Source: Pedobacter cryophilus (GTDB lineage: Bacteria; Bacteroidota; Bacteroidia; Sphingobacteriales; Sphingobacteriaceae). Taken from it: a stretch of 64,000 nucleotides of DNA. Location of the stretch: NCBI RefSeq assembly GCF_005116455.1, contig NZ_SWBP01000004.1, forward strand, positions 62,001 through 126,000, given 5' to 3'. Shown piece by piece: positions 1 to 64,000 of the stretch; the first letter of the stretch is position 1, and every line of letters begins with the position of its first letter. A model generated the notes under the pieces. The model saw only the letters and a list, made by a program, of their open reading frames with translations. It had not been told where the DNA came from and ran no database searches. The position numbers were made by a program, and so were the translations under genes.

Positions 1-1284
1 AACTGTTGCAAAACAATGAGTTCTTATGATCTCCTTATAAATAACATCGGGCTCAAAACCATCAGAAACCGCAAGGGTGACTAAGTATTGCACTAAAACA
101 TCAAAACTTCTTATAAAGGGAACTCTGCTTTCAATAACATTTTGTTTGATGGCTTCTCGCATGGCGGCTCCTTCAATAATTTCTAAGGAATTTGTGGGTA
201 CAAAGTAAATTTTGCTTAAGGCACCGGGGCTGTGTCCACTTCTTCCGGCTCGTTGCATAAACCTGGCTACACCTTTAGGGCTTCCCACTTGTATAACGGT
301 ATCAACAGCACTAAAATCTACTCCTAAATCTAAACTAGATGTACAGATTACCGCTTTTAATTTGCCATCGTGAAGATTATCTTCTACCCAAGTTCTGGTA
401 TTTTGATCTAAAGAGCCATGATGTAATGCTATTAAACCTGCCAAATCTGGTTCTGTTTCTAGCAATTGTTGATACCAAATCTCAGCCTGTGAACGCGTAT
501 TTGTAAATATTAAAACCGATTGGCTTTTATGGATGATGGGGATTACTTTAGGGAGCAGTTGTGTGCCAATAAAGCCAGACCATGGAAAGTTTTCAATCAC
601 ATCTGGAAAAATTGTTTCTATCTGAACATTTTTAACAATTTTAGCCCTTATCATTTTTGTAGGGCTCTCATATTTTCCTAGCAATACATCTTTAGCTTCC
701 TCTAAATTGCCAATAGTTGCAGAAATACCCCAGATTTTTAAATCAGGATTTAAGCCTTTTAAACGGGATAATGCCAGTTCCATTTGAACACCTCTTTTGG
801 AGCCAATGAGTTCATGCCATTCATCCACTACAACGGTAGATAGATTTTTAAAAATATCAGGATAACCTTTTTGAGCTAATAATAGGTGTAAACTTTCTGG
901 AGTGGTGATTAATAACTCGGGCATTTGTTTTTTCTGCTTGGCTTTTTGCCCGGCTGTAGTATCACCACTGCGAATAGCGACTGAAAAGGAAATGCCTAAA
1001 TCTGTACATGACCGTGAGGTGGAATACTCAATTTCTTTTGCCAAAGCCCTAATTGGAGTAATCCATATTGCCTGCAAACCGGGTTTTGTTTTCTTTTGAT
1101 CAGGATATTTTTGAAGATATTCTAATAAGATTCCAAACCAGGCAGAATAGGTTTTGCCACTTCCGGTGGGTGCATTAATTAATCCAGAATATCCTGCTAG
1201 CATGGCTTTCCATGTCTCCATTTGGAAAACATGAGGCTTCCATTTCTGCTTTTTAAACCAGGCTAAAATATTTTTCTCTGTCAT
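1..1284 (-). CDS. Ligase-associated DEXH-box DNA helicase (partial, C-terminus beyond the left edge)
   Basis: This is an SF2 helicase of the Lhr-like, ligase-associated type, expected to unwind DNA during repair. I translated it from the start at 1284. Visible motifs in order are Walker A (APTGSGKT, about residues 39-46), the Walker B box VVVDEWHEL, motif III GISATIGN, and the second RecA-like domain with TSSLDLGVDFSAVD and a motif VI-like QRAGRSGH. The frame stays open through base 1, so only 428 codons are seen of a protein that in this family usually exceeds 800 residues. Its ATG overlaps the ligase stop codon by four bases (ATGA), so the two are translationally coupled. In the family, helicase, ligase, exonuclease and the phosphoesterase PdeM are encoded together; PdeM is not in view. 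Identification is firm; the exact repair role is inferred. Confidence 0.93.
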   Translation of the reverse strand, partial: MTEKNILAWFKKQKWKPHVFQMETWKAMLAGYSGLINAPTGSGKTYSAWFGILLEYLQKYPDQKKTKPGLQAIWITPIRALAKEIEYSTSRSCTDLGISFSVAIRSGDTTAGQKAKQKKQMPELLITTPESLHLLLAQKGYPDIFKNLSTVVVDEWHELIGSKRGVQMELALSRLKGLNPDLKIWGISATIGNLEEAKDVLLGKYESPTKMIRAKIVKNVQIETIFPDVIENFPWSGFIGTQLLPKVIPIIHKSQSVLIFTNTRSQAEIWYQQLLETEPDLAGLIALHHGSLDQNTRTWVEDNLHDGKLKAVICTSSLDLGVDFSAVDTVIQVGSPKGVARFMQRAGRSGHSPGALSKIYFVPTNSLEIIEGAAMREAIKQNVIESRVPFIRSFDVLVQYLVTLAVSDGFEPDVIYKEIIRTHCFATV

Positions 1285-2897
1285 GCAGGATTGGATAGTT
1301 GCTGAATTAAATTCAATAAATCTTCTTTATGATTGGCATCTTCAATTTTTTTGTCCTTGCGCCAACGTAAAATTCTTGGAAAACGTAAAGCCACACCAGA
1401 TTTATGGCGTGGAGATGGATTGATTCCTTCAAAAGCAATTTCAAAAACCAATTCAGGAGTTACACTTCTAACCGGCCCAAACTTTTCTTTGGTATGTTTT
1501 TTTATCCATGAATCTACTTCTACCAATTCTTTATCGGTTAAACCGGAATAAGCCTTTGTAAACGGGACTAATTCATTATGATGCCAAACAGCAAAAGTAT
1601 AATCGGTGTATAAATCAGCTCGCCTGCCATGGCCTTTTTGAGCATAAATTAAAACTCCGTCGACAGTTAGCGGGTCAATTTTCCATTTCCACCATTTCCC
1701 TCTTCGCCTGCCTGCTTCATACAAACTATCTTTATGTTTTAACATCAAACCTTCGCACATTCTATCTCGGGAAACTAAGCGCAAATCAATTAATTGCTGT
1801 TCGGTATGGCATTCAAAAACGGGTGATAATTTTAAAACTGCTGCGGCAGCTAAATTATTGCTTTTTAAAGTTTCTATTAAAGTTTCAAGATGAGCCCGAC
1901 GTTCGCTTAAAGGCAAAGGGCGAATATCTACACCATTATACTCTAACAAATCGTAACACATCATACATAGGGGCGCATCCGACAGACTTTTTTTAGATAA
2001 ATTCTTTCTGCCAATTCTTGTTTGCATGATATGAAAAGGCATGGGCTCATCTCCATTAAAAGGAAGAATTTCGCCATCAATTACGGTGCCGTCTGGTAAA
2101 GTATTTTTTAGTACTTCAAATTCCGGAAACTTATCGGTCATTAATTCTTCTCCTCTAGACCAAATGAATAGTTCATTTTTTCTAACGATGATTTGCCCAC
2201 GAATTCCGTCATATTTATACTCTATTTGCCAGTCTTGGATGTTATTTAATGAAGCAAAAGGAACATCTAATTGATAAGCTAAATAAAATGGGTAAGGTTT
2301 GGATAAATCTTCCTGAATATCTGGATTAAAGAGTAAATGTTGTAATGTTGTTGTTGCTGGAAGCCAGTTACCCATTAAACGATGAGTTACATTGCTTTCC
2401 ACTAAATTATAATGCTTGGCAAGCGCTTTAATAATTAATTGTTGAGATACTCCTACTCTAAAACTTCCGGTGATGAGTTTATTAAAAACAAATCTTTCGG
2501 CAGTGTTGAGTTGCATCCATATTTCTTGGATGATGTTTTTTTTACTGGCTTCTGGTTCTTTATCAAGGGTTTTCAATAAAGCCATCATGCCGGTTAAAGA
2601 GTAATCTGTTTGTGATTCAGATGGTGGTAATAAAAGCGTAATGGTTTCGGCTAAATCGCCAACAACATGGTATGATTCTTCAAATAACCATTCGCTTACG
2701 CCAGATAATTCCATAGCCCAAAGTTTGAGTTCTGAAGTTTTAACCGTACGCTTTGGTTTTCTGCCAGTAAGTAAAGCGGTTGTCCATAATGCATCTGCAG
2801 CATCAGAAATGGCGAAATAATTAACCAATGCCTCTATTTTTTCATTGGTTTTTGTGGTTTGATCCAATACTGTAAACAGCTCAGCGAACTTCTTCAT
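1281..2897 (-). CDS. ATP-dependent DNA ligase (ligase-associated repair cluster)
   Basis: This ligase seals DNA nicks using ATP, separate from the replicative NAD-dependent LigA. The 538-residue protein has an N-terminal DNA-binding domain (about 1-200), the adenylation domain with the nucleotidyl lysine in EYKYDGIRG (Lys228), further nucleotidyltransferase motifs (DGEILPF, EGLMLKH, GKWWKWK), and a C-terminal OB domain ending in FPRILRWRKDK. The length and the RVGVSQQLIIKALA segment fit the bacterial ligase family found beside a DEXH helicase and a beta-CASP exonuclease. The exonuclease gene lies two bases upstream and the helicase ATG overlaps its stop, so the three form one operon. There is no LigD-type polymerase or Ku gene in view, so this is not classical end joining. 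Confidence 0.95.
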   Translation of the reverse strand: MKKFAELFTVLDQTTKTNEKIEALVNYFAISDAADALWTTALLTGRKPKRTVKTSELKLWAMELSGVSEWLFEESYHVVGDLAETITLLLPPSESQTDYSLTGMMALLKTLDKEPEASKKNIIQEIWMQLNTAERFVFNKLITGSFRVGVSQQLIIKALAKHYNLVESNVTHRLMGNWLPATTTLQHLLFNPDIQEDLSKPYPFYLAYQLDVPFASLNNIQDWQIEYKYDGIRGQIIVRKNELFIWSRGEELMTDKFPEFEVLKNTLPDGTVIDGEILPFNGDEPMPFHIMQTRIGRKNLSKKSLSDAPLCMMCYDLLEYNGVDIRPLPLSERRAHLETLIETLKSNNLAAAAVLKLSPVFECHTEQQLIDLRLVSRDRMCEGLMLKHKDSLYEAGRRRGKWWKWKIDPLTVDGVLIYAQKGHGRRADLYTDYTFAVWHHNELVPFTKAYSGLTDKELVEVDSWIKKHTKEKFGPVRSVTPELVFEIAFEGINPSPRHKSGVALRFPRILRWRKDKKIEDANHKEDLLNLIQQLSNPA

Positions 2898-2899
2898 CC

Positions 2900-3922
2900 T
2901 TAGGAATCTATTTCGTTTTCCGGAGTGGTACTTTCATTTAAAGATTCTCCTTCATATAAAGTATCTACTTCTACCGCATTGATATGTAAATTTTCCCTTA
3001 GCCATTTTGCAAATGCAGATTTATAGCCATGGGTTACATAAACGTTTTCTGCCCCGGTTTCTTTTATAGCTTGATTTAAGCCTGCCCAATCTGCATGGTC
3101 TGATAATACAAAACCTCTATCAGCACTTTTTCTTCTTCGGGTTCCGCGAAGCTGCATCCAACCACTGCAAATGGCCACAGAATACGGGAGGAAACGTTTC
3201 ATCCATGGGGAGCCGATGGCTGATGGGGGAGCAACAACAATATTACCTTTAAAAAGTGATTTATTGGTGTCAGAGATAATTCTTTTAGTTGGAGGAAGCT
3301 CTAAGCCTGTTTTTTCTAATATTCGATTCAAATTATCAACGGCGCCATGAGTATAAATTGTTCCGATAGCAGGATCTAAATGTTTAATAATCCGTTGTGC
3401 TTTACCTAAAGCATAACCAATAATTACACTTGTTTTTTCTTCTTCCTTATTTTTTAACCACCAATCATTCATATCTTGATGGACAGTTTGTGAATCGGGA
3501 AAACGATATATGGGTAAGCCAAATGTAGATTCAGTAACAAAATGATGGCAACGGACGGGTTCAAACGGTGTGGATATTCCATCTAATTGTAATTTATAAT
3601 CTCCGGAAGCGCACCATATTTCGCCTTTATATTCTAGTCTAACTTGTGCAGAACCAGGAATATGTCCGGCTGGATGCAAACTAATTTTAACGCCATTAAT
3701 TATAATTTCTTCGCCATATTCTACCCCCTGAACATTTATATCTCCTAAGCGGAATTTTAATATGGGAATACTAAGATGGTGGGATAAATAATTTTCATTC
3801 CCCCATTTGGCATGGTCAGCATGTGCATGAGTGATGATCGCATTTTTCACTGGCTTCCATGGGTCGATGTAAACATTGGCCTGTGGACAATAAATTCCGT
3901 AAGGATCAAACTTTAACAACAT
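2900..3922 (-). CDS. Ligase-associated metallo-beta-lactamase/beta-CASP exonuclease
   Basis: This is a 340-residue metallo-beta-lactamase fold nuclease of the kind annotated as ligase-associated DNA damage response exonuclease. The zinc-binding motif is THAHADHAKWG, with His32, His34, Asp36 and His37. Further ligands are likely in HPAGHIPGS, SGDYK and the C-terminal LSDHADWAG and YVTHGY segments. It resembles the SNM1/Artemis-like exonucleases that process DNA ends. It is the first gene of the operon: the divergent DsrE gene lies 286 bases away, and the ligase gene follows after two bases. The family assignment is strong; the substrate is not shown by sequence. Confidence 0.93.
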   Translation of the reverse strand: MLLKFDPYGIYCPQANVYIDPWKPVKNAIITHAHADHAKWGNENYLSHHLSIPILKFRLGDINVQGVEYGEEIIINGVKISLHPAGHIPGSAQVRLEYKGEIWCASGDYKLQLDGISTPFEPVRCHHFVTESTFGLPIYRFPDSQTVHQDMNDWWLKNKEEEKTSVIIGYALGKAQRIIKHLDPAIGTIYTHGAVDNLNRILEKTGLELPPTKRIISDTNKSLFKGNIVVAPPSAIGSPWMKRFLPYSVAICSGWMQLRGTRRRKSADRGFVLSDHADWAGLNQAIKETGAENVYVTHGYKSAFAKWLRENLHINAVEVDTLYEGESLNESTTPENEIDS

Positions 3923-4130
3923 TTTTTAGGTAATGAAGATTTTTTTGTGCCTATAAAACTAATGCAAATCAGTAATAAAAGTTTTAGAGCTTACCATATA
4001 AATTTGATTTTTAATTTTAAAATCGACGTTATTTAAAGCTCCTCAATAGCTAATCACAATCAACATCTTTACTGACCACAATCATCAAACTGCCTTATCA
4101 CAATTACTACATTTATTTCATCAATGAAAT

Positions 4131-4152
4131 TCTAATCAATATATTGATTAGA
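4131..4152. promoter_or_regulatory. 22-bp perfect palindrome, candidate operator of the DsrE gene
   Basis: Bases 4131-4152 form a perfect inverted repeat with no spacer: the half-site TCTAATCAATA is followed by its reverse complement. Its 3' end is 56 bases before the ATG at 4209. It lies in the divergent space between the repair operon and the DsrE gene. A perfect 22-bp AT-rich dyad suits a dimeric helix-turn-helix repressor or activator. No matching regulator lies next to it; CRP-family genes in the window are candidates only. Confidence 0.5.
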
Positions 4153-4208
4153 TCTCAAAAGCAATAAAGATAGAATGATTTTAAGAAAGCAATTTTAAGC
4201 CAAAATAC

Positions 4209-4664
4209 ATGAAAAAAATATTACCCTTAAGCGCAGTTATGGTATTGTTTTGTTTTTTTAGGCTGGCATTAGCGCAACAGCAAGAGATTCCATTTACGGG
4301 TGCAATTCCAAAGCTTCAGCAATATAAAGCCATTTATGTGCTTAATAGTGACGATAATCAAAAGATAATGGGTGTTTTGGGGAATATTAAGAATGCTATT
4401 AACGATCCTCGTTTAAAAGGAAAATTAGCTGTAGAACTCATTGTTTTTGGCGCCGGAGTAAAATTATATGATAAAGCCGGGCCTTTTGAAAGCGTGTTAA
4501 AGAGCTTAAAAGCTAGAGGTGTAATTCTTGCCGAATGTGAAAATACACTTGTAAAAAGACATATCGATAAAAAAACTTTATATCCATTTATTTCTTATGT
4601 GCCCAGCGCTACCGGTGAAATTATCATCAGGAGTTCAGAGGGTTGGGCAGTGGTGCATTTTTAA
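4209..4664 (+). CDS. Exported DsrE/DsrF-like family protein
   Basis: This is a 151-residue protein with an N-terminal signal peptide (residues 1-22, hydrophobic core then LALAQ). The mature part has the DsrE-like alpha/beta pattern: YKAIYVLNSDD, a helix, LAVELIVFGAGVKLY, then GVILAECENTL with a single Cys110 at the place where DsrE-family proteins carry their reactive cysteine. The C-terminus ends in GWAVVHF, as in other short DsrE proteins. Family members handle sulfur or persulfide groups, but here the substrate is unknown and the protein is probably periplasmic. It stands alone on the plus strand, with a palindromic operator candidate upstream and a strong terminator downstream. Confidence 0.82.
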   Translation: MKKILPLSAVMVLFCFFRLALAQQQEIPFTGAIPKLQQYKAIYVLNSDDNQKIMGVLGNIKNAINDPRLKGKLAVELIVFGAGVKLYDKAGPFESVLKSLKARGVILAECENTLVKRHIDKKTLYPFISYVPSATGEIIIRSSEGWAVVHF

Positions 4665-4699
4665 AATCAATTTCACCTCTATCATATATTTTACCAAAA

Positions 4700-4729
4700 A
4701 AGAGGCTCATTTTATTAAATGAGCCTCTT
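4700..4729. terminator. Bidirectional terminator between DsrE and alcohol dehydrogenase genes
   Basis: The arm AAGAGGCTCATTT (4700-4712) pairs perfectly with 4717-4729 around a TATT loop. An A-run precedes it and a T-rich stretch follows, so it can end transcription from both convergent genes. Confidence 0.85.
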
Positions 4730-4751
4730 ACTTTTAATAATTAAATGTTTT

Positions 4752-5804
4752 CTAAGAGTTTTTTAAAGACTTCATGTCAATTACAAAGCGGTAATGTACA
4801 TCACCTTTTAAGGTACGCTCATAAGCTTCGTTTATTTGATCAATATTAATCATCTCTACATCAGAAACAATGTTATGTGCCGCACAATAGTCTAGCATTT
4901 CTTGAGTTTCTTTAATTCCACCCACTAAAGAGCCTACTAAACTTCTTCTTCCAAAAATTAAAGAAGCAGCATGTACTGCTTGTGGAATTGGCGGAACGCC
5001 TAGTAACACCATAACACCATCAGTTTTTAGCAGAGCTAAATATTCATTATAATCATGCTGACCAGAAACCGTATCAATAATTAAATCAAAAGAATTGGCT
5101 GCTTTACTCATGCCTTCTTCTTGGGTAGTTAATACAAAATGATGAGCGCCTAATTTCTCTGCATCTTTTGCTTTCTCAGGCGAGCGACTCAACATGGTTA
5201 CCTCAGCACCCATAGAAGATGCTAATTTAACGGCCATGTGTCCTAATCCGCCTAAACCAACTACAGCAACTTTATCGCCTTTTTTAACATTCCAATGCTT
5301 TAATGGAGAGTAAGTAGTAATGCCGGCGCATAACAAAGGGGCAACCGCAGCTAAATCTAATTTATCAGAAACCTTTAAAACAAACTTTTCTGTTACTACA
5401 ATGTGCGTAGAATAACCTCCATAAGTAATGGTTTTTTTATCCTGTAAAAGGGCATTGTAGGTTTGAGAATTTCCGTTTTCACAATATTGCTCTAAATCTT
5501 CTTCACAATTTGAACAATGGCCACATGAATCTACAAAACAACCCACGCCAACGGTGTCACCCACTTTATGGTTGGTTACGCCAGTTCCCACACGACTTAC
5601 TTTTCCTACAATCTCATGTCCTGGTACTACTGGGTACATGGAACCTCCCCACTCATTACGGGCTGTATGAATATCTGAATGGCAAACGCCGCAAAAAAGA
5701 ATTTCTATTTCTACATCATTAACACCTGGTTCTCTTCTTTCTAATTGGTATGGAGCCAAAGGTCCATCTGCTTTTTGCGCAGCATAAGCTTTTACTAATG
5801 TCAT
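4752..5804 (-). CDS. Zinc-dependent NAD(P) alcohol dehydrogenase (CAD/YahK-like)
   Basis: This is a 350-residue medium-chain dehydrogenase that interconverts alcohols and aldehydes with NAD(P)(H). Catalytic zinc ligands are Cys38 in FCGVCHSDIH and His63-Glu64 in PGHEIVG. The structural zinc lobe is the four-cysteine cluster Cys94, Cys97, Cys100 and Cys108. The Rossmann nucleotide site is VVGLGGLGHMAV. The pattern CHSDIHTARNEWGG with YPVVPGHEIVG is typical of the cinnamyl alcohol dehydrogenase/YahK branch, which usually prefers NADPH and broad aldehydes. It is a single gene: a terminator follows it and the next gene upstream starts 102 bases away. The substrate cannot be told from sequence. 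Confidence 0.93.
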   Translation of the reverse strand: MTLVKAYAAQKADGPLAPYQLERREPGVNDVEIEILFCGVCHSDIHTARNEWGGSMYPVVPGHEIVGKVSRVGTGVTNHKVGDTVGVGCFVDSCGHCSNCEEDLEQYCENGNSQTYNALLQDKKTITYGGYSTHIVVTEKFVLKVSDKLDLAAVAPLLCAGITTYSPLKHWNVKKGDKVAVVGLGGLGHMAVKLASSMGAEVTMLSRSPEKAKDAEKLGAHHFVLTTQEEGMSKAANSFDLIIDTVSGQHDYNEYLALLKTDGVMVLLGVPPIPQAVHAASLIFGRRSLVGSLVGGIKETQEMLDYCAAHNIVSDVEMINIDQINEAYERTLKGDVHYRFVIDMKSLKNS

Positions 5805-5906
5805 AATTATTATTTAATGTGATTATTTGTTGAACAGGAGAAAGGATAAATAGTTTGTGATCTCTCTGTTTTACTCTACCATTCAATATCAATACCAAAA
5901 TGTGAT

Positions 5907-6896
5907 TTATAAACTCAATAGCTTTTGCCACATCAGCTCATCTACCGGAATTCCTTTTGTGATATTCTCTTTTCTCACGTTTAAAGTGCGTTCTCCTGGA
6001 TAATAAATCTCTTGACCTTCTATTTTTTCGGCGGCTTGGGTATAAGTTAAAATTTCTTGGATAATACTTTCGTGTTGAGTGTTTATAACGGCATCAAAGC
6101 AAATAAAAACTTGCGAAATGCCACGTTCTTGGCCGGTTTTAGTGATTGCAGCTGTAGAATTTCCATCGCTTAATAAGGTGGCTAACAAATCCAGCATTAG
6201 CGCCAAGCCAGATCCTTTCCACATTCCGGCAGGCAAAGGCCTTTGTGTTTCATAAATGGCTTTAGGATTTTTGGTTAGTTTCCCTTCTTCATCATATCCG
6301 CCATAAAAAGGTAAATCTTTTCCTTTCAACTGGTGTTCCTGCATTTTTCCGTAAGAAAACTGAGACATGGCCATATCTAAAACTATATGACCTTCTTTAC
6401 GAGGTACAGAAATAATGAGGGGATTATTCCCAATTGCTGCTTCTTTTGCGCCCCAAGGAGGCATAATTGCAATGGTATTTGTGAAATTTATACCAATGCA
6501 ACCCGCTTCGGCAGCCTGCCAACCATAAGTTCCGCCACGCATCCAATGGTTGGTGTTTTTTAAAGCTACACAAGCCATTCCTTTTTCTTTAGCCAAATCA
6601 ATTGCTCTTTGCATACAGAATTGAGCATTCAACATTCCTGGTCCAAATTGCCCGTCCCATTGTTCAATTGCACCCAAACTTTTAATCAGTTTTGGTTCGG
6701 CAGTTTTATCAATCCAACCTTTTTTAAGGTAATCTATAAATACAGGGAAACGGTTTAAACCATGCGAATACACGCCGTCTTGGCTGTTATTGGTGAAAAT
6801 AGTTGCACAAGCTTTTGCTTTAGTTGCAGAAAAACCCAAATTCAATAAAACGCGTTCAAGCTCCTGATATAATTCTTGATAGGTTTTTCTTAGCAT
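5907..6896 (-). CDS. dlgD: 2,3-diketo-L-gulonate reductase / 3-dehydro-L-gulonate 2-dehydrogenase (Ldh family)
   Basis: This 329-residue protein belongs to the malate/L-lactate dehydrogenase family whose best-known close relative is E. coli YiaK (DlgD), which reduces 2,3-diketo-L-gulonate with NADH. From memory the match to YiaK is close along the whole length: VYSHGLNRFPVFI, GAIEQWDGQ, NHWMRGGTYGWQAAE, PPWGAKEAAIGNNPL, DMAMSQFSYGKM and MWKGSGLALMLDLLATLLSDG. The His in the SHG segment and the GNNP loop are family active-site features. No other ascorbate or gulonate catabolic genes are nearby, so the pathway here is uncertain. The downstream alcohol dehydrogenase gene is 102 bases away on the same strand and could be cotranscribed. 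Confidence 0.88.
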   Translation of the reverse strand: MLRKTYQELYQELERVLLNLGFSATKAKACATIFTNNSQDGVYSHGLNRFPVFIDYLKKGWIDKTAEPKLIKSLGAIEQWDGQFGPGMLNAQFCMQRAIDLAKEKGMACVALKNTNHWMRGGTYGWQAAEAGCIGINFTNTIAIMPPWGAKEAAIGNNPLIISVPRKEGHIVLDMAMSQFSYGKMQEHQLKGKDLPFYGGYDEEGKLTKNPKAIYETQRPLPAGMWKGSGLALMLDLLATLLSDGNSTAAITKTGQERGISQVFICFDAVINTQHESIIQEILTYTQAAEKIEGQEIYYPGERTLNVRKENITKGIPVDELMWQKLLSL

Positions 6897-6991
6897 GTGG
6901 TAAATTTAATCATTTTAATGTGAGGGCTAATAACTCAGGGTCAGCTAAAGCGAGATCCTGCTGAGACAGGATTTAATAATTTAAATGTTGA

Positions 6992-7094
6992 GGGCGTGTC
7001 CTTGCAGGTCAGGCTTTGCACTCATACTGCTACAGGCCTTAGGCTTTTGGCCGGTATCCCTGCCTGCGGCAGGCGTTTCAATCCTTCACGCAAA
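6992..7094. repeat. Degenerate GC-rich intergenic repeat, copy A
   Basis: The stretch begins GGGCGTGTCC and ends AATCCTTCACGCAA, with an inner hairpin GCCTG-CGG-CAGGC at 7062-7074. It is much richer in G+C than its surroundings and has no reading frame. Similar begin/end sequence (GGGCG..., ...CAATC..T.ACGCAA) recurs at 21184-21260. I recall such elements as common intergenic repeats in Flavobacteriia and Sphingobacteriia; that point is from memory. Nothing else is visible in 6897-7190 apart from a small ATCCTG/CAGGAT inverted repeat near 6955-6972. Confidence 0.55.
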
Positions 7095-7190
7095 AACTTA
7101 TCAAATTTCAAAACTTCGTTAATCAAAAGAATCCTTAAACAAATCTGATTTAAACGATTCATTTAAGGCCTTTTAAACGATTGCAAAATC

Positions 7191-7574
7191 TTACAAAATA
7201 GCTGTAATTTCTATTTCAATTAACATTTCTGGATCTATTAATTTAGATACTTCCACCATGGTAGTTACGGGCTTAATATCTTTAAAAAATAAACCATGTG
7301 CTTTTGCAGCTTCTTCCCATTGGCTAATATCAGTTAAAAACATGCGGGTACGCACCACGTTTTCTAAAGAAGCGCCAGCATCTTCCAAAACCTTGGTTAG
7401 TTTGTCTAAAATGGCTTTGGTTTGATCATACATGGTGGTTAAGCTATTTCCTTCTTCGTCTTTTGCGGCAGTAGTGCCTGCAATTTCTATGGTATTACCT
7501 ACTTTTACAGCTCTGCAATAGCCAATAATATCTTCCCACGGAGAGCCTGAGGTGAAGTTTTGTCTGTTATTCAT
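7191..7574 (-). CDS. Rid/YjgF/YER057c/UK114 family protein lacking the RidA arginine
   Basis: This is a 127-residue protein of the Rid superfamily, small trimeric proteins. The fold is clear from GNTIEIAGTTA, the helix AILDKLTKVLEDAGASLENVVRTRMFL and the C-terminal MLIEIEITAIL. In RidA proper, a conserved arginine in the segment PARATVEV binds the carboxylate of 2-aminoacrylate and related imines. Here the segment reads PVTTMVEV, with Thr104 at the arginine position. It is therefore unlikely to be a standard enamine/imine deaminase and is better placed among the Rid subfamilies without this arginine, whose functions are mostly unknown. It is a monocistronic gene on the minus strand. Confidence 0.88.
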   Translation of the reverse strand: MNNRQNFTSGSPWEDIIGYCRAVKVGNTIEIAGTTAAKDEEGNSLTTMYDQTKAILDKLTKVLEDAGASLENVVRTRMFLTDISQWEEAAKAHGLFFKDIKPVTTMVEVSKLIDPEMLIEIEITAIL

Positions 7575-7672
7575 TTTTCTTAATATTTATTGGGCTAAAT
7601 CTAAAAAATCAAATTTGAAATTGAATCAAAATGCGCAATAGATTTTATGTTAAACAAGGAGCGTAGTTTAAT

Positions 7673-8370
7673 TTTTTTAACCACGGAGGACACGGAGTTC
7701 ACAGAGATTTAAAATGTGTTATTTATTTTTCATCATCCAGCTCCGTGTTCTTTATGTAGGTGGTTTAATTTTTTTAACCACGGAGGACACGGAGTTCACA
7801 GAGATTTAAAATGTGTTATTTATTTTTTACCATCCAGCTCCGTGTTCTATGTGTAGGTGGTTTAATTTTTTTAACCACGGAGGACACGGAGTTCACAGAG
7901 ATTTAAAATGTGTTATTTATTTTTCATCATCCAGCTCCGTGTTCTTTATGCAGGTGGTTTAATTTTTTTTAACCACGGAGGACACGGAGTTCACAGAGAT
8001 TTAAAATGTGGTATTTATTTTTTACCATCCAGCTCCGTGTTCTATGTGTAGGTGGTTTAATTTTTTTAACCACGGAGGACACGGAGTTCACAGAGATTTA
8101 AAATGTGTTATTTATTTTTCATCATCCAGCTCCGTGTTCTTTGTGTACTCTGTGGTTTATCTTTTTTAACCACGGAGGACACGGAGTTCACAGAGGTTTA
8201 AAATGTGTTATTTGTTTTTTACCATCCAGCCCCGTGTTCTTTGTGTACTCTGTGGTTTATCTTTTTTAACCACGGAGGACACGGAGTTCACAGAGGTTTA
8301 AAATGTGTTATTTGTTTTTTACCATCCAGCTCCGTGTTCTTTGTGTACTCTGTGGTTTAATTTTTTTTAC
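7673..8370. repeat. Tandem array of seven 97-100 bp repeats (AACCACGGAGGACACGGAG type)
   Basis: Units start with AACCACGGAGG at 7679, 7776, 7873, 7971, 8068, 8168 and 8268. Each ends with CTCCGTGTTCT...GGTGGTT, so the two ends are roughly complementary and each unit could fold into a long hairpin. Units 1, 3 and 5 carry CATCATCC near the middle, while 2, 4, 6 and 7 carry TACCATCC. The first four are 97-98 bp and the last two full units 100 bp, having CTCTGTGGTT in place of AGGTGGTT. There is no credible gene inside. Between the array and the next gene (8371-8577) there is only part of another degenerate repeat. Confidence 0.95.
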
Positions 8371-8378
8371 TACGTCGC

Positions 8379-8460
8379 AGAAGTTTGGCTCTTTGTTTTG
8401 AAAGCAAAAGCCTAAGTTAACTAAACAGGGGCGGCAGCGGTATCTTTTTGCTTGAAGGGA
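8379..8460. repeat. Degenerate GC-rich intergenic repeat, reverse-oriented copy
   Basis: Read on the minus strand this stretch contains AGCAAAAAGATACCGCTGC followed by CGCCCCTGTTTAGTTAAC. This closely parallels GCAAAAAGCTACCGCTGC and TATCAGGTTTATTTAAC at 46461-46498. There is no reading frame or known RNA. It is likely a decayed member of the same dispersed family. Confidence 0.45.
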
Positions 8461-8577
8461 AAGGAGGAGAAGGGAAAGTAAAAAATTTAGCAGAGCACCA
8501 GACTGGCGGAAAATAGGAGCAGAGGATTTGCTTTTCAAAAAAATATTAGCCTAAAAAATAGGATAGTATTTATGGGT

Positions 8578-9987
8578 TTAATTTTCAAAAACCTCGAAAA
8601 CCGGTTGCTCTTTTAATTTTTTTAATGATTTGAATTTAAGACCTGATTTTATAAGTATTAAAAACGCTACCACTACAAATAATAATTTGCAGAAAAGGAT
8701 AAAAGCAAATGGATATTGGCTATAAAGAGTGGTTTCGCTGTTTTTAATTATGGTAATAGGCGTTGGTACAGAAGTATTTTGGTTGTTTATTAAATGGGTT
8801 TCGCCGTTTGAAGATGCTTTGCCTGTATAACCAAAATTACTTTTAATGGCAATGTCTCGTCTGTTTTCTACAGCCCTGAGGCTGTTGTAGTAGAAAAAAA
8901 GTCGGGTGATGTAAGCGTCTTTAAGCCAATTATCATTATTGATACTTACCAAAAATGGAGCACCAGCTTGTACAAGTTGTGCCGCTGTGGGTGCAATAAT
9001 TGCTTCGTTAAAAATAAAAATTCCGTCTATGTCTTTGTTGGTTTCCGTTAAATTACTTTTATTCTCTGGCTTTACAATAAAACTGTGATTAGGTTGCTGA
9101 TTTTTTATCTCTGATTGTGTTTCTTCTTCTTCTTCAATAATTTTTAGGTAAACGTTAACATTTATATCTGAAACCGTTTCAATTGGATTAACAATATAAG
9201 CGCTGTTGATTATTTTATAGTTGTTTTCTTGATGATTTAAAGCTTGGGTCCAATTTGTTAAGTCGGTAGGCATTAATTCAATAGTATTTCTAGTATTAAC
9301 GGCTTGTTTTATGTTGGGCGTTAAGATATTTATTTTTACTTCAGTATTTGGGGTGGCTTTTACACTGCGTATGTTATACAAAAGGAAGTTAGCTGTAAAA
9401 AATAGTCCAATAACCATAGAGGCTACGCCAAGTTGTTTATGTTGCTTAATGCCGTAAGCCGCAAAGCCATTTATTAGTAAAACGGAAAAGGTAAGGATGT
9501 ATATTCCTCCTATTTCGGCCAGTTGTATGGTGTAAATGCTGCCAATTAATGGGTTGCCAAAATGGAAACTATACCAAGGTAAGGTGTTAAATAATTGGTC
9601 GTAAATAAATTCGAAAAGGGTAAATAATGTAGCTAAAATGAGGATGCTTTTGCATGAAAATATAGATTTTGTAAGTCTGTTCCAAATTAGAAAAACAACT
9701 GTAATGGCTATTATAAAATAAGTTACTGATAAAAGCATTCCTAAAAAGCTATATAGCAGATTATCTACTGATGGAATGTTAGATAGGAGCATCCAACTCA
9801 ATATAAATGAGCCTAAAACTGAGCTAAAGATACCGGCTGTTGCTAAGGTTTGTTTATGGTTGGTGTTTTCTAGAGCAAGTAATAGGGGTACAAATGCAAT
9901 AAGTGCTAGCCATGGAAGAAAAAAGAAAATTGAAATAACGATTGCTATGGCTGATATAGCTGGGTAAATAAGAAAGCGTTGCTTCAT
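8578..9987 (-). CDS. Apolipoprotein N-acyltransferase (Lnt)-like membrane protein, probable pseudoenzyme
   Basis: This 469-residue protein has about seven N-terminal membrane segments (residues 5-205), a soluble nitrilase-like domain (about 215-410) and a last membrane segment (about 425-448), the same architecture as Lnt. Lnt-like landmarks remain: NTLPWYSFHFGNPLIGS, a beta strand KINILTPNI, VSINNDNWLKDAY (compare NISNDAWFGD) and SLRAVENRRDIAIKSNFGYTG (compare RALETGRP...RATNNG). The catalytic Glu-Lys-Cys triad appears absent: the WPE box reads NPIE (267-270), no lysine-bearing YNKxHLVPFGE is present, and the Cys of ICYE reads IFNE (325-328). It sits alone on the minus strand. It may keep a structural or regulatory role, or be a decaying paralogue of a true lnt elsewhere. 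Confidence 0.72.
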   Translation of the reverse strand: MKQRFLIYPAISAIAIVISIFFFLPWLALIAFVPLLLALENTNHKQTLATAGIFSSVLGSFILSWMLLSNIPSVDNLLYSFLGMLLSVTYFIIAITVVFLIWNRLTKSIFSCKSILILATLFTLFEFIYDQLFNTLPWYSFHFGNPLIGSIYTIQLAEIGGIYILTFSVLLINGFAAYGIKQHKQLGVASMVIGLFFTANFLLYNIRSVKATPNTEVKINILTPNIKQAVNTRNTIELMPTDLTNWTQALNHQENNYKIINSAYIVNPIETVSDINVNVYLKIIEEEEETQSEIKNQQPNHSFIVKPENKSNLTETNKDIDGIFIFNEAIIAPTAAQLVQAGAPFLVSINNDNWLKDAYITRLFFYYNSLRAVENRRDIAIKSNFGYTGKASSNGETHLINNQNTSVPTPITIIKNSETTLYSQYPFAFILFCKLLFVVVAFLILIKSGLKFKSLKKLKEQPVFEVFEN

Positions 9988-10059
9988 GTATTATACTCAT
10001 GAGATTTAGAATGCAAATCTAATGAGTTAGCCATTTATGAGGCTAAAAAAACAGGTGCT

Positions 10060-10090
10060 AACTTGTCCTGTTTTTAAAACGGGACAAGTT
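10060..10090 (-). terminator. Hairpin terminator directly after the CRP-AraC regulator gene
   Basis: AACTTGTCC (10060-10068) pairs with GGACAAGTT (10082-10090), and the pairing continues inward through a T-run/A-run. It abuts the stop codon of the regulator gene at 10091. A T-rich stretch follows on the minus strand after about eight bases. Confidence 0.65.
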
Positions 10091-11059
10091 TTATGAGCGC
10101 ATTAAATTGGCTTCATATTCTGTTGGGCTTATGCCTTCACTTTTCTTAAATGCTTTGTAAAAGCTGCTTCTGGATGAAAAGCCAGATTGAAGAGCTAAAG
10201 TTTCAATAGTAAAGCTTTGCATTTGTTCTTGCTTGTGCAATAGCTGTTTAAAGCAAATAATGCGGTATTTATTGATAAAATCTTTAAACACTAATTTATA
10301 ATGAGTGCTTAGCGCTAAAGTGATTTTAGAGGCTGCAATACCCAGTTCTTTTGCTAAAATATTTACGGTAATTGCCTTGTTTTTGAAAGCTTGTGTTTGG
10401 GTAATAAAATCTTCTATTTGGGTAATAATAGCAGTAATTTCATTTTCATTTAAAAGGTTGTGTTGTTGTTTCTTTATCCTGATTAAGGTTTCGGGTTTCA
10501 TATCAAGAAATGAGGCCACACAATCTACCGGTAAACGTTCTACAGCACTTGCTCTTGAGCTTACAAAATATTCATAACGTTCTTTTGCATTGCCTACACG
10601 TATAATATGAGATCGTTCTTGAGCATCGCGGTAATAACTTTCATAAACCTGTCGGATAATAAAGTTTAAATCAAAAAAATGTTGGTACCAGTTTAGTAAA
10701 ACATCGGTATGTACGCCTAATAAATATGCGGGCTCTATAGCTACAATAGCCTCTCTGGAGGGTTGCTGACCGTATAAGCCAGAAAGAGAACTTACAAATT
10801 CATTTTCAATAGAAATATAGGTGGTTATTTCTTTGTGATTATGCTCTGAATATGCTTTTAACGCTCCTTCTTTAATAAAATACATATACTTACAAAGCTC
10901 TCCTTGATGTAAAATATGTTCTCCTTTTTCTAATTTTATAGCAATAGCATGTTTGTAAAACTCATCTGCAAGTTCTTTACTTACAGGATAATAGTGAGAT
11001 AATAAGGTGATAATATGAGCTACATCTGAAGGATTAGCCTGAACATACTTTAAAGACAT
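10091..11059 (-). CDS. Transcription regulator with CRP-like sensor, CRP-type HTH and AraC-type HTH
   Basis: The 322-residue protein joins three parts. Residues about 25-140 are a cyclic-nucleotide-binding-like beta barrel (LEKGEHILHQGELCKYMYFIKEGALKAY). Residues about 155-200 look like the CRP/Fnr C-terminal helix-turn-helix (RLPVDCVASFLDMKPETLIR). Residues about 225-320 are an AraC-type double helix-turn-helix (ITVNILAKELGIAASKIT, then FTIETLALQSGFSSRSSFYKAF and ISPTEYEANL). CRP-like proteins normally stop after the first HTH and AraC proteins normally carry other sensor domains. The effector is unknown. It is a single gene with its own terminator. The frame is continuous with no sign of a frameshift joining two genes. 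Confidence 0.88.
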   Translation of the reverse strand: MSLKYVQANPSDVAHIITLLSHYYPVSKELADEFYKHAIAIKLEKGEHILHQGELCKYMYFIKEGALKAYSEHNHKEITTYISIENEFVSSLSGLYGQQPSREAIVAIEPAYLLGVHTDVLLNWYQHFFDLNFIIRQVYESYYRDAQERSHIIRVGNAKERYEYFVSSRASAVERLPVDCVASFLDMKPETLIRIKKQQHNLLNENEITAIITQIEDFITQTQAFKNKAITVNILAKELGIAASKITLALSTHYKLVFKDFINKYRIICFKQLLHKQEQMQSFTIETLALQSGFSSRSSFYKAFKKSEGISPTEYEANLMRS

Positions 11060-11183
11060 TAATATAAAAAGTTTATAATTTTAAGTGGTAAACAATATTA
11101 ATTAAAATATACCAAAACTAGAAAATGTTCTAAAAGCGTTATTTTAATTAGAATATTGAACGAAAAAATCTAATGGGTAGATT

Positions 11184-11642
11184 TTAATGTTTAGAAATTA
11201 AGTTGATATCACTATCCATTCGGTATAAGTCGAATCCATCATCCCAAAAATCTTTTATAATTTCTTTAGTTTCTAAACCAAATTTTTCATAAAACTTATA
11301 AACCAACTGTGAGGTTCTTACCGAAATAGTTTTTACACTTTTAATTTCTTTTATTTTTTGAATTCTGAATTTAGTTAATTCGGTTCCAAAGCCTTTACCT
11401 TGATACTGTGGATGAAGAATGTCCCAAGATATTTTTGCGGTTTCTTTGTCATCGGTTAAATTAAAGCCGCCAGCTCCTACAATCAGTTGGTCAACTTCTA
11501 ACACATAGTAATGGTGTGCATGGTGGTTTAAATAATAAATAAGGTCTTTTTCTTCGTTTGGCGAAAAGTATTTTGGCGTATTATATCGCAAGAGTTCTAT
11601 AATTTCTTTTTGGTTGATACGCTGATATTCGCTAATTATCAT
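11184..11642 (-). CDS. GNAT family N-acetyltransferase
   Basis: This is a 152-residue single-domain acetyltransferase using acetyl-CoA. The acetyl-CoA binding motif A is clear in WDILHPQYQGKGFGTELTKFRI (positions about 93-114), with the QGKGFG pyrophosphate loop. Earlier strands YYVLEVDQLIVGAGGFNL and the C-terminal FYEKFGLE motif B also fit the fold. Substrates of such stand-alone GNAT proteins cannot be predicted. A short four-copy 11-bp repeat lies upstream at 11725-11768. Confidence 0.88.
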   Translation of the reverse strand: MIISEYQRINQKEIIELLRYNTPKYFSPNEEKDLIYYLNHHAHHYYVLEVDQLIVGAGGFNLTDDKETAKISWDILHPQYQGKGFGTELTKFRIQKIKEIKSVKTISVRTSQLVYKFYEKFGLETKEIIKDFWDDGFDLYRMDSDINLISKH

Positions 11643-11724
11643 TTGGTTTAATATAAAATGATGAAGATAAATTTATAATTTTTGGTTTACCGGGTGGGAT
11701 AATTTTTTTTAAAAAGCTCAAATC

Positions 11725-11768
11725 TATCCCTTAGTTATCTCTTAGTTATCCCTTAGTTATCCTATAGT
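11725..11768. repeat. Four tandem copies of an 11-bp repeat
   Basis: The unit TATCCCTTAGT is repeated four times without gaps; the second copy has one change and the fourth has two. It lies between the FMN reductase gene (stop at 11785) and the start of the GNAT gene. The 11-bp period is close to one helical turn. Confidence 0.85.
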
Positions 11769-11784
11769 GGTGGTTTTACAAGCA

Positions 11785-12345
11785 TTATGGGGTCATTTTA
11801 CTTTTTGCTTCTATACACCAAAGCAATTCTTTAATAAAGTTTGCGGCTCTTTTATCTGTTGCGGCTTTATCTGTAGGATTCCCTTTTTTATCAAATGCAT
11901 CTTGCACTTTAGGAACCGGAAACATAGCTGAAACTGTCCATGCTTTTATTTTCCAAAGAGAGAATTGTAAGGAAGTAATTACTTGTGAGCCGCCAAAAAC
12001 ACCATCAGATGCTGTTGAAATAGCAACAGGTTTGCGATGCCATTCATCATACAATAAATCAACTACATTTTTTAAACTGGCCGGATAGCCGCCATTATAT
12101 TCGGGAGTAACAATGAGTACACCATCAGCAGATTTTATTTTTTCTGCAAATTCTATGGTTGCAGGAGTTGGATTTTTTTGTAAACGCAAACGTTCATCAA
12201 AAATTGGAAAGTTGTATTCGGCTAAGTCCAAAATCTCTGCTGTTGCAAGTTGGTTACTTTCTAAATAATTTTTGAAATACAAGGCAACTCGGCTGCTGTT
12301 TCTTTCTATTCTTACACTTGAAGATATAATGGCAATGTGTGGCAT
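11785..12345 (-). CDS. NADPH-dependent FMN reductase family protein
   Basis: This 186-residue flavodoxin-like protein transfers electrons from NAD(P)H through FMN to quinones or other acceptors. The N-terminal strand and phosphate loop HIAIISSSVRIERNSSRVA, the segment ADGVLIVTPEYNGGYPASLKNVVD and the later KPVAISTASDGVFGG are all signatures of this family. The same pattern is seen in ChrR/YieF- and azoreductase-type enzymes, so the physiological acceptor is open. No cofactor partners are encoded beside it. The GNAT gene follows after about 140 bases and could be cotranscribed. Confidence 0.9.
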   Translation of the reverse strand: MPHIAIISSSVRIERNSSRVALYFKNYLESNQLATAEILDLAEYNFPIFDERLRLQKNPTPATIEFAEKIKSADGVLIVTPEYNGGYPASLKNVVDLLYDEWHRKPVAISTASDGVFGGSQVITSLQFSLWKIKAWTVSAMFPVPKVQDAFDKKGNPTDKAATDKRAANFIKELLWCIEAKSKMTP

Positions 12346-12511
12346 AATTGTTTACTCTAAAAGGGTTCAATTAAATAAAATGATCAAAAAAATCACTTCT
12401 AGTTGGCGTGTTTTTGAAAATTTCTATCAGCCAAATTTAACGTTAATTCTATAACTGAATAAAAAGAGGTAAAATTATACGCAGCCTGTAAGTATGGTGT
12501 TTAAAGTAAGG

Positions 12512-14200
12512 TTATTTTTTTAAATCGTTGTAATTGTAAACTTTTGAGTCGCCACCTAAAATTCTTTGAGGCGAACTTTCAAATGTTTTACTCGCAAGAC
12601 TTTTGCTCCTATCCATATTTGGGTATTGAATACTGCTTAAATCTAACTGGGTATAAAAAATATTTTGAGAGCCAACTGGCTTGTCTTTATTAGTGTTAAG
12701 GTTATTAATTTTATCTTTAAAAGATGTTTGGTATGTTGTAGAAGACCACATAAAAAATGGAATACTTGCTACATATTCAGAAGGAACAGGTTCTATATGT
12801 TGAGATAATTTTCGTTCATCATCAAACATATCCTCGCCATGGTCTGATACATAGGTAAGGGTGCTCACCGCTTGGGTTGCTTTAATTAAATCAATCATTT
12901 TTGAAATCACCGCATCGGTATATAATATGGTATTATCATAGCTATTAATGATGATTTCTTTTTTAGCATCATCTGTTGGATTAACTTTTTCTGTTTTTAA
13001 AGAGGGTTTAAATTTATCATAAGCATTAGGATACCTAGCTGCATAATTATAATGGCTTCCTAAGGTATGCAATATGATGAAAACTTTTTCTTCGTTTTTA
13101 CTTAAAATATTTTGGAGATATGGAATAAGTTCCATGTCTAGGTTTACGTTTTTACCAAATGTATAATTGGAAGGGAGATAAAACTCTTCATCAGATTCTC
13201 TGGCAAACATCCCAATTTTTTCAAAATCATTTTGGTTGCTTAACCAATAGGTTTTAAAGCCAGCTTCTTTGTATGCTGTGATGATACTTTTTTCTGTATA
13301 TACCCGATCATAATCATCAGCAGAAGCTCTGGTAATTAACATGGGTACGGCTAAAGCAGTAATGTAACCGCCAGAAACAGTGTTAGAAAATTTAATTAAT
13401 TCGTTTTGTTTTTTTGTAAGCTCAGGCGAGTTTTCTCTTTCATATCCAAAAATTTGCCAGTTTTTAGCCCTCGCACTTTCTCCAATAACCAATACGTAAA
13501 TTTGTTTTTTAGCAAGAGAAACGTTTTGAGATGCATTAAATTTAAAGTCTTTAACTTGTTCTTCGTGTTGGTTAATTAGGTTTAATTGCTTGCGAAATAA
13601 ATAGCTATTATAAATTAAAGAACCAGGAAAAGACGCCGTAAGGTTTTTCTTAAATTGATTTTTAAAGGTGATGTCTTGGGCTATTAAAAGAGTGATTAAT
13701 ACAAAAGTTAGAATAGCACCTAATGATATTTTTAATGAATTATTCCATGATATTTTTGAAGGTAATTTTTTTGTAAGGTAAATGTAAGCCCAATAATAAC
13801 CTATTAACAGCGCAATAAAATAAAGAATATAACCATTGGCAAACTCAAGCGCTTCGGCTGTATTGGTATTATATATCACTACCATAATATCTAGATTTAA
13901 AGGTAGCTTGTATAATATCACACAAAATAAAGATATAGGTACAAAAACAATAATAGGTAAGAATAACCAAGTATAAAGTTTGATATAATTACGAAATAAT
14001 GCAACGGGAGCAAGAATAAAACAGGTTGTGATTAAGAAAGCCAACAGCAGTTGAATATATTTGCCAGTTATAAGCGAGCCTATTACCGGAGCTATACTTA
14101 ATAAAAAGACAATGGTTAAAACCAATGAAACGTTAAACCATAATTTTGATTTAGTTTTACTTTTTGGTTGATTTAAAGGAAGAGTGATGTGAGCATTCAT
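12512..14200 (-). CDS. Phosphoethanolamine transferase (EptA/sulfatase superfamily)
   Basis: This is a 562-residue inner-membrane enzyme expected to move phosphoethanolamine from a phospholipid to lipid A or another glycan. Five hydrophobic segments lie in residues 20-175, followed by a periplasmic alkaline-phosphatase-fold domain. Catalytic residues fall in register with Neisseria EptA: Glu241 (VIGESARA), nucleophile Thr281 (GGYITALAVP), Asp453 and His454 (SDHGED), and His468 (SQHIEP). The substrate-binding GSHYNYAARYP is also present. Unlike proteobacterial EptA, whose soluble domain is tied by disulfides, this domain seems to have no cysteine at all. It stands alone; the divergent CRP-family gene is 390 bases upstream. 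The acceptor is inferred, not shown. Confidence 0.88.
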   Translation of the reverse strand: MNAHITLPLNQPKSKTKSKLWFNVSLVLTIVFLLSIAPVIGSLITGKYIQLLLAFLITTCFILAPVALFRNYIKLYTWLFLPIIVFVPISLFCVILYKLPLNLDIMVVIYNTNTAEALEFANGYILYFIALLIGYYWAYIYLTKKLPSKISWNNSLKISLGAILTFVLITLLIAQDITFKNQFKKNLTASFPGSLIYNSYLFRKQLNLINQHEEQVKDFKFNASQNVSLAKKQIYVLVIGESARAKNWQIFGYERENSPELTKKQNELIKFSNTVSGGYITALAVPMLITRASADDYDRVYTEKSIITAYKEAGFKTYWLSNQNDFEKIGMFARESDEEFYLPSNYTFGKNVNLDMELIPYLQNILSKNEEKVFIILHTLGSHYNYAARYPNAYDKFKPSLKTEKVNPTDDAKKEIIINSYDNTILYTDAVISKMIDLIKATQAVSTLTYVSDHGEDMFDDERKLSQHIEPVPSEYVASIPFFMWSSTTYQTSFKDKINNLNTNKDKPVGSQNIFYTQLDLSSIQYPNMDRSKSLASKTFESSPQRILGGDSKVYNYNDLKK

Positions 14201-14590
14201 AGAAAATTTTATCTAAGGGTTACCAACAAATATCTAACTAGATAAAATGTGCTTTCTTTTTAAAAATTGATTATTTTAAGTCTTGGTTTTGTTTACGACA
14301 GGTTACGCACAAAGTTTTAGAATTTTGATGTTTATTTAACTTAAAGAGATTTAGGCTTTATGGTTTTTGAAAAATATTAAGCTCATGATTATAAACATTG
14401 CAAGGTTGGTATAATATCACTAATTTTTTCTTATGCATTTGGTGCCGTTTTTTTTAATGGTTGGACTCATTTACTGAATTTTATTTTTGGGTATCTTCTA
14501 AAGTGTTTTGATCTAATCATCAATCTGTTTTTTACAGAAAGCATAGTAGTAAATTTTTAAATTTATCTTAGGCATTTAAATCAAGGTATT
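14201..14590. other. 390-base divergent intergenic region
   Basis: This AT-rich space separates the phosphoethanolamine transferase gene from the CRP-family gene. It should hold both promoters, but I found no exact TAnnTTTG box, no clear RNA gene and no repeat in it. Confidence 0.4.
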
Positions 14591-15175
14591 GTGTACAACA
14601 TTCTTTTCGAACATTTAGAGGAAAAAATTAATTTATCTGCAGGCGACAAGGAAATTATAAAGTCATACTTCATCTCCAAAATACTAAAAAGAAAAAAATT
14701 GTTATTACAGGAGGGAAATGTTTGTCATTATATGGCATTTGTAGCTCAAGGGCTCTTAAAATCATATAATACAGATGAAAAAGGAAACGAGTATGTTAAC
14801 CAATTTACCCCAGAAGGCTGGTGGGCTTCTGATATGAACAGCTTTTTTAGTATGCAACCCGCAAATTACACTATTGATGCTTTAGAAGATTCTGTTTTGT
14901 TATTAATTACTTCTCAAGATTTTGAAAATTTGACTTTACGGATACCTAAGATGGATAGATACTTTCGGCTTTTATTTCAAAATAGCCTCATAACAAAGGA
15001 ACGTAGACTAGTAAATTCTTATATGCTTTCTGCGGAAGAAAAGTATAAGCAACTTATTGAAAGCAGCCTAAATTTAGTTAATAGAGTGCCGCAAAATTTG
15101 CTTGCTTCGTATTTAGGACTTTCACCCGCAACGGTGAGTCGTTTAAAAAAGAAAATAAGTTTAGATCACAAATAG
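14591..15175 (+). CDS. CRP/Fnr family transcriptional regulator
   Basis: This 194-residue regulator has the cNMP-binding-like barrel (ILKRKKLLLQEGNVCHYMAFVAQGLLKSY, about residues 33-61; EGWWASDMNSFF) and a short C-terminal helix-turn-helix, VPQNLLASYLGLSPATVSRLKKK (about 168-190). The barrel lacks an obvious cAMP phosphate-binding RE.A motif, as is usual in the Bacteroidota branch, so the ligand is unknown. Translation appears to start at GTG (14591); no ATG occurs before the conserved N-terminus YNILFEHLEEKI. It is followed at 80 bases by an SDR gene on the same strand, the likely target or operon partner. Confidence 0.88.
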   Translation: MYNILFEHLEEKINLSAGDKEIIKSYFISKILKRKKLLLQEGNVCHYMAFVAQGLLKSYNTDEKGNEYVNQFTPEGWWASDMNSFFSMQPANYTIDALEDSVLLLITSQDFENLTLRIPKMDRYFRLLFQNSLITKERRLVNSYMLSAEEKYKQLIESSLNLVNRVPQNLLASYLGLSPATVSRLKKKISLDHK

Positions 15176-15255
15176 TTGACTTAAATCAATTGAATTTAAT
15201 GTTTTAAGTCATTTCTGAATAAGTATTGTCAAAGTACCTTTGGAAAACTTTAAAT

Positions 15256-16347
15256 ATGATCGAAAAAGAAATTTTAAATAATAAAAATGTAGCCTTGGTT
15301 GTAGGCTCTACAGGAATGGCTGGAAGCAATCTTGCTAACAAGTTAATAGAAAATGGCTGGGAGGTTTACGGACTTTCCCGTTCTTCAAAAAATAATAATG
15401 TAGCAATCAAACCCATCACTGCAGATTTGCTGAATCCATCACAATTGGCAAATGCCCTTAAAGATATTTTGCCGACTCACGTGTTTTTTACTACCTGGAT
15501 GCGCAATGATACTGAAGATGAAAATATTAGAATAAATAGTGCCTTGGTACGTAATTTATTGAATGTATTGTCTCCTAAGAAGTCTGTAAAACACGTAGCG
15601 CTTGTTACTGGCTTAAAGCATTACCTTGGGCCATTTGAGTCTTATGCTAAAGAAGGAGTTTTGCCAGAAACGCCACTTAGAGAAGAACAACCGAGACTGG
15701 ATCTGAAAAATTTTTATTACGCTCAAGAAGATGAAGTTTATGCGGCAGCCAAACGAGATGGTTTTACATGGAGTGTTCATCGTCCGCACACGCTTATCGG
15801 ATATGCTGTTGGCAATCTAATGAACCTTGGAACAACATTAGCGGTGTATGCGAGTATCTGTAAAGAAGAAAAACTTCCTTTTATTTGGCCTGGTTCTGAA
15901 GCGCAATGGAATGGATTATCTGATGTTACAGACGCCAAAATACTTGCAGAGCAGTTGATTTGGGCCGCTGAAACACCAAGTGCTAAGAATCAAGCTTATA
16001 ATATTGCAAATGGCGACATTTTTCGCTGGAAATGGTTATGGCAAAAGATTGCAGACTTCTTTGATTTAGAAGTGGATGGATTTGATGGCTCGATTAGACC
16101 ATTAGAGCAAAGATTAGCTCAAAAAAAAGAAATTTGGCAGAAAATGGCAGTGCAGTACAATTTAATTGAAGCGGATTTAAATCGAATTTCTTCAGCGTGG
16201 CATACTGATCTCGACTTGGGGCGTCCGATTGAAGTAATGACCGATATGTCAAACAGTAGGAAATTAGGTTTCGTAGAATACACTAATACTAAAGATTCTT
16301 TTTTTGAATTATTTACACAACTTCAAAAAGATAAATTAATCCCATAA
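15256..16347 (+). CDS. PRISE-like atypical short-chain dehydrogenase/reductase
   Basis: The 363-residue protein matches the PRISE group (plant progesterone 5-beta-reductase/iridoid synthase-like), NADPH-dependent reductases of enones. The nucleotide site is VVGSTGMAGSNL (15-26). The family's unusual active-site motifs are present: Lys121 in TGLKHYLGPFE, and Tyr154/155 in NFYYAQEDE, followed by WSVHRPHTLIGY and LMNLGTTLAVYASICKEE. I chose the ATG at 15256; an in-frame TTG at 15226 would add ten residues not typical of the family. It follows the CRP-family gene and ends before a strong terminator. The natural substrate is unknown; many bacterial homologues are only annotated as SDR proteins. 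Confidence 0.87.
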   Translation: MIEKEILNNKNVALVVGSTGMAGSNLANKLIENGWEVYGLSRSSKNNNVAIKPITADLLNPSQLANALKDILPTHVFFTTWMRNDTEDENIRINSALVRNLLNVLSPKKSVKHVALVTGLKHYLGPFESYAKEGVLPETPLREEQPRLDLKNFYYAQEDEVYAAAKRDGFTWSVHRPHTLIGYAVGNLMNLGTTLAVYASICKEEKLPFIWPGSEAQWNGLSDVTDAKILAEQLIWAAETPSAKNQAYNIANGDIFRWKWLWQKIADFFDLEVDGFDGSIRPLEQRLAQKKEIWQKMAVQYNLIEADLNRISSAWHTDLDLGRPIEVMTDMSNSRKLGFVEYTNTKDSFFELFTQLQKDKLIP

Positions 16348-16450
16348 ACCTCTAACTGATGATTGAGTTTTAAAATGGTGTGATGGGATCATTTAATTTC
16401 CAACACACCATTTCAATACCAGAAGTAATGATCACCGCATTTGCTTTTCA

Positions 16451-16488
16451 AAAAAAATCCTGCTTCAGTTAAGAAACAGGATTTTTTT
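16451..16488. terminator. Bidirectional terminator between SDR and pyrophosphatase genes
   Basis: AAAAAAATCCTG (16451-16462) pairs with CAGGATTTTTTT (16477-16488) around a 14-base loop. A-run and T-run flanks allow it to work for both convergent genes. Confidence 0.85.
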
Positions 16489-16552
16489 ATCAGTTATCAG
16501 TTATCAGTTCTGAGTTATCGGTTATACGTTGTCGGTTATCAGTTAACTCGCA
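16488..16552. repeat. Degenerate GTTATCAGTTATC-type short repeat
   Basis: After the terminator the sequence repeats TTATCAG-like units (TATCAGTTATCAGTTATCAG, then variants GAGTTATCGG, GTTGTCGGTTATCAG). Related runs occur at 46230-46298 and, inverted, at 46672-46713. Similar simple repeats are common in several bacterial phyla. They are noncoding here. Confidence 0.75.
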
Positions 16553-16568
16553 ACCGTAAACTGAATGA

Positions 16569-18926
16569 TTACTTAAAACGAGCGGCCATTCCTGGTTTTT
16601 TGCAGCAGCTCATTCCTGCTTTTTTTGCAGCAGCCATTTTTTCTGGCGTACATTCTTCTCCGTTTTTGTGCATGGCGGCCATCATTTCTGGTGTACATTC
16701 TTTTCCATCTTTGTGCATAGCGGCCATTTTTTCTGGAGAGCATTCCATCCCTTGAACCATTTCTATACCATGGTGTTTTTTGTGCATGGCAGCCATATCT
16801 GATGAACCAGAAACGGCAATGTATGGGGCAATGACTAAAGAAACAATAGACATTAATTTTATAAGGATATTCATAGATGGGCCTGAAGTATCTTTAAATG
16901 GATCGCCAACGGTATCGCCAGTTACAGAAGCCTTATGTGGTTCAGATTTTTTGTAATACATTTCGCCGTTAATCAATACACCTTTTTCGAAAGATTTTTT
17001 AGCGTTATCCCAAGCTCCACCTGCATTAGATTGGAAAATTCCCATTAACACACCAGAAACAGTCACACCGGCTAATAAACCTCCTAATACTTCTGGTCCG
17101 AAAACGAAACCAACAATTAAAGGGGTAATTAAAGCAATAGCGCCGGGTAACATCATTTCTCTGATAGAGGCTTCGGTAGAAATGGCTACGCATTTTTCAT
17201 ACTCGGGTTTAGCGGTATAATCCATAATTCCTGGAATTTCTCTAAACTGGCGACGAACTTCGTTTACCATATCCATAGCTGCTTTACCCACCGCTTGAAT
17301 ACATAATGCCGAAAAGATGAAAGGAATCATCCCGCCTACAAACAGGCCGGCTAAAACTGGCGCTTTGTAAATATCAATGGCATCTATACCTGCAATACCC
17401 ACAAAAGCTGCAAATAAAGCTAAGGAAGTTAATGCTGCTGAGGCGATGGCAAAACCTTTTCCGGTTGCGGCGGTGGTATTACCTACGGCGTCTAAATTAT
17501 CTGTACGTTCTCTCACCTCGGGAGGTAACTGAGCCATTTCGGCAATTCCACCTGCGTTATCTGCAATAGGTCCGAAAGCATCAATTGCTAATTGCATAGC
17601 GGTAGTAGCCATCATGCCGGCTGCGGCAATGGCCACGCCGTATAAACCTGCAAAATAATAAGAAGCCATAATTCCACCGGCTAAAGTTAAAATTGGAATG
17701 ACAGTAGATTTCATCCCTACAGATAAACCTGCAATAATATTGGTGGCATGGCCTGTAGAAGATTGCTGAACAATAGAATTTACCGGAGCTTTACCCATTG
17801 CGGTATAGTATTCTGTCACCACACTCATAATGGTTCCTACCACTAAGCCTACTAAAATAGCGTAGAAAACGTTGATGCTAGAAAACTCATAACCTCTTAA
17901 GCTCATGGTATCTGGCAACATCCACATCACAATAAAATAAGATGCAATACCTGTAATGGCAATTGATGACCAGTTGCCTAAGTTTAACGCCGTTTGTACG
18001 TTAGATTTTTCGTCTTTAATGGTGACAAACCATGTTCCTACAATAGAAAATAAAATACCTAAACCACAAATGACCATAGGCAATAGGATAGGAGACATTC
18101 CGCCAAAATTATCAGCCACTACAATTTCTTGTCCGAGTACCATGGTGGCTAAAATAGTGGCTACATAAGAACCAAAAAGATCGGCTCCCATACCTGCTAC
18201 GTCACCTACGTTATCTCCCACGTTATCTGCAATAGTTGCGGGGTTACGTACATCATCTTCAGGAATTCCGGCTTCTACTTTACCCACTAAATCGGCGCCA
18301 ACATCGGCAGCTTTAGTATAAATACCACCACCTACTCGGGCAAAAAGTGCAATAGACTCGGCTCCTAAAGAGAAACCGGTTAATACTTCAATAGCGGTTT
18401 TAACCGTGTTTTCGCCTAAATCGGCAAAAATAGAAAGGAAAGCAATAAATAAACCGCCTAAACCTAAAACAGCTAAACCTGCCACCCCTAAACCCATTAC
18501 GGTTCCGCCAGTGAAAGACACTTTTAAGGCTTGTTTTAAACTTGTTCTTGCGGCTTGTGTGGTTCTTACGTTTGCTTTTGTAGCGGCTCTCATGCCAATG
18601 TATCCTGCCAAAGCAGAAAATACAGCGCCAATAATAAATGCGATAGAAATGATCCAGCTGGAGTGGATTTCTTTGCCGTTTACTTCATGTATTGTACCAG
18701 AGTAAGCTAATAATGCGGCTGCAAATACTACAAATATGCTCAGGACTTTCCACTCGGCTTTTAAAAATGCCATGGCACCATCGGCAATGTAGCCGGCCAA
18801 TTCAGTCATTTTTGCATCTCCGGCATCTTGTTTGGCTACCCAAATAGACTTCGAAATCATCACCAGTATACCAATAATACCGAGAACGGGGATTAAATAA
18901 ATAAGATTAGTTTGTAGAAATTCCAT
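16569..18926 (-). CDS. hppA: Membrane-bound K+-dependent ion-pumping pyrophosphatase with Cys/Met/His-rich tail
   Basis: This 785-residue protein hydrolyses pyrophosphate and pumps ions across the inner membrane. About 16 membrane segments are visible, with the substrate loops [18 protein letters not shown] and [18 protein letters not shown] and the C-terminal [14 protein letters not shown] loop. The [10 protein letters not shown] box has Ala where K+-independent enzymes have Lys, so it should be K+-dependent. A Glu sits in TM5 (Glu190, GFSLGAES) while TM6 reads DLFGSYVAT without the usual Glu; I recall this arrangement from the Flavobacterium-type H+-pumping branch. The tail from residue 711 holds three to four copies of a 15-residue unit like [15 protein letters not shown], an unusual extension. 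A consensus promoter lies upstream (18975-19004). Confidence 0.95.
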
Positions 18927-18974
18927 ACATGTATAAAAAATTAAAATTGATATTCTGGTTTATAAGAGAATTTC

Positions 18975-19004
18975 CAAATTTAGCAGGCTAATTCATATTT
19001 CCAA
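18975..19004 (-). promoter_or_regulatory. Bacteroidota-type promoter of the pyrophosphatase gene
   Basis: On the minus strand TTTG (TTG at 19004-19002) is followed after 19 bases by TAAATTTG (18982-18975), the exact Bacteroidota housekeeping consensus. Transcription should begin near 18970, giving a leader of about 45 bases before the ATG at 18926. Confidence 0.75.
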
Positions 19005-19049
19005 ACTTTAAATATGCAAAACAGAAATTAGAGGTTATTTGGGTTGAAT

Positions 19050-19620
19050 TTTATACACGAATTTCACGAATTTTCACGAATGCTGGGTGGAGATTTTTAA
19101 CACGGATTAAAATGGATTTTGAAGCACAGATTACATAGATTAAAAAGGATTTCACAGATTTTTGATTTCTTAGTGATCTCTGCGAAATTCTCTGGTTTCT
19201 TTGTGGTTATAATTTTTTGCCACGAATTTCACGAATCTTGGGTGGTGATTTTTAACACGGATTAAAAGGATTTTACAGATTTAGGAGAACAGATTACATA
19301 GATTAATTGGGATTTCACAGATTTTGAAGCACAGATTGCATTGATAAAAAGGGATTTCACTGATTATTGATTTCTTTGTTTTCTCTGTGGACTTTGTGCG
19401 CTCTGTGGTTAATAATTTTTGCCACGAATTTAGGGACACAGATTAAAAAGGATTTCACAGATTTGGGGCTATAGATTTTTGATTTCTTAGTGATCTCTGC
19501 GAAATTCTCTGTTTTCTCTGTGGTTTATAGTTTTTTCAACGAAATATTCTCGGTTTTCTCTGTGGTTATATAATTTTCACTTCAAAATTATCTGTTTACT
19601 CTGTGGTTATTTACCCCTAA
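19050..19620. repeat. Cluster of degenerate CACGAATTTCACGAA / AACACGGATTA / CTCTGTGGTT repeats
   Basis: This noncoding stretch fills most of the 740 bases between hppA and the permease gene. It is a patchwork of short units: CACGAATTTCACGAA, TTTAACACGGATTAAAA, ACAGATTACATAGATTAAAA, GGATTTCACAGATTT and CTCTGTGGTTA. A stretch running through GATTTCTTAGTGATCTCTGC and GAAATTCTCTG occurs near 19159 and again near 19475. The words overlap those of the tandem array at 7673-8370 and the copies at 23343 and 43967. Confidence 0.85.
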
Positions 19621-19668
19621 AAATTGTGAATTTGAATTTTTTAAATAGCTTTAGGTTTAATCTTAAAA

Positions 19669-21144
19669 ATGGATAAAACTTCTACACCAATTGCAATGAA
19701 GAGGGAGCTAGGGCTTCTAGATTCTACCATGATTGTTGCCGGCTCAATGATTGGGTCGGGTATTTTCTTAGTCAGCTCTGATATGGCCCGAACTGTGGGT
19801 TCGCCTGGCGTAATTTTAATGATATGGCTAGTTACCGGCATTATTACTTTAATTGCCGCTTTAAGTTATGGTGAGTTAGCGGGGATGATGCCAAAAGCAG
19901 GTGGTCAATACGTTTATTTGAAGGAAGCTTTTAACCCTGTGGTAGGATTTTTATTTGGATGGACAGTTTTTACCGTGATACAAACCGGCGTAATTGCTGC
20001 CGTAGCCATCGCTTTTGCAAAATATACGGCCGAGCTCATTCCTTTTTTTGATGAAAAAAATGTGATTTTCTCTTTAGGATTTTTTGATTTTAATGCCACA
20101 CAAATGCTGGCCTTAATATTAATTGCTTTTTTAACTTACGTGAATTTACAAGGGGTTAAAAACGCTAAAATTTTACAAACCACCTTCACTATTGCTAAAC
20201 TACTTTCTTTATTAGGATTAATTGTTTTAGGAATTTACATTGGTTTAAATAGCGAAGCTTTTAAAGCAAATCTGACTAATTTTTGGACGCCTTACAGCGT
20301 AAAGGTAAATCCAGATGGCAGTATCACCAAAGAATTATTAAGTGGCGTAGTGCTTTACGGAGCCATTGGTGCCGCTATGGTGGGCTCTTTATTTTCTTCC
20401 GATTCGTGGAATAACATTACTTACACTGCCGGCGAAGTAAAAGATCCTCAAAAAAATATTCCTTTGAGCTTGTTTTTAGGGACTTTAATTGTCACCATTC
20501 TATACATTTTAGCCAACGTAGCTTATTTAATGCTTTTACCTATTAGTGGCTCGCCAGATGGAGTTACCGTTTTAGAAAGAGGAATTATGTTTGCCTCTCA
20601 AGATAGGGTAGGTACTGCTGCGGCATCAATCATTTTTGGAAGTGCAGCCGTTACCATTATGGCATTATTAATTATGGTTTCTACATTTGGCTGTAATAAT
20701 GGCTTAATATTATCTGGTGCCAGGTTGTATTATGCCATGGCAAAAGATGGTGTTTTCTTTAAGCGAGCTGCCGTTTTAAATAAAAATAACGTACCCGGTT
20801 TTGCTCTTATTTTACAAGCCATTTGGGCATCTGCTTTATGCTTATCAGGTTCTTATGGGCAATTGTTAGACTATTGCACCTTTTCTTCTCTGCTTTTTTA
20901 CATTGTTACCATTGTGGGTTTATTTGTGTTAAGAAAGAAAAGACCAGATTGGGATCGTCCTTATAAAGCCTTTGGTTACCCAGTTCTACCTGCATTATAC
21001 GTCATTATTGCTTCGGCAATTTGTGTGGTTTTATTAATTGTAAAACCCGAAACCTGCGGATGGGGATTAGCCATTGTATTGTTAGGTTTACCTGTTTATT
21101 ATATTTGGAAGAGTTTTGGTGGGAAAACAGAAGCTATTGATTAA
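19669..21144 (+). CDS. APC family amino acid permease
   Basis: This is a 491-residue inner-membrane transporter with about 12 membrane segments. The APC signature is at the N-terminus: MIVAGSMIGSGIFLVSSDMA (TM1, with the GSGIF substrate-binding loop) and the loop GELAGMMPKAGGQYVYL after TM2. TM6 and following segments (VLYGAIGAAMVGSLFSSDSWNNITYTAGEV) also fit. The substrate is unknown, but aguB and aguA follow on the same strand after about 200 bases, so agmatine, arginine or a polyamine is a reasonable guess. It begins just after the repeat cluster at 19050-19620. The AguB gene has its own promoter-like box, so permease and agu genes need not be one transcript. Confidence 0.9.
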   Translation: MDKTSTPIAMKRELGLLDSTMIVAGSMIGSGIFLVSSDMARTVGSPGVILMIWLVTGIITLIAALSYGELAGMMPKAGGQYVYLKEAFNPVVGFLFGWTVFTVIQTGVIAAVAIAFAKYTAELIPFFDEKNVIFSLGFFDFNATQMLALILIAFLTYVNLQGVKNAKILQTTFTIAKLLSLLGLIVLGIYIGLNSEAFKANLTNFWTPYSVKVNPDGSITKELLSGVVLYGAIGAAMVGSLFSSDSWNNITYTAGEVKDPQKNIPLSLFLGTLIVTILYILANVAYLMLLPISGSPDGVTVLERGIMFASQDRVGTAAASIIFGSAAVTIMALLIMVSTFGCNNGLILSGARLYYAMAKDGVFFKRAAVLNKNNVPGFALILQAIWASALCLSGSYGQLLDYCTFSSLLFYIVTIVGLFVLRKKRPDWDRPYKAFGYPVLPALYVIIASAICVVLLIVKPETCGWGLAIVLLGLPVYYIWKSFGGKTEAID

Positions 21145-21183
21145 ATCCGCATCTTTTAAATAATCAGTGAATAGAAGTTATTT

Positions 21184-21260
21184 GGGCGTTTTAACACGCT
21201 TTCCGCTGTATCTTTATCCCTGAAAAGGGGATAAAGGATGCCGCTTCAATCGTTAACGCA
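21184..21260. repeat. Degenerate GC-rich intergenic repeat, copy B
   Basis: It starts GGGCG, contains CTTTCCGCTGTATCTTTATC, a hairpin CTTTATCCC/GGGATAAAG (21212-21236), then GGATGCCGCTTCAATCGTTA and ACGCAAA. It shares its ends with the copy at 6992-7094 and lies between the permease and aguB. Confidence 0.6.
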
Positions 21261-21315
21261 AACTCAGGTCTTTAAATTTTAACAAAAATCAGATTTTAAA
21301 TCTCGGTTCAAAAGT

Positions 21316-21323
21316 TAATTTTG
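21316..21323 (+). promoter_or_regulatory. Promoter -7 box (TAATTTTG) of aguB
   Basis: TAATTTTG matches the Bacteroidota TAnnTTTG box and ends 25 bases before the ATG at 21349. I see no good TTG at the usual -33 distance, so support is partial. Confidence 0.55.
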
Positions 21324-21348
21324 CACCTAAATAATAAAATAAGCATTG

Positions 21349-22221
21349 ATGAAAAAGAATGTAAAGTTGGGTTTGGTACAAATGTCTTGCACCTCAAACA
21401 AAGAAGAAAACCTTCAGAAAGCCATTGTAAAAGTAAAAGAGGCAGCTGCAAAAGGCGCACAAATTATTTGTTTACAAGAGCTTTTTACTTCCTTATATTT
21501 TTGTGATGTAGAAGATTATGACAATTTTGCCTTAGCAGAATCTATTCCTGGTCCGTCTACAGATGCTTTACAAATAGTAGCTAAAGAATTAGGCGTAGTG
21601 ATTATTGCTTCTCTTTTTGAGAAACGTACTCAAGGAATTTACCATAATACCACCGCAGTTTTAGATGCCGATGGCGCTTATTTAGGCAAATACCGTAAAA
21701 TGCATATTCCTGATGATCCGGGTTTTTACGAGAAATTCTATTTCACTCCTGGAGATTTAGGCTACAAGGTCTTTAAAACCAAATTTGCCACCATAGGCGT
21801 TTTAATTTGCTGGGATCAATGGTATCCAGAAGCTGCAAGAATTACTTCTTTAATGGGTGCCGAAATTTTATTTTATCCAACAGCCATTGGTTGGGCAACC
21901 ACACAAGACGAAGCCACCAACATAGAACAACATGATGCTTGGCAAACTATTCAGCGTTCTCATGCTATTGCAAACGGCGTTCACGTTGTAGGAATTAATA
22001 GAGTAGGGGAAGAAGCCGGAGTAAAATTCTGGGGAGGTTCTTTTATTTCTAACCCCATGGGAACTTTACTTTACAAAGCATCTGTAGATCAAGAAGAAAT
22101 CATCGTTCAGGAAGTTGATTTAGCAAAATCGGATAGCTACCGCATTCACTGGCCTTTCTTAAGAGACCGTAGAATTGATTCTTACAGCCAAATTACTAAA
22201 CGTTTTATCGACGAGGATTAA
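21349..22221 (+). CDS. aguB: N-carbamoylputrescine amidase
   Basis: This 290-residue nitrilase-superfamily enzyme cleaves N-carbamoylputrescine to putrescine, CO2 and ammonia. The catalytic triad is visible: Glu44 in CLQELF, Lys in KYRKMHIPDDPGFYEKFYF, and Cys in VLICWDQWYPEAAR. The DDPGFYEKFYFTPGD stretch and the closing WPFLRDRRIDSY are typical of this amidase rather than of other nitrilases. The ATG at 21349 is preferred over a TTG three bases upstream. It is followed after 55 bases by aguA, which makes its substrate from agmatine, so the pair forms the agmatine-to-putrescine route. Confidence 0.95.
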   Translation: MKKNVKLGLVQMSCTSNKEENLQKAIVKVKEAAAKGAQIICLQELFTSLYFCDVEDYDNFALAESIPGPSTDALQIVAKELGVVIIASLFEKRTQGIYHNTTAVLDADGAYLGKYRKMHIPDDPGFYEKFYFTPGDLGYKVFKTKFATIGVLICWDQWYPEAARITSLMGAEILFYPTAIGWATTQDEATNIEQHDAWQTIQRSHAIANGVHVVGINRVGEEAGVKFWGGSFISNPMGTLLYKASVDQEEIIVQEVDLAKSDSYRIHWPFLRDRRIDSYSQITKRFIDED

Positions 22222-22276
22222 ATTGGTAAGTTAGTTTATTTGATAATTAGTTTTAAATCTATTTTGGTTATATAAT

Positions 22277-23341
22277 ATGAGTTCTGAGTCTCTAAATTTA
22301 GAAACTACACCAGCTAAAGCTGGCTTCGTTTTCCCTCCCGAATGGGTAAAACATGAAGCTACATGGTTAAGTTGGCCGCATAAGGAAGAAAGTTGGCCCG
22401 GCAAAATAGATGCGATTTATCCTCGCTATGCCGAGTTTATCAAATATTTGGCGTTATCTGAAAAGGTGAGAATTAACGTGAGAGATGAGGAAATGAAAGC
22501 ATTTGCACTAAAGCATATTGCCAAAGCAGGTGCTGATTTATCGCAAATAGAATTTTTCTTTCACCCAACAAATGATGCTTGGTGCAGGGATCATGGTCCG
22601 GCATTTTTGATGAACCCAAATGCAGTACAGAAAAAAGTAATTGTTGATTGGGGTTTTAACGCCTGGGGCGGAAAATATCCTCCTTTTGATTTAGATGATG
22701 TGATTCCGACAAAAATTGGCGCTCATTTTAATATTCCTGTTTTTCATCCATATATAATTATGGAAGGCGGTTCGGTAGAGTTTAACGGGAAAGGAACTAT
22801 TTTAACATCAAGAAGTTGTTTGCTAAATGAAAACAGAAATCCACATTTAACACAAGAGCAAATAGAACAATACTTGAAAGATTATTACGGTCAGCAACAA
22901 GTGCTTTGGGTAAGTGATGGTATTGTAGGGGATGATACTGATGGTCATATTGACGATACCGTAAGATTTGTGAATGAAAACACGGTTTTAACAGTAGTTG
23001 AGGATAATCCAGAAGACGAAAATTACGAGTTGCTACAAACCAATTTGAGAGAACTTAAGGAAATGCGTTTATTAAACGGAGAGCCTCTAAATATCATTGA
23101 ATTGCCAATGCCTGATGCCGTGATTTTTGAAGATACTCGTTTACCGGCTTCTTACGCTAATTTTTATATCAGTAATGGGCATGTTATCGTTCCTACTTAT
23201 CGTTGTGAAAAGGATGCTATTGCTTTAGAGATTATTGCAGCTTGTTTTCCAGATAGAGAGACAGTGGGGATAGATTCTACGGATATTATTTGGGGATTGG
23301 GGAGTTTTCATTGTTTGAGTCAGCAGGAACCGGCGATATAA
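22277..23341 (+). CDS. aguA: Agmatine deiminase
   Basis: This 354-residue enzyme converts agmatine to N-carbamoylputrescine and ammonia. Family landmarks are FVFPPEWVKHEATWLSWPHK at the N-terminus, NDAWCRDHGPAFL (substrate Asp), WGFNAWGGKYPPFDLDD, EGGSVEFNGKGT, DGIVGDDTDGHIDD with the catalytic His, and the nucleophile Cys near the end in GSFHCLSQQEP. All active-site segments are intact. It works directly before AguB, whose gene is 55 bases upstream. A separate arginine decarboxylase would be needed to supply agmatine and is not in view. The gene runs into a degenerate repeat cluster immediately after its stop. Confidence 0.96.
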   Translation: MSSESLNLETTPAKAGFVFPPEWVKHEATWLSWPHKEESWPGKIDAIYPRYAEFIKYLALSEKVRINVRDEEMKAFALKHIAKAGADLSQIEFFFHPTNDAWCRDHGPAFLMNPNAVQKKVIVDWGFNAWGGKYPPFDLDDVIPTKIGAHFNIPVFHPYIIMEGGSVEFNGKGTILTSRSCLLNENRNPHLTQEQIEQYLKDYYGQQQVLWVSDGIVGDDTDGHIDDTVRFVNENTVLTVVEDNPEDENYELLQTNLRELKEMRLLNGEPLNIIELPMPDAVIFEDTRLPASYANFYISNGHVIVPTYRCEKDAIALEIIAACFPDRETVGIDSTDIIWGLGSFHCLSQQEPAI

Positions 23342-23342
23342 G

Positions 23343-23572
23343 AGTATAGATTTCACAGATTTAGGGGCACAGATTACATTGATTAAAAAATGATTTCACA
23401 GATTTTAAGTGATTTCACAGATTTTTTAGCCACGAATTTCACTAATTTTCACGAATGCTGGGTGGATATTTTTTAACACGGATTATACAGATTAAAAGGA
23501 TTTCATAGATTTCTAAAATAGATTTCTCTTCTAACTTTGTGAATTTCTTTGTGCTCTCTGTGGTTAAATTAT
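23343..23572. repeat. Degenerate CACGAATTTCAC / ACACGGATTA / CTCTGTGGTT repeat copy
   Basis: This noncoding gap between convergent aguA and folC repeats GATTTCACAGATTT units, then holds TTTTCACGAATGCTGGGTGG and TTTTTAACACGGATTA, almost identical to 19070-19108, and ends with GTGCTCTCTGTGGTTAAATT. It reaches both stop codons, leaving no separate terminator that I can see. Confidence 0.85.
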
Positions 23573-23575
23573 CAT

Positions 23576-24856
23576 TTAAACCACTTCTGCCACTACAAAA
23601 GTACTGCCACCAATAAAGATTAAATCTTGTGGTTTGGCTTTGTATTTTGCGGCAATTAAAGCGCATTTTATACTTGCAAAGGCTTCGCCTTTAAGGTCAA
23701 AAGCTAAAGCTTCTTGCATTAATTCTTCAGCAGGTTTGGCTCTTGGCATATCTGGTGAACAGAAAAAGTACTCGGCATTTTTAGGTAATAAGGACAATAC
23801 TTTACTAATGTCTTTATCTTTCACCATTCCAATCACCATTAGCAAATTTTGATGTGGGGTGGCTTCAATATTTTTTAAAACTTCTTTAATGCCATCTTCA
23901 TTATGCCCGGTATCGCAAATAATTAGAGGTTCTTGATTTAGAATTTGCCATCTTCCCATTAAGCCGGTCAGTTTTTTAACTTGGCTTAAAGCCGATTCAA
24001 TGTCCTCGTCATTAATCTCAAATCCTTTTAAACGAATTTGATCAATAGCAGTTAGAACCGTTTTGACGTTTTTTAATTGGTAAGATCCTGTTAAGTCGAG
24101 TTCTAAATTAAAAGTTCTATTTCCCTGTTGAAGAGTCGCTTTTCTGTGAAGATCAATCACTTCGTTTTCGCTGATTTCCCATTCGTTGGAAGCAAAAAAG
24201 ATAGGCGCATTTTTTTCTTCCGCTTTAGCGATAAAAACTTTTGCTACTTCTTCTTGAAATTCGCCAATAATAACAGGCGTTTTTTCTTTAATAATTCCAG
24301 CTTTTTCACCGGCAATTTCTATCAAAGTATTTCCCAAAATGTTCATGTGGTCAAAACTGATGTTTGTAATCACCGATATTTCTGGAGAAATGATGTTTGT
24401 AGAATCTAATCTGCCGCCTAAACCCACTTCTATAATGGCAATATCAACTTGTTGCTTGGCAAAATAGTCAAAAGCTAAGGCTACCGTTACTTCAAAAAAC
24501 GAAGGAGAAATCTCTTCTATTAAATGCTCATTTTCTGCTACAAAATTGATCACTTCTTGTTCAGCAATCATCTCCCCATTAATTTTAATGCGTTCTCTAA
24601 AATCTTTGAGATGTGGGGAGGTGTATAAGCCGGTTTTATAACCTGCCTTTTGTAAAATAGCAGCTAGCATGTGTGAGGTAGAACCTTTTCCATTGGTGCC
24701 ACCAACATGTATTGTCTTAAATTTTTTCTCAGGATTTCCTAAATGATTGCAAAATAGAACGGTATTACCAATATCTGCTTTATAAGCCACAGCACCCACA
24801 CGGGTAAACATGGGCAGTTTGGCGTAAAGATAGTTTAGGGTTTGTTGGTAGTTCAT
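23576..24856 (-). CDS. folC: Bifunctional folylpolyglutamate synthase / dihydrofolate synthase
   Basis: This 426-residue Mur-ligase-family enzyme adds glutamate to dihydropteroate and to tetrahydrofolate, using ATP. The P-loop GGTNGKGSTS (52-61) is followed by GLYTSPHLKDFRERI, FEVTVALAFDYFA, EVGLGGRLDSTN and ISFDHMNILGNT, all standard FolC blocks, and the C-terminal domain has ICDTGHNEDGIKEVL. It is the last gene of a minus-strand block that begins with a TPR protein; the tonB gene is 96 bases upstream. That linkage to exbB-exbD-tonB is one I recall in Bacteroidota and may be only historical. The stop lies just beyond a degenerate repeat. Confidence 0.96.
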   Translation of the reverse strand: MNYQQTLNYLYAKLPMFTRVGAVAYKADIGNTVLFCNHLGNPEKKFKTIHVGGTNGKGSTSHMLAAILQKAGYKTGLYTSPHLKDFRERIKINGEMIAEQEVINFVAENEHLIEEISPSFFEVTVALAFDYFAKQQVDIAIIEVGLGGRLDSTNIISPEISVITNISFDHMNILGNTLIEIAGEKAGIIKEKTPVIIGEFQEEVAKVFIAKAEEKNAPIFFASNEWEISENEVIDLHRKATLQQGNRTFNLELDLTGSYQLKNVKTVLTAIDQIRLKGFEINDEDIESALSQVKKLTGLMGRWQILNQEPLIICDTGHNEDGIKEVLKNIEATPHQNLLMVIGMVKDKDISKVLSLLPKNAEYFFCSPDMPRAKPAEELMQEALAFDLKGEAFASIKCALIAAKYKAKPQDLIFIGGSTFVVAEVV

Positions 24857-24952
24857 TATTTGAAAGTTTTAGGTTATAGGTTAAAGGTGATAGGTTTAAA
24901 CTATCCAAGCAGGGAACTTATTACTTAAAAACTTATAACTTATAACATGAAA

Positions 24953-25783
24953 TCACTTCACTTTAAAGTTGAACACAATGGTTCCGACTTGTGTTTCGGG
25001 AGCAGAGGCTAAGGTGTTAAACCTAGAACCTAATGCTGCGGCTTCACACTTCTCCCATAAATCAGCATCGGATAAGGTTGTACCTCTGGCGCCAGCTTTT
25101 GCTCTGGTGACTACTCCATATTGGTCTACTCTTATTTCTACTACAATTTTTCCTGATTTTTGTCCTTTATCACTTATGGAAGGCAAGCTTACAAATCTTC
25201 TGCTGGCTAAAGAAAGTGCAATTCCACCATTTCCAGAACCTGTACCATCATAACTATTACTCAATGGGTCGCCTTCGGGTTTACCTTGGTTCCCAGCTAC
25301 AGTTCCAGTTCCATCACCTTTACCCGTACCTGCATTTTTATTGCCTTTGTATAAAGCATTTTGATTAATGGCTGGCGTACTTGGTTTAGTGTCTTTTGTG
25401 GTTGTTGGGGCGTTGTTGGTACTTTTTTCTTTGGTATTTATGCTCACCGCATCTTCGTTATCTTGCGTAACTATGTTATTATCGGCGGTTGCGGTATTGG
25501 TGTTTTGAGTAGGATTGGTATTAGGTATAATTTTATCAGGAGGGGTGAGGTTGGCATTAGGATCTACCGATGGCTCTTCCACACTCATATAATCATCACC
25601 CATTCCTTGGTCGGATGTGCCATAATTAACTATGATGCCGCCAATACCCACTTCTTCTTGAGGTTGCGCCCTGCTTACGATATAAAAAATGCTCAGCAAT
25701 ACAAGTCCAACCAAAATTGCGACAGAAATGGCAATGGCTTTTGGGTAGTTATTATCTGAGTTATTTTTAATTGTACCTATCAT
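24953..25783 (-). CDS. TonB-family energy transducer
   Basis: The 276-residue protein has an N-terminal membrane anchor (residues 16-38, AIAISVAILVGLVLLSIFYIV), a long low-complexity periplasmic linker rich in Asn, Thr, Gly and Lys (about 50-190), and a C-terminal TonB-like domain (SGKIVVEIRVDQYGVVTRAKA ... VGTIVFNFKVK). The usual Pro-rich spacer of enteric TonB is replaced by this N/T/G-rich linker. It would pass proton-motive force from ExbB/ExbD to an outer-membrane receptor. Its ATG overlaps the exbD stop by four bases. The target receptor may be the barrel encoded at 27971-29680, but this is inference. Confidence 0.9.
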   Translation of the reverse strand: MIGTIKNNSDNNYPKAIAISVAILVGLVLLSIFYIVSRAQPQEEVGIGGIIVNYGTSDQGMGDDYMSVEEPSVDPNANLTPPDKIIPNTNPTQNTNTATADNNIVTQDNEDAVSINTKEKSTNNAPTTTKDTKPSTPAINQNALYKGNKNAGTGKGDGTGTVAGNQGKPEGDPLSNSYDGTGSGNGGIALSLASRRFVSLPSISDKGQKSGKIVVEIRVDQYGVVTRAKAGARGTTLSDADLWEKCEAAALGSRFNTLASAPETQVGTIVFNFKVK

Positions 25784-26178
25784 TTTTTTGGTTCGGTGGC
25801 CAACACTAATTTAATTTTTAACTTGTTGGCAATATCTGTTAAACTCACAATGTTTTGAATTGCAATGGTATTATCAGCATATAAAATGATGGTTAAATCT
25901 GGATTTGCTTGCTGATAAGGAATTATCTTTTGCTCCAACGTTTCCATTGTCACTTGCTCTTTCTCTACAAAATATTCTAAATTTTTAGTGATAGAAACGT
26001 TAATGGTTTTTTGAGGAGAGGCTTGCCCTGAACTAGAACGAGGTAAAAATAGTTTCACCACATTTGGATTTACCACGGCAGATGCCAGCAAAAAGAACAA
26101 CAACAAGAAAAACATGATGTCGTTTAATGCCGAAGTATGAACTTCTACATGTGGTCTTTTTCTGTTTCTTAAATTCAT
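25780..26178 (-). CDS. exbD: ExbD/TolR family proton-channel subunit
   Basis: This 132-residue protein has one N-terminal membrane helix with the essential aspartate (Asp20 in ALNDIMFFLLLFFLL) and a periplasmic domain ending in a TolR-like fold (NPDLTIILYADNTIAIQNIVSLTDIANKLKI). With ExbB it forms the proton channel that powers TonB. Both ends overlap neighbours by four bases (ATGA), which indicates tight translational coupling in the order exbB-exbD-tonB. Confidence 0.93.
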   Translation of the reverse strand: MNLRNRKRPHVEVHTSALNDIMFFLLLFFLLASAVVNPNVVKLFLPRSSSGQASPQKTINVSITKNLEYFVEKEQVTMETLEQKIIPYQQANPDLTIILYADNTIAIQNIVSLTDIANKLKIKLVLATEPKK

Positions 26179-26879
26179 CGTCCTGGTTCTTCTAACAAGT
26201 CTATAAATTCAATGGCATCTGTCTCCATTTTTAAAATCATTCTATCAACCATAATATTCAGGATATTATAGAAAACATAAGCTATAATACCAATGATTAA
26301 GCCAGTTGCTGAGGAAATCATCTTCACATATAAACCACCAGAAATGGTTCCAATTTCTATCACTCCTTTTACAGATACATCATGAAAAATGGTAATTACA
26401 CCAATAATTGTTCCCACAAAACCTAACATGGGCGCAATACCGGCAATAATTCCTAAAATGCTGATGTTTTTCTCCAGCTTAGAAACCTCTAGTTTCCCAA
26501 TGTTTTCTATAGCGCCTTCAATATCTTTTATTGGTCGGCCTATTCTTAATAAACCTTTTTGCAACATTCTGCCAATTGGCGTATTACTGCTTCTACAAAT
26601 TGCAATGGCGGCGTCTAAATTCCCGGTTTTAATGCTTGATCTTACCTGTGTAATTAATTGCGACTCGTCTTTTGATGCTTTTCTGATGGTGATGTATCTT
26701 TCGAAGAAAATAACCAATCCTAATAAAGCCAAAGCAGCCAGCGGAATCATTACCCAGCCTCCTTTGGTGAGTAATTCAAATAGACTTAACTCTTCTCCTT
26801 GGGTAGCCTGTAAAGCATTAATGGTGTTGGTTACGGTATCAGTTAAAGGTTGTAAAGCACTGGTATCTTGTAAGAGCAT
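26175..26879 (-). CDS. exbB: MotA/TolQ/ExbB proton-channel family protein
   Basis: The 234-residue protein has three membrane helices: about 40-62 (GWVMIPLAALALLGLVIFFE), 143-168 (IAGIAPMLGFVGTIIGVITIF) and 185-210 (MISSATGLIIGIIAYVFYNIL). The GFVGTIIGV and SSATGLIIG segments are the conserved channel-lining parts of TolQ/ExbB. An amphipathic N-terminal stretch before TM1 is longer than in TolQ, as is common in ExbB of Bacteroidota. It starts five bases after the HU/SPOR gene and overlaps exbD, so it is in the middle of an operon. Confidence 0.94.
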   Translation of the reverse strand: MLLQDTSALQPLTDTVTNTINALQATQGEELSLFELLTKGGWVMIPLAALALLGLVIFFERYITIRKASKDESQLITQVRSSIKTGNLDAAIAICRSSNTPIGRMLQKGLLRIGRPIKDIEGAIENIGKLEVSKLEKNISILGIIAGIAPMLGFVGTIIGVITIFHDVSVKGVIEIGTISGGLYVKMISSATGLIIGIIAYVFYNILNIMVDRMILKMETDAIEFIDLLEEPGR

Positions 26880-26884
26880 ATTTT

Positions 26885-27919
26885 TTATTTTAAAGGTTTT
26901 ATAGGCTTAATAAAAGCCTCGGGATTTAGTTGTTCTCTAATTCTTTTTAGTTCTTGATTTGCTTCTGCTTCATTGTATAAAGTAGCGCCACTAATTTTAA
27001 TCATTGGTCCATCAGCATCTTCTACAATATAGGCGTTAATTCCATTTGCTTTTAATTGAGTAACTCTTTTTAAAGCATCAGACTTTTTTAAATATAAACC
27101 AATGATAATTTCATAACGAATATCACTTTTCTTTGGTATCTGCTTTTGATTTACAGAAACCGCAGTGGAATCTTTTGCTTCTTCTACTTCAAAACCTTTT
27201 GCTTTTAATTTAGCTTCAATATCTGCGTTATTATACACAGAATCAGCTTTTTGAATAGCCTGAGCACTTGGAGTTTGATTTACCGTTACAGGTTTTTCAC
27301 TAACGGTTTCTTTTTTTAATTGTTGATATAAGTTTTGGTAAAAATTGGGGTTTAAATAATAAACAGCAATTAAACTCCCTATTATCGCCGCAATAACAAA
27401 AACTAAAACAATTTTTAAGGTAATGCTTTTGTGTTCATCAAACTCATTGGGCATGGCTGTATTTAAGGCTTGTTGTGCAAGACTATAATTTTCAGCTTCG
27501 GCGTCTGATAAGTTGAGGGCTTTTGCATCTATCGGTGTTAAGCCAAAAAAATCTTTACTGTTTTCTGATTTGGTATCTGATTGTAAAGTTAACTTTTCAC
27601 CATCTAAAGTAAGTTCGCCAATATTGTTGATATGAACTGTTTGGCTTTTTAAAATGGTTTTGAGGTCTTTTACATACTCGTCTAAAATCGCGTAAGCAGA
27701 TGTTAATGAGGTATTGTTTCGTTGACTGATTAACTGAACCAATTTATCATCATGACGGTATTCTGTAGTAAAATCTATTTTGGTAGAAGGCGGATAAAAA
27801 GTTTCTGTTCCTTCATCGTAGTATCCTGCTGATCGCTTTTGATAAAACTTTCCTAAACTAGGCACAACCACGTGGTCTTTGGCGTTTATCAATTCGGCGA
27901 AATAAGGTGATATATCCAT
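26885..27919 (-). CDS. HU-CCDC81 and SPOR domain membrane protein
   Basis: This 344-residue protein has an N-terminal region (1-125) resembling the prokaryotic HU-CCDC81 domain pair (ISPYFAELINAKDHVVVPSLG, then HINNIGELTLDGEKLTLQ), a linker, one membrane helix (168-189, ITLKIVLVFVIAAIIGSLIA), and a C-terminal SPOR domain (about 265-335, YEIIIGLYLKKSDALKRV ... GPMIKISGATLYNEAEANQEL). SPOR domains bind denuded peptidoglycan glycans, often at division sites. The topology puts the HU-like part in the cytoplasm and SPOR in the periplasm. It lies directly before exbB, so it may link the TonB system to the cell wall; that is inference. Function is not established. Confidence 0.85.
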   Translation of the reverse strand: MDISPYFAELINAKDHVVVPSLGKFYQKRSAGYYDEGTETFYPPSTKIDFTTEYRHDDKLVQLISQRNNTSLTSAYAILDEYVKDLKTILKSQTVHINNIGELTLDGEKLTLQSDTKSENSKDFFGLTPIDAKALNLSDAEAENYSLAQQALNTAMPNEFDEHKSITLKIVLVFVIAAIIGSLIAVYYLNPNFYQNLYQQLKKETVSEKPVTVNQTPSAQAIQKADSVYNNADIEAKLKAKGFEVEEAKDSTAVSVNQKQIPKKSDIRYEIIIGLYLKKSDALKRVTQLKANGINAYIVEDADGPMIKISGATLYNEAEANQELKRIREQLNPEAFIKPIKPLK

Positions 27920-27970
27920 AAAGGCGTAAAAATACTTTTTTTAATAGCAGTACTGCAAAAAATCTACAAA

Positions 27971-29680
27971 CTAAAATCCATAACTCACACCACCCAAAAT
28001 ATTTATTCCATAATTTGGGTAATAAGGTAATTTCTGATATTCGTTTCCGATGATATTATTCACTCTTAAAAATGCCGAAATTTGTTTGTTGTATTGATAT
28101 TCTGCGCCAACGCTAATATCGGCGAAAGCCTTAATTGTTTTAATAGTGGTGATGACTTGAGGAGTTGGGCTGGTATCGTAACTTAAAATTTTAGCTTTAG
28201 AATCTCCCTGGAAAAGTAAATCACCTTCAATTTTTACTTTATCTACAATTTTAAAAGAAGCCGTTGAGTTTAATACAAAGCCAGGATACAACCAAGCATT
28301 TGGCTCGGTGCTGTTATCATATTGTTTTAAAGTCAACCTAGAATCTAGGTTGAAAGCATCAGAAAAGTTCATGTTCACTTCGCCTGTAAAACCTAAAACT
28401 TTGGTATTACCGGTAAAATACGCCACATCAAATTTTTGAGGTTGATCTATATTATTTACGAAGTAAGAAAAATCACTAAGTGTTTGATAAGATACCATGG
28501 CTTTATAGCCGATGTTGGCTGCAAAAGTCCCCCTAATTCCTCCTGCGGCATCAAACTTTGTAATGGTGTTTTTTAAATTGATGTTTTCATTTAAATAGGG
28601 GTTAAGTCCGATTAAGTCTTTAAGTCTTGTTTTAGCTACATCGCCACCAAAATTCCCAAAAATGGTAAGGTAATTTTTGATCAGCATAAAATCTAAACTT
28701 GCAGCCGGAAAGAAATGGATTCTTTGGTTGGAGCCAAATTCATTGACGTAATTGATACCGGCTGTTAATCTTAAAATTTCTGTATTGATTTTAATGTAGG
28801 GATTTACCTTAAAAAAGTGATTGTTTAAACTGTAAGTTACATCTTTACTGGAGGTAAAATCTACCAAACCATTAGCTCCAATTTGAAACTTACTTAGATT
28901 TTTGCTTACACCACCCGATAGAATCACCGTAGATTCTTTAGCAGAAAAAGCGTTGTTAAACAAAGAAGCATTTATTTTGCCGGCAAAATCTAAATTACTT
29001 TCATCATCTGCATCAGTACGGTTATAAACCACTCCTTCGCCTTCAAAAACGTTGAATTTTTGTTTTTCCGGAGAAATATCAATCATGTTATTGTCATCAC
29101 CTATTCCATAAAAGAAAAGGCTACTTCTATTATAACCAAGTTTCCCTTCTAATACCAAGGCATCGCCAATGCTTCGGCCAAAGCCACTAAATTCTTGTTT
29201 GCTTATATTTTGCGAATTCAATTTCCCTTTCATTCCAAGGTGATTGAAATTGAAGCCAGCCTGTAAAGCTTCATCTTGGCCGGTAGCCAAGTTTAATTGG
29301 CCTAAGGTGGTTCCTAAATTTCCTAAACCAATTTTAGCAAAGTTGTTTTTATTTGCAGCTTGTTTTTCGACAATTAATTTTTGGGCTTCCAGTTCTCTAA
29401 TGCCGCTATTGAGTTCTAATCTTTTATCCAACAAATCATAGCTCACCTTTGGGTTAAAGGGTTTATTATCGTTTAAATCTGGGCTACGTCTAATTTTAAC
29501 GGCATCAGCAAGAACGGGTTTATAAGAACGTATCACTTCAATTTCTTCGGTAACAGACGTTCTTGTGGTGTCTTTTGTTGCTGCTTTTACAACTGGTTTG
29601 TCTTGTGCTTTAACGTTGCTGCTAAAACCAAAAAAACAGGCTAAGAAAATGGTATGGGCTATTTTATATCTATTGGTCAT
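27971..29680 (-). CDS. Outer-membrane beta-barrel protein (TonB-receptor-like barrel without clear plug)
   Basis: The 569-residue protein has a signal peptide (1-25, ending SNVKAQ) and about 90 residues of charged N-terminal sequence. After that come alternating short beta strands to the end, such as LQAGFNFNHLGMKGKLN, LVLEGKLGYNRSSLFFYGIGDD and INILGGVSYGF, the last with the terminal aromatic of outer-membrane barrels. I see no clear TonB plug domain, so it is either a divergent receptor or a different barrel. It follows the TPR protein gene by four bases and precedes the HU/SPOR-exbB-exbD-tonB group, so a role with that TonB system is likely. Confidence 0.72.
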   Translation of the reverse strand: MTNRYKIAHTIFLACFFGFSSNVKAQDKPVVKAATKDTTRTSVTEEIEVIRSYKPVLADAVKIRRSPDLNDNKPFNPKVSYDLLDKRLELNSGIRELEAQKLIVEKQAANKNNFAKIGLGNLGTTLGQLNLATGQDEALQAGFNFNHLGMKGKLNSQNISKQEFSGFGRSIGDALVLEGKLGYNRSSLFFYGIGDDNNMIDISPEKQKFNVFEGEGVVYNRTDADDESNLDFAGKINASLFNNAFSAKESTVILSGGVSKNLSKFQIGANGLVDFTSSKDVTYSLNNHFFKVNPYIKINTEILRLTAGINYVNEFGSNQRIHFFPAASLDFMLIKNYLTIFGNFGGDVAKTRLKDLIGLNPYLNENINLKNTITKFDAAGGIRGTFAANIGYKAMVSYQTLSDFSYFVNNIDQPQKFDVAYFTGNTKVLGFTGEVNMNFSDAFNLDSRLTLKQYDNSTEPNAWLYPGFVLNSTASFKIVDKVKIEGDLLFQGDSKAKILSYDTSPTPQVITTIKTIKAFADISVGAEYQYNKQISAFLRVNNIIGNEYQKLPYYPNYGINILGGVSYGF

Positions 29681-29684
29681 GTTC

Positions 29685-32600
29685 TTATTTGCTATTCAGT
29701 TGATCTAGTTTTTGTTGTGCTGTTTCCAGGATTTCATCTTTACCTTCATAATTGTCTAACACACTTTTTAAAGTGGCTATGGCCTGTACATTATCTTTTA
29801 CAGCGGTATAGTTATCCGCTAAAAGAATAAAGCTTTTGGCTACCCAATAATCATAACTAGGCATGTTATTAATTAAATTAAAACAAGTTTTTTGAGAGGT
29901 TTTATAATCTTTGGTTTGATATTGAATTTCTGCCAAATTGTATAAGGCTTCGGCCCCTGCAACAGATTTAGTAGCTTTAATTACGCCTTCTAATTCTTTT
30001 TTAGCGGTAGTGGTGTCTCCATTTAAAAGGTAGGCTTTGCCGGCATATAAACCCGCTTTATTTCTATCTTCTTCTGATGATTTCTCGTAATTTTTTACCA
30101 ACTCTACATATTTAAGTGTTTGCTCTGGCACTAAAATTCCGGCGTAGGCTATCATCAAATTATTGATGGCGAAAGTATAATTGGCCTTGTATTCTGAGGC
30201 AATTTCCAGTTTTTTAAGGTGAACAATAGCTTCATTGTATTGCTTATTGCCCATATAAATTTTAGAAATACTAATTAAAGCTTTCTCGGTATATTCACTG
30301 GTCCAATCGTTTAAAATGTATTCGTAATCTACAATAGCAGGTGCAAATTTCGCTAAGTTCTTATAGCTTTCGGCTCTTATAAATTTGGCTTGCTTATCTT
30401 GAATGGCTTTTGGGAATTTATCGAAATAGGCATTTACAGATTCTACCGTTCCTTCCCAATCGTTTCTTAAAAAGCGGGTGTTGGCAGCCTGAAACATGAT
30501 ATTATCCTGCTCAGAAATAGAATAGTTACCAATAGAGGTGGTGTTTGCATAATTAATAAAATCAGATGCATTGCCCATGTCTATATAAATTCTTTCAATC
30601 AGTTTTAATGATTGTTGTGCTTCATCTGTTGATTTATAATCGCTGATTACTTTTTTGAAAGTTTCTAATGCAGCCTGGTCATTTTTTTGATCGTAATAAA
30701 CCAAACCAATAGTCACTAAGGCTCTTGGAATGTAAGAGCTTCTAGGATATTTTTGAATTAAGGTGGTTAAATCTGTTTGAGCTCTTTCGCCTTGTCCCAT
30801 TAAAAAGTAGGTGTAAGCAATCTCAAATCCGGCATCATCAGCATAATTAGAATTTGGGAACTGACTTAATAAAGATTGTAGGGTAGCTATTTTTGCTTCC
30901 GATTGGCTTTGTAAACCTTGTATTACACCTCTCTGAAATAAGGCATAATCTTCGCTACTGCTATTTTGAGAAATAATCCTGTTGTAATAGCCCAGGGCAC
31001 TTCCATAGTTTTTAGCACCAAAATAAGCATCGGCTAATCTTAATGTGGCATCAGAAACTGTTTTAGGATCTTTCTCACTTCCGTTTAAAAATTTAGCTAA
31101 ATAAGTTGCTGCCTTAGGGTAGTTTTCTCCTTCTAGTGCTGCATAACCTAAAGCATAGTTGGCATAATTATAAAGATCGGTCTTTTTAGCAGCAGGCATT
31201 CCTAAAAACTCTTCAAAAAAGTTAACAGATTCGCCATATTTTTTTACTTCATACATGGCTTCGGCACACCAATAGGTTGCTAAAGCATGAATTTCGGCAT
31301 CTACCGGGAAATTGTTTGATCTTAAAAACACACCAATAGCATTTTCAAAAGCTCGTTCGTTATAAAACTCTAAGGCTCTAAAATAGGTGACTTTTTGATA
31401 GGCTTCTTGTGCGTCTTCTGATTTGTTTGAGATGCTTTCTAATACATCAATAGCATCTCTGTAATTTTTTGTGCTAGATAAAACCTTCGCTAATAAAGTT
31501 TTTGCCTCATTTAATTTAGTAGAACGAGGATAGGTTTTTAAATATTCCTGAATGGCATCTAAAGCAATGTTATGGAACTCTAATTCATAAGAAAGCTTAG
31601 CGAAGTTATAAAGGGCGTCTTCTTTAATCTGCTTATCAAAATCTAATTTAGAACTTACCTGAAAAGAATTTCTGGCGCTTTGTTTGTTTTTTGTACTTAA
31701 ATAAGCGTCTCCTAAATGGTATAATCCAAACTGACTGTAGGCACTTTTATCTTTAATTAGTTTACCTAATTGCTCAATAGATTGATTGTATTTTTGAAGT
31801 TTATAATAGGTGTAGCCAATTTGATAATCATCCTGATTGTTTTGAGTTTTGCCTAAATCTTTCTTCATAAAACGCTCATAATAAGTTAAAGCGTTTGGAT
31901 AATCAGCTTTGGCGAAATAAGAAGCGCCAATAATTCTAAAAAGTTCTGTTTCGTTTAATTGCTTGGTATTTTGAACGATTGGAACTGCATAGCTAATCAC
32001 ATCATCGTATCTTTTATCTAAAAAGTAAATGGCAGAAATGTAATAGGGATAACTGGCTTCGTAATTTTTAGAGTTTTTTAATTTTTCAAAGTTTTGAAGT
32101 GCAATAGCGTATTCTTTATCGGCGTAAGCAATATAAGCGTAATAGTAAGTGGCTTGTTCTGTATATTCTGATGGGGCGTCTTTAACTAATCCAAAAAGAG
32201 GTTTTGCACTTGCAAAATCTTTGGTTTCAAAGTAAGAATAGGCAGTTTTAAATTTGTATTCGGTATCTTCTTTTCCGGTTAAATCAATAGAACTTACTTT
32301 GGTAAACCAATTTAAAGCTTCTTCATATTGCGCTTGTTTAAAATAATAGCGACCCACCTGAAAATAAGCTTGCTTGGTTTTTGGACTTTCTGGATGTTGT
32401 TTAATGAATTTTTTAAAAAGCTGTTCGGCATCAGAATTACTGAGTTCTAAAGCACATAAAGCCCGGTAGTATTCGCTGTTTACTTTTATTTCAGATAATG
32501 CAGCATTATTTTCTGTAAGCGTAGTGTGGGTGGTTTTGATATTTTCTACATCATAAAATATAGCAGAAGCTGCGGCAAATTTCCCTTTTTCTATGAGTTC

Positions 32601-32708
32601 TAAGCCGGTTTTATATTTGGAATTGATGTCAAAATAGGCAGGGATTTGTGCTGATGAAACTTTAATGAAACAAGATAAAGCAAGGAATACTGTCGTTTTT
32701 TTGAGCAT
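29685..32708 (-). CDS. Exported tetratricopeptide-repeat protein (1007 residues)
   Basis: After a signal peptide (1-20, FLALSCFIKVSSAQ) the entire protein is built from helical TPR-type repeats. Typical units are PKTKQAYFQVGRYYFKQAQY, YALGYAALEGENYPKAATYL and ALYNLAEIQYQTKDYKTSQK. There is no enzyme domain. Repeat content and export suggest a periplasmic or outer-membrane-associated scaffold, similar to YbgF/CpoB or BamD-like TPR proteins but far longer. It is the first gene of the block with the barrel protein, HU/SPOR protein and ExbB-ExbD-TonB, suggesting a partner of that envelope complex. The upstream pyrB gene is 164 bases away. Confidence 0.88.
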   Translation of the reverse strand: MLKKTTVFLALSCFIKVSSAQIPAYFDINSKYKTGLELIEKGKFAAASAIFYDVENIKTTHTTLTENNAALSEIKVNSEYYRALCALELSNSDAEQLFKKFIKQHPESPKTKQAYFQVGRYYFKQAQYEEALNWFTKVSSIDLTGKEDTEYKFKTAYSYFETKDFASAKPLFGLVKDAPSEYTEQATYYYAYIAYADKEYAIALQNFEKLKNSKNYEASYPYYISAIYFLDKRYDDVISYAVPIVQNTKQLNETELFRIIGASYFAKADYPNALTYYERFMKKDLGKTQNNQDDYQIGYTYYKLQKYNQSIEQLGKLIKDKSAYSQFGLYHLGDAYLSTKNKQSARNSFQVSSKLDFDKQIKEDALYNFAKLSYELEFHNIALDAIQEYLKTYPRSTKLNEAKTLLAKVLSSTKNYRDAIDVLESISNKSEDAQEAYQKVTYFRALEFYNERAFENAIGVFLRSNNFPVDAEIHALATYWCAEAMYEVKKYGESVNFFEEFLGMPAAKKTDLYNYANYALGYAALEGENYPKAATYLAKFLNGSEKDPKTVSDATLRLADAYFGAKNYGSALGYYNRIISQNSSSEDYALFQRGVIQGLQSQSEAKIATLQSLLSQFPNSNYADDAGFEIAYTYFLMGQGERAQTDLTTLIQKYPRSSYIPRALVTIGLVYYDQKNDQAALETFKKVISDYKSTDEAQQSLKLIERIYIDMGNASDFINYANTTSIGNYSISEQDNIMFQAANTRFLRNDWEGTVESVNAYFDKFPKAIQDKQAKFIRAESYKNLAKFAPAIVDYEYILNDWTSEYTEKALISISKIYMGNKQYNEAIVHLKKLEIASEYKANYTFAINNLMIAYAGILVPEQTLKYVELVKNYEKSSEEDRNKAGLYAGKAYLLNGDTTTAKKELEGVIKATKSVAGAEALYNLAEIQYQTKDYKTSQKTCFNLINNMPSYDYWVAKSFILLADNYTAVKDNVQAIATLKSVLDNYEGKDEILETAQQKLDQLNSK

Positions 32709-32872
32709 AATAGATTTAAAATCGATATTTCTAAATTACAAGATAAGAAAGGGTTCAATTCACATATTTAACTAACACCTGTTGATAAACTGCTTTTGAA
32801 ACGCATTTTTTGAATAAATAATATTTGAAGATGAGAGAAATGCTTCTTTTTATTTAGAAAGCAGAATAAGAA

Positions 32873-33808
32873 TTATCCTTTTTGACTGGCCAATAAATAA
32901 AGCACTGCCATTCTTACGGCTACTCCATTTTCTACCTGGTCTAAAATGATAGATTGTTGGCTATCGGCAACATCACTGGTGATTTCTACTCCTCGGTTAA
33001 TTGGCCCAGGGTGCATTACAATAATTTTTTTATCCAGAGAATCTAGTATTTGTTTGTTTAAACCATACATCATAGAATATTCTCTTAAAGAAGGGAAATA
33101 TTTAATATCCTGCCTTTCTAGCTGTATGCGTAACATGTTGGCTACGTCGCACCAGTTTAAGGCTTTCATTAAATTGTGCTCTACTTTTACGCCTAAAGTG
33201 TGAATGTATTTTGGGATCAAGGTGGTTGGTCCGCAAACCATTACCTCGGCACCTAATTTTTGCAGGCAAAGAATGTTAGATAAAGCCACTCTAGAGTGTA
33301 AAACATCGCCCACTATTACCACTTTTTTACCGGCTACTTCGCCTAGTTTTTCTTTGATAGAAAAAGCATCTAATAAAGCTTGGGTAGGATGCTCATGTGC
33401 GCCATCTCCGGCATTTACTATTTGCGCATTAATATGCTTACTTAAAAATACGCCAGCGCCAGGGTAGGGATGTCTCATTACCACCATATCTACTTTCATA
33501 GATAAGATGTTGTTAACGGTATCAATTAAGGTTTCGCCTTTACTTACTGATGAACTGGAAGCTGCAAAATTTACGACATCGGCAGAAAGCCTTTTTTGAG
33601 CTAATTCAAAAGATAATTTGGTACGGGTAGAGTTTTCAAAAAATATATTGGCAATGGTAATGTCTCTTAATGAGGGTACTTTTTTAATGGGACGATTGAT
33701 GACATCTTTAAAATTATTTGCAGTTTCTAGAATGAGTTCAATATCTTGTGTGTTAAGGTCTTTGATGCCTAAAAGATGTTTACTGCTTAATCTTTGTGAT
33801 GCTGCCAT
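32873..33808 (-). CDS. pyrB: Aspartate carbamoyltransferase catalytic subunit
   Basis: This 311-residue enzyme joins carbamoyl phosphate and aspartate in pyrimidine synthesis. The carbamoyl phosphate loop FFENSTRTKLSFE (56-68), the HPTQALLDAFSI segment and the HPGPINRGVEI loop near the C-terminus identify it as PyrB rather than ornithine carbamoyltransferase. There is no pyrI regulatory-subunit gene next to it. It follows pyrR by seven bases, so the two form an operon, as in many bacteria. Confidence 0.97.
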   Translation of the reverse strand: MAASQRLSSKHLLGIKDLNTQDIELILETANNFKDVINRPIKKVPSLRDITIANIFFENSTRTKLSFELAQKRLSADVVNFAASSSSVSKGETLIDTVNNILSMKVDMVVMRHPYPGAGVFLSKHINAQIVNAGDGAHEHPTQALLDAFSIKEKLGEVAGKKVVIVGDVLHSRVALSNILCLQKLGAEVMVCGPTTLIPKYIHTLGVKVEHNLMKALNWCDVANMLRIQLERQDIKYFPSLREYSMMYGLNKQILDSLDKKIIVMHPGPINRGVEITSDVADSQQSIILDQVENGVAVRMAVLYLLASQKG

Positions 33809-33815
33809 AATATTT

Positions 33816-34361
33816 TTATACCTGCTCTGAAATCAAAATTACTTTATCCTCGTGGTCTGTTTCTTTCCAACTTACCACTACTTTTTGCGAAGAGATAGAA
33901 TCTACTTTTATGCCAATATAATCTGGCTCAATAGGTAAATGTCTAGAGTATCTTCTATCTACCAATACTAAAAGCTCTACTTTTTCTGGTCGGCCAAAAG
34001 CCAACATTGCATCCATGGCAGCTCTAATGGTTCTGCCTGTCCACAATACATCATCTACTAAAATGACTTTTTTGCCCTCAATAATAAAATCTATTTGTGT
34101 GCTGTTGGGAACCAAAGGGCTATCGCCTCTTCTAAAATCGTCTCGGTAAAAGGTAATGTCTAAAATGCCATTATCAATTTTTGCATCAGGTAATATTTTA
34201 CCTAATTCTTGAGCAATTCTTTTAGAGAGATAAATTCCACGTGGTTGAATTCCTAAAATTACGGAGTTAGAAAAGTCGTTATGATTTTCTATTAACTGAT
34301 GACAAAGACGTTCTATCGTGATTTGAAATTTTTGACCATCAAGAAGGGTTAAATTTTGCAT
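33816..34361 (-). CDS. pyrR: Bifunctional pyr operon regulator / uracil phosphoribosyltransferase PyrR
   Basis: This is a 181-residue type I phosphoribosyltransferase. The PRPP loop is KKVILVDDVLWTGRTIRAAM (about 98-117) and the N-terminal ILGIQPRGIYLSKRIA segment is typical of PyrR. In Bacillus it binds pyr mRNA to cause attenuation; in many other groups only the UPRT activity is certain. I saw no obvious PyrR anti-antiterminator leader before it. The ATG at 34361 is chosen because a consensus promoter overlaps the in-frame TTG at 34382. pyrB follows after seven bases. Confidence 0.93.
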   Translation of the reverse strand: MQNLTLLDGQKFQITIERLCHQLIENHNDFSNSVILGIQPRGIYLSKRIAQELGKILPDAKIDNGILDITFYRDDFRRGDSPLVPNSTQIDFIIEGKKVILVDDVLWTGRTIRAAMDAMLAFGRPEKVELLVLVDRRYSRHLPIEPDYIGIKVDSISSQKVVVSWKETDHEDKVILISEQV

Positions 34362-34379
34362 CAGCTCGGTTGGTTTGGG

Positions 34380-34408
34380 CAAAAATAGGAAAAATTAGAT
34401 TTTCACAA
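34380..34408 (-). promoter_or_regulatory. Bacteroidota-type promoter of pyrR-pyrB
   Basis: On the minus strand TTG (34408-34406) is followed after 18 bases by TATTTTTG (34387-34380). The start of transcription should lie near 34375, a few bases before the ATG at 34361. This supports the ATG and excludes the upstream TTG as start. Confidence 0.75.
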
Positions 34409-34511
34409 TAGCTTATTTCATAATAAATGAGAATTGTTAAGAAATAGGTTTACACCAGTTTAAAGTTAAAAGGATATTTTAAGTAAGCGAAGAGATCATA
34501 AAAGTCTTAGA

Positions 34512-35540
34512 TCAATAAAAATCATAGCATTTTTTGCTGTTATTATTGTTTCTGTAATAGTTTCTATTGTAACCAGATGAGCCTGAAAAACTAGTTTCAT
34601 AAATTAAGGCACCTTCTGTTGTGCCCGCAGTATTTCCATAACCCAATCTGCTTGATGTGGCATCATGACTAAATCCAAGGCGCACCTTGTCTTCATAATC
34701 TCTTTTAGAAAAAATGTCTAATATGAGCGAGAAAACAATGGCATCTTTTTGTTTGGCTTCTCCTCTATACCAAAGGCCAATATTTACCCCTCTTTTCTTA
34801 ACTTGAAAGCCAGCACTTATAGACTGGATTTGCGCCTGTTGGTAATATAAAACTGATGGAGTAATAGAAGGGCTATCCTCATCATCAAAAGGGTCTAAAA
34901 TTAATTTATAACTCATATAACCGTTTAACCTTAACGGAAGCGAAGATTTTGTACCAGTAAATGATTCATTTGGTTTGTTTAAATGTTGACCGGCTCCGCC
35001 AATCATAAAACTACCAATCACCATATTTATACCAGCGCCAGAATCAAAAAAGAATTTATTATTAAATTCTGGTGGAGTTGCAGATGAAATACCCCCAGCT
35101 ATTACTCCTTCATTATCTAATTGGTCATAAAAAACGAGTTTATCATAGTCAATTTTTCTACTCGTTAGTCCACCTTGTATTCCAAAAGACAGGGTGCCGC
35201 TATTGCCAAATTCCACACTATAGGAGTAAATGCCTGAGAAATTTGTTTTATTTAAAAAAGCAGTTCCTTCACTTGATTTACTTATGATTGCTCCAAAACC
35301 ACCTCCAAACTGGGGAACATTAATATCTGCAGATAAGGTATAATAGGTTAAAGGTCCGGCAACGTTTGACCATTGATTTCGATAAATCAAATTCATTCTT
35401 AAATCGCCATCAAACTGACCATTTAATGCTGGATTTAAATATTGTGGCGAGTTGTAAAATTGAGAATAAATATGATCTTGGCTATAAGCTCTATTTAAAG
35501 TGAGAATACCAATTACTAAAAATGATAAGATATTCTTCAT
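34512..35540 (-). CDS. Type IX secretion system PorP/SprF family outer-membrane protein
   Basis: This 342-residue protein has a signal peptide (MKNILSFLVIGILTLNRAYSQ without the last residue) followed by the PorP/SprF hallmark HIYSQFYNSPQYLNPALNG. The rest is a beta barrel (NLIYRNQWSNV, GGFGAIISKSSEG, NFSGIYSYSVEFG). I placed the start at the ATG 35540, whose bases overlap the stop of the giant adhesin gene (ATGA). In Flavobacterium johnsoniae SprF is needed to bring SprB to the surface and its gene follows sprB, so this is the matching pair. The C-terminus is Asn-rich. Confidence 0.93.
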   Translation of the reverse strand: MKNILSFLVIGILTLNRAYSQDHIYSQFYNSPQYLNPALNGQFDGDLRMNLIYRNQWSNVAGPLTYYTLSADINVPQFGGGFGAIISKSSEGTAFLNKTNFSGIYSYSVEFGNSGTLSFGIQGGLTSRKIDYDKLVFYDQLDNEGVIAGGISSATPPEFNNKFFFDSGAGINMVIGSFMIGGAGQHLNKPNESFTGTKSSLPLRLNGYMSYKLILDPFDDEDSPSITPSVLYYQQAQIQSISAGFQVKKRGVNIGLWYRGEAKQKDAIVFSLILDIFSKRDYEDKVRLGFSHDATSSRLGYGNTAGTTEGALIYETSFSGSSGYNRNYYRNNNNSKKCYDFY

Positions 35541-38500
35541 CGTATTAAATGTATTGGGCCTGTTCTTATTTTTGTTCCTGTATTGTATTTCATGCCTTTC
35601 CACTCGCTTCCGTCTATAAATTTCGCATAAACATTCCAAATGTAAACGCCTTGTGGTGCAGGTTGGCCCATCATGCTTCCATCCCAGCTTTCAGTGGGAA
35701 TTCCATCTTCATCTAATAAAGTGCTTTCCCAAATCATTACGCCCCACTTATTAAAGATTTTTATAGCATATTCTGCTATACCAGATCCTTTGACCTTAAA
35801 AGTTCTTAACTCTTGTTTCTCACTGCCAGGTTCAAAAGCATTTGGGATAAATAAATAGCCAGGTACTCCGTTAATTCTTAAGTTTTTAGAAATGGTATCG
35901 GCACAGTTTTCTTTGTTAAATACAATTAATTGTACTTTATAAGATCCTGTGTCTGCATAAGTATAAGAAGGATTTTCTTCTGTTGATTTTTTGCCATTAC
36001 CAAAATCCCAAATAAATTTTACAGGAGTGCCAGTGCTCTTGTTTTTGAAAGCAAAAGTATAATCAGGGATTTTAATGATGCTATCTGGTAAAACTTCAAA
36101 ATCTGATTTTGGCGGAGCGGTAATGGTGATATAGTTTACTTTAACAGTAGTGTCGCTACAACCATATAAACCATAAGTAATTAATTTTACACTAAAAGGA
36201 GAGTTTTGATAATTAAATGTATGAATTGGGTTTTTACTTGATGAAAAAGAGCCATCTCCAAAATCCCATAAATAGCTGTTAGCATTGACAGAAAGGTTTT
36301 CAAATGCGACTTCTATTTGAGTACAGCCTTGAGTTTTATTAGCTATAAAAGCCGCTTTGGTTACAGGTGCAATATTAATATTTACAAAGCTAGTGTCTTT
36401 GCAAAATCCGTTTGATGCAATTAATCTTAAAACGTAAGTGCCGGGTATGCCGTAGGTATGAGTAGGAGAGGCACTGTTACTTTCTGGAGTTGCATCACCA
36501 AAATTCCAAACATAAGAACTAGCACCAATGCTTTTGTTTAAAGTTTTAAGATCGAGTTTTCCATTGCAGCTAATGCTATCATTTACTGTAAAAATAGCAA
36601 CAGGTTTAGGATGGGTGCTGATCACTCTTTCTAAGCTATCTATTTTACAGCCATAAATATTAGCAGCAACTAATTTCAAAGTGTAACTTTTGTTAGGTAT
36701 GGATAATAATAGGGAAGAAGGTTCACGCTCTGTAGATACCAAAACATTATCTAAATACCATTTAAACTGATCTGCAAATGTAGATTGATTTGTTGTTTTA
36801 GCTATAAATGGAGAGCAATCAATAGTTTTAGATAAAACAAATTGAGCTTTAGGTAAAGGATTAAATTGGATAGTATGTTTTACCGTATCTGGGCAGCCAA
36901 TAGTAGTTAGCGCTACTAATTTTACCTCATAAATGTAGGGTAAAATTACATTAGAAGGGGTGTTGAAAGTATAATCTAGGTCTTTTTGATTAGAGATTAA
37001 AGTATTATTAATATACCATTTATAACTAACTAATCCAAGCCCTGAGTAAGTGGTTTTGTTGCTGAAACTTAATTTGCCTGATGGGCCACAAATCAGAGTA
37101 TCTGCAGTAGTAAATTCAGCTATTGGAGATTCGGTAATTGTGATGAATTGTTTGGTAGAATCTATACATCCAGTTTGATTATAAGCTATAGATTTAACAA
37201 TATATAAACCAGGTTTGGTAAAAGTATGGCTACTAGAATAGCCTTGAGTAATATTATTTAGGCTTCCCTCATCACCAAAATACCATTCTACTCCACCAGA
37301 TGCATTTGCGGGTGTAGCATTAACTTTTAGGGTGAAAGGTGCGCAATTTAACACATTGGCATTGGTGCTAAAAGTGGCAATGGGTTGGTTAAGAATGGAA
37401 ACAGTTTGTGTTCCTGATACGCTGCAAATGGTGCCGTCAGGATACGTTTGTATAGCGGTTAGCTTCACAAGAAAATCTCCAGATTGTTTATAAGCATGTT
37501 TTGGAGAAATTTCATTACTGGTAAATCCATCTCCAAAATCCCATATAAAAGTGAAATTGGAGGGAGAACTGTTTGTGAAAATCACTTCATTTCCAACGCA
37601 ATATTGTAATTTATCTGATTTAAATGAAACCGTGGGTTGATCATAAACCACAACGGTTTCTGTAGTTATAGCTGTGGAACATCCATTAGATGCCGTTAAT
37701 TTAATCACGTAAGTACCTGGTTTTTTAAATGTATGCAACATAAAGCCAGGTACCTCACTACTTGTAGCCGTACTGCCGTCATTAAAATCCCATAGAAAAC
37801 TGTTGGCTCCCTCAGAGTTATTAAAAAATTTAACTGAAAATGGAGCACAGCCATAACTGCTGCTTCCGTTTATGACCAATTCTGGTTTAATGGTATTTGG
37901 ATAAACTACAATATCATAAAAAGAAGAATCTATACCGCATTCATTTTGTGCGTACAGTTTTACCGTAAATGTATCTGTTTTGGTAGTTAAGAAAGTGTAA
38001 TCAAAAGATGAATTGTCTGTTTTTACTATTTTTTCTCCGTTACCAAAATCAAAAGTATAGGTGTTTGGAAACCCTTTAGATTGATTGCTGAAGTTTACAG
38101 TTAATGGCGAACAACCAATGGTGATATTGGGAGAAAATACGGCGACTGGTTTTGGTCTTACCGTAACTGAATCTGTAAAAATAGTTTCTCCACAATCTGT
38201 TTTAGCTTTTAAAGTGATAATATAGGTCGTATCTCTACTTAAGGGATGAGGTTGAAAAACTATTGCATTGGGTTGTGCTAAATTAGAAGTAGTTCCGTTG
38301 CCAAAATTCCACTCATAATTACCTCCATTTAATGGTAAGGAGGTATTTTTGAAATTAACAGTTAATGGTCCGCAGCCTTTTTGTTGGTCTTTTGTAAAGG
38401 ACGCCACTACATTTTTAACAGTAGTAAAACTTATTTCTTTACTATCATTATTACACCCAAATTTGCTTTGAGCCACCAATTTAATAACAACTGTTTCCCC

Positions 38501-41500
38501 ATCTGTAGTGATGGTATAACCTGGGAAAATAATACCTGTACCAATGCTTACTCCATTTGCAAACCATTCATAAGATGAATTTTTATCTGGATAAGGTGTT
38601 GAGGTAATTACATTTTTAAGGTTAAACGGAATACAAGCACTCACACTATTAGCGGTAAAATCTGCGATCGCATTTGGATAAATGATTATTTTAACTTCAT
38701 TACTAATACTTTTTTGAGTATTAAAGCATTCTGCAGAAGTAACGGTTCTTCTAAAATAAGTATCTGTTAGGAGATTTAAAGGTTGATAATCTGGAGCAGT
38801 TGCGCCATTAATAACCACCCAATTAATATTGTCTGAGCTACTTTCCCATATAAAATTGTAAATGTTATTTCCGCCTGTAGGAGTAGAGCCTAATAGTTTT
38901 TCAATAGGTTTTCCAATACAAATTTCTTGATTTTGAGAAATGGTATTGTTTGCAATAGCAGGTAATACGGTAATTAAGATGGCATTACTTTTTTCTTCGC
39001 AAGGGCCAGAAGTAACCACTCTTCTCAAGTAAACTGTTTGTTGTGCAGTAAAAGTAAGGTCCTTACTAACAGCACCAATTACTGGCTGCCAGTTCGTGTT
39101 ATCTGTACTTTCTTCCCATTTATAGGTATATGATAAATTTCCACCAGTGGGTGTGTCTCCTGTTACAGTAAATTGTTGGCCAAAGCAATAGGTAGCGGCA
39201 TCATTAATTTTATTAATTACAGGGGCATAGTTAATTATACTCACCGTACTTTTAGATGGTGGACAAACACTGTTGCTAATTTCCCACTGAAAAACATAGG
39301 CGCCAATTTGACTGATGTTAACTTTGGTTTTTGGGTCGGCAGCATCTATAAAACTAATGGAAGGACCACTAACTTGAGTCCATCTACCAACGCCGTTTAC
39401 ACTACTATTTCCATCAAGAGTTATAGAGCCCGTATAATTACAAAAGGATTGATTTGCTCCAGCATTTGAAACTTCAACCGCAGGTATAATGGTGATTTTT
39501 GTGATGCTGGAGCTGGCGGTGTCACAAACACCACTTTTTACAATAGCTCTGAAATAGGTGGTCTCATTTAAATTACCCGAGGTATAAGTTTTTGATGCTG
39601 AATTAGGAATCGAAGTCCAGTTAATTTGATTTGTAGAAGATTGCCATTCAGTAACCAAACCTGTTTCTCCTATTAAAGATAAAGGTCCCGAATTATTTCC
39701 CACACATGTTGTGGTTGCTCCGCTACTTGTGCCTCCTATTGAACTTGGATTCACCGTGATTTTTACCGTTGCTGATGTTGATCCACAAGGAGCTAAACCA
39801 GAAATAGTCCATTTTAAATCATAAATCTGCCCATTTTGTAAACCAAATATCTTTGTATTAAATTTTGTATCATCATCAAACGTGATTCCGCTTTGCGATG
39901 ATATTAATGTCCATTTACCTAAGGCTCCTAATGGGTCATTTCCTGATAAAGTAGTTTCACTTACATTACATAATTGCTGATTTGTTCCGGCATTTGCAGC
40001 AACAGCATTAGGGTTAATGGTAATTTTAACAGATGTTGAAGCAATTTCATTACAAGTACCGCTTTTTAAAATTGCTCTAAAGAAAGTGGTATTAATAACG
40101 TTATTATAAGAATATGTTGAAGTTGCTGAATTTGTTATTGAAGTAAAATTTACATTATCGCTACTTTTTTCCCATCTAACTACGTTACCTGTGCTGCCAC
40201 TTAAACTCAGTAGGCCGTTATTGGTTGAAGAACAGTAAGTTTGTGTACCATTTGCAGTGCCCCCAACCGTTAAAGGATCTACAGTGACCGTTTTTACTGC
40301 GGAGTAAACAAGGTTGCTACAATCTATACCAGTACTAGCTACTTTTACCCGATAATATTTTGTAGAGGTTAAATTCGAATCTATAATAGTTGCCTTTTTA
40401 CTATTAATAATGTCTGTCCAAGTAGAATTATTCGGAGATGATTGCCAAGCTATAATTTCCCCAGTAACACCTGTGCTAGTTAAAGTCACGTTACTGCCTA
40501 TACATACTGAATTACTTCCTGTTATAGTTCCTCCAATAGGTTTTGGGTAAACCGTAATTTTTACATTATCCTCAGATTTTGTGCAATTAGCATCATTAGT
40601 TATGGTCCACTTTAATTCATATTCTCCTGCTATTAAACCACTAATAGTTGCATTTTTTGAATTTATGTTGGAAAAAGTTGGATTATTATTTGAGGATGGC
40701 TTACTAATAATTGTCCACGTTCCGGTTTCAAAAGACCTTGTATCGTTTGAATTTCCCTTAAGAAGATAACTGTTATTAGCTAACGGACTTGCTGTATAAT
40801 CACAAACTATACCATCTGCACCAGCGTTTGCGATCGTAATTTCAGGTCTGTTAAAAACGGAAACGGTATCCGAAGTTGCAGGGCAAGGAGCGATGCCATC
40901 GATAGTCCATTTGAAAATATAGTTTTGGCTAACTGTTAAACCCGTAACTTGAGTATTGAATTTAGTGTCATCAACAATTGTATAACCAGTTTTTCCAGAA
41001 GTTTCTATCCATTTTCCTAAAAAAGTTCCAGGATTATTTCCTGCTAATGTAACCGAAGTTTGATTACATAAAGTTTGACTATCGCCAGCCGTAGCAGTTG
41101 GAGAAGATGGATTTACCGAAATTTTAAAGGTGATAGGAGTTCCTGCGCAACCGTTTAAGGTTGGTGTAACCGTAAATGTGGATGTTAGTACTGTATTGCC
41201 TGTATTGGCAGCTACAAAATTCGCAATAGATGTACTTGTGCCAGGTGTTTGAGTTAAACCAATGTTTCCCGTTGTTCTTGTCCAAGTATAAGTAACTCCA
41301 GAAACATTGCCCACATTAGCAAAACTAATGATGCCCGAATTTACACCTCTGCATAAGGTTTTATCTGAAACAGATTGCATTATGGGAATTGGATTTACCG
41401 TTATACTTTTTGTTTGTGTAGTTGTGCCACATTCATTAGTTACTTCCAATTTAACTGCATAGGTGCCTGCGGTAGGGTAGGAGATATTTGCTGGATTTGA

Positions 41501-43519
41501 TACTGTAGATGTTGTAGTATTTGCACCAGTAAAAGTCCATAAATAGGTTGCCAATGTAGAAGAATAGCAATTTTTTGCTACTACGTTAAAACTGGCATTT
41601 GCTCCCACACATACCGATGAGGGCACAGTAAATGTACTAATTACTGGTTTTGCTTTTACTCTGACAGTTTGTGGCGGAGAAGTTGCAGAACAAGTACCAT
41701 CAGAGTTTTTAGTTGTTAAACTGATACTATAATCTCCAGCATTATTAAACTGAAACTCTGGATTTGCTGAGTTGGCGTTAGTATTATTGAGGTAAGTAAA
41801 GTTACTCGTTCCTGCACATCCTTGCGAATCGGTATAAGTTACATTCCAAGTGTAATCATTGTTACCGCAAAGTGGTGTATTAGAATTATTGGTTGCTTTT
41901 ACGGTTAAAGGACCGCAACCTGTTGTTTTGTCTAAATCGAAGGCGGCTGTAGGAGTGGGGTTTACACAGATGGTGTCTTTTTTTATATCTATTCCACAGT
42001 TATTATTGCCACTTATAAGTGAGATTTCATACTTAATGGATGTATTAAATTTAATTTTTATAACATTAGATGCATTATCCCAAAGCGAAGGATCGTTACT
42101 GTTGAAGTCATCACCTAAATTGCCACTAACAATTGTCCAACCATTAGATGGGCTTATTTTCCATACAGACTTACCTGTTGTACACTGCCCTGTTGTTGAA
42201 ACATTATTACTTGTTAAACTTGTATTTACCAAAGTTACTTCTGTATTTATGCAGATTGTTTTTTTGGGAGAAATAGTGAAATTTGATTTAGGTTTTTGAG
42301 ATACATAGATCGGAACAACTGATCCTCCAGAAGATCCACATGGATTTGTTGCAATTACAGATACTGAAAATGAATTATTAAAATTTGTTGAACCGTTATT
42401 ACTTGCTACACCACATGACGTTTTATTAAATGTATGTTTGAATATGTAATCACCATTTGAATTTAAAAGAAGAGGGTGGGTTAGAGTTATTTCAGGAGTT
42501 TGATCATTAACTTTAATTTTATATAATGTACCCTCCGGATTTCCAGAGGTACCAGTAATTGGGAATTCTAAAGTTCCACCTGTACATACAGATGTATTTC
42601 CAGGGTTTCCAATCCCTACAGCTGGATTTCCACCAACAAAAACTTTATACTTTACTGAATCAACACATCCATTTTTTCCAGTTACTACGTATGTTAGAGT
42701 TTTAATTCCAACAGGGTAGGTATGCGTAATAATACTTGAAAAGGTATTAGAGTTGTAATCTTCGCTTCCATCACCCCATTTTATTTGATAGTTGGTGTTG
42801 TCTAATTTTGTTAATGATTGATTACTGAAAGAGAATAAAGAAGGATCAGTTGTGCATTTAACAAAGTAAGCAGATCCTTCGAAATTTTCGATATTTCCAC
42901 CCAATGTCAAATCTGGTAATTGTTTGGTTGTTATTGTTTTAGTGATTACACTATTACAGCCTTCGTTATTGGTTATTGTAAGTTTGACTATAAAATTCTG
43001 ATTGCCGTTACCAGTCGTTCCTATGAATATATGGTTAGGATTTTCAGAATTAGAAGTATTGCTCCCAGAATTAGTGTCTCCAAAATCCCAAAGGTAGCTA
43101 AGGTCAGTATCAGTAGAACTGTTTGTAAATTTAATAGGGATATTACTGCAAACACCATCTATAAATGTAAAATTAGCTATTAGTTGAGGTTCTTCTGTTA
43201 CTGTTACTCTATTCGAGCTTGTTGTTTGTGTACCGCTTTTTACTTCTACAAAATACTCACCTATCGTTGTGGCTGTGTAGCTACTAGCTGTTTGTCCTGT
43301 GATTACTAAATTATTTTTAAACCATTTATAAGTATCTCCAATTTTTGGTGTTATTATCTCTAGTTTTTTAAAACCATTTTTGCCAATACAGGATTGCCCA
43401 ATATAGATTATAGAATCTGAAACTGAAAAAACAGTAGCTGTTTTGGAGGCAAAACCTTCATTCACGCTAAATAGCGTAACCATCAAAAAGAATATAAAAA
43501 AAAGGCAGTTTTTCTTCAT
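35537..43519 (-). CDS. Giant PKD/Ig-like repeat surface adhesin with type B T9SS sorting domain (SprB-like)
   Basis: This is a 2660-residue secreted protein. A signal peptide (about 1-24) is followed by many immunoglobulin-like and PKD repeats; the PKD core WDFGDG or close variants appear at least nine times (YLWDFGDT, YEWNFGNGT, FLWDFNDGS, FIWDFGDGF, YVWNFGDAT, YLWDFGDGS, FIWDFGNGK). A central part repeats Gly/Thr/Ser-rich units with ITVNP endings and CxG starts. The last 100 residues match the gliding-motility-associated type B sorting domain: IPNAFEPGS, IKIFNKWGVMIWES, SWDGSMMGQPAPQGVYIW, then an open charged end. It should cross the outer membrane by T9SS and sit on the surface, with the SprF partner encoded directly after it. 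Confidence 0.93.
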   Translation of the reverse strand: MKKNCLFFIFFLMVTLFSVNEGFASKTATVFSVSDSIIYIGQSCIGKNGFKKLEIITPKIGDTYKWFKNNLVITGQTASSYTATTIGEYFVEVKSGTQTTSSNRVTVTEEPQLIANFTFIDGVCSNIPIKFTNSSTDTDLSYLWDFGDTNSGSNTSNSENPNHIFIGTTGNGNQNFIVKLTITNNEGCNSVITKTITTKQLPDLTLGGNIENFEGSAYFVKCTTDPSLFSFSNQSLTKLDNTNYQIKWGDGSEDYNSNTFSSIITHTYPVGIKTLTYVVTGKNGCVDSVKYKVFVGGNPAVGIGNPGNTSVCTGGTLEFPITGTSGNPEGTLYKIKVNDQTPEITLTHPLLLNSNGDYIFKHTFNKTSCGVASNNGSTNFNNSFSVSVIATNPCGSSGGSVVPIYVSQKPKSNFTISPKKTICINTEVTLVNTSLTSNNVSTTGQCTTGKSVWKISPSNGWTIVSGNLGDDFNSNDPSLWDNASNVIKIKFNTSIKYEISLISGNNNCGIDIKKDTICVNPTPTAAFDLDKTTGCGPLTVKATNNSNTPLCGNNDYTWNVTYTDSQGCAGTSNFTYLNNTNANSANPEFQFNNAGDYSISLTTKNSDGTCSATSPPQTVRVKAKPVISTFTVPSSVCVGANASFNVVAKNCYSSTLATYLWTFTGANTTTSTVSNPANISYPTAGTYAVKLEVTNECGTTTQTKSITVNPIPIMQSVSDKTLCRGVNSGIISFANVGNVSGVTYTWTRTTGNIGLTQTPGTSTSIANFVAANTGNTVLTSTFTVTPTLNGCAGTPITFKISVNPSSPTATAGDSQTLCNQTSVTLAGNNPGTFLGKWIETSGKTGYTIVDDTKFNTQVTGLTVSQNYIFKWTIDGIAPCPATSDTVSVFNRPEITIANAGADGIVCDYTASPLANNSYLLKGNSNDTRSFETGTWTIISKPSSNNNPTFSNINSKNATISGLIAGEYELKWTITNDANCTKSEDNVKITVYPKPIGGTITGSNSVCIGSNVTLTSTGVTGEIIAWQSSPNNSTWTDIINSKKATIIDSNLTSTKYYRVKVASTGIDCSNLVYSAVKTVTVDPLTVGGTANGTQTYCSSTNNGLLSLSGSTGNVVRWEKSSDNVNFTSITNSATSTYSYNNVINTTFFRAILKSGTCNEIASTSVKITINPNAVAANAGTNQQLCNVSETTLSGNDPLGALGKWTLISSQSGITFDDDTKFNTKIFGLQNGQIYDLKWTISGLAPCGSTSATVKITVNPSSIGGTSSGATTTCVGNNSGPLSLIGETGLVTEWQSSTNQINWTSIPNSASKTYTSGNLNETTYFRAIVKSGVCDTASSSITKITIIPAVEVSNAGANQSFCNYTGSITLDGNSSVNGVGRWTQVSGPSISFIDAADPKTKVNISQIGAYVFQWEISNSVCPPSKSTVSIINYAPVINKINDAATYCFGQQFTVTGDTPTGGNLSYTYKWEESTDNTNWQPVIGAVSKDLTFTAQQTVYLRRVVTSGPCEEKSNAILITVLPAIANNTISQNQEICIGKPIEKLLGSTPTGGNNIYNFIWESSSDNINWVVINGATAPDYQPLNLLTDTYFRRTVTSAECFNTQKSISNEVKIIIYPNAIADFTANSVSACIPFNLKNVITSTPYPDKNSSYEWFANGVSIGTGIIFPGYTITTDGETVVIKLVAQSKFGCNNDSKEISFTTVKNVVASFTKDQQKGCGPLTVNFKNTSLPLNGGNYEWNFGNGTTSNLAQPNAIVFQPHPLSRDTTYIITLKAKTDCGETIFTDSVTVRPKPVAVFSPNITIGCSPLTVNFSNQSKGFPNTYTFDFGNGEKIVKTDNSSFDYTFLTTKTDTFTVKLYAQNECGIDSSFYDIVVYPNTIKPELVINGSSSYGCAPFSVKFFNNSEGANSFLWDFNDGSTATSSEVPGFMLHTFKKPGTYVIKLTASNGCSTAITTETVVVYDQPTVSFKSDKLQYCVGNEVIFTNSSPSNFTFIWDFGDGFTSNEISPKHAYKQSGDFLVKLTAIQTYPDGTICSVSGTQTVSILNQPIATFSTNANVLNCAPFTLKVNATPANASGGVEWYFGDEGSLNNITQGYSSSHTFTKPGLYIVKSIAYNQTGCIDSTKQFITITESPIAEFTTADTLICGPSGKLSFSNKTTYSGLGLVSYKWYINNTLISNQKDLDYTFNTPSNVILPYIYEVKLVALTTIGCPDTVKHTIQFNPLPKAQFVLSKTIDCSPFIAKTTNQSTFADQFKWYLDNVLVSTEREPSSLLLSIPNKSYTLKLVAANIYGCKIDSLERVISTHPKPVAIFTVNDSISCNGKLDLKTLNKSIGASSYVWNFGDATPESNSASPTHTYGIPGTYVLRLIASNGFCKDTSFVNINIAPVTKAAFIANKTQGCTQIEVAFENLSVNANSYLWDFGDGSFSSSKNPIHTFNYQNSPFSVKLITYGLYGCSDTTVKVNYITITAPPKSDFEVLPDSIIKIPDYTFAFKNKSTGTPVKFIWDFGNGKKSTEENPSYTYADTGSYKVQLIVFNKENCADTISKNLRINGVPGYLFIPNAFEPGSEKQELRTFKVKGSGIAEYAIKIFNKWGVMIWESTLLDEDGIPTESWDGSMMGQPAPQGVYIWNVYAKFIDGSEWKGMKYNTGTKIRTGPIHLIR

Positions 43520-43558
43520 TCAAGCAATTAATAAATTCTATATGATCACTTGCATTTG

Positions 43559-43584
43559 TAAGTATTCGGTTGTAGGAATACTTA
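43559..43584. promoter_or_regulatory. Inverted repeat upstream of the giant adhesin gene
   Basis: TAAGTATTC (43559-43567) and GAATACTTA (43576-43584) are perfect complements separated by eight bases. The pair lies 40 bases before the ATG at 43519 and has no T-run. It could be an operator or a stem in the mRNA leader. Confidence 0.5.
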
Positions 43585-43761
43585 TTTCATAGATAGCAAT
43601 TTGTAACTTATAGTAGATGTCCTAAGGTAGTTTAATTTCTTAGAGTTCTTTAATTTATTAGCTAAAAAATAATAAGTGGGGATAGATTGTAAAATGATGA
43701 GCGTTTAATCGTTATTTTTTTATCGGGCAGGAAATTTATTTTTTTTGCAGGGTTAAATCTT

Positions 43762-43872
43762 AAATACCACTATCCCGCAGCCCGGATTGTAAGGGCAGCC
43801 GCCCAAGCGGCTGGTTAGCTTTTATTTCAAAAGCTAACGGCACCCCTGCAAAGCCGGAATTTGCCGCCCAAA
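43762..43872. repeat. GC-rich intergenic repeat element
   Basis: A GC-rich island (TATCCCGCAGCCCGGATTG, later GCAAAGCCGGAATTTGCCGCC) with an inner hairpin GTTAGCTTTT/AAAAGCTAAC. It has no reading frame. Its composition sets it apart from the AT-rich flanks and resembles dispersed flavobacterial elements I recall. With the element at 43967 it explains most of the 650 bases between the adhesin and rpsA. Confidence 0.5.
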
Positions 43873-43966
43873 TTCTTAGAATCTGATGAATCAATAAGAA
43901 ACTCAAAAGGGTTTTATAAGCGCCAACTTATTATGAATAGCACCTTCATTTTTTGAATGTAACCAT

Positions 43967-44100
43967 TTAGCTCTGTGACCTCCGTGTGCTCTGTGGTTAA
44001 AATTTCACCATCACGCATAAAACACCTTATTTTATTATTTTTCAAAGCAATCACTGCATGTTTATTTATCACCACAGAGATCGCAGAGTTCACAGAGAAA
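43967..44100. repeat. AACCACAGAG/CTCTGTGGTT repeat copy
   Basis: It starts AGCTCTGTGACCTCCGTGTG and CTCTGTGGTTAAAA and ends with TCACCACAGAGATCGCAGAG and TTCACAGAGA, so the ends are inverted copies around a 60-base spacer. The words match those of the tandem array at 7673-8370. Confidence 0.8.
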
Positions 44101-44109
44101 AAAATAGAA

Positions 44110-44148
44110 CCACAAAAAAAATCCCCTCAGTTTGCACCAAGGGGATTT
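44110..44148 (-). terminator. Rho-independent terminator of rpsA
   Basis: On the minus strand AAATCCCCT (44148-44140) pairs with AGGGGATTT (44127-44119), followed by a run of seven or more T. It lies 22 bases after the rpsA stop. Confidence 0.93.
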
Positions 44149-44169
44149 AAATATTTAAAAGAATGAAAA

Positions 44170-46125
44170 CTACTTAGTTTCTTTAGTTTCTGCTTTTTTC
44201 TTAGCAGCTTTTAAAGCGTCGCCTTCCATTTTATCTTTCAATTGTGATAGAACGTCTAAGTCTCCTAAAGTAGATTTCTCTACAGAATCCTTAACTTTTT
44301 TCACTGCTGTATTGGCCGATTTTGCATCTTTCTTTTTAGCAGCTCTTTCTTCAGCAACAGCTTCAGCTTTTTCTTCTTCCCAAATACGAGCGTGAGAAAC
44401 AACTATACGCTTAGAATCTTTGTTAAATTCAATGATTTTGAATTCTGAAGTTTCTTCTGCTTTTAAAGTAGTACCGTCTTCTTTAGCTAAGTGCTTAGAT
44501 GGAACAAATCCTTCTACGCCGTAAGGTAAAGCAATAATTGCACCTTTATCTGTTACTTTAGTTACTGTTCCTTCGTGAACTGAATCTAAAGTGAAGATGG
44601 TTTCAAAAGTCTCCCAAGGATTCTCTTCTAATTGCTTGTGACCTAAGCTTAATTTACGGTTATCAACGTCTAATTCTAAAACTACAACATCTAATTCTTC
44701 ACCAACTTTAGTAAATTCATTAGGGTGGTTAATTTTCTTAGACCAAGATAAATCAGAAATATGGATTAAACCGTCAATTCCTTCTTCAATCTCTACAAAC
44801 ACACCAAAGTTAGTCATGTTCTTAACAATAGCTTTGTGCTTGCTGCCAATTGGGTAACGCTCAACTGCCTTCTCCCATGGATCTGGAGTTAATTGCTTAA
44901 TACCTAATGACATTTTACGCTCTTCTCTGTCTAAAGTTAAAACTACAGCTTCAACTTCGTCACCAACTTTCATAAACTCTTGTGGGTTACGTAAGTTTTG
45001 AGACCAAGACATTTCAGAAACGTGAATTAAACCTTCTACTCCAGGGATAATTTCTAAGAAAGCACCGTAATCTGCTACAGTTACAATCTTACCTTTTACT
45101 TTAGAACCAATACCAAGTTCGGTATCTAAAGAAGCCCAAGGATGCTCAGAAAGTTGTTTTAAACCTAATGCGATACGTTTTTTCTCGTCATCAAAATCTA
45201 AAACTACTACGTTTACTTTCTCATCTAAAGATAAAACCTCTCTTGGATGCTCAATACGTCCCCAAGAAATATCAGTGATGTGTAATAAACCGTCAACACC
45301 ACCTAAATCAATGAATACACCAAAATCAGTAATGTTTTTAACAGTTCCTTCAAGTACTTGTCCTTTTTCTAATTTAGAAACGATTTCAACTTTTTGGCTT
45401 TCCAAATCGTCTTCAATCAATACTTTGTGAGAAACTACTACGTTTTTAAATTCGTGGTTGATTTTAACAACCTTAAATTCCATTGTTTTACCAACGTAAA
45501 CATCGTAATCTCTAATAGGCTTGATGTCAATTTGAGAACCTGGTAAAAAGGCTTCAACACCAATAATATCTACAATTAAACCACCTTTAGTTCTACTCTT
45601 AACAAAACCGTTAATAATAGTATCGTTTTCTAAAGCTGCATTAATCATTTCCCATGAACGTTGAGTTTTTGCTCTCTTACGAGATAAAACTAACTGTCCA
45701 TTTTCATCTTCTCTTTGTTCTACAAAAACGTCAACTGTGTCGCCTTTTTTCAAATCGGGCATATCACGGAATTCGTTTACTGGTACTAAACCGTCAGATT
45801 TAAATCCGATGTTTAAAACCACATCTTTGCTGTTGATAGTAACTACCACACCAGAGATGATTTCTCCTTTGTTAACAGAATTGAAAGTACCAGAGTACAT
45901 TTCTTCCATTTTTTCGCGTTCTGCTTTGCTGTAATGACCAAACATTTTATCGTCTGCATCCCAGTCAAAATCTTCAGAATTTGCCTGTAGGGCTGAGGAT
46001 TTAATATCCTCAATAGATAAAGAATCAGCTTCTGACTCAAATACCTCTTTCACTTTAATTTCAGTGTCTTGAAGCTCAGCTTGTTTAGCTTGTAACTCCT
46101 TTTCTGCTACTTGTTTTTTTGCCAT
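44170..46125 (-). CDS. rpsA: 30S ribosomal protein S1
   Basis: This 651-residue RNA-binding protein helps the ribosome load mRNA. Six S1 domains are visible in sequence, the later ones very alike, with motifs such as GVFIDLGGVDGLLHITDISW, GAFLEIIPGVEGLIHVSEMSW and GVFVEIEEGIDGLIHISDLSW. An acidic N-terminal extension (1-75, EKELQAKQAELQDTE, EDFDWDADDK) precedes the first domain, and a Lys/Ala-rich tail (about 595-651) follows the last. In Bacteroidota, which seldom use Shine-Dalgarno pairing, S1 is important for initiation. Its own leader has a promoter box at 46164-46171 and an AAGGAG stretch 12 bases before the ATG. It has its own terminator. Confidence 0.97.
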   Translation of the reverse strand: MAKKQVAEKELQAKQAELQDTEIKVKEVFESEADSLSIEDIKSSALQANSEDFDWDADDKMFGHYSKAEREKMEEMYSGTFNSVNKGEIISGVVVTINSKDVVLNIGFKSDGLVPVNEFRDMPDLKKGDTVDVFVEQREDENGQLVLSRKRAKTQRSWEMINAALENDTIINGFVKSRTKGGLIVDIIGVEAFLPGSQIDIKPIRDYDVYVGKTMEFKVVKINHEFKNVVVSHKVLIEDDLESQKVEIVSKLEKGQVLEGTVKNITDFGVFIDLGGVDGLLHITDISWGRIEHPREVLSLDEKVNVVVLDFDDEKKRIALGLKQLSEHPWASLDTELGIGSKVKGKIVTVADYGAFLEIIPGVEGLIHVSEMSWSQNLRNPQEFMKVGDEVEAVVLTLDREERKMSLGIKQLTPDPWEKAVERYPIGSKHKAIVKNMTNFGVFVEIEEGIDGLIHISDLSWSKKINHPNEFTKVGEELDVVVLELDVDNRKLSLGHKQLEENPWETFETIFTLDSVHEGTVTKVTDKGAIIALPYGVEGFVPSKHLAKEDGTTLKAEETSEFKIIEFNKDSKRIVVSHARIWEEEKAEAVAEERAAKKKDAKSANTAVKKVKDSVEKSTLGDLDVLSQLKDKMEGDALKAAKKKAETKETK

Positions 46126-46163
46126 TAAATAATTTGTCTCCTTTTTTCCCGCTTTGGGGACTG

Positions 46164-46171
46164 CAAAGGTA
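46164..46171 (-). promoter_or_regulatory. Promoter -7 box (TACCTTTG) of rpsA
   Basis: TACCTTTG on the minus strand matches the Bacteroidota TAnnTTTG box, 38 bases before the ATG. No TTG is seen at the normal -33 distance, so the call rests on the -7 box. Confidence 0.55.
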
Positions 46172-46229
46172 AGAATATATATTTTGAATAAAAAGTTTTT
46201 AAATTGATTATTGTTGATTGTGAATAGGT

Positions 46230-46298
46230 TAGTAGTCAGTTATCGGTTATCCAATGTTGGTTAACAGTTATCAGTTATTGGTTGTCGGTAATCAATTT
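46230..46298. repeat. Degenerate GTTATCAGTTATCGG-type short repeat
   Basis: Units like CAGTTATCGGTTATC, GGTTAACAGTTATCAG and GTTGTCGGTAATC run through this stretch upstream of rpsA. It is related to 16488-16552, and an inverted relative lies at 46672-46713 next to the following gene. Confidence 0.75.
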
Positions 46299-46305
46299 TG
46301 TCCGA

Positions 46306-46331
46306 GCAGGGTCTCTTGTAAAGGACCCTGC
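46306..46331. repeat. Hairpin element copy 1
   Basis: GCAGGGTC (46306-46313) pairs with GACCCTGC (46324-46331) around TCTTGTAAAG. The inner CTT/AAG can also pair, leaving a bulged T. An inverted relative lies at 46612-46637 with compensating base changes. Confidence 0.7.
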
Positions 46332-46397
46332 GTAAATTTAGGTAAACTTATTTTAGGACTATATCAGTAAACTTACTTTATGAAAAGGTGCTGTAGT

Positions 46398-46485
46398 GCT
46401 ACTATTTCCCGCCAGTCCTGCTATTCGCTAAAGTTTTTGCAGGCCTGCCCTTTTACCCAAACGCAAAAAGCTACCGCTGCTATCA
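46398..46485. repeat. Degenerate GC-rich intergenic repeat, copy C
   Basis: The stretch CCCGCCAGTCCTGCTATTCG ... GCAAAAAGCTACCGCTGC with TATCAGG includes a hairpin of GTTTTTGC and GCAAAAAGC and a GCAGGCCTGC palindrome (46439-46448). It shares the AAAAAG(C/A)TACCGCTGC core with the reversed copy at 8379-8460. It has no reading frame. Confidence 0.55.
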
Positions 46486-46611
46486 GGTTTATTTAACTTA
46501 GGGTTTTGCTACTATTAATGGTAATTGATGAAGTTACTTAGATTAAAAAAAAGAGATCTTGCTTAAGCAGATATTGATTTAATCAGTACAAAATTGCTTA
46601 AAAATAATAAC

Positions 46612-46637
46612 GCAGAGTCCCTAAACGGAGACTCTGC
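46612..46637 (-). terminator. Hairpin element copy 2, probable terminator of the 46715 gene
   Basis: On the minus strand GCAGAGTC (46637-46630) pairs with GACTCTGC (46619-46612), then GTTATTATTTTT follows, giving a T-rich tail. It ends 78 bases after the stop of the large gene upstream. The same hairpin design occurs in reverse at 46306-46331. Confidence 0.6.
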
Positions 46638-46671
46638 TTGGACAGAGAAAGGATAACTTTCAATTACTCAC

Positions 46672-46713
46672 AGCAGAGAACCCACAACCGAGAACTGATA
46701 ACTCCCAACTGAA
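46672..46713. repeat. GTTATCAG-type repeat, inverted copy at a gene end
   Basis: Read on the minus strand it is GTTCAGTTGGGAGTTATCAG, then TTCTCGGTTGTGGGTTCTC. It begins two bases after the stop codon of the following gene. It is a relative of 46230-46298 in the opposite direction. Confidence 0.6.
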
Positions 46714-46714
46714 C

Positions 46715-49207
46715 TCACTTCACCTCAAAAACAGCATTAGTAACTAGCGGAATGCCATTAAAAGTTAAGCCTTCTGCTGTAATGTTAACTTTAGATTTGG
46801 TGTCTGTATTGTAAAAAGTGACTTGGGCTTCTCCATTTTCATTAGTGAAAACACTTGGTTTCCAGTAAATAGTGGTGTTTTGGTTGGGATTGCTTGTGTT
46901 TCCAGAAATAGGATTGTAAAATAAGCGTGTTTCATAATAACCATCTACCTGTTCATTAAGGGTATGAACGTTTTTACGATCTATAGCGCCAGGTTTTAAA
47001 GTTAAATAGATGATAAATACATCTCTTTCTTTACTAATTTCAGACATTTCAGATTCTGCACCTAAAGACAATTTATTGCCGCCCACTAAATGTTTAATCA
47101 CTACTTTTTCTACCTTATTCATTGGTATACTGTAATAAGTACTGTAATAATTATCCTTTACTTCTTGTGGGTCATCTGCGGTAAAGGGGAGCTCTTTTCC
47201 GTTTACAATAATTAAAGGCTGCAAGTTTTTACCAAAAAACGGAAAAACTATTCGGCTTTTGCCAGGGTCTTCTACATCTGTTTTTTCTACCGCTTGTTTA
47301 GATTTATACAAAAGGTAATGCCCTAAATTAGTGAAATCTAAATCTTTGGAGGTTACAGTAAAGCTTTCATCAGGATAACCAAAACCGCTAGCCACATCTC
47401 CAAATAAACGAGTGCTTTTATCTCCGTTTATTTTTACTTCGGCTAACTGAATGGTATCAGTAATGCTCACTTTTTTCTGATTCCTGATGGCCATTTCTTT
47501 AGCCATTTTTTGATCAAATAAAACGGTGTCTAATTGGTTTGTGACTTTATTTAAAAGGGGGATTCCTTTATACAAAGAATCTAATTGTAAAGAGCCATTC
47601 TTTTTTCCCTTATCATCTGCAGATGAAAGTTTAATAATTTGGTAGCCATAAATTTCTAATCCGTAAATATTAAAAACACCTGTAGAGTCTGTTCTGCCTG
47701 AGAATAATTTATCGCCTTTAGCATTGTTGGCAAACAAGGTGATGTTTGAATTTGGTATAGGTTTTCCAGAAAAAGTTTGGTTTACATTTCCTGATACTGT
47801 GATTCCTTTCTCGGCAACATTAGATATTTTAAGTTGCTCATCAACCAGTCGTCTCCATAAAAAATCACGCCAGCCTTGGGTCAATAAAAGTAAATTGAGT
47901 TGCTTAAATCTATCTGGGTTATTCTTATCAAAATACTGGGTAGGATTTTCTATTTTTCCTTTCAACTCAGATTCTAGTAATAAATAAGATAGGATATTCA
48001 TTTGGTTTGCAGGAATTAGCCTAGCGTCTAAAGCGGCTAAAGAAATTACTGCCGGAATGGGATTATTTTTACTATCAACAGATTTAATATTTAAAGTAAC
48101 TTTTTCTTTCGACTTATAAATTGCTTTATCTGTGGTGATGGTGATTTTTGGAGTTTCTTTTTTGTCTATATAAACCAATCGTTCACAATTTGGGCGGCCT
48201 TTGTTATCATATAATGTGATGGCCATAATGCCTTCGGGAAAATCCTTTTTAGGAATTTGTACTAAACTGAGTAAATCTTTAGCCATAAACTGAGTAGAGA
48301 AATAGGTTTTTCCTCTGGTTTTTCCAGTTAAAAGCACTTCTTTTTCACCTTCGTTAATTTGATTAATATATACATTAATTAAACTGTCTTTTTCTACTAT
48401 TCTTATGCTGTAGCCGTTGCTTAAAACTTTTGGAAGCGTGGTACTAAATTTTTGACCATTGCTGTAAACGCCAGATGCAGTATAAATTTGTGTCGCTTCT
48501 GGCTGAATTAAAAACATCCCTGATCCATTTTGGCTTGATAATTTAGCAATAGTTTCGCCACTTTTATTGGTAATTATACCTTCCACACCAATATTGTTTC
48601 CATTAGCATTTACTGCTTTAAAGGCTACAATACTAGCAGTATTCTCTAGCATGGAGCCGCCTTCTGGAAAAAACTGAATATTTTCTTTGGAGGATAGGTT
48701 AGTTTCGCTTAGGGTGGAGGAGCTTGTTTTTATCGGATTCTTCTTTTTGGTGTTGCTATCATCAGCCTTAATTTCAAAACTGCTTAATATTTTAATTTCT
48801 TTTTCAAATATAAATTGGTCGCCAAAGTTTCGCATCCAATTGGTCCATGCTCTTAAAGTATAATTCCCAGCACCAATAGAGTCTTGTAATTTAAAATCTC
48901 CGGCACCTTTTCCTTGTTCAATCCTGATAATTTTTTTGTCTACAACTTCTGCATTTTTGTTTTGTGCGGTAGAAATTAGCTCTACATATAAGGTATTGCT
49001 TGAATTTGTGAAAGAATTGTTTTGTGCATTTACCAAGAAAGCGCTAAACCACAAAGTTTCGCCACCAATGTAAACCTCACGATCTGTGTGGAGATAGGCT
49101 TTTTCAAAAAAAAGTTTAACCCCAGCAGTATTATTCGGAGCACTTTGACTTTGAACTTTTAAGTTACAAAGCAGTACTAAAAAGATAAGCGTAAATAGTT
49201 TTTTCAT
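46715..49207 (-). CDS. Exported MG2-like / carboxypeptidase-regulatory / plug-like domain protein
   Basis: This is an 830-residue exported protein (signal peptide 1-20, CNLKVQSQ). Residues about 30-150 resemble an alpha-2-macroglobulin MG2-type domain (KAYLHTDREVYIGGETLWFSA is split here: KAYLHTDREVY then IGGETLWFSAF). Near residue 465 a carboxypeptidase-regulatory-like fold follows (ITVSGNVNQTFSGKPIPNSN), and near 620-720 there is a stretch like a TonB receptor plug (IIVNGKELPF ... MNKVEKVVIKH). No barrel is present. Bacteroidota encode many such proteins, often near surface polysaccharide systems, but no function is settled. It follows the PL11 lyase gene by 30 bases and is likely cotranscribed with it. 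Confidence 0.65.
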   Translation of the reverse strand: MKKLFTLIFLVLLCNLKVQSQSAPNNTAGVKLFFEKAYLHTDREVYIGGETLWFSAFLVNAQNNSFTNSSNTLYVELISTAQNKNAEVVDKKIIRIEQGKGAGDFKLQDSIGAGNYTLRAWTNWMRNFGDQFIFEKEIKILSSFEIKADDSNTKKKNPIKTSSSTLSETNLSSKENIQFFPEGGSMLENTASIVAFKAVNANGNNIGVEGIITNKSGETIAKLSSQNGSGMFLIQPEATQIYTASGVYSNGQKFSTTLPKVLSNGYSIRIVEKDSLINVYINQINEGEKEVLLTGKTRGKTYFSTQFMAKDLLSLVQIPKKDFPEGIMAITLYDNKGRPNCERLVYIDKKETPKITITTDKAIYKSKEKVTLNIKSVDSKNNPIPAVISLAALDARLIPANQMNILSYLLLESELKGKIENPTQYFDKNNPDRFKQLNLLLLTQGWRDFLWRRLVDEQLKISNVAEKGITVSGNVNQTFSGKPIPNSNITLFANNAKGDKLFSGRTDSTGVFNIYGLEIYGYQIIKLSSADDKGKKNGSLQLDSLYKGIPLLNKVTNQLDTVLFDQKMAKEMAIRNQKKVSITDTIQLAEVKINGDKSTRLFGDVASGFGYPDESFTVTSKDLDFTNLGHYLLYKSKQAVEKTDVEDPGKSRIVFPFFGKNLQPLIIVNGKELPFTADDPQEVKDNYYSTYYSIPMNKVEKVVIKHLVGGNKLSLGAESEMSEISKERDVFIIYLTLKPGAIDRKNVHTLNEQVDGYYETRLFYNPISGNTSNPNQNTTIYWKPSVFTNENGEAQVTFYNTDTKSKVNITAEGLTFNGIPLVTNAVFEVK

Positions 49208-49237
49208 TTAATTAGCAAGATAATATGTTGTTTTGGC

Positions 49238-51391
49238 TTATTCTTTAATAATTTTAGCACTGTATGTTTTTGATTGATCGCTTACAGTTAAAATATATAA
49301 ACCGGTTTTTAAAGATTTAACATGTCCGTTTAAAAAGCTATTTAAGTAATCAATATCGCCATTTACCTCCATCATCATTTGTCCAAATGAATTGGCTAAT
49401 GCGAGTTTGAGGTTTGGGTGAGTGCTTTTAATGTCTAAACGTATAAAATCTTTTATTGGGTTGGGGTAAAAATTTAGGGTTTCTACATTTTTCTTTAAAG
49501 GGATTAAAGAAGTGCTTACTGGGCCAGCATAAGTGATATTTGGAACTGGCGGTGTTGCCATTCCTGTACCTAAAAAGAAACTTGGATTAGGCGGTTGGTT
49601 GTATGCCGAGTTTTGCCATGCAATAGCGGTTCTGTATTGCGTATCATGCATTAATGTATAAATACGTTGCGAAGTAGGGTAGGTTGTTGTAAATAATACT
49701 AAGTTTTTACTGTCCGAACTTCTAAAAATCATTTCTTCTCTCCAATCTCCTAAAATATCGGCTGATAATCCGGGATTTGATTTTGTGGAGTTATTTGAAG
49801 AAACATTGCCAAAATTATAAATAGTTAATAAACGGTCGGAAGTTTTAGTAACAGTATTCCACTTATTCATGATGGTTCCATCTAATATCTCACGACTTAA
49901 ATCTCCATCCCACCAAATACCAAAATTATATGCAGGTACTTTTGTGCTAATTGCAACTCCTTTATTAGTGTAAACATTTCCTCCTGTAGATCCCCATAAT
50001 TCATAACCAGGATATTGCGGGTCTATATCTGCGGCCATGGCTCTACCTATATCTCCGGTAGCTTGCACTCCCCAAATTAATTCTCCGGTTTTAGCTTTTC
50101 TTAAGGTTAATCCGGTTCCGCCATAAGAACTTTGATCTTCATGGCACATCCATAATTCTTGGCCTGCAATATCAGTATCCATATCACTTAAATGGAGTGC
50201 GTCACCATGTCCTTTTCTATCGGTCCATAATCCACTTCCATTATCATTTATGGCGCTTGAACCGTTAAAAATTTCGTCTTTACCATCGCCATCAACATCA
50301 CCTGTAGCCATTTGGTGGTTGCCTTGCCCAGCATAATTACTATTACCAGTAGCGTTGCTGTCAAAAATCCACCGTTGTGTTAATTGTCCGTTTCGCCAAT
50401 CCCAGGCCACTCTTACCAGTCTGGTATAATAACCTCTTCCCATAATTAAGCTAGGTCTTGCTCCATCAACGTAAGCTACGGCAGCAATAAATCTATCTAC
50501 TCGGTTTCCATAATTATCTCCCCAAGAAGAAACCGTTCCTCTAGCAGGTAAATAATTTGTGGTAGCCATAGCTTTACCAGTTTCGCCATTAAAAATGGTT
50601 AAAAACTCGGGGCCACTTAAAATATAGCCATTTGTAGTTCTGTAATCAGCCGTTGCATTACCAACAACTATACCTGTGCCGTCAATAGTTCCATCGGCTG
50701 TTTTACAGGCTATTTCGGCCTTGCCATCGCCATCTAAATCATACACCATAAATTGAGTGTAATGGGCACCTGCTCTTATGTTTTTACCTAAATCTATGCG
50801 CCATAATTTAGTTCCATTTAACTTATAGGCATCTAAATATACATTTCCGGTATAGCCGGCTAATGAATTGTCTTTGGAGTTAGAAGGGTCCCATTTTACA
50901 ATAATTTCATATTCACCATCTCCATCAACATCGCCAACACTGCAATCATTGGCGTTGTAAGTATAAACTTCACCTGTTGGTGTGGTTCCACTTGCTGGAG
51001 CTTCAATAGGAATGTTTAAAAAAGTTTGTGCCCAAACCGTTACAGGTTTAGATTCTTGTTGCTCAATTCCATTTAATACTGCCCTAACGGTATAGGTGCT
51101 GTTTGTTGAGGTGAGATCCTCATAATTTGTGGAAGTAGATATTGGTGTAGTATTTAATTTAACACCGCCTTTATAGAGGTTAAAAGTAATTTCAGAAGGG
51201 TCGGTTCCAAATAATCGCCAACTTATAAAAACTTTATTGGTGGTAGCTCTTACCGCAACTAATCCTCTGTCTAATCTTTCAACTTGCTTAGGTGTGCTTA
51301 CTACAGCATCTTGTGCGTAATTTAAATTTGGAAATAAAAAAAGTACAAGTATTAAAAATGCTTTAACGCTAACAGGTATTTTTTTATTCAT
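49238..51391 (-). CDS. Rhamnogalacturonan lyase (PL11 type) with type A T9SS sorting domain
   Basis: This 717-residue secreted enzyme is expected to cleave the pectin backbone rhamnogalacturonan I by beta-elimination. After a signal peptide (1-26, LNYAQ) comes VERLDRGLVAVRATTNKVFISWRLFG split as VERLDRGLVAV and FISWRLFG, then the eight-bladed propeller with calcium-type loops GDVDGDGEYEII, YDLDGDGKAEIA and GDVDGDGKDEIF. These features match YesW/YesX-type PL11 enzymes. The last 75 residues (NFYPNPIKDFIRLDI ... GLYILTVSDQ ... KIIKE) are a type A sorting domain, so export is by T9SS. No SusC/SusD pair is next to it, so it is not in a classical utilisation locus. Confidence 0.92.
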   Translation of the reverse strand: MNKKIPVSVKAFLILVLFLFPNLNYAQDAVVSTPKQVERLDRGLVAVRATTNKVFISWRLFGTDPSEITFNLYKGGVKLNTTPISTSTNYEDLTSTNSTYTVRAVLNGIEQQESKPVTVWAQTFLNIPIEAPASGTTPTGEVYTYNANDCSVGDVDGDGEYEIIVKWDPSNSKDNSLAGYTGNVYLDAYKLNGTKLWRIDLGKNIRAGAHYTQFMVYDLDGDGKAEIACKTADGTIDGTGIVVGNATADYRTTNGYILSGPEFLTIFNGETGKAMATTNYLPARGTVSSWGDNYGNRVDRFIAAVAYVDGARPSLIMGRGYYTRLVRVAWDWRNGQLTQRWIFDSNATGNSNYAGQGNHQMATGDVDGDGKDEIFNGSSAINDNGSGLWTDRKGHGDALHLSDMDTDIAGQELWMCHEDQSSYGGTGLTLRKAKTGELIWGVQATGDIGRAMAADIDPQYPGYELWGSTGGNVYTNKGVAISTKVPAYNFGIWWDGDLSREILDGTIMNKWNTVTKTSDRLLTIYNFGNVSSNNSTKSNPGLSADILGDWREEMIFRSSDSKNLVLFTTTYPTSQRIYTLMHDTQYRTAIAWQNSAYNQPPNPSFFLGTGMATPPVPNITYAGPVSTSLIPLKKNVETLNFYPNPIKDFIRLDIKSTHPNLKLALANSFGQMMMEVNGDIDYLNSFLNGHVKSLKTGLYILTVSDQSKTYSAKIIKE

Positions 51392-51509
51392 AAAAAGAAA
51401 ATATCAAGTTTATAATTGTGAGAAATGATCTCTGGTTTGGATAGCTATATTATAAATTTGAAGGGAAAGAAGCAACCTGTGCCATCCTGTTAAAGTTTAG
51501 CCATGTTTT

Positions 51510-51540
51510 TAATCTTGTTAGGTTAGGCAAAACAAGATTA
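51510..51540. repeat. Inverted repeat between cmk and the PL11 gene
   Basis: TAATCTTGTT (51510-51519) pairs with AACAAGATTA (51531-51540) around 11 bases. There is no T-run on either side, so it is either a weak terminator after cmk or a regulatory stem before the lyase gene. Confidence 0.4.
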
Positions 51541-51572
51541 AATCGTAATTATTTAAAAAAACAGGAAGGATT

Positions 51573-52256
51573 CTAATTGTGAGAAACTACAAATGGCTCA
51601 ATTTTACCAATGGCAAATTTTAACTGCTCTTCTTCTGTTAAATTGGTGTTATCTAAAATAATAGCGTCTTCTGCTCTTGTAAGCGGACTTTCTTCTCTTG
51701 TAGTATCTTGATAATCTCTATGAGCCAGGTTTTCAAAAATTTCTTCTAAACTTACCTCTTCGCCTTTGGCTATCAATTCTTTATATCTTCTTTCTGCTCT
51801 AATTTTTGGGTCGGCAGTCATAAACAATTTAACTTGAGCGTGAGGGAAAACAACGGTGCCAATATCTCTGCCATCCATTACCATATTTTTAGACTTTCCC
51901 ATTTTTTGCTGCTGCTTTACCATGGCTTGGCGCACTTCTTTAATAGCCGAAATTCTACTTACGTTTTCAGAAACGGGCATCTGACGAATTTCTTCAGAAA
52001 CTTCTTCTCCGTTTAATAAAATATGCGATTGGTAATCTCTGGAATGGAAATTTAAATCAATATGTTGCAGCGCATCAATAATTAAGTCGTGATTGTTAAG
52101 ATCGGTATCATTTCTTAAGAAATAGAGGGTAACCGCTCTATACATGGCGCCACTATCAACATAAATAAAGTGTAATTTTTTTGCTAATGCTTTGGCTAAA
52201 GTGCTCTTGCCACAAGAAGAGTAACCATCTATGGCTACTACAATATTTTTGCTCAT
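51573..52256 (-). CDS. cmk: Cytidylate kinase
   Basis: This 227-residue kinase phosphorylates CMP and dCMP with ATP. The P-loop is IDGYSSCGKSTLA (9-21), followed by IYVDSGAMYRAV, the GRDIGTVVFPHA segment and RAERRYKEL. All are standard for bacterial Cmk. The ATG at 52256 is chosen; a TTG nine bases earlier is also in frame. It follows porQ by about 35 bases in the same direction, an arrangement I recall as common in Bacteroidota. Confidence 0.96.
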   Translation of the reverse strand: MSKNIVVAIDGYSSCGKSTLAKALAKKLHFIYVDSGAMYRAVTLYFLRNDTDLNNHDLIIDALQHIDLNFHSRDYQSHILLNGEEVSEEIRQMPVSENVSRISAIKEVRQAMVKQQQKMGKSKNMVMDGRDIGTVVFPHAQVKLFMTADPKIRAERRYKELIAKGEEVSLEEIFENLAHRDYQDTTREESPLTRAEDAIILDNTNLTEEEQLKFAIGKIEPFVVSHN

Positions 52257-52291
52257 TGGGTTCAAAGTTACATTAAAGCTTTAAATTGACT

Positions 52292-53353
52292 CTAAATTTT
52301 ATTGATTTTTAGCTTTAAAAAGCTGGGTTGTAGTTGCACACTAAAGTAATTGTTGCTTCCGGCAGCATTTAATCTGGCGTTGGCATAGCCAATACTCAGT
52401 TTTTTTAATTTTAACATAAAGCCAAAAGAGAAGCCTGCTAAACCACCAGTTCCGCTCAAATTTAATTCTTTGTTTTTTTGCAGATTATATCCAGCCTGGA
52501 TGTTAAACGATGGGGATAATAATAATTCGGCACCAAAAATAAAATGTCTGGAAAAGCGACTGGCAAAACCTACTTTATCTTTGATGGGTTCTCCGGTGAG
52601 TAAATCTAATTCTTCATCCTCATTATTTGGATCTTGATAGCTGAGGTTAAAGTTTTGTAAATTAGTATAGCTGATATGATACCTAAACGGAGCGTATTTT
52701 AGTTTTTGGGAAAAGGAAAGAGCAATTTCAAAAGGTAAACTTTCTCTTTTTTGGTCAAAAGGTTTGATTTGATAACCTATGTTTTTAAAAATAATGCCGG
52801 TAGCCATATTACTTGCCGAATCTTTATAAGTGATAGCCAAATCTGTAGCTAAAGCAAAAGACCGGTAAATATCATAAGCACCATAGATGATTTTTGCATT
52901 GGCACCATAATAAATTTTTTGTTTCCAGTTTTTGGCATAGCCGATATTTAAAAGATAATCTCCTGCCGAAAAAGTGTTTCCTGTAGCGTTTCCACTAGCA
53001 TCAATCTCCTCAAAATCACCATAGTTGACAAACATTAATCCGGTTGAAATTACTGTTGTATTTTTTAATTTCAAACCATATTGGATAGATCCAAAGTTGA
53101 TATCAGAAATATAATTACTGTAATTTAAAGCTAAAACGCCTGCGGCATCATCATTAATTAATGAAGGATTTTGAAAAGCTTGTGTAAAATCTGGTTGATT
53201 ACTGACTGGAAAAGCATTTCCTAAAGCCGCTGTTTTTGATGCATTTGGTAGGTTTAAAAACCTAAAAACTCCTTTTCCACCAGTTTGAGCAAAGGTGGTT
53301 TTTGCGACAAACAAAAAAATGGTAAACAAAAAGAAGATCGTATTTTTACGCAT
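52292..53353 (-). CDS. porQ: Type IX secretion system protein PorQ
   Basis: The 353-residue protein has a signal peptide (1-22, VAKTTFAQ) and a barrel-like repeat of short beta strands. The family start GVFRFLNLPNASKTAALGN and NPSLINDDAAGVLALNYSNY are characteristic of PorQ, which in Porphyromonas is a part of the T9SS attachment complex together with PorU, PorV and PorZ. It is the upstream partner of cmk. Within this window it joins the PorP/SprF family protein and two proteins carrying T9SS sorting domains as evidence for a working system. Confidence 0.9.
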   Translation of the reverse strand: MRKNTIFFLFTIFLFVAKTTFAQTGGKGVFRFLNLPNASKTAALGNAFPVSNQPDFTQAFQNPSLINDDAAGVLALNYSNYISDINFGSIQYGLKLKNTTVISTGLMFVNYGDFEEIDASGNATGNTFSAGDYLLNIGYAKNWKQKIYYGANAKIIYGAYDIYRSFALATDLAITYKDSASNMATGIIFKNIGYQIKPFDQKRESLPFEIALSFSQKLKYAPFRYHISYTNLQNFNLSYQDPNNEDEELDLLTGEPIKDKVGFASRFSRHFIFGAELLLSPSFNIQAGYNLQKNKELNLSGTGGLAGFSFGFMLKLKKLSIGYANARLNAAGSNNYFSVQLQPSFLKLKINKI

Positions 53354-53456
53354 TGGATGGCTAATTTAGCGTTTATTATGAAACATTTAAAAACCGAGTG
53401 GTTTAGCAAATCTAAAAGCAGTTTGTTTTGTTTTGTATAGAATAGAAAAATAGGAT

Positions 53457-53870
53457 ATGAATATTAATAGGGAAGCGTTAGAAAAGGAATTCTCTTTTAG
53501 AACTTCTAGAAGCGGCGGAAAGGGAGGCCAAAATGTTAACAAGGTGAGCACTAAAGTAGAATTGCTTTGGAATTTTAATGCTTCTACACTTTTTACTGAA
53601 GATGAGAAAAGCAAAATAGCTTTGCGTTTAGCAAATAGAATTTCTAACGATGAAATTTTTCATGTAGTAGCCGAAGAAGAACGTACGCAATTAAGAAATA
53701 AAGAAATTGCCATCAAAAAAACCATTAAGCTCATCGGCGAAAGCCTTAAAGAAGAGAAAAAAAGGAAACCATCAAAACCTACTTATTCCTCGGTTAAAAA
53801 ACGATTAGACGATAAAAGAATTAAATCGCTAAAGAAAATAAATAGGGGCGGTGGATTGGATTCCTTTTAA
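53457..53870 (+). CDS. arfB: Alternative ribosome-rescue peptidyl-tRNA hydrolase ArfB
   Basis: This 137-residue protein frees peptides from stalled ribosomes. The GGQ motif is at Gly23-Gln25 inside SGGKGGQNVNKVSTKVEL, and the basic tail (KEEKKRKPSKPTYSSVKKRL, then DDKRIKSLKKINRGG) is what enters the mRNA channel in ArfB/YaeJ. The tail and short length separate it from release factors RF1/RF2. The stop codon TAA overlaps that of the convergent lpxR gene within four bases, so no terminator fits between them. Confidence 0.95.
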   Translation: MNINREALEKEFSFRTSRSGGKGGQNVNKVSTKVELLWNFNASTLFTEDEKSKIALRLANRISNDEIFHVVAEEERTQLRNKEIAIKKTIKLIGESLKEEKKRKPSKPTYSSVKKRLDDKRIKSLKKINRGGGLDSF

Positions 53871-54820
53871 AACCGATAATAAACATTTAAAGACCCATAT
53901 TGGTTGGATTGCTGCATTTCTTTAAGTTCTTTAGTTTTAAAAACTGCCGAAAAATCAAAAGTCCATCTTTTGGTGGCATAAGCCAAGCCCACTTCTTGAG
54001 AAAAAACCAAAGGTTTGGTTTTAAAAGTCAGCGGACCTTTATCTTCATTAAATAATCCTCCTTTTATAGTGGCATCATATAAAACAACATCTAAAGATGG
54101 TTTTAAGAAGAGGTAAAATTCGTTTTTGTTTACACCATTTTCTTGATGAGTACTCACATTACTTTGCGTAGCTACAGAATGATAAAGTGGATTGATGTTG
54201 CCAGCTCTAAATAATATACCATATTTTAAACCAGAAAAAGTGTTGCCAATTCTAGCTTCTAAAGGCATAGAAAAATCGGTTTTTTTGTTTTTAGAACGAT
54301 AAAGTAAAACGTGAGAATTTAGCTTTAAATTAACTCCAATTTCGTTATTCACCTGAAATTGCCATCCGTTTATATCGTAAAAACCAAAGGTTTCGTGAAT
54401 AATTTCTTGGGTTTGCCTTCCAAAAGCTCGTGGCCCTATGGTTCCAATTTGCACACTTAATTTAGTGCTGTTTTCTTTTTTATCAAAATATTGGATAGAA
54501 GCACCAACGTATAAATAAGCTGCAAAAGGGCGGTCAACAAAGGTGATATTGGGTACAGCGCCAGTTTGGGCATTAAATAATTGCTGCCCAAAATCAATAC
54601 TCCATATCTTTTTTCTGAATTTTAAGGTATCTACAACTAAAGCGCTTCTAAAATTAACAAACAAACCATTGGTATAATATCTATCCTGCCCGGTAGCTAA
54701 AAAAGAATCATTTTCACTGTTGAAGCCAATTTCGTTTTTATAAGTTTTTTGTTGAGCGTAACTCTTTAAACCAATAATGCCAAAAGAAATTGCAAAGACA
54801 AATTTTAAGTATTGTTTCAT
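53867..54820 (-). CDS. lpxR: LpxR family lipid A 3'-O-deacylase
   Basis: This 317-residue outer-membrane barrel enzyme removes the 3' acyloxyacyl chain of lipid A. A signal peptide (1-22, GLKSYAQ) precedes the active-site start EIGFNSENDSFLATGQDRYYTNG with its Asn/Asp pair (about 37-38) and the RYYTNG loop. The conserved region GTIGPRAFGRQTQEIIHETFG holds the catalytic His. I use the ATG at 54820, because a start farther upstream would read through the terminator of lon. The T-run of that terminator ends immediately before this ATG. Confidence 0.9.
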   Translation of the reverse strand: MKQYLKFVFAISFGIIGLKSYAQQKTYKNEIGFNSENDSFLATGQDRYYTNGLFVNFRSALVVDTLKFRKKIWSIDFGQQLFNAQTGAVPNITFVDRPFAAYLYVGASIQYFDKKENSTKLSVQIGTIGPRAFGRQTQEIIHETFGFYDINGWQFQVNNEIGVNLKLNSHVLLYRSKNKKTDFSMPLEARIGNTFSGLKYGILFRAGNINPLYHSVATQSNVSTHQENGVNKNEFYLFLKPSLDVVLYDATIKGGLFNEDKGPLTFKTKPLVFSQEVGLAYATKRWTFDFSAVFKTKELKEMQQSNQYGSLNVYYRF

Positions 54821-54850
54821 AAAAAAAGCCGGAAGTGTTTTCCGGCTTTT
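54821..54850 (-). terminator. Terminator of lon, abutting the lpxR start codon
   Basis: On the minus strand AAAAGCCGGAA (54850-54840) pairs perfectly with 54834-54824 around a five-base loop, followed by Ts that run straight into the lpxR ATG at 54820. Confidence 0.9.
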
Positions 54851-54878
54851 AAAATTACTATAAAAATCTATAAATGCT

Positions 54879-57356
54879 TTAAGCGATTTGTTTAGCTGGC
54901 TCTTCTTTGTAAACAATATTTAAAGCGTTTTTAACTTTTTTATCTAATAAAGCAAGCTTTACCACACTCAACATATCAGTTACATAATGAAAATTCATGT
55001 CTTTGATATAATCAGCTTTAATCTCTAAAATATCTTTCTCGTTAGATTTTGATAAAATTACATCTTTAATATTTGCTCTTTTAGCCGCAAGAATTTTCTC
55101 TTTAATACCGCCAACAGGTAAAACTTTTCCCCTCAAGGTAATTTCTCCTGTCATGGCTAAATGGTTTTTTACTTGTCTTTGGGTAAATACCGATGTTAAA
55201 GCCGTTAACATGGTAATTCCAGCTGATGGGCCATCTTTTGGAGTAGCACCCGCCGGAACGTGAATATGTAAATCCCATTGGTCAAAAACTCGATGATCTA
55301 TTCCTAAATCATCAGCATGTGCTCTGATAAAAGCCATAGCAATTACTGCCGATTCTTTCATCACATCTCCTAAATTACCAGTCAAAGTCATTTTTCCTTT
55401 GCCTGGGCTTAAGCTGCTCTCTATAAAAAGGATATCGCCACCAACTTGTGTCCAGGCCAAACCTGTAACCACACCGGCAACTTCGTTATTTTCATAAATA
55501 TCTTTATCGTAATAAGCTGGGCCTAAGGTTTTTTTAATATCCTCATAAGAGAAAGTAGGATTGTAAGTTTCTTCCATCGCAATTTTAGTAGCGGCACCAC
55601 GCACCACAGATCCAATTGCTTTTTCTAAACCACGCACACCAGATTCACGAGTATAATCTTCAATAATTTTTTCTACTACGGTAGCTTTTAAATTAATGTC
55701 TTTGGTTTTTAAGCCGTGTTGTTCCCTTTGTTTTGGAATCAAATGTTTTTTAGAAATCTCTATTTTTTCTTCAATGGTGTAGCCATTTACTTCAATAATT
55801 TCCATCCTGTCTAATAAAGCAGGTTGTATGCTACTTAATGAATTTGCTGTTGCGATAAACATCACATTAGAAAGATCGTAATCTAATTCTAGGAAATGAT
55901 CTGCGAAAGCATTATTTTGTTCTGGATCTAAAACTTCTAGCAAAGCTGATGATGGATCTCCTCTAAAATCGTTTCCAACTTTATCAATTTCATCTAAAAC
56001 AAAAACCGGATTAGAAGAACCTGCCTTTTTAATAGATTGAATAATTCTACCTGGCATGGCACCAATATAGGTTTTACGATGACCACGAATTTCGGCTTCA
56101 TCTCTAATGCCACCTAAAGCCATTCTCACGTATTTTCTTCCCAAAGCTTTGGCTATAGATTTACCTAAAGAGGTTTTTCCAACTCCCGGAGGGCCTACTA
56201 AACAAAGAATTGGCGCTTTCATATTGTGTTTTAATTTTAAAACAGCTAAATATTCTATGATACGCTTTTTAACTTTATCTAAACCATAATGGTCTTTATC
56301 TAAAATCTTCTCGGCTCTTTTTAAATCAAAATTATCTTTGGTAAAATGAGACCAAGGTAAATCTAACAGGACTTCTAAATAATTAATTTGTAAAGAGTAA
56401 TCGGCCGCTGCCGGATTCATTCTCATTAATTTATCTAGTTCTTTGTTAAAATGAGTGGCAGTTTCCTTACTCCATTGTTTTTTCTTGCCTTTTAATCTTA
56501 AATCTTCAATTTCCATGTCTGGAGAGTTGCCACCTAGCTCTTCCTGAATGGTTTTTAATTGTTGATTTAAAAAATAATCTCGTTGCTGCTTGTCTAAATC
56601 TACCTTTACTCTACTTTGAATTTGGTTTTTAAGTTCTAACATTTGTAATTCAGTACTCAAATGTTCTAAAACCATGGTGGCTCGGTCTCTTAAATTAGCC
56701 ACTTCCAACATCAGTTGCTTATCTGCAACGGCGGCATTCATGTTAGATGAAATAAAGTTGATTAAGAAAGGAATACTTTCTATGTTTTTTATCGCAATAG
56801 CAGCTTCGGAAGGAATATTTGGAGAAAACTGAATAATTTGCATGGCTAACTCCTTTACAGAAGCCACCATAGCTTTAAATTCTTTATCAACCTTTGGTCT
56901 AATTTCTTCAAATTTTTGAACAGAAGCTTTAAGGTAAGGCTCAGATTGAACTTCATCTACCAATTGAAACCTGTTTTTGCCTTGAATAATTACCGTGGTA
57001 TTTCCATCGGGCATTTGAAGCATTTTTACAATAACGGCAACTGTACCTACCGTATTTAAGTCGCTAAAAGTTGGGTCTTCAATGCTTACATCTTTTTGGG
57101 CAACTACCCCTATAATTTTCTTTCCTTTATAGGCATCTTTTATCAGTTTGATAGATTTATCTCTGCCAACGGTAATAGGAATAACTACTCCCGGAAAAAG
57201 AACGGTGTTTCTTAAAGGCAGAATAGATAAAATCTCTGGAGTTTGCTCATTGTTCATCTCCTCCTCGTCTTCTTGAGACATGAGAGGAAAGAATTCTGTA
57301 TCTTCATTAATTAATGGTAATGCGTGGTTAAAGTCGAAATTATCGAATTTGCTCAT
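54879..57356 (-). CDS. lon: ATP-dependent protease Lon
   Basis: This 825-residue cytosolic protease degrades damaged and regulatory proteins. An N-terminal substrate domain (ILPLRNTVLFPGVVIPITVG, about 44-63) and a coiled region (LQMLELKNQIQSRVKVDLDK) precede the AAA+ module with Walker A GPPGVGKTSLGKS and Walker B PVFVLDEIDKVG. The protease domain has the catalytic Ser in PKDGPSAGITM and the Lys in GIKEKILAAKRA. The acidic first 40 residues are typical of the Bacteroidota form. It ends with a strong hairpin terminator. Confidence 0.97.
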   Translation of the reverse strand: MSKFDNFDFNHALPLINEDTEFFPLMSQEDEEEMNNEQTPEILSILPLRNTVLFPGVVIPITVGRDKSIKLIKDAYKGKKIIGVVAQKDVSIEDPTFSDLNTVGTVAVIVKMLQMPDGNTTVIIQGKNRFQLVDEVQSEPYLKASVQKFEEIRPKVDKEFKAMVASVKELAMQIIQFSPNIPSEAAIAIKNIESIPFLINFISSNMNAAVADKQLMLEVANLRDRATMVLEHLSTELQMLELKNQIQSRVKVDLDKQQRDYFLNQQLKTIQEELGGNSPDMEIEDLRLKGKKKQWSKETATHFNKELDKLMRMNPAAADYSLQINYLEVLLDLPWSHFTKDNFDLKRAEKILDKDHYGLDKVKKRIIEYLAVLKLKHNMKAPILCLVGPPGVGKTSLGKSIAKALGRKYVRMALGGIRDEAEIRGHRKTYIGAMPGRIIQSIKKAGSSNPVFVLDEIDKVGNDFRGDPSSALLEVLDPEQNNAFADHFLELDYDLSNVMFIATANSLSSIQPALLDRMEIIEVNGYTIEEKIEISKKHLIPKQREQHGLKTKDINLKATVVEKIIEDYTRESGVRGLEKAIGSVVRGAATKIAMEETYNPTFSYEDIKKTLGPAYYDKDIYENNEVAGVVTGLAWTQVGGDILFIESSLSPGKGKMTLTGNLGDVMKESAVIAMAFIRAHADDLGIDHRVFDQWDLHIHVPAGATPKDGPSAGITMLTALTSVFTQRQVKNHLAMTGEITLRGKVLPVGGIKEKILAAKRANIKDVILSKSNEKDILEIKADYIKDMNFHYVTDMLSVVKLALLDKKVKNALNIVYKEEPAKQIA

Positions 57357-57579
57357 ATATAATTTTCATGATTGAACGCCAAATTGACAGAAAACATCTG
57401 TTAAAACTGCGTATTGTGAATACACAAACAAATTTGCAACAGTTATGCCAATTCTATTTTAAGCATATAAAATCTGTTTTTTAGATTTAATTGGAGGGGT
57501 ATTTGTTGGGTGTATGAAATAAAGTCAGTTTGTTTTCAGGAAATAATAGTAAAATAGCCACGTTATTGTAATTGAATAT

Positions 57580-57587
57580 TAAATTTG
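57580..57587 (+). promoter_or_regulatory. Promoter -7 box (TAAATTTG) of the TPR gene
   Basis: TAAATTTG matches the Bacteroidota -7 consensus, 26 bases before the ATG at 57614. It also overlaps the region of an alternative upstream start, which supports the ATG chosen. Confidence 0.6.
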
Positions 57588-57613
57588 AAATTCGGATTTT
57601 TCCATTTTATAAA

Positions 57614-58231
57614 ATGAACAAGCAAATTTTATTAATTTTTTTTAGTGTAATTTCATTTAGTACAGTAATAGCTCAAACCCCGTTTGAGCGTTTGGGGCAA
57701 AAAGCAATGATGGGAGGCGAGTTTAGAACTGCCGCAAGTTACTTTGAAAAAGCGTACGCTACTGACAATAGTAACATGAATGCACTATGGTTAATGGGAT
57801 ATTCTAACTATCATGCTGCTGAGTATAGAAAATCTGTAGATGCCTTTAATAAATTAATTACCATGAAGCCTACCGAAACTGTAGCTTACTATTACAGGGG
57901 TAAGGCTAAAGTTTTGCTTTCTAATTCTATAAAAGATTATCGTTCTATAGAAAAAGAAAAGTTATTACTAAGTGCAATTAAAGATTTTTCTACTTCTATT
58001 GATTTGAATCCTAATGATATGAAAGTGTATCAAAATAGGGGTTTGGCTTATCAGGAGTATGGAATTTTTAAGAGTCAAAAAATTAATGATACCTACAACA
58101 AATCAGCAGTAATTAATTCTATGCATGCGTCAATTACAGATTTGCAAAGGGTTTTAGATGAAAATGGCACTAGAAAAGATATTCTAAATCAGATAGAAAA
58201 ATCTAAACAGATATTGGCAGAAATAAGATAA
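57614..58231 (+). CDS. Exported small TPR protein
   Basis: This 205-residue protein has a signal peptide (1-21, FFSVISFSTVIAQ). After it come three to four TPR-like helices pairs: MGGEFRTAASYFEKAYATDN, ALWLMGYSNYHAAEYRKSV, and IDLNPNDMKVYQNRGLAY. The last part (ITDLQRVLDENGTRKDILNQ) is helical. It probably lies in the periplasm as a protein-protein adaptor. It converges on the lipoprotein gene with only two bases between the two stops. No specific family was recognised. Confidence 0.75.
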   Translation: MNKQILLIFFSVISFSTVIAQTPFERLGQKAMMGGEFRTAASYFEKAYATDNSNMNALWLMGYSNYHAAEYRKSVDAFNKLITMKPTETVAYYYRGKAKVLLSNSIKDYRSIEKEKLLLSAIKDFSTSIDLNPNDMKVYQNRGLAYQEYGIFKSQKINDTYNKSAVINSMHASITDLQRVLDENGTRKDILNQIEKSKQILAEIR

Positions 58232-58233
58232 TT

Positions 58234-58764
58234 CTAATTGAGTTTAGCTTTTATCAAATAATTGTTTTCTCCTAATAAAATTACTTTTTGATATTTTTTG
58301 ATGCTGTAAGCAGAATCTGGAATGAATTCTAAATCTTCTTTGGTTTGATAAAGCAGATTATCTACTTTAGAATTGATTTTAATTTTTGCTAAGATTCCGT
58401 TTTCAAAAAATAGTTCAATTTTTTGAGTTCTTAAATCCTCATCATTAGCCGTATAAGTAGTTTTTGTTGCGGTAGAATCTTTAATATAACTATCTTTCCA
58501 AGCTGCTTTATTAATATCAGATTCTATAAATAAAGCCAACTCCTGATTCCAATTTTTTATAGTCAGATTTTGAGTTTCCTCAATATTATTTTTTGATACC
58601 GATTTATTAATGGTGGGATTTATTTTGTTTAGCTGCAAGGCAGTTTTAGAGAAATAATCCTTTAAATCAAAATAATAAATTTGTTGGCGAGATTTTTCTG
58701 TTTCTTTAGAAAAACACCCGCTCAACAAAAAAACAATAATAATAGCTCTAAGTAAGTTCAACAT
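58234..58764 (-). CDS. Putative lipoprotein of unknown function
   Basis: This 176-residue protein has a lipoprotein signal (MLNLLRAIIIVFLLSGCFS, lipobox Cys17). The mature part is polar and Lys/Asn/Thr-rich (QQIYYFDLKDYFSKTALQLN, NDEDLRTQKIELFFENG). I do not recognise a family. It is translated after gpmI: its ATG shares one base with the gpmI stop, so the two are coupled. It is found only in that operon here. Confidence 0.7.
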   Translation of the reverse strand: MLNLLRAIIIVFLLSGCFSKETEKSRQQIYYFDLKDYFSKTALQLNKINPTINKSVSKNNIEETQNLTIKNWNQELALFIESDINKAAWKDSYIKDSTATKTTYTANDEDLRTQKIELFFENGILAKIKINSKVDNLLYQTKEDLEFIPDSAYSIKKYQKVILLGENNYLIKAKLN

Positions 58765-60284
58765 TAGATTAAAACTGAACCCGTCATTTTTTCAGGAGCT
58801 TCTATATTTAATAATTTAAGGATAGTAGGTGCAATGTCTCCTAGTTTTCCATCTCTTATTGTTTTATAATCCTCATCAATTAAAATACAAGGGACAAGAT
58901 TGGTGCTGTGAGCGGTATTAGGAGAACCGTCTTCATTAATCATATAGTCGGCATTACCATGATCTGCAATAATAATAAAGGAATAGCCATTTTTTTGACC
59001 AGCTTCTACAACAGCTTGTGTGCAGGCATCTACAGTTTCAACTGCTTTTACAACGGCACTAAAAACTCCGGTATGTCCCACCATATCTGGATTAGCAAAA
59101 TTTAAGCAAATAAAATCAGCCCAACCTTTTTCTAACTCTGGAATAATAGCATCTCTAATTCCTTGGGCACTCATTTCTGGTTGTAAATCATAAGTGGCTA
59201 CCTTTGGAGAGGGGATCATAATCCTTTTTTCATTTTCAAATTCTTTTTCTCTTCCGCCAGAGAAAAAGAAAGTTACGTGAGGATACTTCTCCGTTTCGGC
59301 AATTCTAATTTGGTTTTTATGGTGTTTTTCTAAAACTTCGCCTAAGGTTTGTGATAAATCATCTTTTGTGAAAACTACTTTTACGTTGTTAAATGTTTCG
59401 TCATAAGTTGTCATGGTTACATAATGAAGATTTAAAGGCTTCATATTGTAATCCGGAAATTCTTTTTGGGTTAAGGCAGTGGTAATTTCTCTTCCTCTAT
59501 CTGTTCTAAAATTGAAACAAATTACCACATCGCCATCTTTAATTGTGGCAATAGGATTTCCAAAAGCATCAATTTTTACTAAAGGTTTAATAAATTCATC
59601 CGTTACTCCTTGTACATAAGATTGAGCTACACTATTTACTAAATCAGTGACTTTTTCCCCTTCGCCATGTACCAAAAGATCATAAGCTAGCTTAACTCTT
59701 TCCCATCTGTTGTCTCTATCCATGGCGTAATATCTGCCAATAACAGACGCTACCTTGCCTGTAGAATTTTCTAAAAAAGTATTTAGATTTTTGAGGTAAT
59801 CTATTCCGGCGTTTGGATCAGTATCTCTACCATCTAAAAATGCATGGATAAAAACATTTTCAAGATTAAAATATTTTGCTGCATCACACAAACCTTTTAA
59901 ATGAGAGGTATGAGCATGTACACCACCATCAGAAACCAAGCCTATAAAGTGGACGTCTTTATTATTTTCCTTAGCGTATTCAAAAGCCGTTTTTAAAACT
60001 TCATTGGTTTTAAATTCTCCATCTTTAACCGCTTTGTGTATTCTTCCTAATTCTTGGTAAACAATTCTGCCTGCACCAAGGTTCATGTGCCCAACTTCTG
60101 AATTTCCCATTTGTCCGGCTGGCAAACCCACGGCTTCACCAGAAGCTAACAATCTAGAGTTAGGATAGGTTTTTAAACAATTATCAAAAAACGGCGTATT
60201 TGCCGCGTAAACGGCGTTTGAAGAGTCGTTTTTGCCGTAACCCCAGCCATCTAAAATTAAGAGTGCAACTTTTTTATTTCTCAC
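58764..60284 (-). CDS. gpmI: 2,3-bisphosphoglycerate-independent phosphoglycerate mutase
   Basis: This 506-residue manganese enzyme interconverts 2- and 3-phosphoglycerate in glycolysis. Metal and active-site residues match the family: Asp12 in LILDGWGYG, the phosphoserine Ser62 in GNSEVGHMNLGAGR, FIHAFLDGRDTDPNAG, RYYAMDRDNRWER, and ADHGNADYMI in the phosphatase domain. The start appears to be GTG at 60284, and a TATATTTG promoter box lies only four bases upstream, so the mRNA may be leaderless. The lipoprotein gene follows with one shared base. Confidence 0.96.
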   Translation of the reverse strand: MRNKKVALLILDGWGYGKNDSSNAVYAANTPFFDNCLKTYPNSRLLASGEAVGLPAGQMGNSEVGHMNLGAGRIVYQELGRIHKAVKDGEFKTNEVLKTAFEYAKENNKDVHFIGLVSDGGVHAHTSHLKGLCDAAKYFNLENVFIHAFLDGRDTDPNAGIDYLKNLNTFLENSTGKVASVIGRYYAMDRDNRWERVKLAYDLLVHGEGEKVTDLVNSVAQSYVQGVTDEFIKPLVKIDAFGNPIATIKDGDVVICFNFRTDRGREITTALTQKEFPDYNMKPLNLHYVTMTTYDETFNNVKVVFTKDDLSQTLGEVLEKHHKNQIRIAETEKYPHVTFFFSGGREKEFENEKRIMIPSPKVATYDLQPEMSAQGIRDAIIPELEKGWADFICLNFANPDMVGHTGVFSAVVKAVETVDACTQAVVEAGQKNGYSFIIIADHGNADYMINEDGSPNTAHSTNLVPCILIDEDYKTIRDGKLGDIAPTILKLLNIEAPEKMTGSVLI

Positions 60285-60288
60285 AATG

Positions 60289-60296
60289 CAAATATA
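60289..60296 (-). promoter_or_regulatory. Promoter -7 box (TATATTTG) of gpmI
   Basis: TATATTTG on the minus strand ends four bases before the GTG start codon of gpmI. Transcription from this box would begin at or within one or two bases of the start codon. The -33 TTG is not at the usual distance. Confidence 0.45.
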
Positions 60297-60396
60297 AAAA
60301 TTTTAAAATCAAGCAGTGTGAAAACATTTTGCTTTAATAAAACATTTTAATCACCTTTGGCACTGTTTATGTGCTTTTAAAGTATAAATCACTCAA

Positions 60397-60783
60397 ATGA
60401 AAACCTCATTTACTTTAATATTTCTTTTATTTTTTAAAATTACTTTTGCTTCAGATGTTATCGATGAGGTTTCCTCAGCATTTAAAAGTGGTAACTCAAA
60501 AGAAATTTCAAAGTATTTTTCATCCACAGTAGAGCTTGCCATCTTAGATAATGAAGAAATATATTCCTCAAACCAAGCTGAGCTTATTTTAAAAGATTTT
60601 TTAGTAAAGCATCCTCCTCTAAGTATAAAGATTGTTCATAAAGTGGTTTCTAATCCCAATTACAAATTTGGAGTGATTATTTTAAATTCGTCGAAGGGTG
60701 TTTTTAGAGTAAGTTTCGAATTAAAAAATGCCGGTGGAAGTTTTAATATCACTCAAATAAGAATAGAAGAAAATAAAGAGTAA
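60397..60783 (+). CDS. DUF4783-like exported protein
   Basis: This 128-residue protein has a signal peptide (1-18, LFFKITFAS) and a fold like the NTF2-related DUF4783 family: VIDEVSSAFKSGNSKEISKYF, TVELAILDNEEIYSSNQAEL, FLVKHPPLSIKIVHK and SFNITQIRIEE. Such genes are often first in a group with nadC, as here (47 bases). No enzyme activity is known. It is the first gene of the four-gene operon ending at 63195. Confidence 0.8.
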   Translation: MKTSFTLIFLLFFKITFASDVIDEVSSAFKSGNSKEISKYFSSTVELAILDNEEIYSSNQAELILKDFLVKHPPLSIKIVHKVVSNPNYKFGVIILNSSKGVFRVSFELKNAGGSFNITQIRIEENKE

Positions 60784-60830
60784 CGAAACTTAGAAAAGTT
60801 TATATTTTTGAGATTCTAAAAAATATAAAA

Positions 60831-61676
60831 TTGGATAAGGATATATTACAACAGTTTATTTATAATTCGTTAAAGGAAGATATTGGAGACGGCGACCATA
60901 CTTCATTATCTACTATCCCTGAAACAGCCTCAGGCAAAGCCAAATTATTAATTAAAGAAGACGGTATTGTTGCCGGCGTTGCCTTGGCTTTAGATATTTT
61001 TAAAGCGGTGGATCCTAATTTACAAGTAGATGTTTTGATTGAAGACGGTGCTCCTGTAAAATACGGAGATATTGTTTTGATGGTGAATGGGAATACAAGA
61101 TCTATTCTTGCTGCCGAAAGGTTGGTTTTAAATACCATGCAAAGAATGAGTGGTATTGCAACCACCACCAATAGTGTTGTTAAACAATTGGCTACTACTC
61201 AAACAAAAGTTTTAGACACCAGAAAAACTACTCCCAACCTTAGATTTCTCGAAAAATGGGCTGTTCGCATTGGCGGAGGCGTTAACCATAGATTTGGATT
61301 GTATGATATGATTTTAATAAAAGATAATCATGTAGACTACGCTGGTGGAATTTCTCAAGCAATTAAAGCCGCACAAGAGTATTTAAAGACAAATCAATTA
61401 AATTTACAGATAGAAATTGAAGTGAGAAATCTTAAAGAACTACAAGAAGTTATTAATTTAGGCGGAGTTGATAGAATATTGCTTGATAATTTTAATTTTG
61501 AAGAACTAAAAAAAGCAGTTGCTTTAGTTGATGGGAAGTTTATCACAGAAGCTTCTGGAGGAATTACTCAAGAAAACGCATTGCAATATGCAAAATGCGG
61601 AGTAGATTTTATTTCAATGGGTGCATTAACACATTCAGTAAAAAGTTTAGACATGAGCTTAAAAGCTGTGGTATAA
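60831..61676 (+). CDS. nadC: Nicotinate-nucleotide diphosphorylase (carboxylating)
   Basis: This 281-residue enzyme makes nicotinate mononucleotide from quinolinate and PRPP. Signatures are EDIGDGDHTSLSTIP, AERLVLNTMQRMSGIAT, LDTRKTTPNLRFLEKWAVR and GGGVNHRFGLYDMILIKDNH, plus the C-terminal EASGGITQEN loop. The start must be TTG at 60831, since no ATG is found in frame before the first conserved block. It lies between the DUF4783 gene and plsY on one operon. Confidence 0.96.
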   Translation: MDKDILQQFIYNSLKEDIGDGDHTSLSTIPETASGKAKLLIKEDGIVAGVALALDIFKAVDPNLQVDVLIEDGAPVKYGDIVLMVNGNTRSILAAERLVLNTMQRMSGIATTTNSVVKQLATTQTKVLDTRKTTPNLRFLEKWAVRIGGGVNHRFGLYDMILIKDNHVDYAGGISQAIKAAQEYLKTNQLNLQIEIEVRNLKELQEVINLGGVDRILLDNFNFEELKKAVALVDGKFITEASGGITQENALQYAKCGVDFISMGALTHSVKSLDMSLKAVV

Positions 61677-61727
61677 AATTAAAATTTTGGTTTTTGAAAA
61701 ATCTACAATTAATATAATTAACGCTTC

Positions 61728-62378
61728 ATGATATCTCTTTACTCTATTGGAGCATTACTTTTGGCTTATTTATTTGGTTCTATACCGTCTGCTGTGTGGA
61801 TTGGGCAGGCGTTTTATGGGATAGATGTGAGGGAGTACGGCAGTGGTAACGCTGGTGCTACCAATACTTTTAGGGTGTTAGGGAAAAAAGCAGGCATTCC
61901 TGTAATGTTGGTAGATATAGCAAAAGGTTGGACAGCTACCAACTTAGCCTATTTTATAGGGCTATCTGTTACCGGTCCAGAGCATTCTGTTCAATATGTT
62001 AATTATCAATTAGCTTTAGGCATAGTAGCGGTAATGGGACACTTGTTCCCAATATTTGCAGGTTTTAGAGGAGGCAAGGGTATTGCAACTTTGTTTGGTA
62101 TGATTTTGGCAGTTCACTTGCCGGCATCTTTACTTTGCGTTCTTGTATTTACTGTTGTTTTACTTTTAACCAGGTATGTTTCTTTAAGCTCAATATCTGC
62201 TGGTTTTACATTTCCACTAAGTGTGATTTTTGTATACCAGGTTTCTGTAAAAGCAATTATTATTTATGGGATGTGCATTTGCATTTTAATTTTAGTAACG
62301 CATCAAAAAAACATTGAGCGTTTATTAAGAGGCAAAGAATCCAAAGTAAATTTGTTTAAAAAGAAACAAATCCAATAA
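61728..62378 (+). CDS. plsY: Glycerol-3-phosphate acyltransferase PlsY
   Basis: This 216-residue inner-membrane enzyme uses acyl-phosphate to acylate glycerol-3-phosphate, the first step of phospholipid synthesis. It has about five membrane helices. The three cytosolic motifs are clear: SIPSAVWIGQAFYGIDVREYGSGNAGATNTFR (conserved core GSGNAGATN), GHLFPIFAGFRGGKGIATLFG and HQKNIERLLRGKESK. The M48 protease gene begins two bases after its stop. Confidence 0.95.
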   Translation: MISLYSIGALLLAYLFGSIPSAVWIGQAFYGIDVREYGSGNAGATNTFRVLGKKAGIPVMLVDIAKGWTATNLAYFIGLSVTGPEHSVQYVNYQLALGIVAVMGHLFPIFAGFRGGKGIATLFGMILAVHLPASLLCVLVFTVVLLLTRYVSLSSISAGFTFPLSVIFVYQVSVKAIIIYGMCICILILVTHQKNIERLLRGKESKVNLFKKKQIQ

Positions 62379-62379
62379 A

Positions 62380-63195
62380 ATGAAGATGATTAAAAATTTT
62401 AAAGTGTTAACCATTTTAGGGTTAGCAGTGTTTTTTACGGCCTGTTCTACAGTACCTTTAACAGGTAGAAGACAGGCAAGTTTGGTAAGTGAAACTGAAA
62501 TGCAACAAATGGCATCTCAGAGTTACAGAGAATTTTTATCAGATTCAAAAACTAAAGTAGTAAACAATACTACTCAAAGTAGAAAAGTAAAAGAAATTGG
62601 TGCTCGCATACAATCAGCAGTTGTAAAGTACATGAATGCTAATGGATACGGAGATCAAATTGCAGGATACCAATGGGAATATAATTTAATAGAGAGCAGT
62701 GATGTAAATGCTTGGTGTATGCCCGGTGGAAAAGTAGCTGTTTATACTGGAATTTTACCTGTAACGCAAACCGATGCAGGTTTAGCAACAGTTATGGGAC
62801 ATGAAATAGCTCATGCTATTGCAAGACACTCTAGCGAAAGATATTCTAATGCTATGTTAGCGCAAGGCTTAGGTGCTTTAGCCGGAGCGGCTGTGACTAA
62901 AACAGATGCGGGAGCAAATGTTTTTCAACAAGTATTTGGCATAGGTGCACAAGCAGGTGTGTTATTACCAAACTCTAGAAAGCAAGAATCTGAAGCAGAT
63001 AGATTAGGCTTAATTTTTATGGCAATGGCAGGATATAATCCAACAAGTGCGGTAGATTTTTGGCAAAGAATGGCATCACAAAAAAACGGACAAAGTCCAC
63101 CTGAGTTTTTAAGCACTCACCCAAGTGATGCTACCAGAATTGCAGATATAAAAAGATATTTACCCGAAGCGCAAAAATATTATACGGTAAAATAA
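62380..63195 (+). CDS. M48 family metallopeptidase lipoprotein
   Basis: This 271-residue periplasmic lipoprotein protease has a lipid attachment Cys22 (VFFTACST) and the zinc site GHEIAHAIARH (His141, Glu142, His145), with Glu205 in ESEADRLG as third ligand. The NAWCMPGGKVAVYTGIL and STHPSDATRI motifs place it with the LoiP/BepA-like M48 group. These enzymes clear misfolded outer-membrane proteins. It is the last gene in the operon and ends before a strong terminator. Confidence 0.94.
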   Translation: MKMIKNFKVLTILGLAVFFTACSTVPLTGRRQASLVSETEMQQMASQSYREFLSDSKTKVVNNTTQSRKVKEIGARIQSAVVKYMNANGYGDQIAGYQWEYNLIESSDVNAWCMPGGKVAVYTGILPVTQTDAGLATVMGHEIAHAIARHSSERYSNAMLAQGLGALAGAAVTKTDAGANVFQQVFGIGAQAGVLLPNSRKQESEADRLGLIFMAMAGYNPTSAVDFWQRMASQKNGQSPPEFLSTHPSDATRIADIKRYLPEAQKYYTVK

Positions 63196-63211
63196 TATAA
63201 CCAGAAAAGAT

Positions 63212-63251
63212 AAAAAAAGCTGCCTTAAACTAGTTTAAGGCAGCTTTTTTT
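63212..63251. terminator. Bidirectional terminator between the M48 protease and pabB genes
   Basis: A nearly perfect palindrome: AAAAAAAGCTGCCTTAAAC (63212-63230) and its complement (63233-63251) with a two-base loop. A- and T-runs flank it on both sides. Confidence 0.95.
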
Positions 63252-64000
63252 TTATGTAAAAATTTCTAAAATAGCCTTCACTTTTAGTAAGCACTCTTCG
63301 TACTCTTTTTCTGGTTCGGCATAATAGGTAATAGCGCTTCCTACTTGAAAAGAAAGGTATTTTGTACGCTCGTTATAAAGAATAGATCTAATAATTACAT
63401 TGAAATCAAAATCATCATCTGGCGAAAAATAACCAACAGCACCAGAATACATCCCTCTTTTGCTACGTTCGTATTTTTCCATTAATTGCATGGCTTTAAT
63501 TTTTGGTGCACCCGTCATGCTGCCCATCGGGAAAGAGTTTTTTAAAACATAGGCATTAGAAATAGCATCATCTAACTCACAAACAACGGTAGAAATCATT
63601 TGATGCACTTGTTTAAAACTGTAAACTCCAAAAAGTTCTTCCACTTTAACGGTACCTTTTTTTGCAGATTTTGTAAGATCATTTCTCACCAAATCTACAA
63701 TCATTACATTCTCTTGCTGTTCTTTTGGGTGGTTAACCAAATCTTTTTTTATTTGCTCATCTTCTAAAAGATTTAAACTTCTTTTGGCCGTTCCTTTTAT
63801 GGGTTGCGAAATTAGTTTTCTACCTCTTTTAGATAAAAATCTTTCTGGCGTAGCCGATAAAATATATTGATCAAACCATTTAAAATAATTTGAAAATGGG
63901 GAAGGAGAAAGGGTGTTTAATTGATTAAAAGTGTGAGTAGGTTGTAGGTTGATCTGCTCTGCATAAAACTCTATACAAAAGTTGGTTTCATAAATGTTTC
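63252..64000 (-). CDS. pabB: Aminodeoxychorismate synthase component I (partial, N-terminus beyond the right edge)
   Basis: This is the C-terminal part of a chorismate-binding enzyme that makes aminodeoxychorismate for folate. I translated past the first in-frame methionine at 63740, because the frame is open to base 64000 (it covers about 248 residues). Visible motifs are NIYETNFCIEF at the N-terminal part, the PIKGT box (Lys characteristic of PabB; anthranilate synthase has Ala there), VMIVDLVRNDL, FPMGSMTGAPKIKAMQLM, MYSGAVGYF and the closing ITYYAEPEKEYEE. The PIKGT residue favours PabB over TrpE. The missing first part is probably about 170-200 residues. Confidence 0.92.
   Translation of the reverse strand, partial: NIYETNFCIEFYAEQINLQPTHTFNQLNTLSPSPFSNYFKWFDQYILSATPERFLSKRGRKLISQPIKGTAKRSLNLLEDEQIKKDLVNHPKEQQENVMIVDLVRNDLTKSAKKGTVKVEELFGVYSFKQVHQMISTVVCELDDAISNAYVLKNSFPMGSMTGAPKIKAMQLMEKYERSKRGMYSGAVGYFSPDDDFDFNVIIRSILYNERTKYLSFQVGSAITYYAEPEKEYEECLLKVKAILEIFT

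Follow-up and report, generated by a model that had tools for sequence, protein, structure and literature searches.

What is a tandem array of seven hairpin-like units doing in the junction between two genes, and from what did its units derive? The array lies at positions 7666 to 8374 of a 64,000-nucleotide stretch of Pedobacter cryophilus DNA, here called the window, in a genome of 3.99 Mb and 16 contigs (the source genome, of the same genus as genome G003). Its two neighbors are minus-strand genes: it lies downstream of the stop codon of an lnt-like gene (8578 to 9987; PF20154, 53.4 bits; TIGR00546 below its cut-off) and upstream of the start codon of a gene of the RidA family (7191 to 7574; PF01042, 92.7 bits).

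Architecture of the array and alternation of its units

Seven hairpin-like units of 97 to 100 bp, standing head to tail, had been described at this locus in an earlier note, and both TRF and unit splitting bore this description out. TRF reported a period of 97 bp over 7666 to 8374 (7.2 copies, 93% matches, score 1146), and a period of 195 bp over 7666 to 8369 scored slightly higher (1188). The seven noncoding hairpin units are separated by T-rich linkers and start at 7679, 7776, 7873, 7971, 8068, 8168, and 8268, at spacings of 97, 97, 98, 97, 100, and 100 bp, with unit 7 continuing into the flank. Each unit starts with AACCACGG and ends with GTGGTT. In each, three CACRGAG words spaced by 9 bp make up the left arm; an A+T-rich interior of about 32 bp follows, and then a right arm in which the words are inverted. 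The array is not of the CRISPR kind: whole units of 97 to 100 bp repeat, at 88 to 99% identity, and no unique spacers stand between them.

The best hairpin is that of unit 7 (8268 to 8367, plus strand, as are all units; centre B, full right arm). Its left arm, AACCACGGAGGACACGGAGTTCACAGAG (8268 to 8295, plus strand), is shared by all units, and in the predicted fold it pairs with the inverted words of the right arm, AGCTCCGTGTTCTTTGTGTACTCTGTGGTT (8328 to 8357, plus strand). Compared with shuffles, the predicted fold of this unit reached -33.7 kcal/mol as RNA (z -4.8, plus strand) and -14.8 as DNA (z -3.6). Unit 2 is predicted to fold more weakly (DNA z -2.6, plus strand; RNA z -2.0, minus strand) because units 1 to 4 lost one right-arm word; the right end of these four units is damaged and reads AGGTGGTT where units 5 to 7 have ACTCTGTGGTT.

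The centres of the units alternate as A-B-A-B-A-B-B, just as had been proposed, with CATCATCC in units 1, 3, and 5 and TACCATCC in units 2, 4, 6, and 7. A second marker, TTCTTTATG versus TTCTATGTG, alternates as claimed in units 1 to 4; units 5 to 7 read TTCTTTGTG and CTCTGTGGTT. Growth by copying of two-unit blocks, which the earlier note had drawn from this pattern, and the grouping of odd with odd and even with even units, by which it could be checked, hold for units 1 to 4 and fail for units 5 to 7. Unit 3 (7873 to 7970, centre A) is closest to unit 1 (7679 to 7775, centre A, right arm shortened), with an identity of 0.980, and unit 4 (7971 to 8067, centre B) is closest to unit 2 (7776 to 7872, centre B, right arm shortened), with an identity of 0.990; neighboring units fall below both pairs (0.959, 0.939, and 0.929). 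The remaining units group by position, unit 5 (8068 to 8167, centre A, full right arm) with units 6 (8168 to 8267, centre B, full right arm) and 7 (identities of 0.95 and 0.94), and unit 6 with unit 7 (0.97). Unit 5 looks like a mosaic, with a left part and centre of type A and a right end as in units 6 and 7. Over all seven units, identity at offset 2 was not significantly above identity at offset 1 (permutation P = 0.40). Two-unit growth as a general rule was rejected, the offset-2 excess being nonsignificant in the window and in arrays L194, L196, L003, L205, L064, L065, and L208; judged from the sequence, two-unit block copying is a fair reading for units 1 to 4 only. Nor does the difference in right ends call for two sources of the array, as had been suggested, since units 1 to 4 are simply without part of the right-arm end.

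The words of the array had also been held to recur singly at 19050, 23343, and 43967. A dispersed family is indeed present, and single recurrence describes the three places only loosely. At 43967 to 44098, a word search located a second family site in which right-arm words are followed by left-arm words, so that the words face outward. The stretches at 19050 to 19610 and 23343 to 23565 hold clusters of related but different words (CACGAAT, CACRGATT, and CTCTGTGG) and not single copies of the 97-bp unit; word types of these two clusters also flank other GxxExxY genes of the source genome (L013 and L014). Rfam gave no match to the array and two gathering-level matches elsewhere in the window, both to Flavo-1 RNA (21188 to 21262 and 46410 to 46494, minus strand). 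Short tandem repeats of 7, 25, and 45 bp occupy 16487 to 16736 of the window, mostly inside overlapping open frames.

Beyond the window, TRF found three more arrays of the family in the source genome, at least four in all, each of the three with its own interior. They have periods of 108 bp (5.6 copies; contig C1, about 986425 to 987017; L194), of 85 and 107 bp (contig C9, about 675084 to 676146; L196), and of 99 bp (7.8 copies, 80% matches; contig C15, about 27179 to 27912; L003). In relatives, TRF reported arrays of 154 bp (5.3 copies, 98% matches; L205, in G013), 149 bp (4.3 copies; L208), and 150 bp (4.7 copies; L065).

RidA was detected in 15 of 18 genomes of the genus, the source genome included. 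Among the 13 relatives with readable upstream DNA, none shows an array or even one unit ahead of RidA, and each has 0 to 2 stray words there. The lnt gene adjoins RidA only in the source genome among the relatives examined, and a clean empty site for the window array was not obtained because the relatives without the array are also without this adjacency. The array may mark a rearrangement breakpoint, the lnt-RidA neighborhood (7574 to 8578) being absent beside RidA in the relatives examined.

Array words on both sides of GxxExxY genes

A search with PF13366 recovered six GxxExxY genes in the source genome, none of them on the contig of the window. CACRGAG arms are present at only one of these six loci, L010, where an element of 486 bp (1427 to 1912) has its GxxExxY gene (1483 to 1860) exactly between two arms. 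The gene is a clear member of its family (TIGR04256, 150.4 bits against a cut-off of 35), which is also described by PF13366 (PDDEXK_3). Searching genome contigs with the L010 protein gave 203 loci, of which 80 were kept.

A CAC[AG][GA]AG word was found within 150 bp upstream of the gene in 56 of the 80 loci, an inverted word within 150 bp downstream in 55, and both in 45; words in the opposite orientation occurred at 21 and 18 of the 80. Within 50 bp of the gene, words stood at densities of 16 and 21.8 per kb, compared with 0.17 to 0.25 per kb beyond 1 kb and 0.20 to 0.27 per kb inside the gene. When two words were demanded, 36 loci had them upstream, 32 downstream, and 22 on both sides, versus about 1 to 2% per side and none on both sides for 775 dummy genes in the same loci. 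A second set of 30 GxxExxY loci from other genomes gave 17 upstream, 16 downstream, and 14 both. The 80 loci are not independent since, for example, 11 Flavobacteriaceae loci represent one orthologous site (with words on both sides in all 11) and four represent one Lutibacter site.

These counts bear on another account of the array, a plain minisatellite whose hairpin shares short words with GxxExxY flanks by chance and without any mobile element. Homogeneity within the array and copying of blocks are what slippage produces, and the word test by itself uses 7-base words. However, words at the edges of GxxExxY genes are about 60- to 100-fold over background, the arms of the array units and of the GxxExxY element match over about 28 to 30 bp on both sides, and in relatives an interior is common to units and GxxExxY elements. 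We consider a chance resemblance of this kind very improbable.

Inverted flanks are not confined to the CACRGAG word, which is replaced by other inverted words at several GxxExxY loci (L013, L011, L169, L170, L189, L191, and others). The inverted-repeat score around the gene had a median of 18.5 in 78 loci and of 19 in 28 loci of the second set, versus 10 for 356 dummy genes, 12 for mismatched loci, and 10.5 for 10 RidA loci. Left out of this comparison because of a short flank, an edge, or a stop were 2 of the 80 and 2 of the 30 GxxExxY loci; 5 of 15 RidA loci (the source genome's own, and edges) and 4 of 6 Y1 loci of the source genome were dropped as well. About half of the GxxExxY loci, including three of the six in the source genome, do not rise above the range of mismatched loci. 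Arms on both sides were also present in Treponema (L073 and L108), Balneolales (L075), Ignavibacteriota (L083), Chloroflexales (L117), Neomarinimicrobiota (L118), and Erginobacter (L124), these being mostly metagenome bins with names as recorded. In the Lutibacter orthologues (L093, L094, L095, and L100), the right-arm words downstream of the gene differ by species yet keep the form of words (CTNNGTG), suggesting that selection favors the pattern of words and not an exact sequence.

Gene-less units, copy number, and probable gain of the element

When the gene is taken out of the L010 element, what remains can be aligned over its full length with the array units and also with the unit at L002. 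With the interiors alone compared, array unit and L010 element match modestly (P = 0.007 to 0.067, depending on the unit and the side). A closer view of gene-less units comes from a site beside a topoisomerase-subunit-like gene, where the source genome has a GxxExxY element followed by one gene-less unit. Matches of the window units to this gene-less unit reach 71 to 76% and cover about 110 bp (best E = 1e-13); they run on the opposite strand, as a near-palindrome allows. At the same site, two gene-less units, each of about 167 bp, precede the element in G008 and G010, and in G008 the interior of these units matches the part of the element that lies between its arm and the start codon (score 46, versus at most 31 in 5000 shuffles). 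G013 has about five 154-bp units directly before the GxxExxY gene. G012 has only 73 bp between the neighboring genes, which may reflect loss rather than an empty site; G014 has other DNA there, and the comparison was made outside G001, G002, G006, G015, and G016. Gene-less copy number at this one site thus differs between species, at 0, 1, 2, or about 5 units. Similarly, L064 and L065 are 92 to 95% identical over long aligned stretches and differ in the number of units beside the GxxExxY gene.

The gene-bearing element itself is present or absent as a whole. In the genus of G246 (g88, eight genomes), a short-armed GxxExxY element stands before an scpB-like gene (a name assigned by eye) in G246, G290, G220, and G351. 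The element is absent from G363, G261, and G257, where the two neighboring genes overlap or lie 2 to 3 bp apart, and in G232 most of the GxxExxY gene is gone and the outer ends of both arms remain. A tree of the flanks, which is unrooted, splits these genomes five versus three with a support of 1.000. Gain of the element in the ancestor of the five genomes is the simpler reading, because under loss the close packing of the two genes would have to be re-created, either three times or a single time on the stem; on an unrooted tree, loss would be the less likely alternative. Inspection by eye of the junctions read in this genus, among which there was no recent insertion pair, showed no target-site duplication.

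A repeat of about 202 bp in G031 was rejected as proof of recent movement. Its copies are 94 to 100% identical between places and often lie at contig ends (L197, 868 to 1087; L198 and L200 to L204), with outward-facing CACRGAG words between different ends. These ends look like those of an insertion sequence, with which the repeat presumably moved.

Taken together, we think it probable that the window array arose in BIME-like fashion, by tandem amplification of a small GxxExxY element that had lost its gene through internal deletion. In its full form of about 0.5 kb, the element would have CACRGAG words every 9 to 11 bp in its left arm and inverted words in its right arm, with a GxxExxY gene of some 125 codons for a PD-(D/E)XK protein in between, and this arm-gene-arm structure would enter a gene junction as a unit. 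The gene would then be deleted, leaving a hairpin unit that slippage or unequal exchange could multiply into a head-to-tail row, at times two units per step, with its near-palindromic form helping the multiplication; the GxxExxY protein may make copies by nicking or trimming hairpin ends. For the window array, we infer derivation from a GxxExxY element of the source lineage. Against this reading count the CACRGAG arms at only one of the six GxxExxY loci of the source genome, the placement of all six on other contigs, and the modest interior match of the window units with L010.

Y1 transposases, the GxxExxY protein, and related systems

Co-occurrence across genomes was examined in a sample of 247 Bacteroidota genomes, with a repeat pair defined as CACRGAGN{2,4}CACRGAG and a repeat-rich genome as one with five or more pairs. 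All 33 repeat-rich genomes carry GxxExxY (PF13366), compared with 122 of 247 overall (Fisher P = 6e-12; permutation within families, P = 0.0013). The same 33 also all carry Y1 transposases (PF01797), compared with 176 of 247 overall (P = 6e-6), so that the genome-wide link between GxxExxY and the repeats is not specific. It is the position of the words next to the gene, not the genome-wide count, that links them specifically to GxxExxY.

The shared presence of Y1 raises the possibility that the hairpin units are mobilized in trans by another enzyme, most likely a Y1 (HUH) transposase, and that GxxExxY is a passenger between two units. Hairpins are the usual substrate of this enzyme class, and GxxExxY-positive genomes were repeat-rich only in the company of Y1 (33 of 104 with Y1 versus 0 of 18 without; P = 0.003). 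A Y1 transposase would act on the units as RAYTs act on REPs (PMC2817692). However, Y1-positive genomes were repeat-rich only when they also had GxxExxY (33 of 104 versus 0 of 72; P = 3e-9), and a passenger gene would not be expected to occupy the same position between arms in 45 of 80 loci or to show a dN/dS near 0.05 to 0.14. In addition, none of 20 Y1 genes from repeat-rich genomes has the words within 150 bp, about half of these genes having strong inverted repeats of their own, and no CAC[AG]GAG word lies within 1.5 kb of any of the six Y1 loci of the source genome. Mobilization by Y1 is, in our judgment, improbable, and Y1 transposases as a source of the words in cis were rejected on the 0 of 20 flanked genes. 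Four-helix-bundle (PF05635) genes were likewise rejected as a word source, with any word nearby in 4 of 30 loci. Several Y1 genes (L214, L218, L222 to L225, and L227) have inverted repeats on both sides that score 30 to 61 and are TIRtron-like.

Values of dN/dS were 0.025 to 0.14 in six pairs from the genus of G246 and 0.045 to 0.26 in seven other pairs, indicating purifying selection on the GxxExxY gene. An alignment of 44 proteins, chosen from the 80 loci by intact frame, has a conserved D...ExK core in which D68, K80, Q92, and Y96 are invariant and E78 is present in 90% or more. The AlphaFold2 model of the protein (pLDDT 95.0) gave weak best matches in Foldseek to SSO0001 (Cas4-like), LHK-Exo, and lambda exonuclease (E = 0.008 to 0.05; TM = 0.42 to 0.50), with none at an E value of 0.001 or below. 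A sequence search of the PDB gave no match at an E value of 1, and PADLOC and PHROGs gave none beyond chance level. GxxExxY is rare on plasmids (8 of 72,556 plasmid records) and was found in none of 50,697 phage records.

The GxxExxY element is no busy transposon: many loci are old and stay put, since the 11 Flavobacteriaceae loci are one orthologous site. Gene and arms could also be read as an ancient module that seldom moves, with the arms working for the gene through protein binding or RNA structure, for example in autoregulation or defence, and with gene-less units and arrays as dead copies that ordinary recombination and slippage have scattered. Retention of words on both sides throughout that orthologous site is consistent with such a module, as are purifying selection on the gene, Lutibacter arm words that change quickly between orthologues yet stay words, and a fold nearest, weakly, to Cas4 and lambda-type exonucleases. 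It would, however, leave unexplained both the clean presence or absence of the whole unit in genus g88 and the occurrence in one genome of six GxxExxY genes with different flanking words, and we regard it as unlikely.

For the favored reading, a mobile element with gene-less derivatives, support comes from the association of arms and gene in cis, its specificity versus Y1, the presence or absence of whole units, the gene-deleted form, the varying gene-less tandems, and purifying selection. We suggest only tentatively, from position, selection, and fold class, that the GxxExxY protein drives movement or copying by acting on the hairpin arms. In the same cautious spirit, GxxExxY genes may define a group of very small mobile elements (about 0.5 kb, with one 125-codon PD-(D/E)XK nuclease and arms of helically phased 7-base words) that are not of the DDE, HUH, tyrosine recombinase, or serine recombinase types, whose nuclease would act on hairpin or cruciform arms and whose nonautonomous offspring would be the gene-less units and arrays. 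Such a class would cross phyla.

Among known systems, MITEs are gene-less units with terminal inverted arms and an interior retained from a gene-bearing parent. The gene-less units resemble them in keeping the arms of a GxxExxY element and in sharing its interior, the latter clearly in G008 and modestly for the window array versus L010, and an empty site exists in relatives for the gene-bearing element only (four present, one gene-deleted, and three absent of eight). Unlike in MITEs, the transposase is only putative and head-to-tail arrays are prominent; a target-site duplication was not evident by eye at the junctions read. The REP/BIME-RAYT system, as far as the accessible parts of PMC2817692 and PMC3733652 describe it, is similar in that a palindromic repeat stands in two inverted copies around a small gene and is also dispersed without the gene, and in forming intergenic tandem mosaic arrays (here in the window, L194, L196, L003, L205, L208, and L065), some of them beside the gene. 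From the same accounts, RAYTs are tyrosine HUH transposases, whereas the gene here belongs to a PD-(D/E)XK family, and a REP is a GTAG-headed palindrome of 20 to 40 bp, whereas the unit here has 90 to 170 bp with 7-base words at 9 to 11 bp. A GTAG/GTRG head is absent from the array units, GTAG standing before unit 1 only. Because both RAYT association and a GTAG head were looked for and not found, we do not count the array as a member of the REP-BIME-RAYT system. TIRtrons, Y1 genes with long terminal inverted repeats in the accessible part of PMC3733652, share a small gene with inverted repeats at its flanks, copies of which are found elsewhere in the genome by themselves; they differ in protein family, and their TIRs are not made of CACRGAG words.

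In the accessible literature, which excludes most subscription journals, GxxExxY/PF13366 is named in passing only, without a described genetic setting, and no link between GxxExxY and repeats was found. If our reading is true, this common family would for the first time have a clear genetic setting. Both GxxExxY genes and repeats of the ACCACAGAG/CTCTGTGG type are common, and neither has been explained so far; should they form one system, thousands of "hypothetical nuclease" annotations and many intergenic repeats would be parts of one kind of element, and a Cas4/lambda-exonuclease-like protein might bring about movement by a new chemistry. In that case the arrays would mark where elements had been active and, through their copy number, would be fast-changing intergenic sites.

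A further likeness is to the intervening sequences of 23S rRNA that carry S23 genes, which, in the part of PMC4990558 available, are about 0.4 to 0.5 kb, contain one small gene of unknown function, and are seen as selfish. Their protein family is a different one, and the GxxExxY element is not in rRNA. Four-helix-bundle (S23-like, PF05635) genes in our set (L134 to L163; e.g., L138, L149, and L156) are flanked by inverted short-period words of their own, GTAAGT/TTAAGT and GAGTATTGAG. Their inverted-repeat score had a median of 18 (29 of 30 loci, L159 dropped) versus 11 for mismatched loci, and these genes with inverted flanks are possibly a parallel class of small-gene elements.
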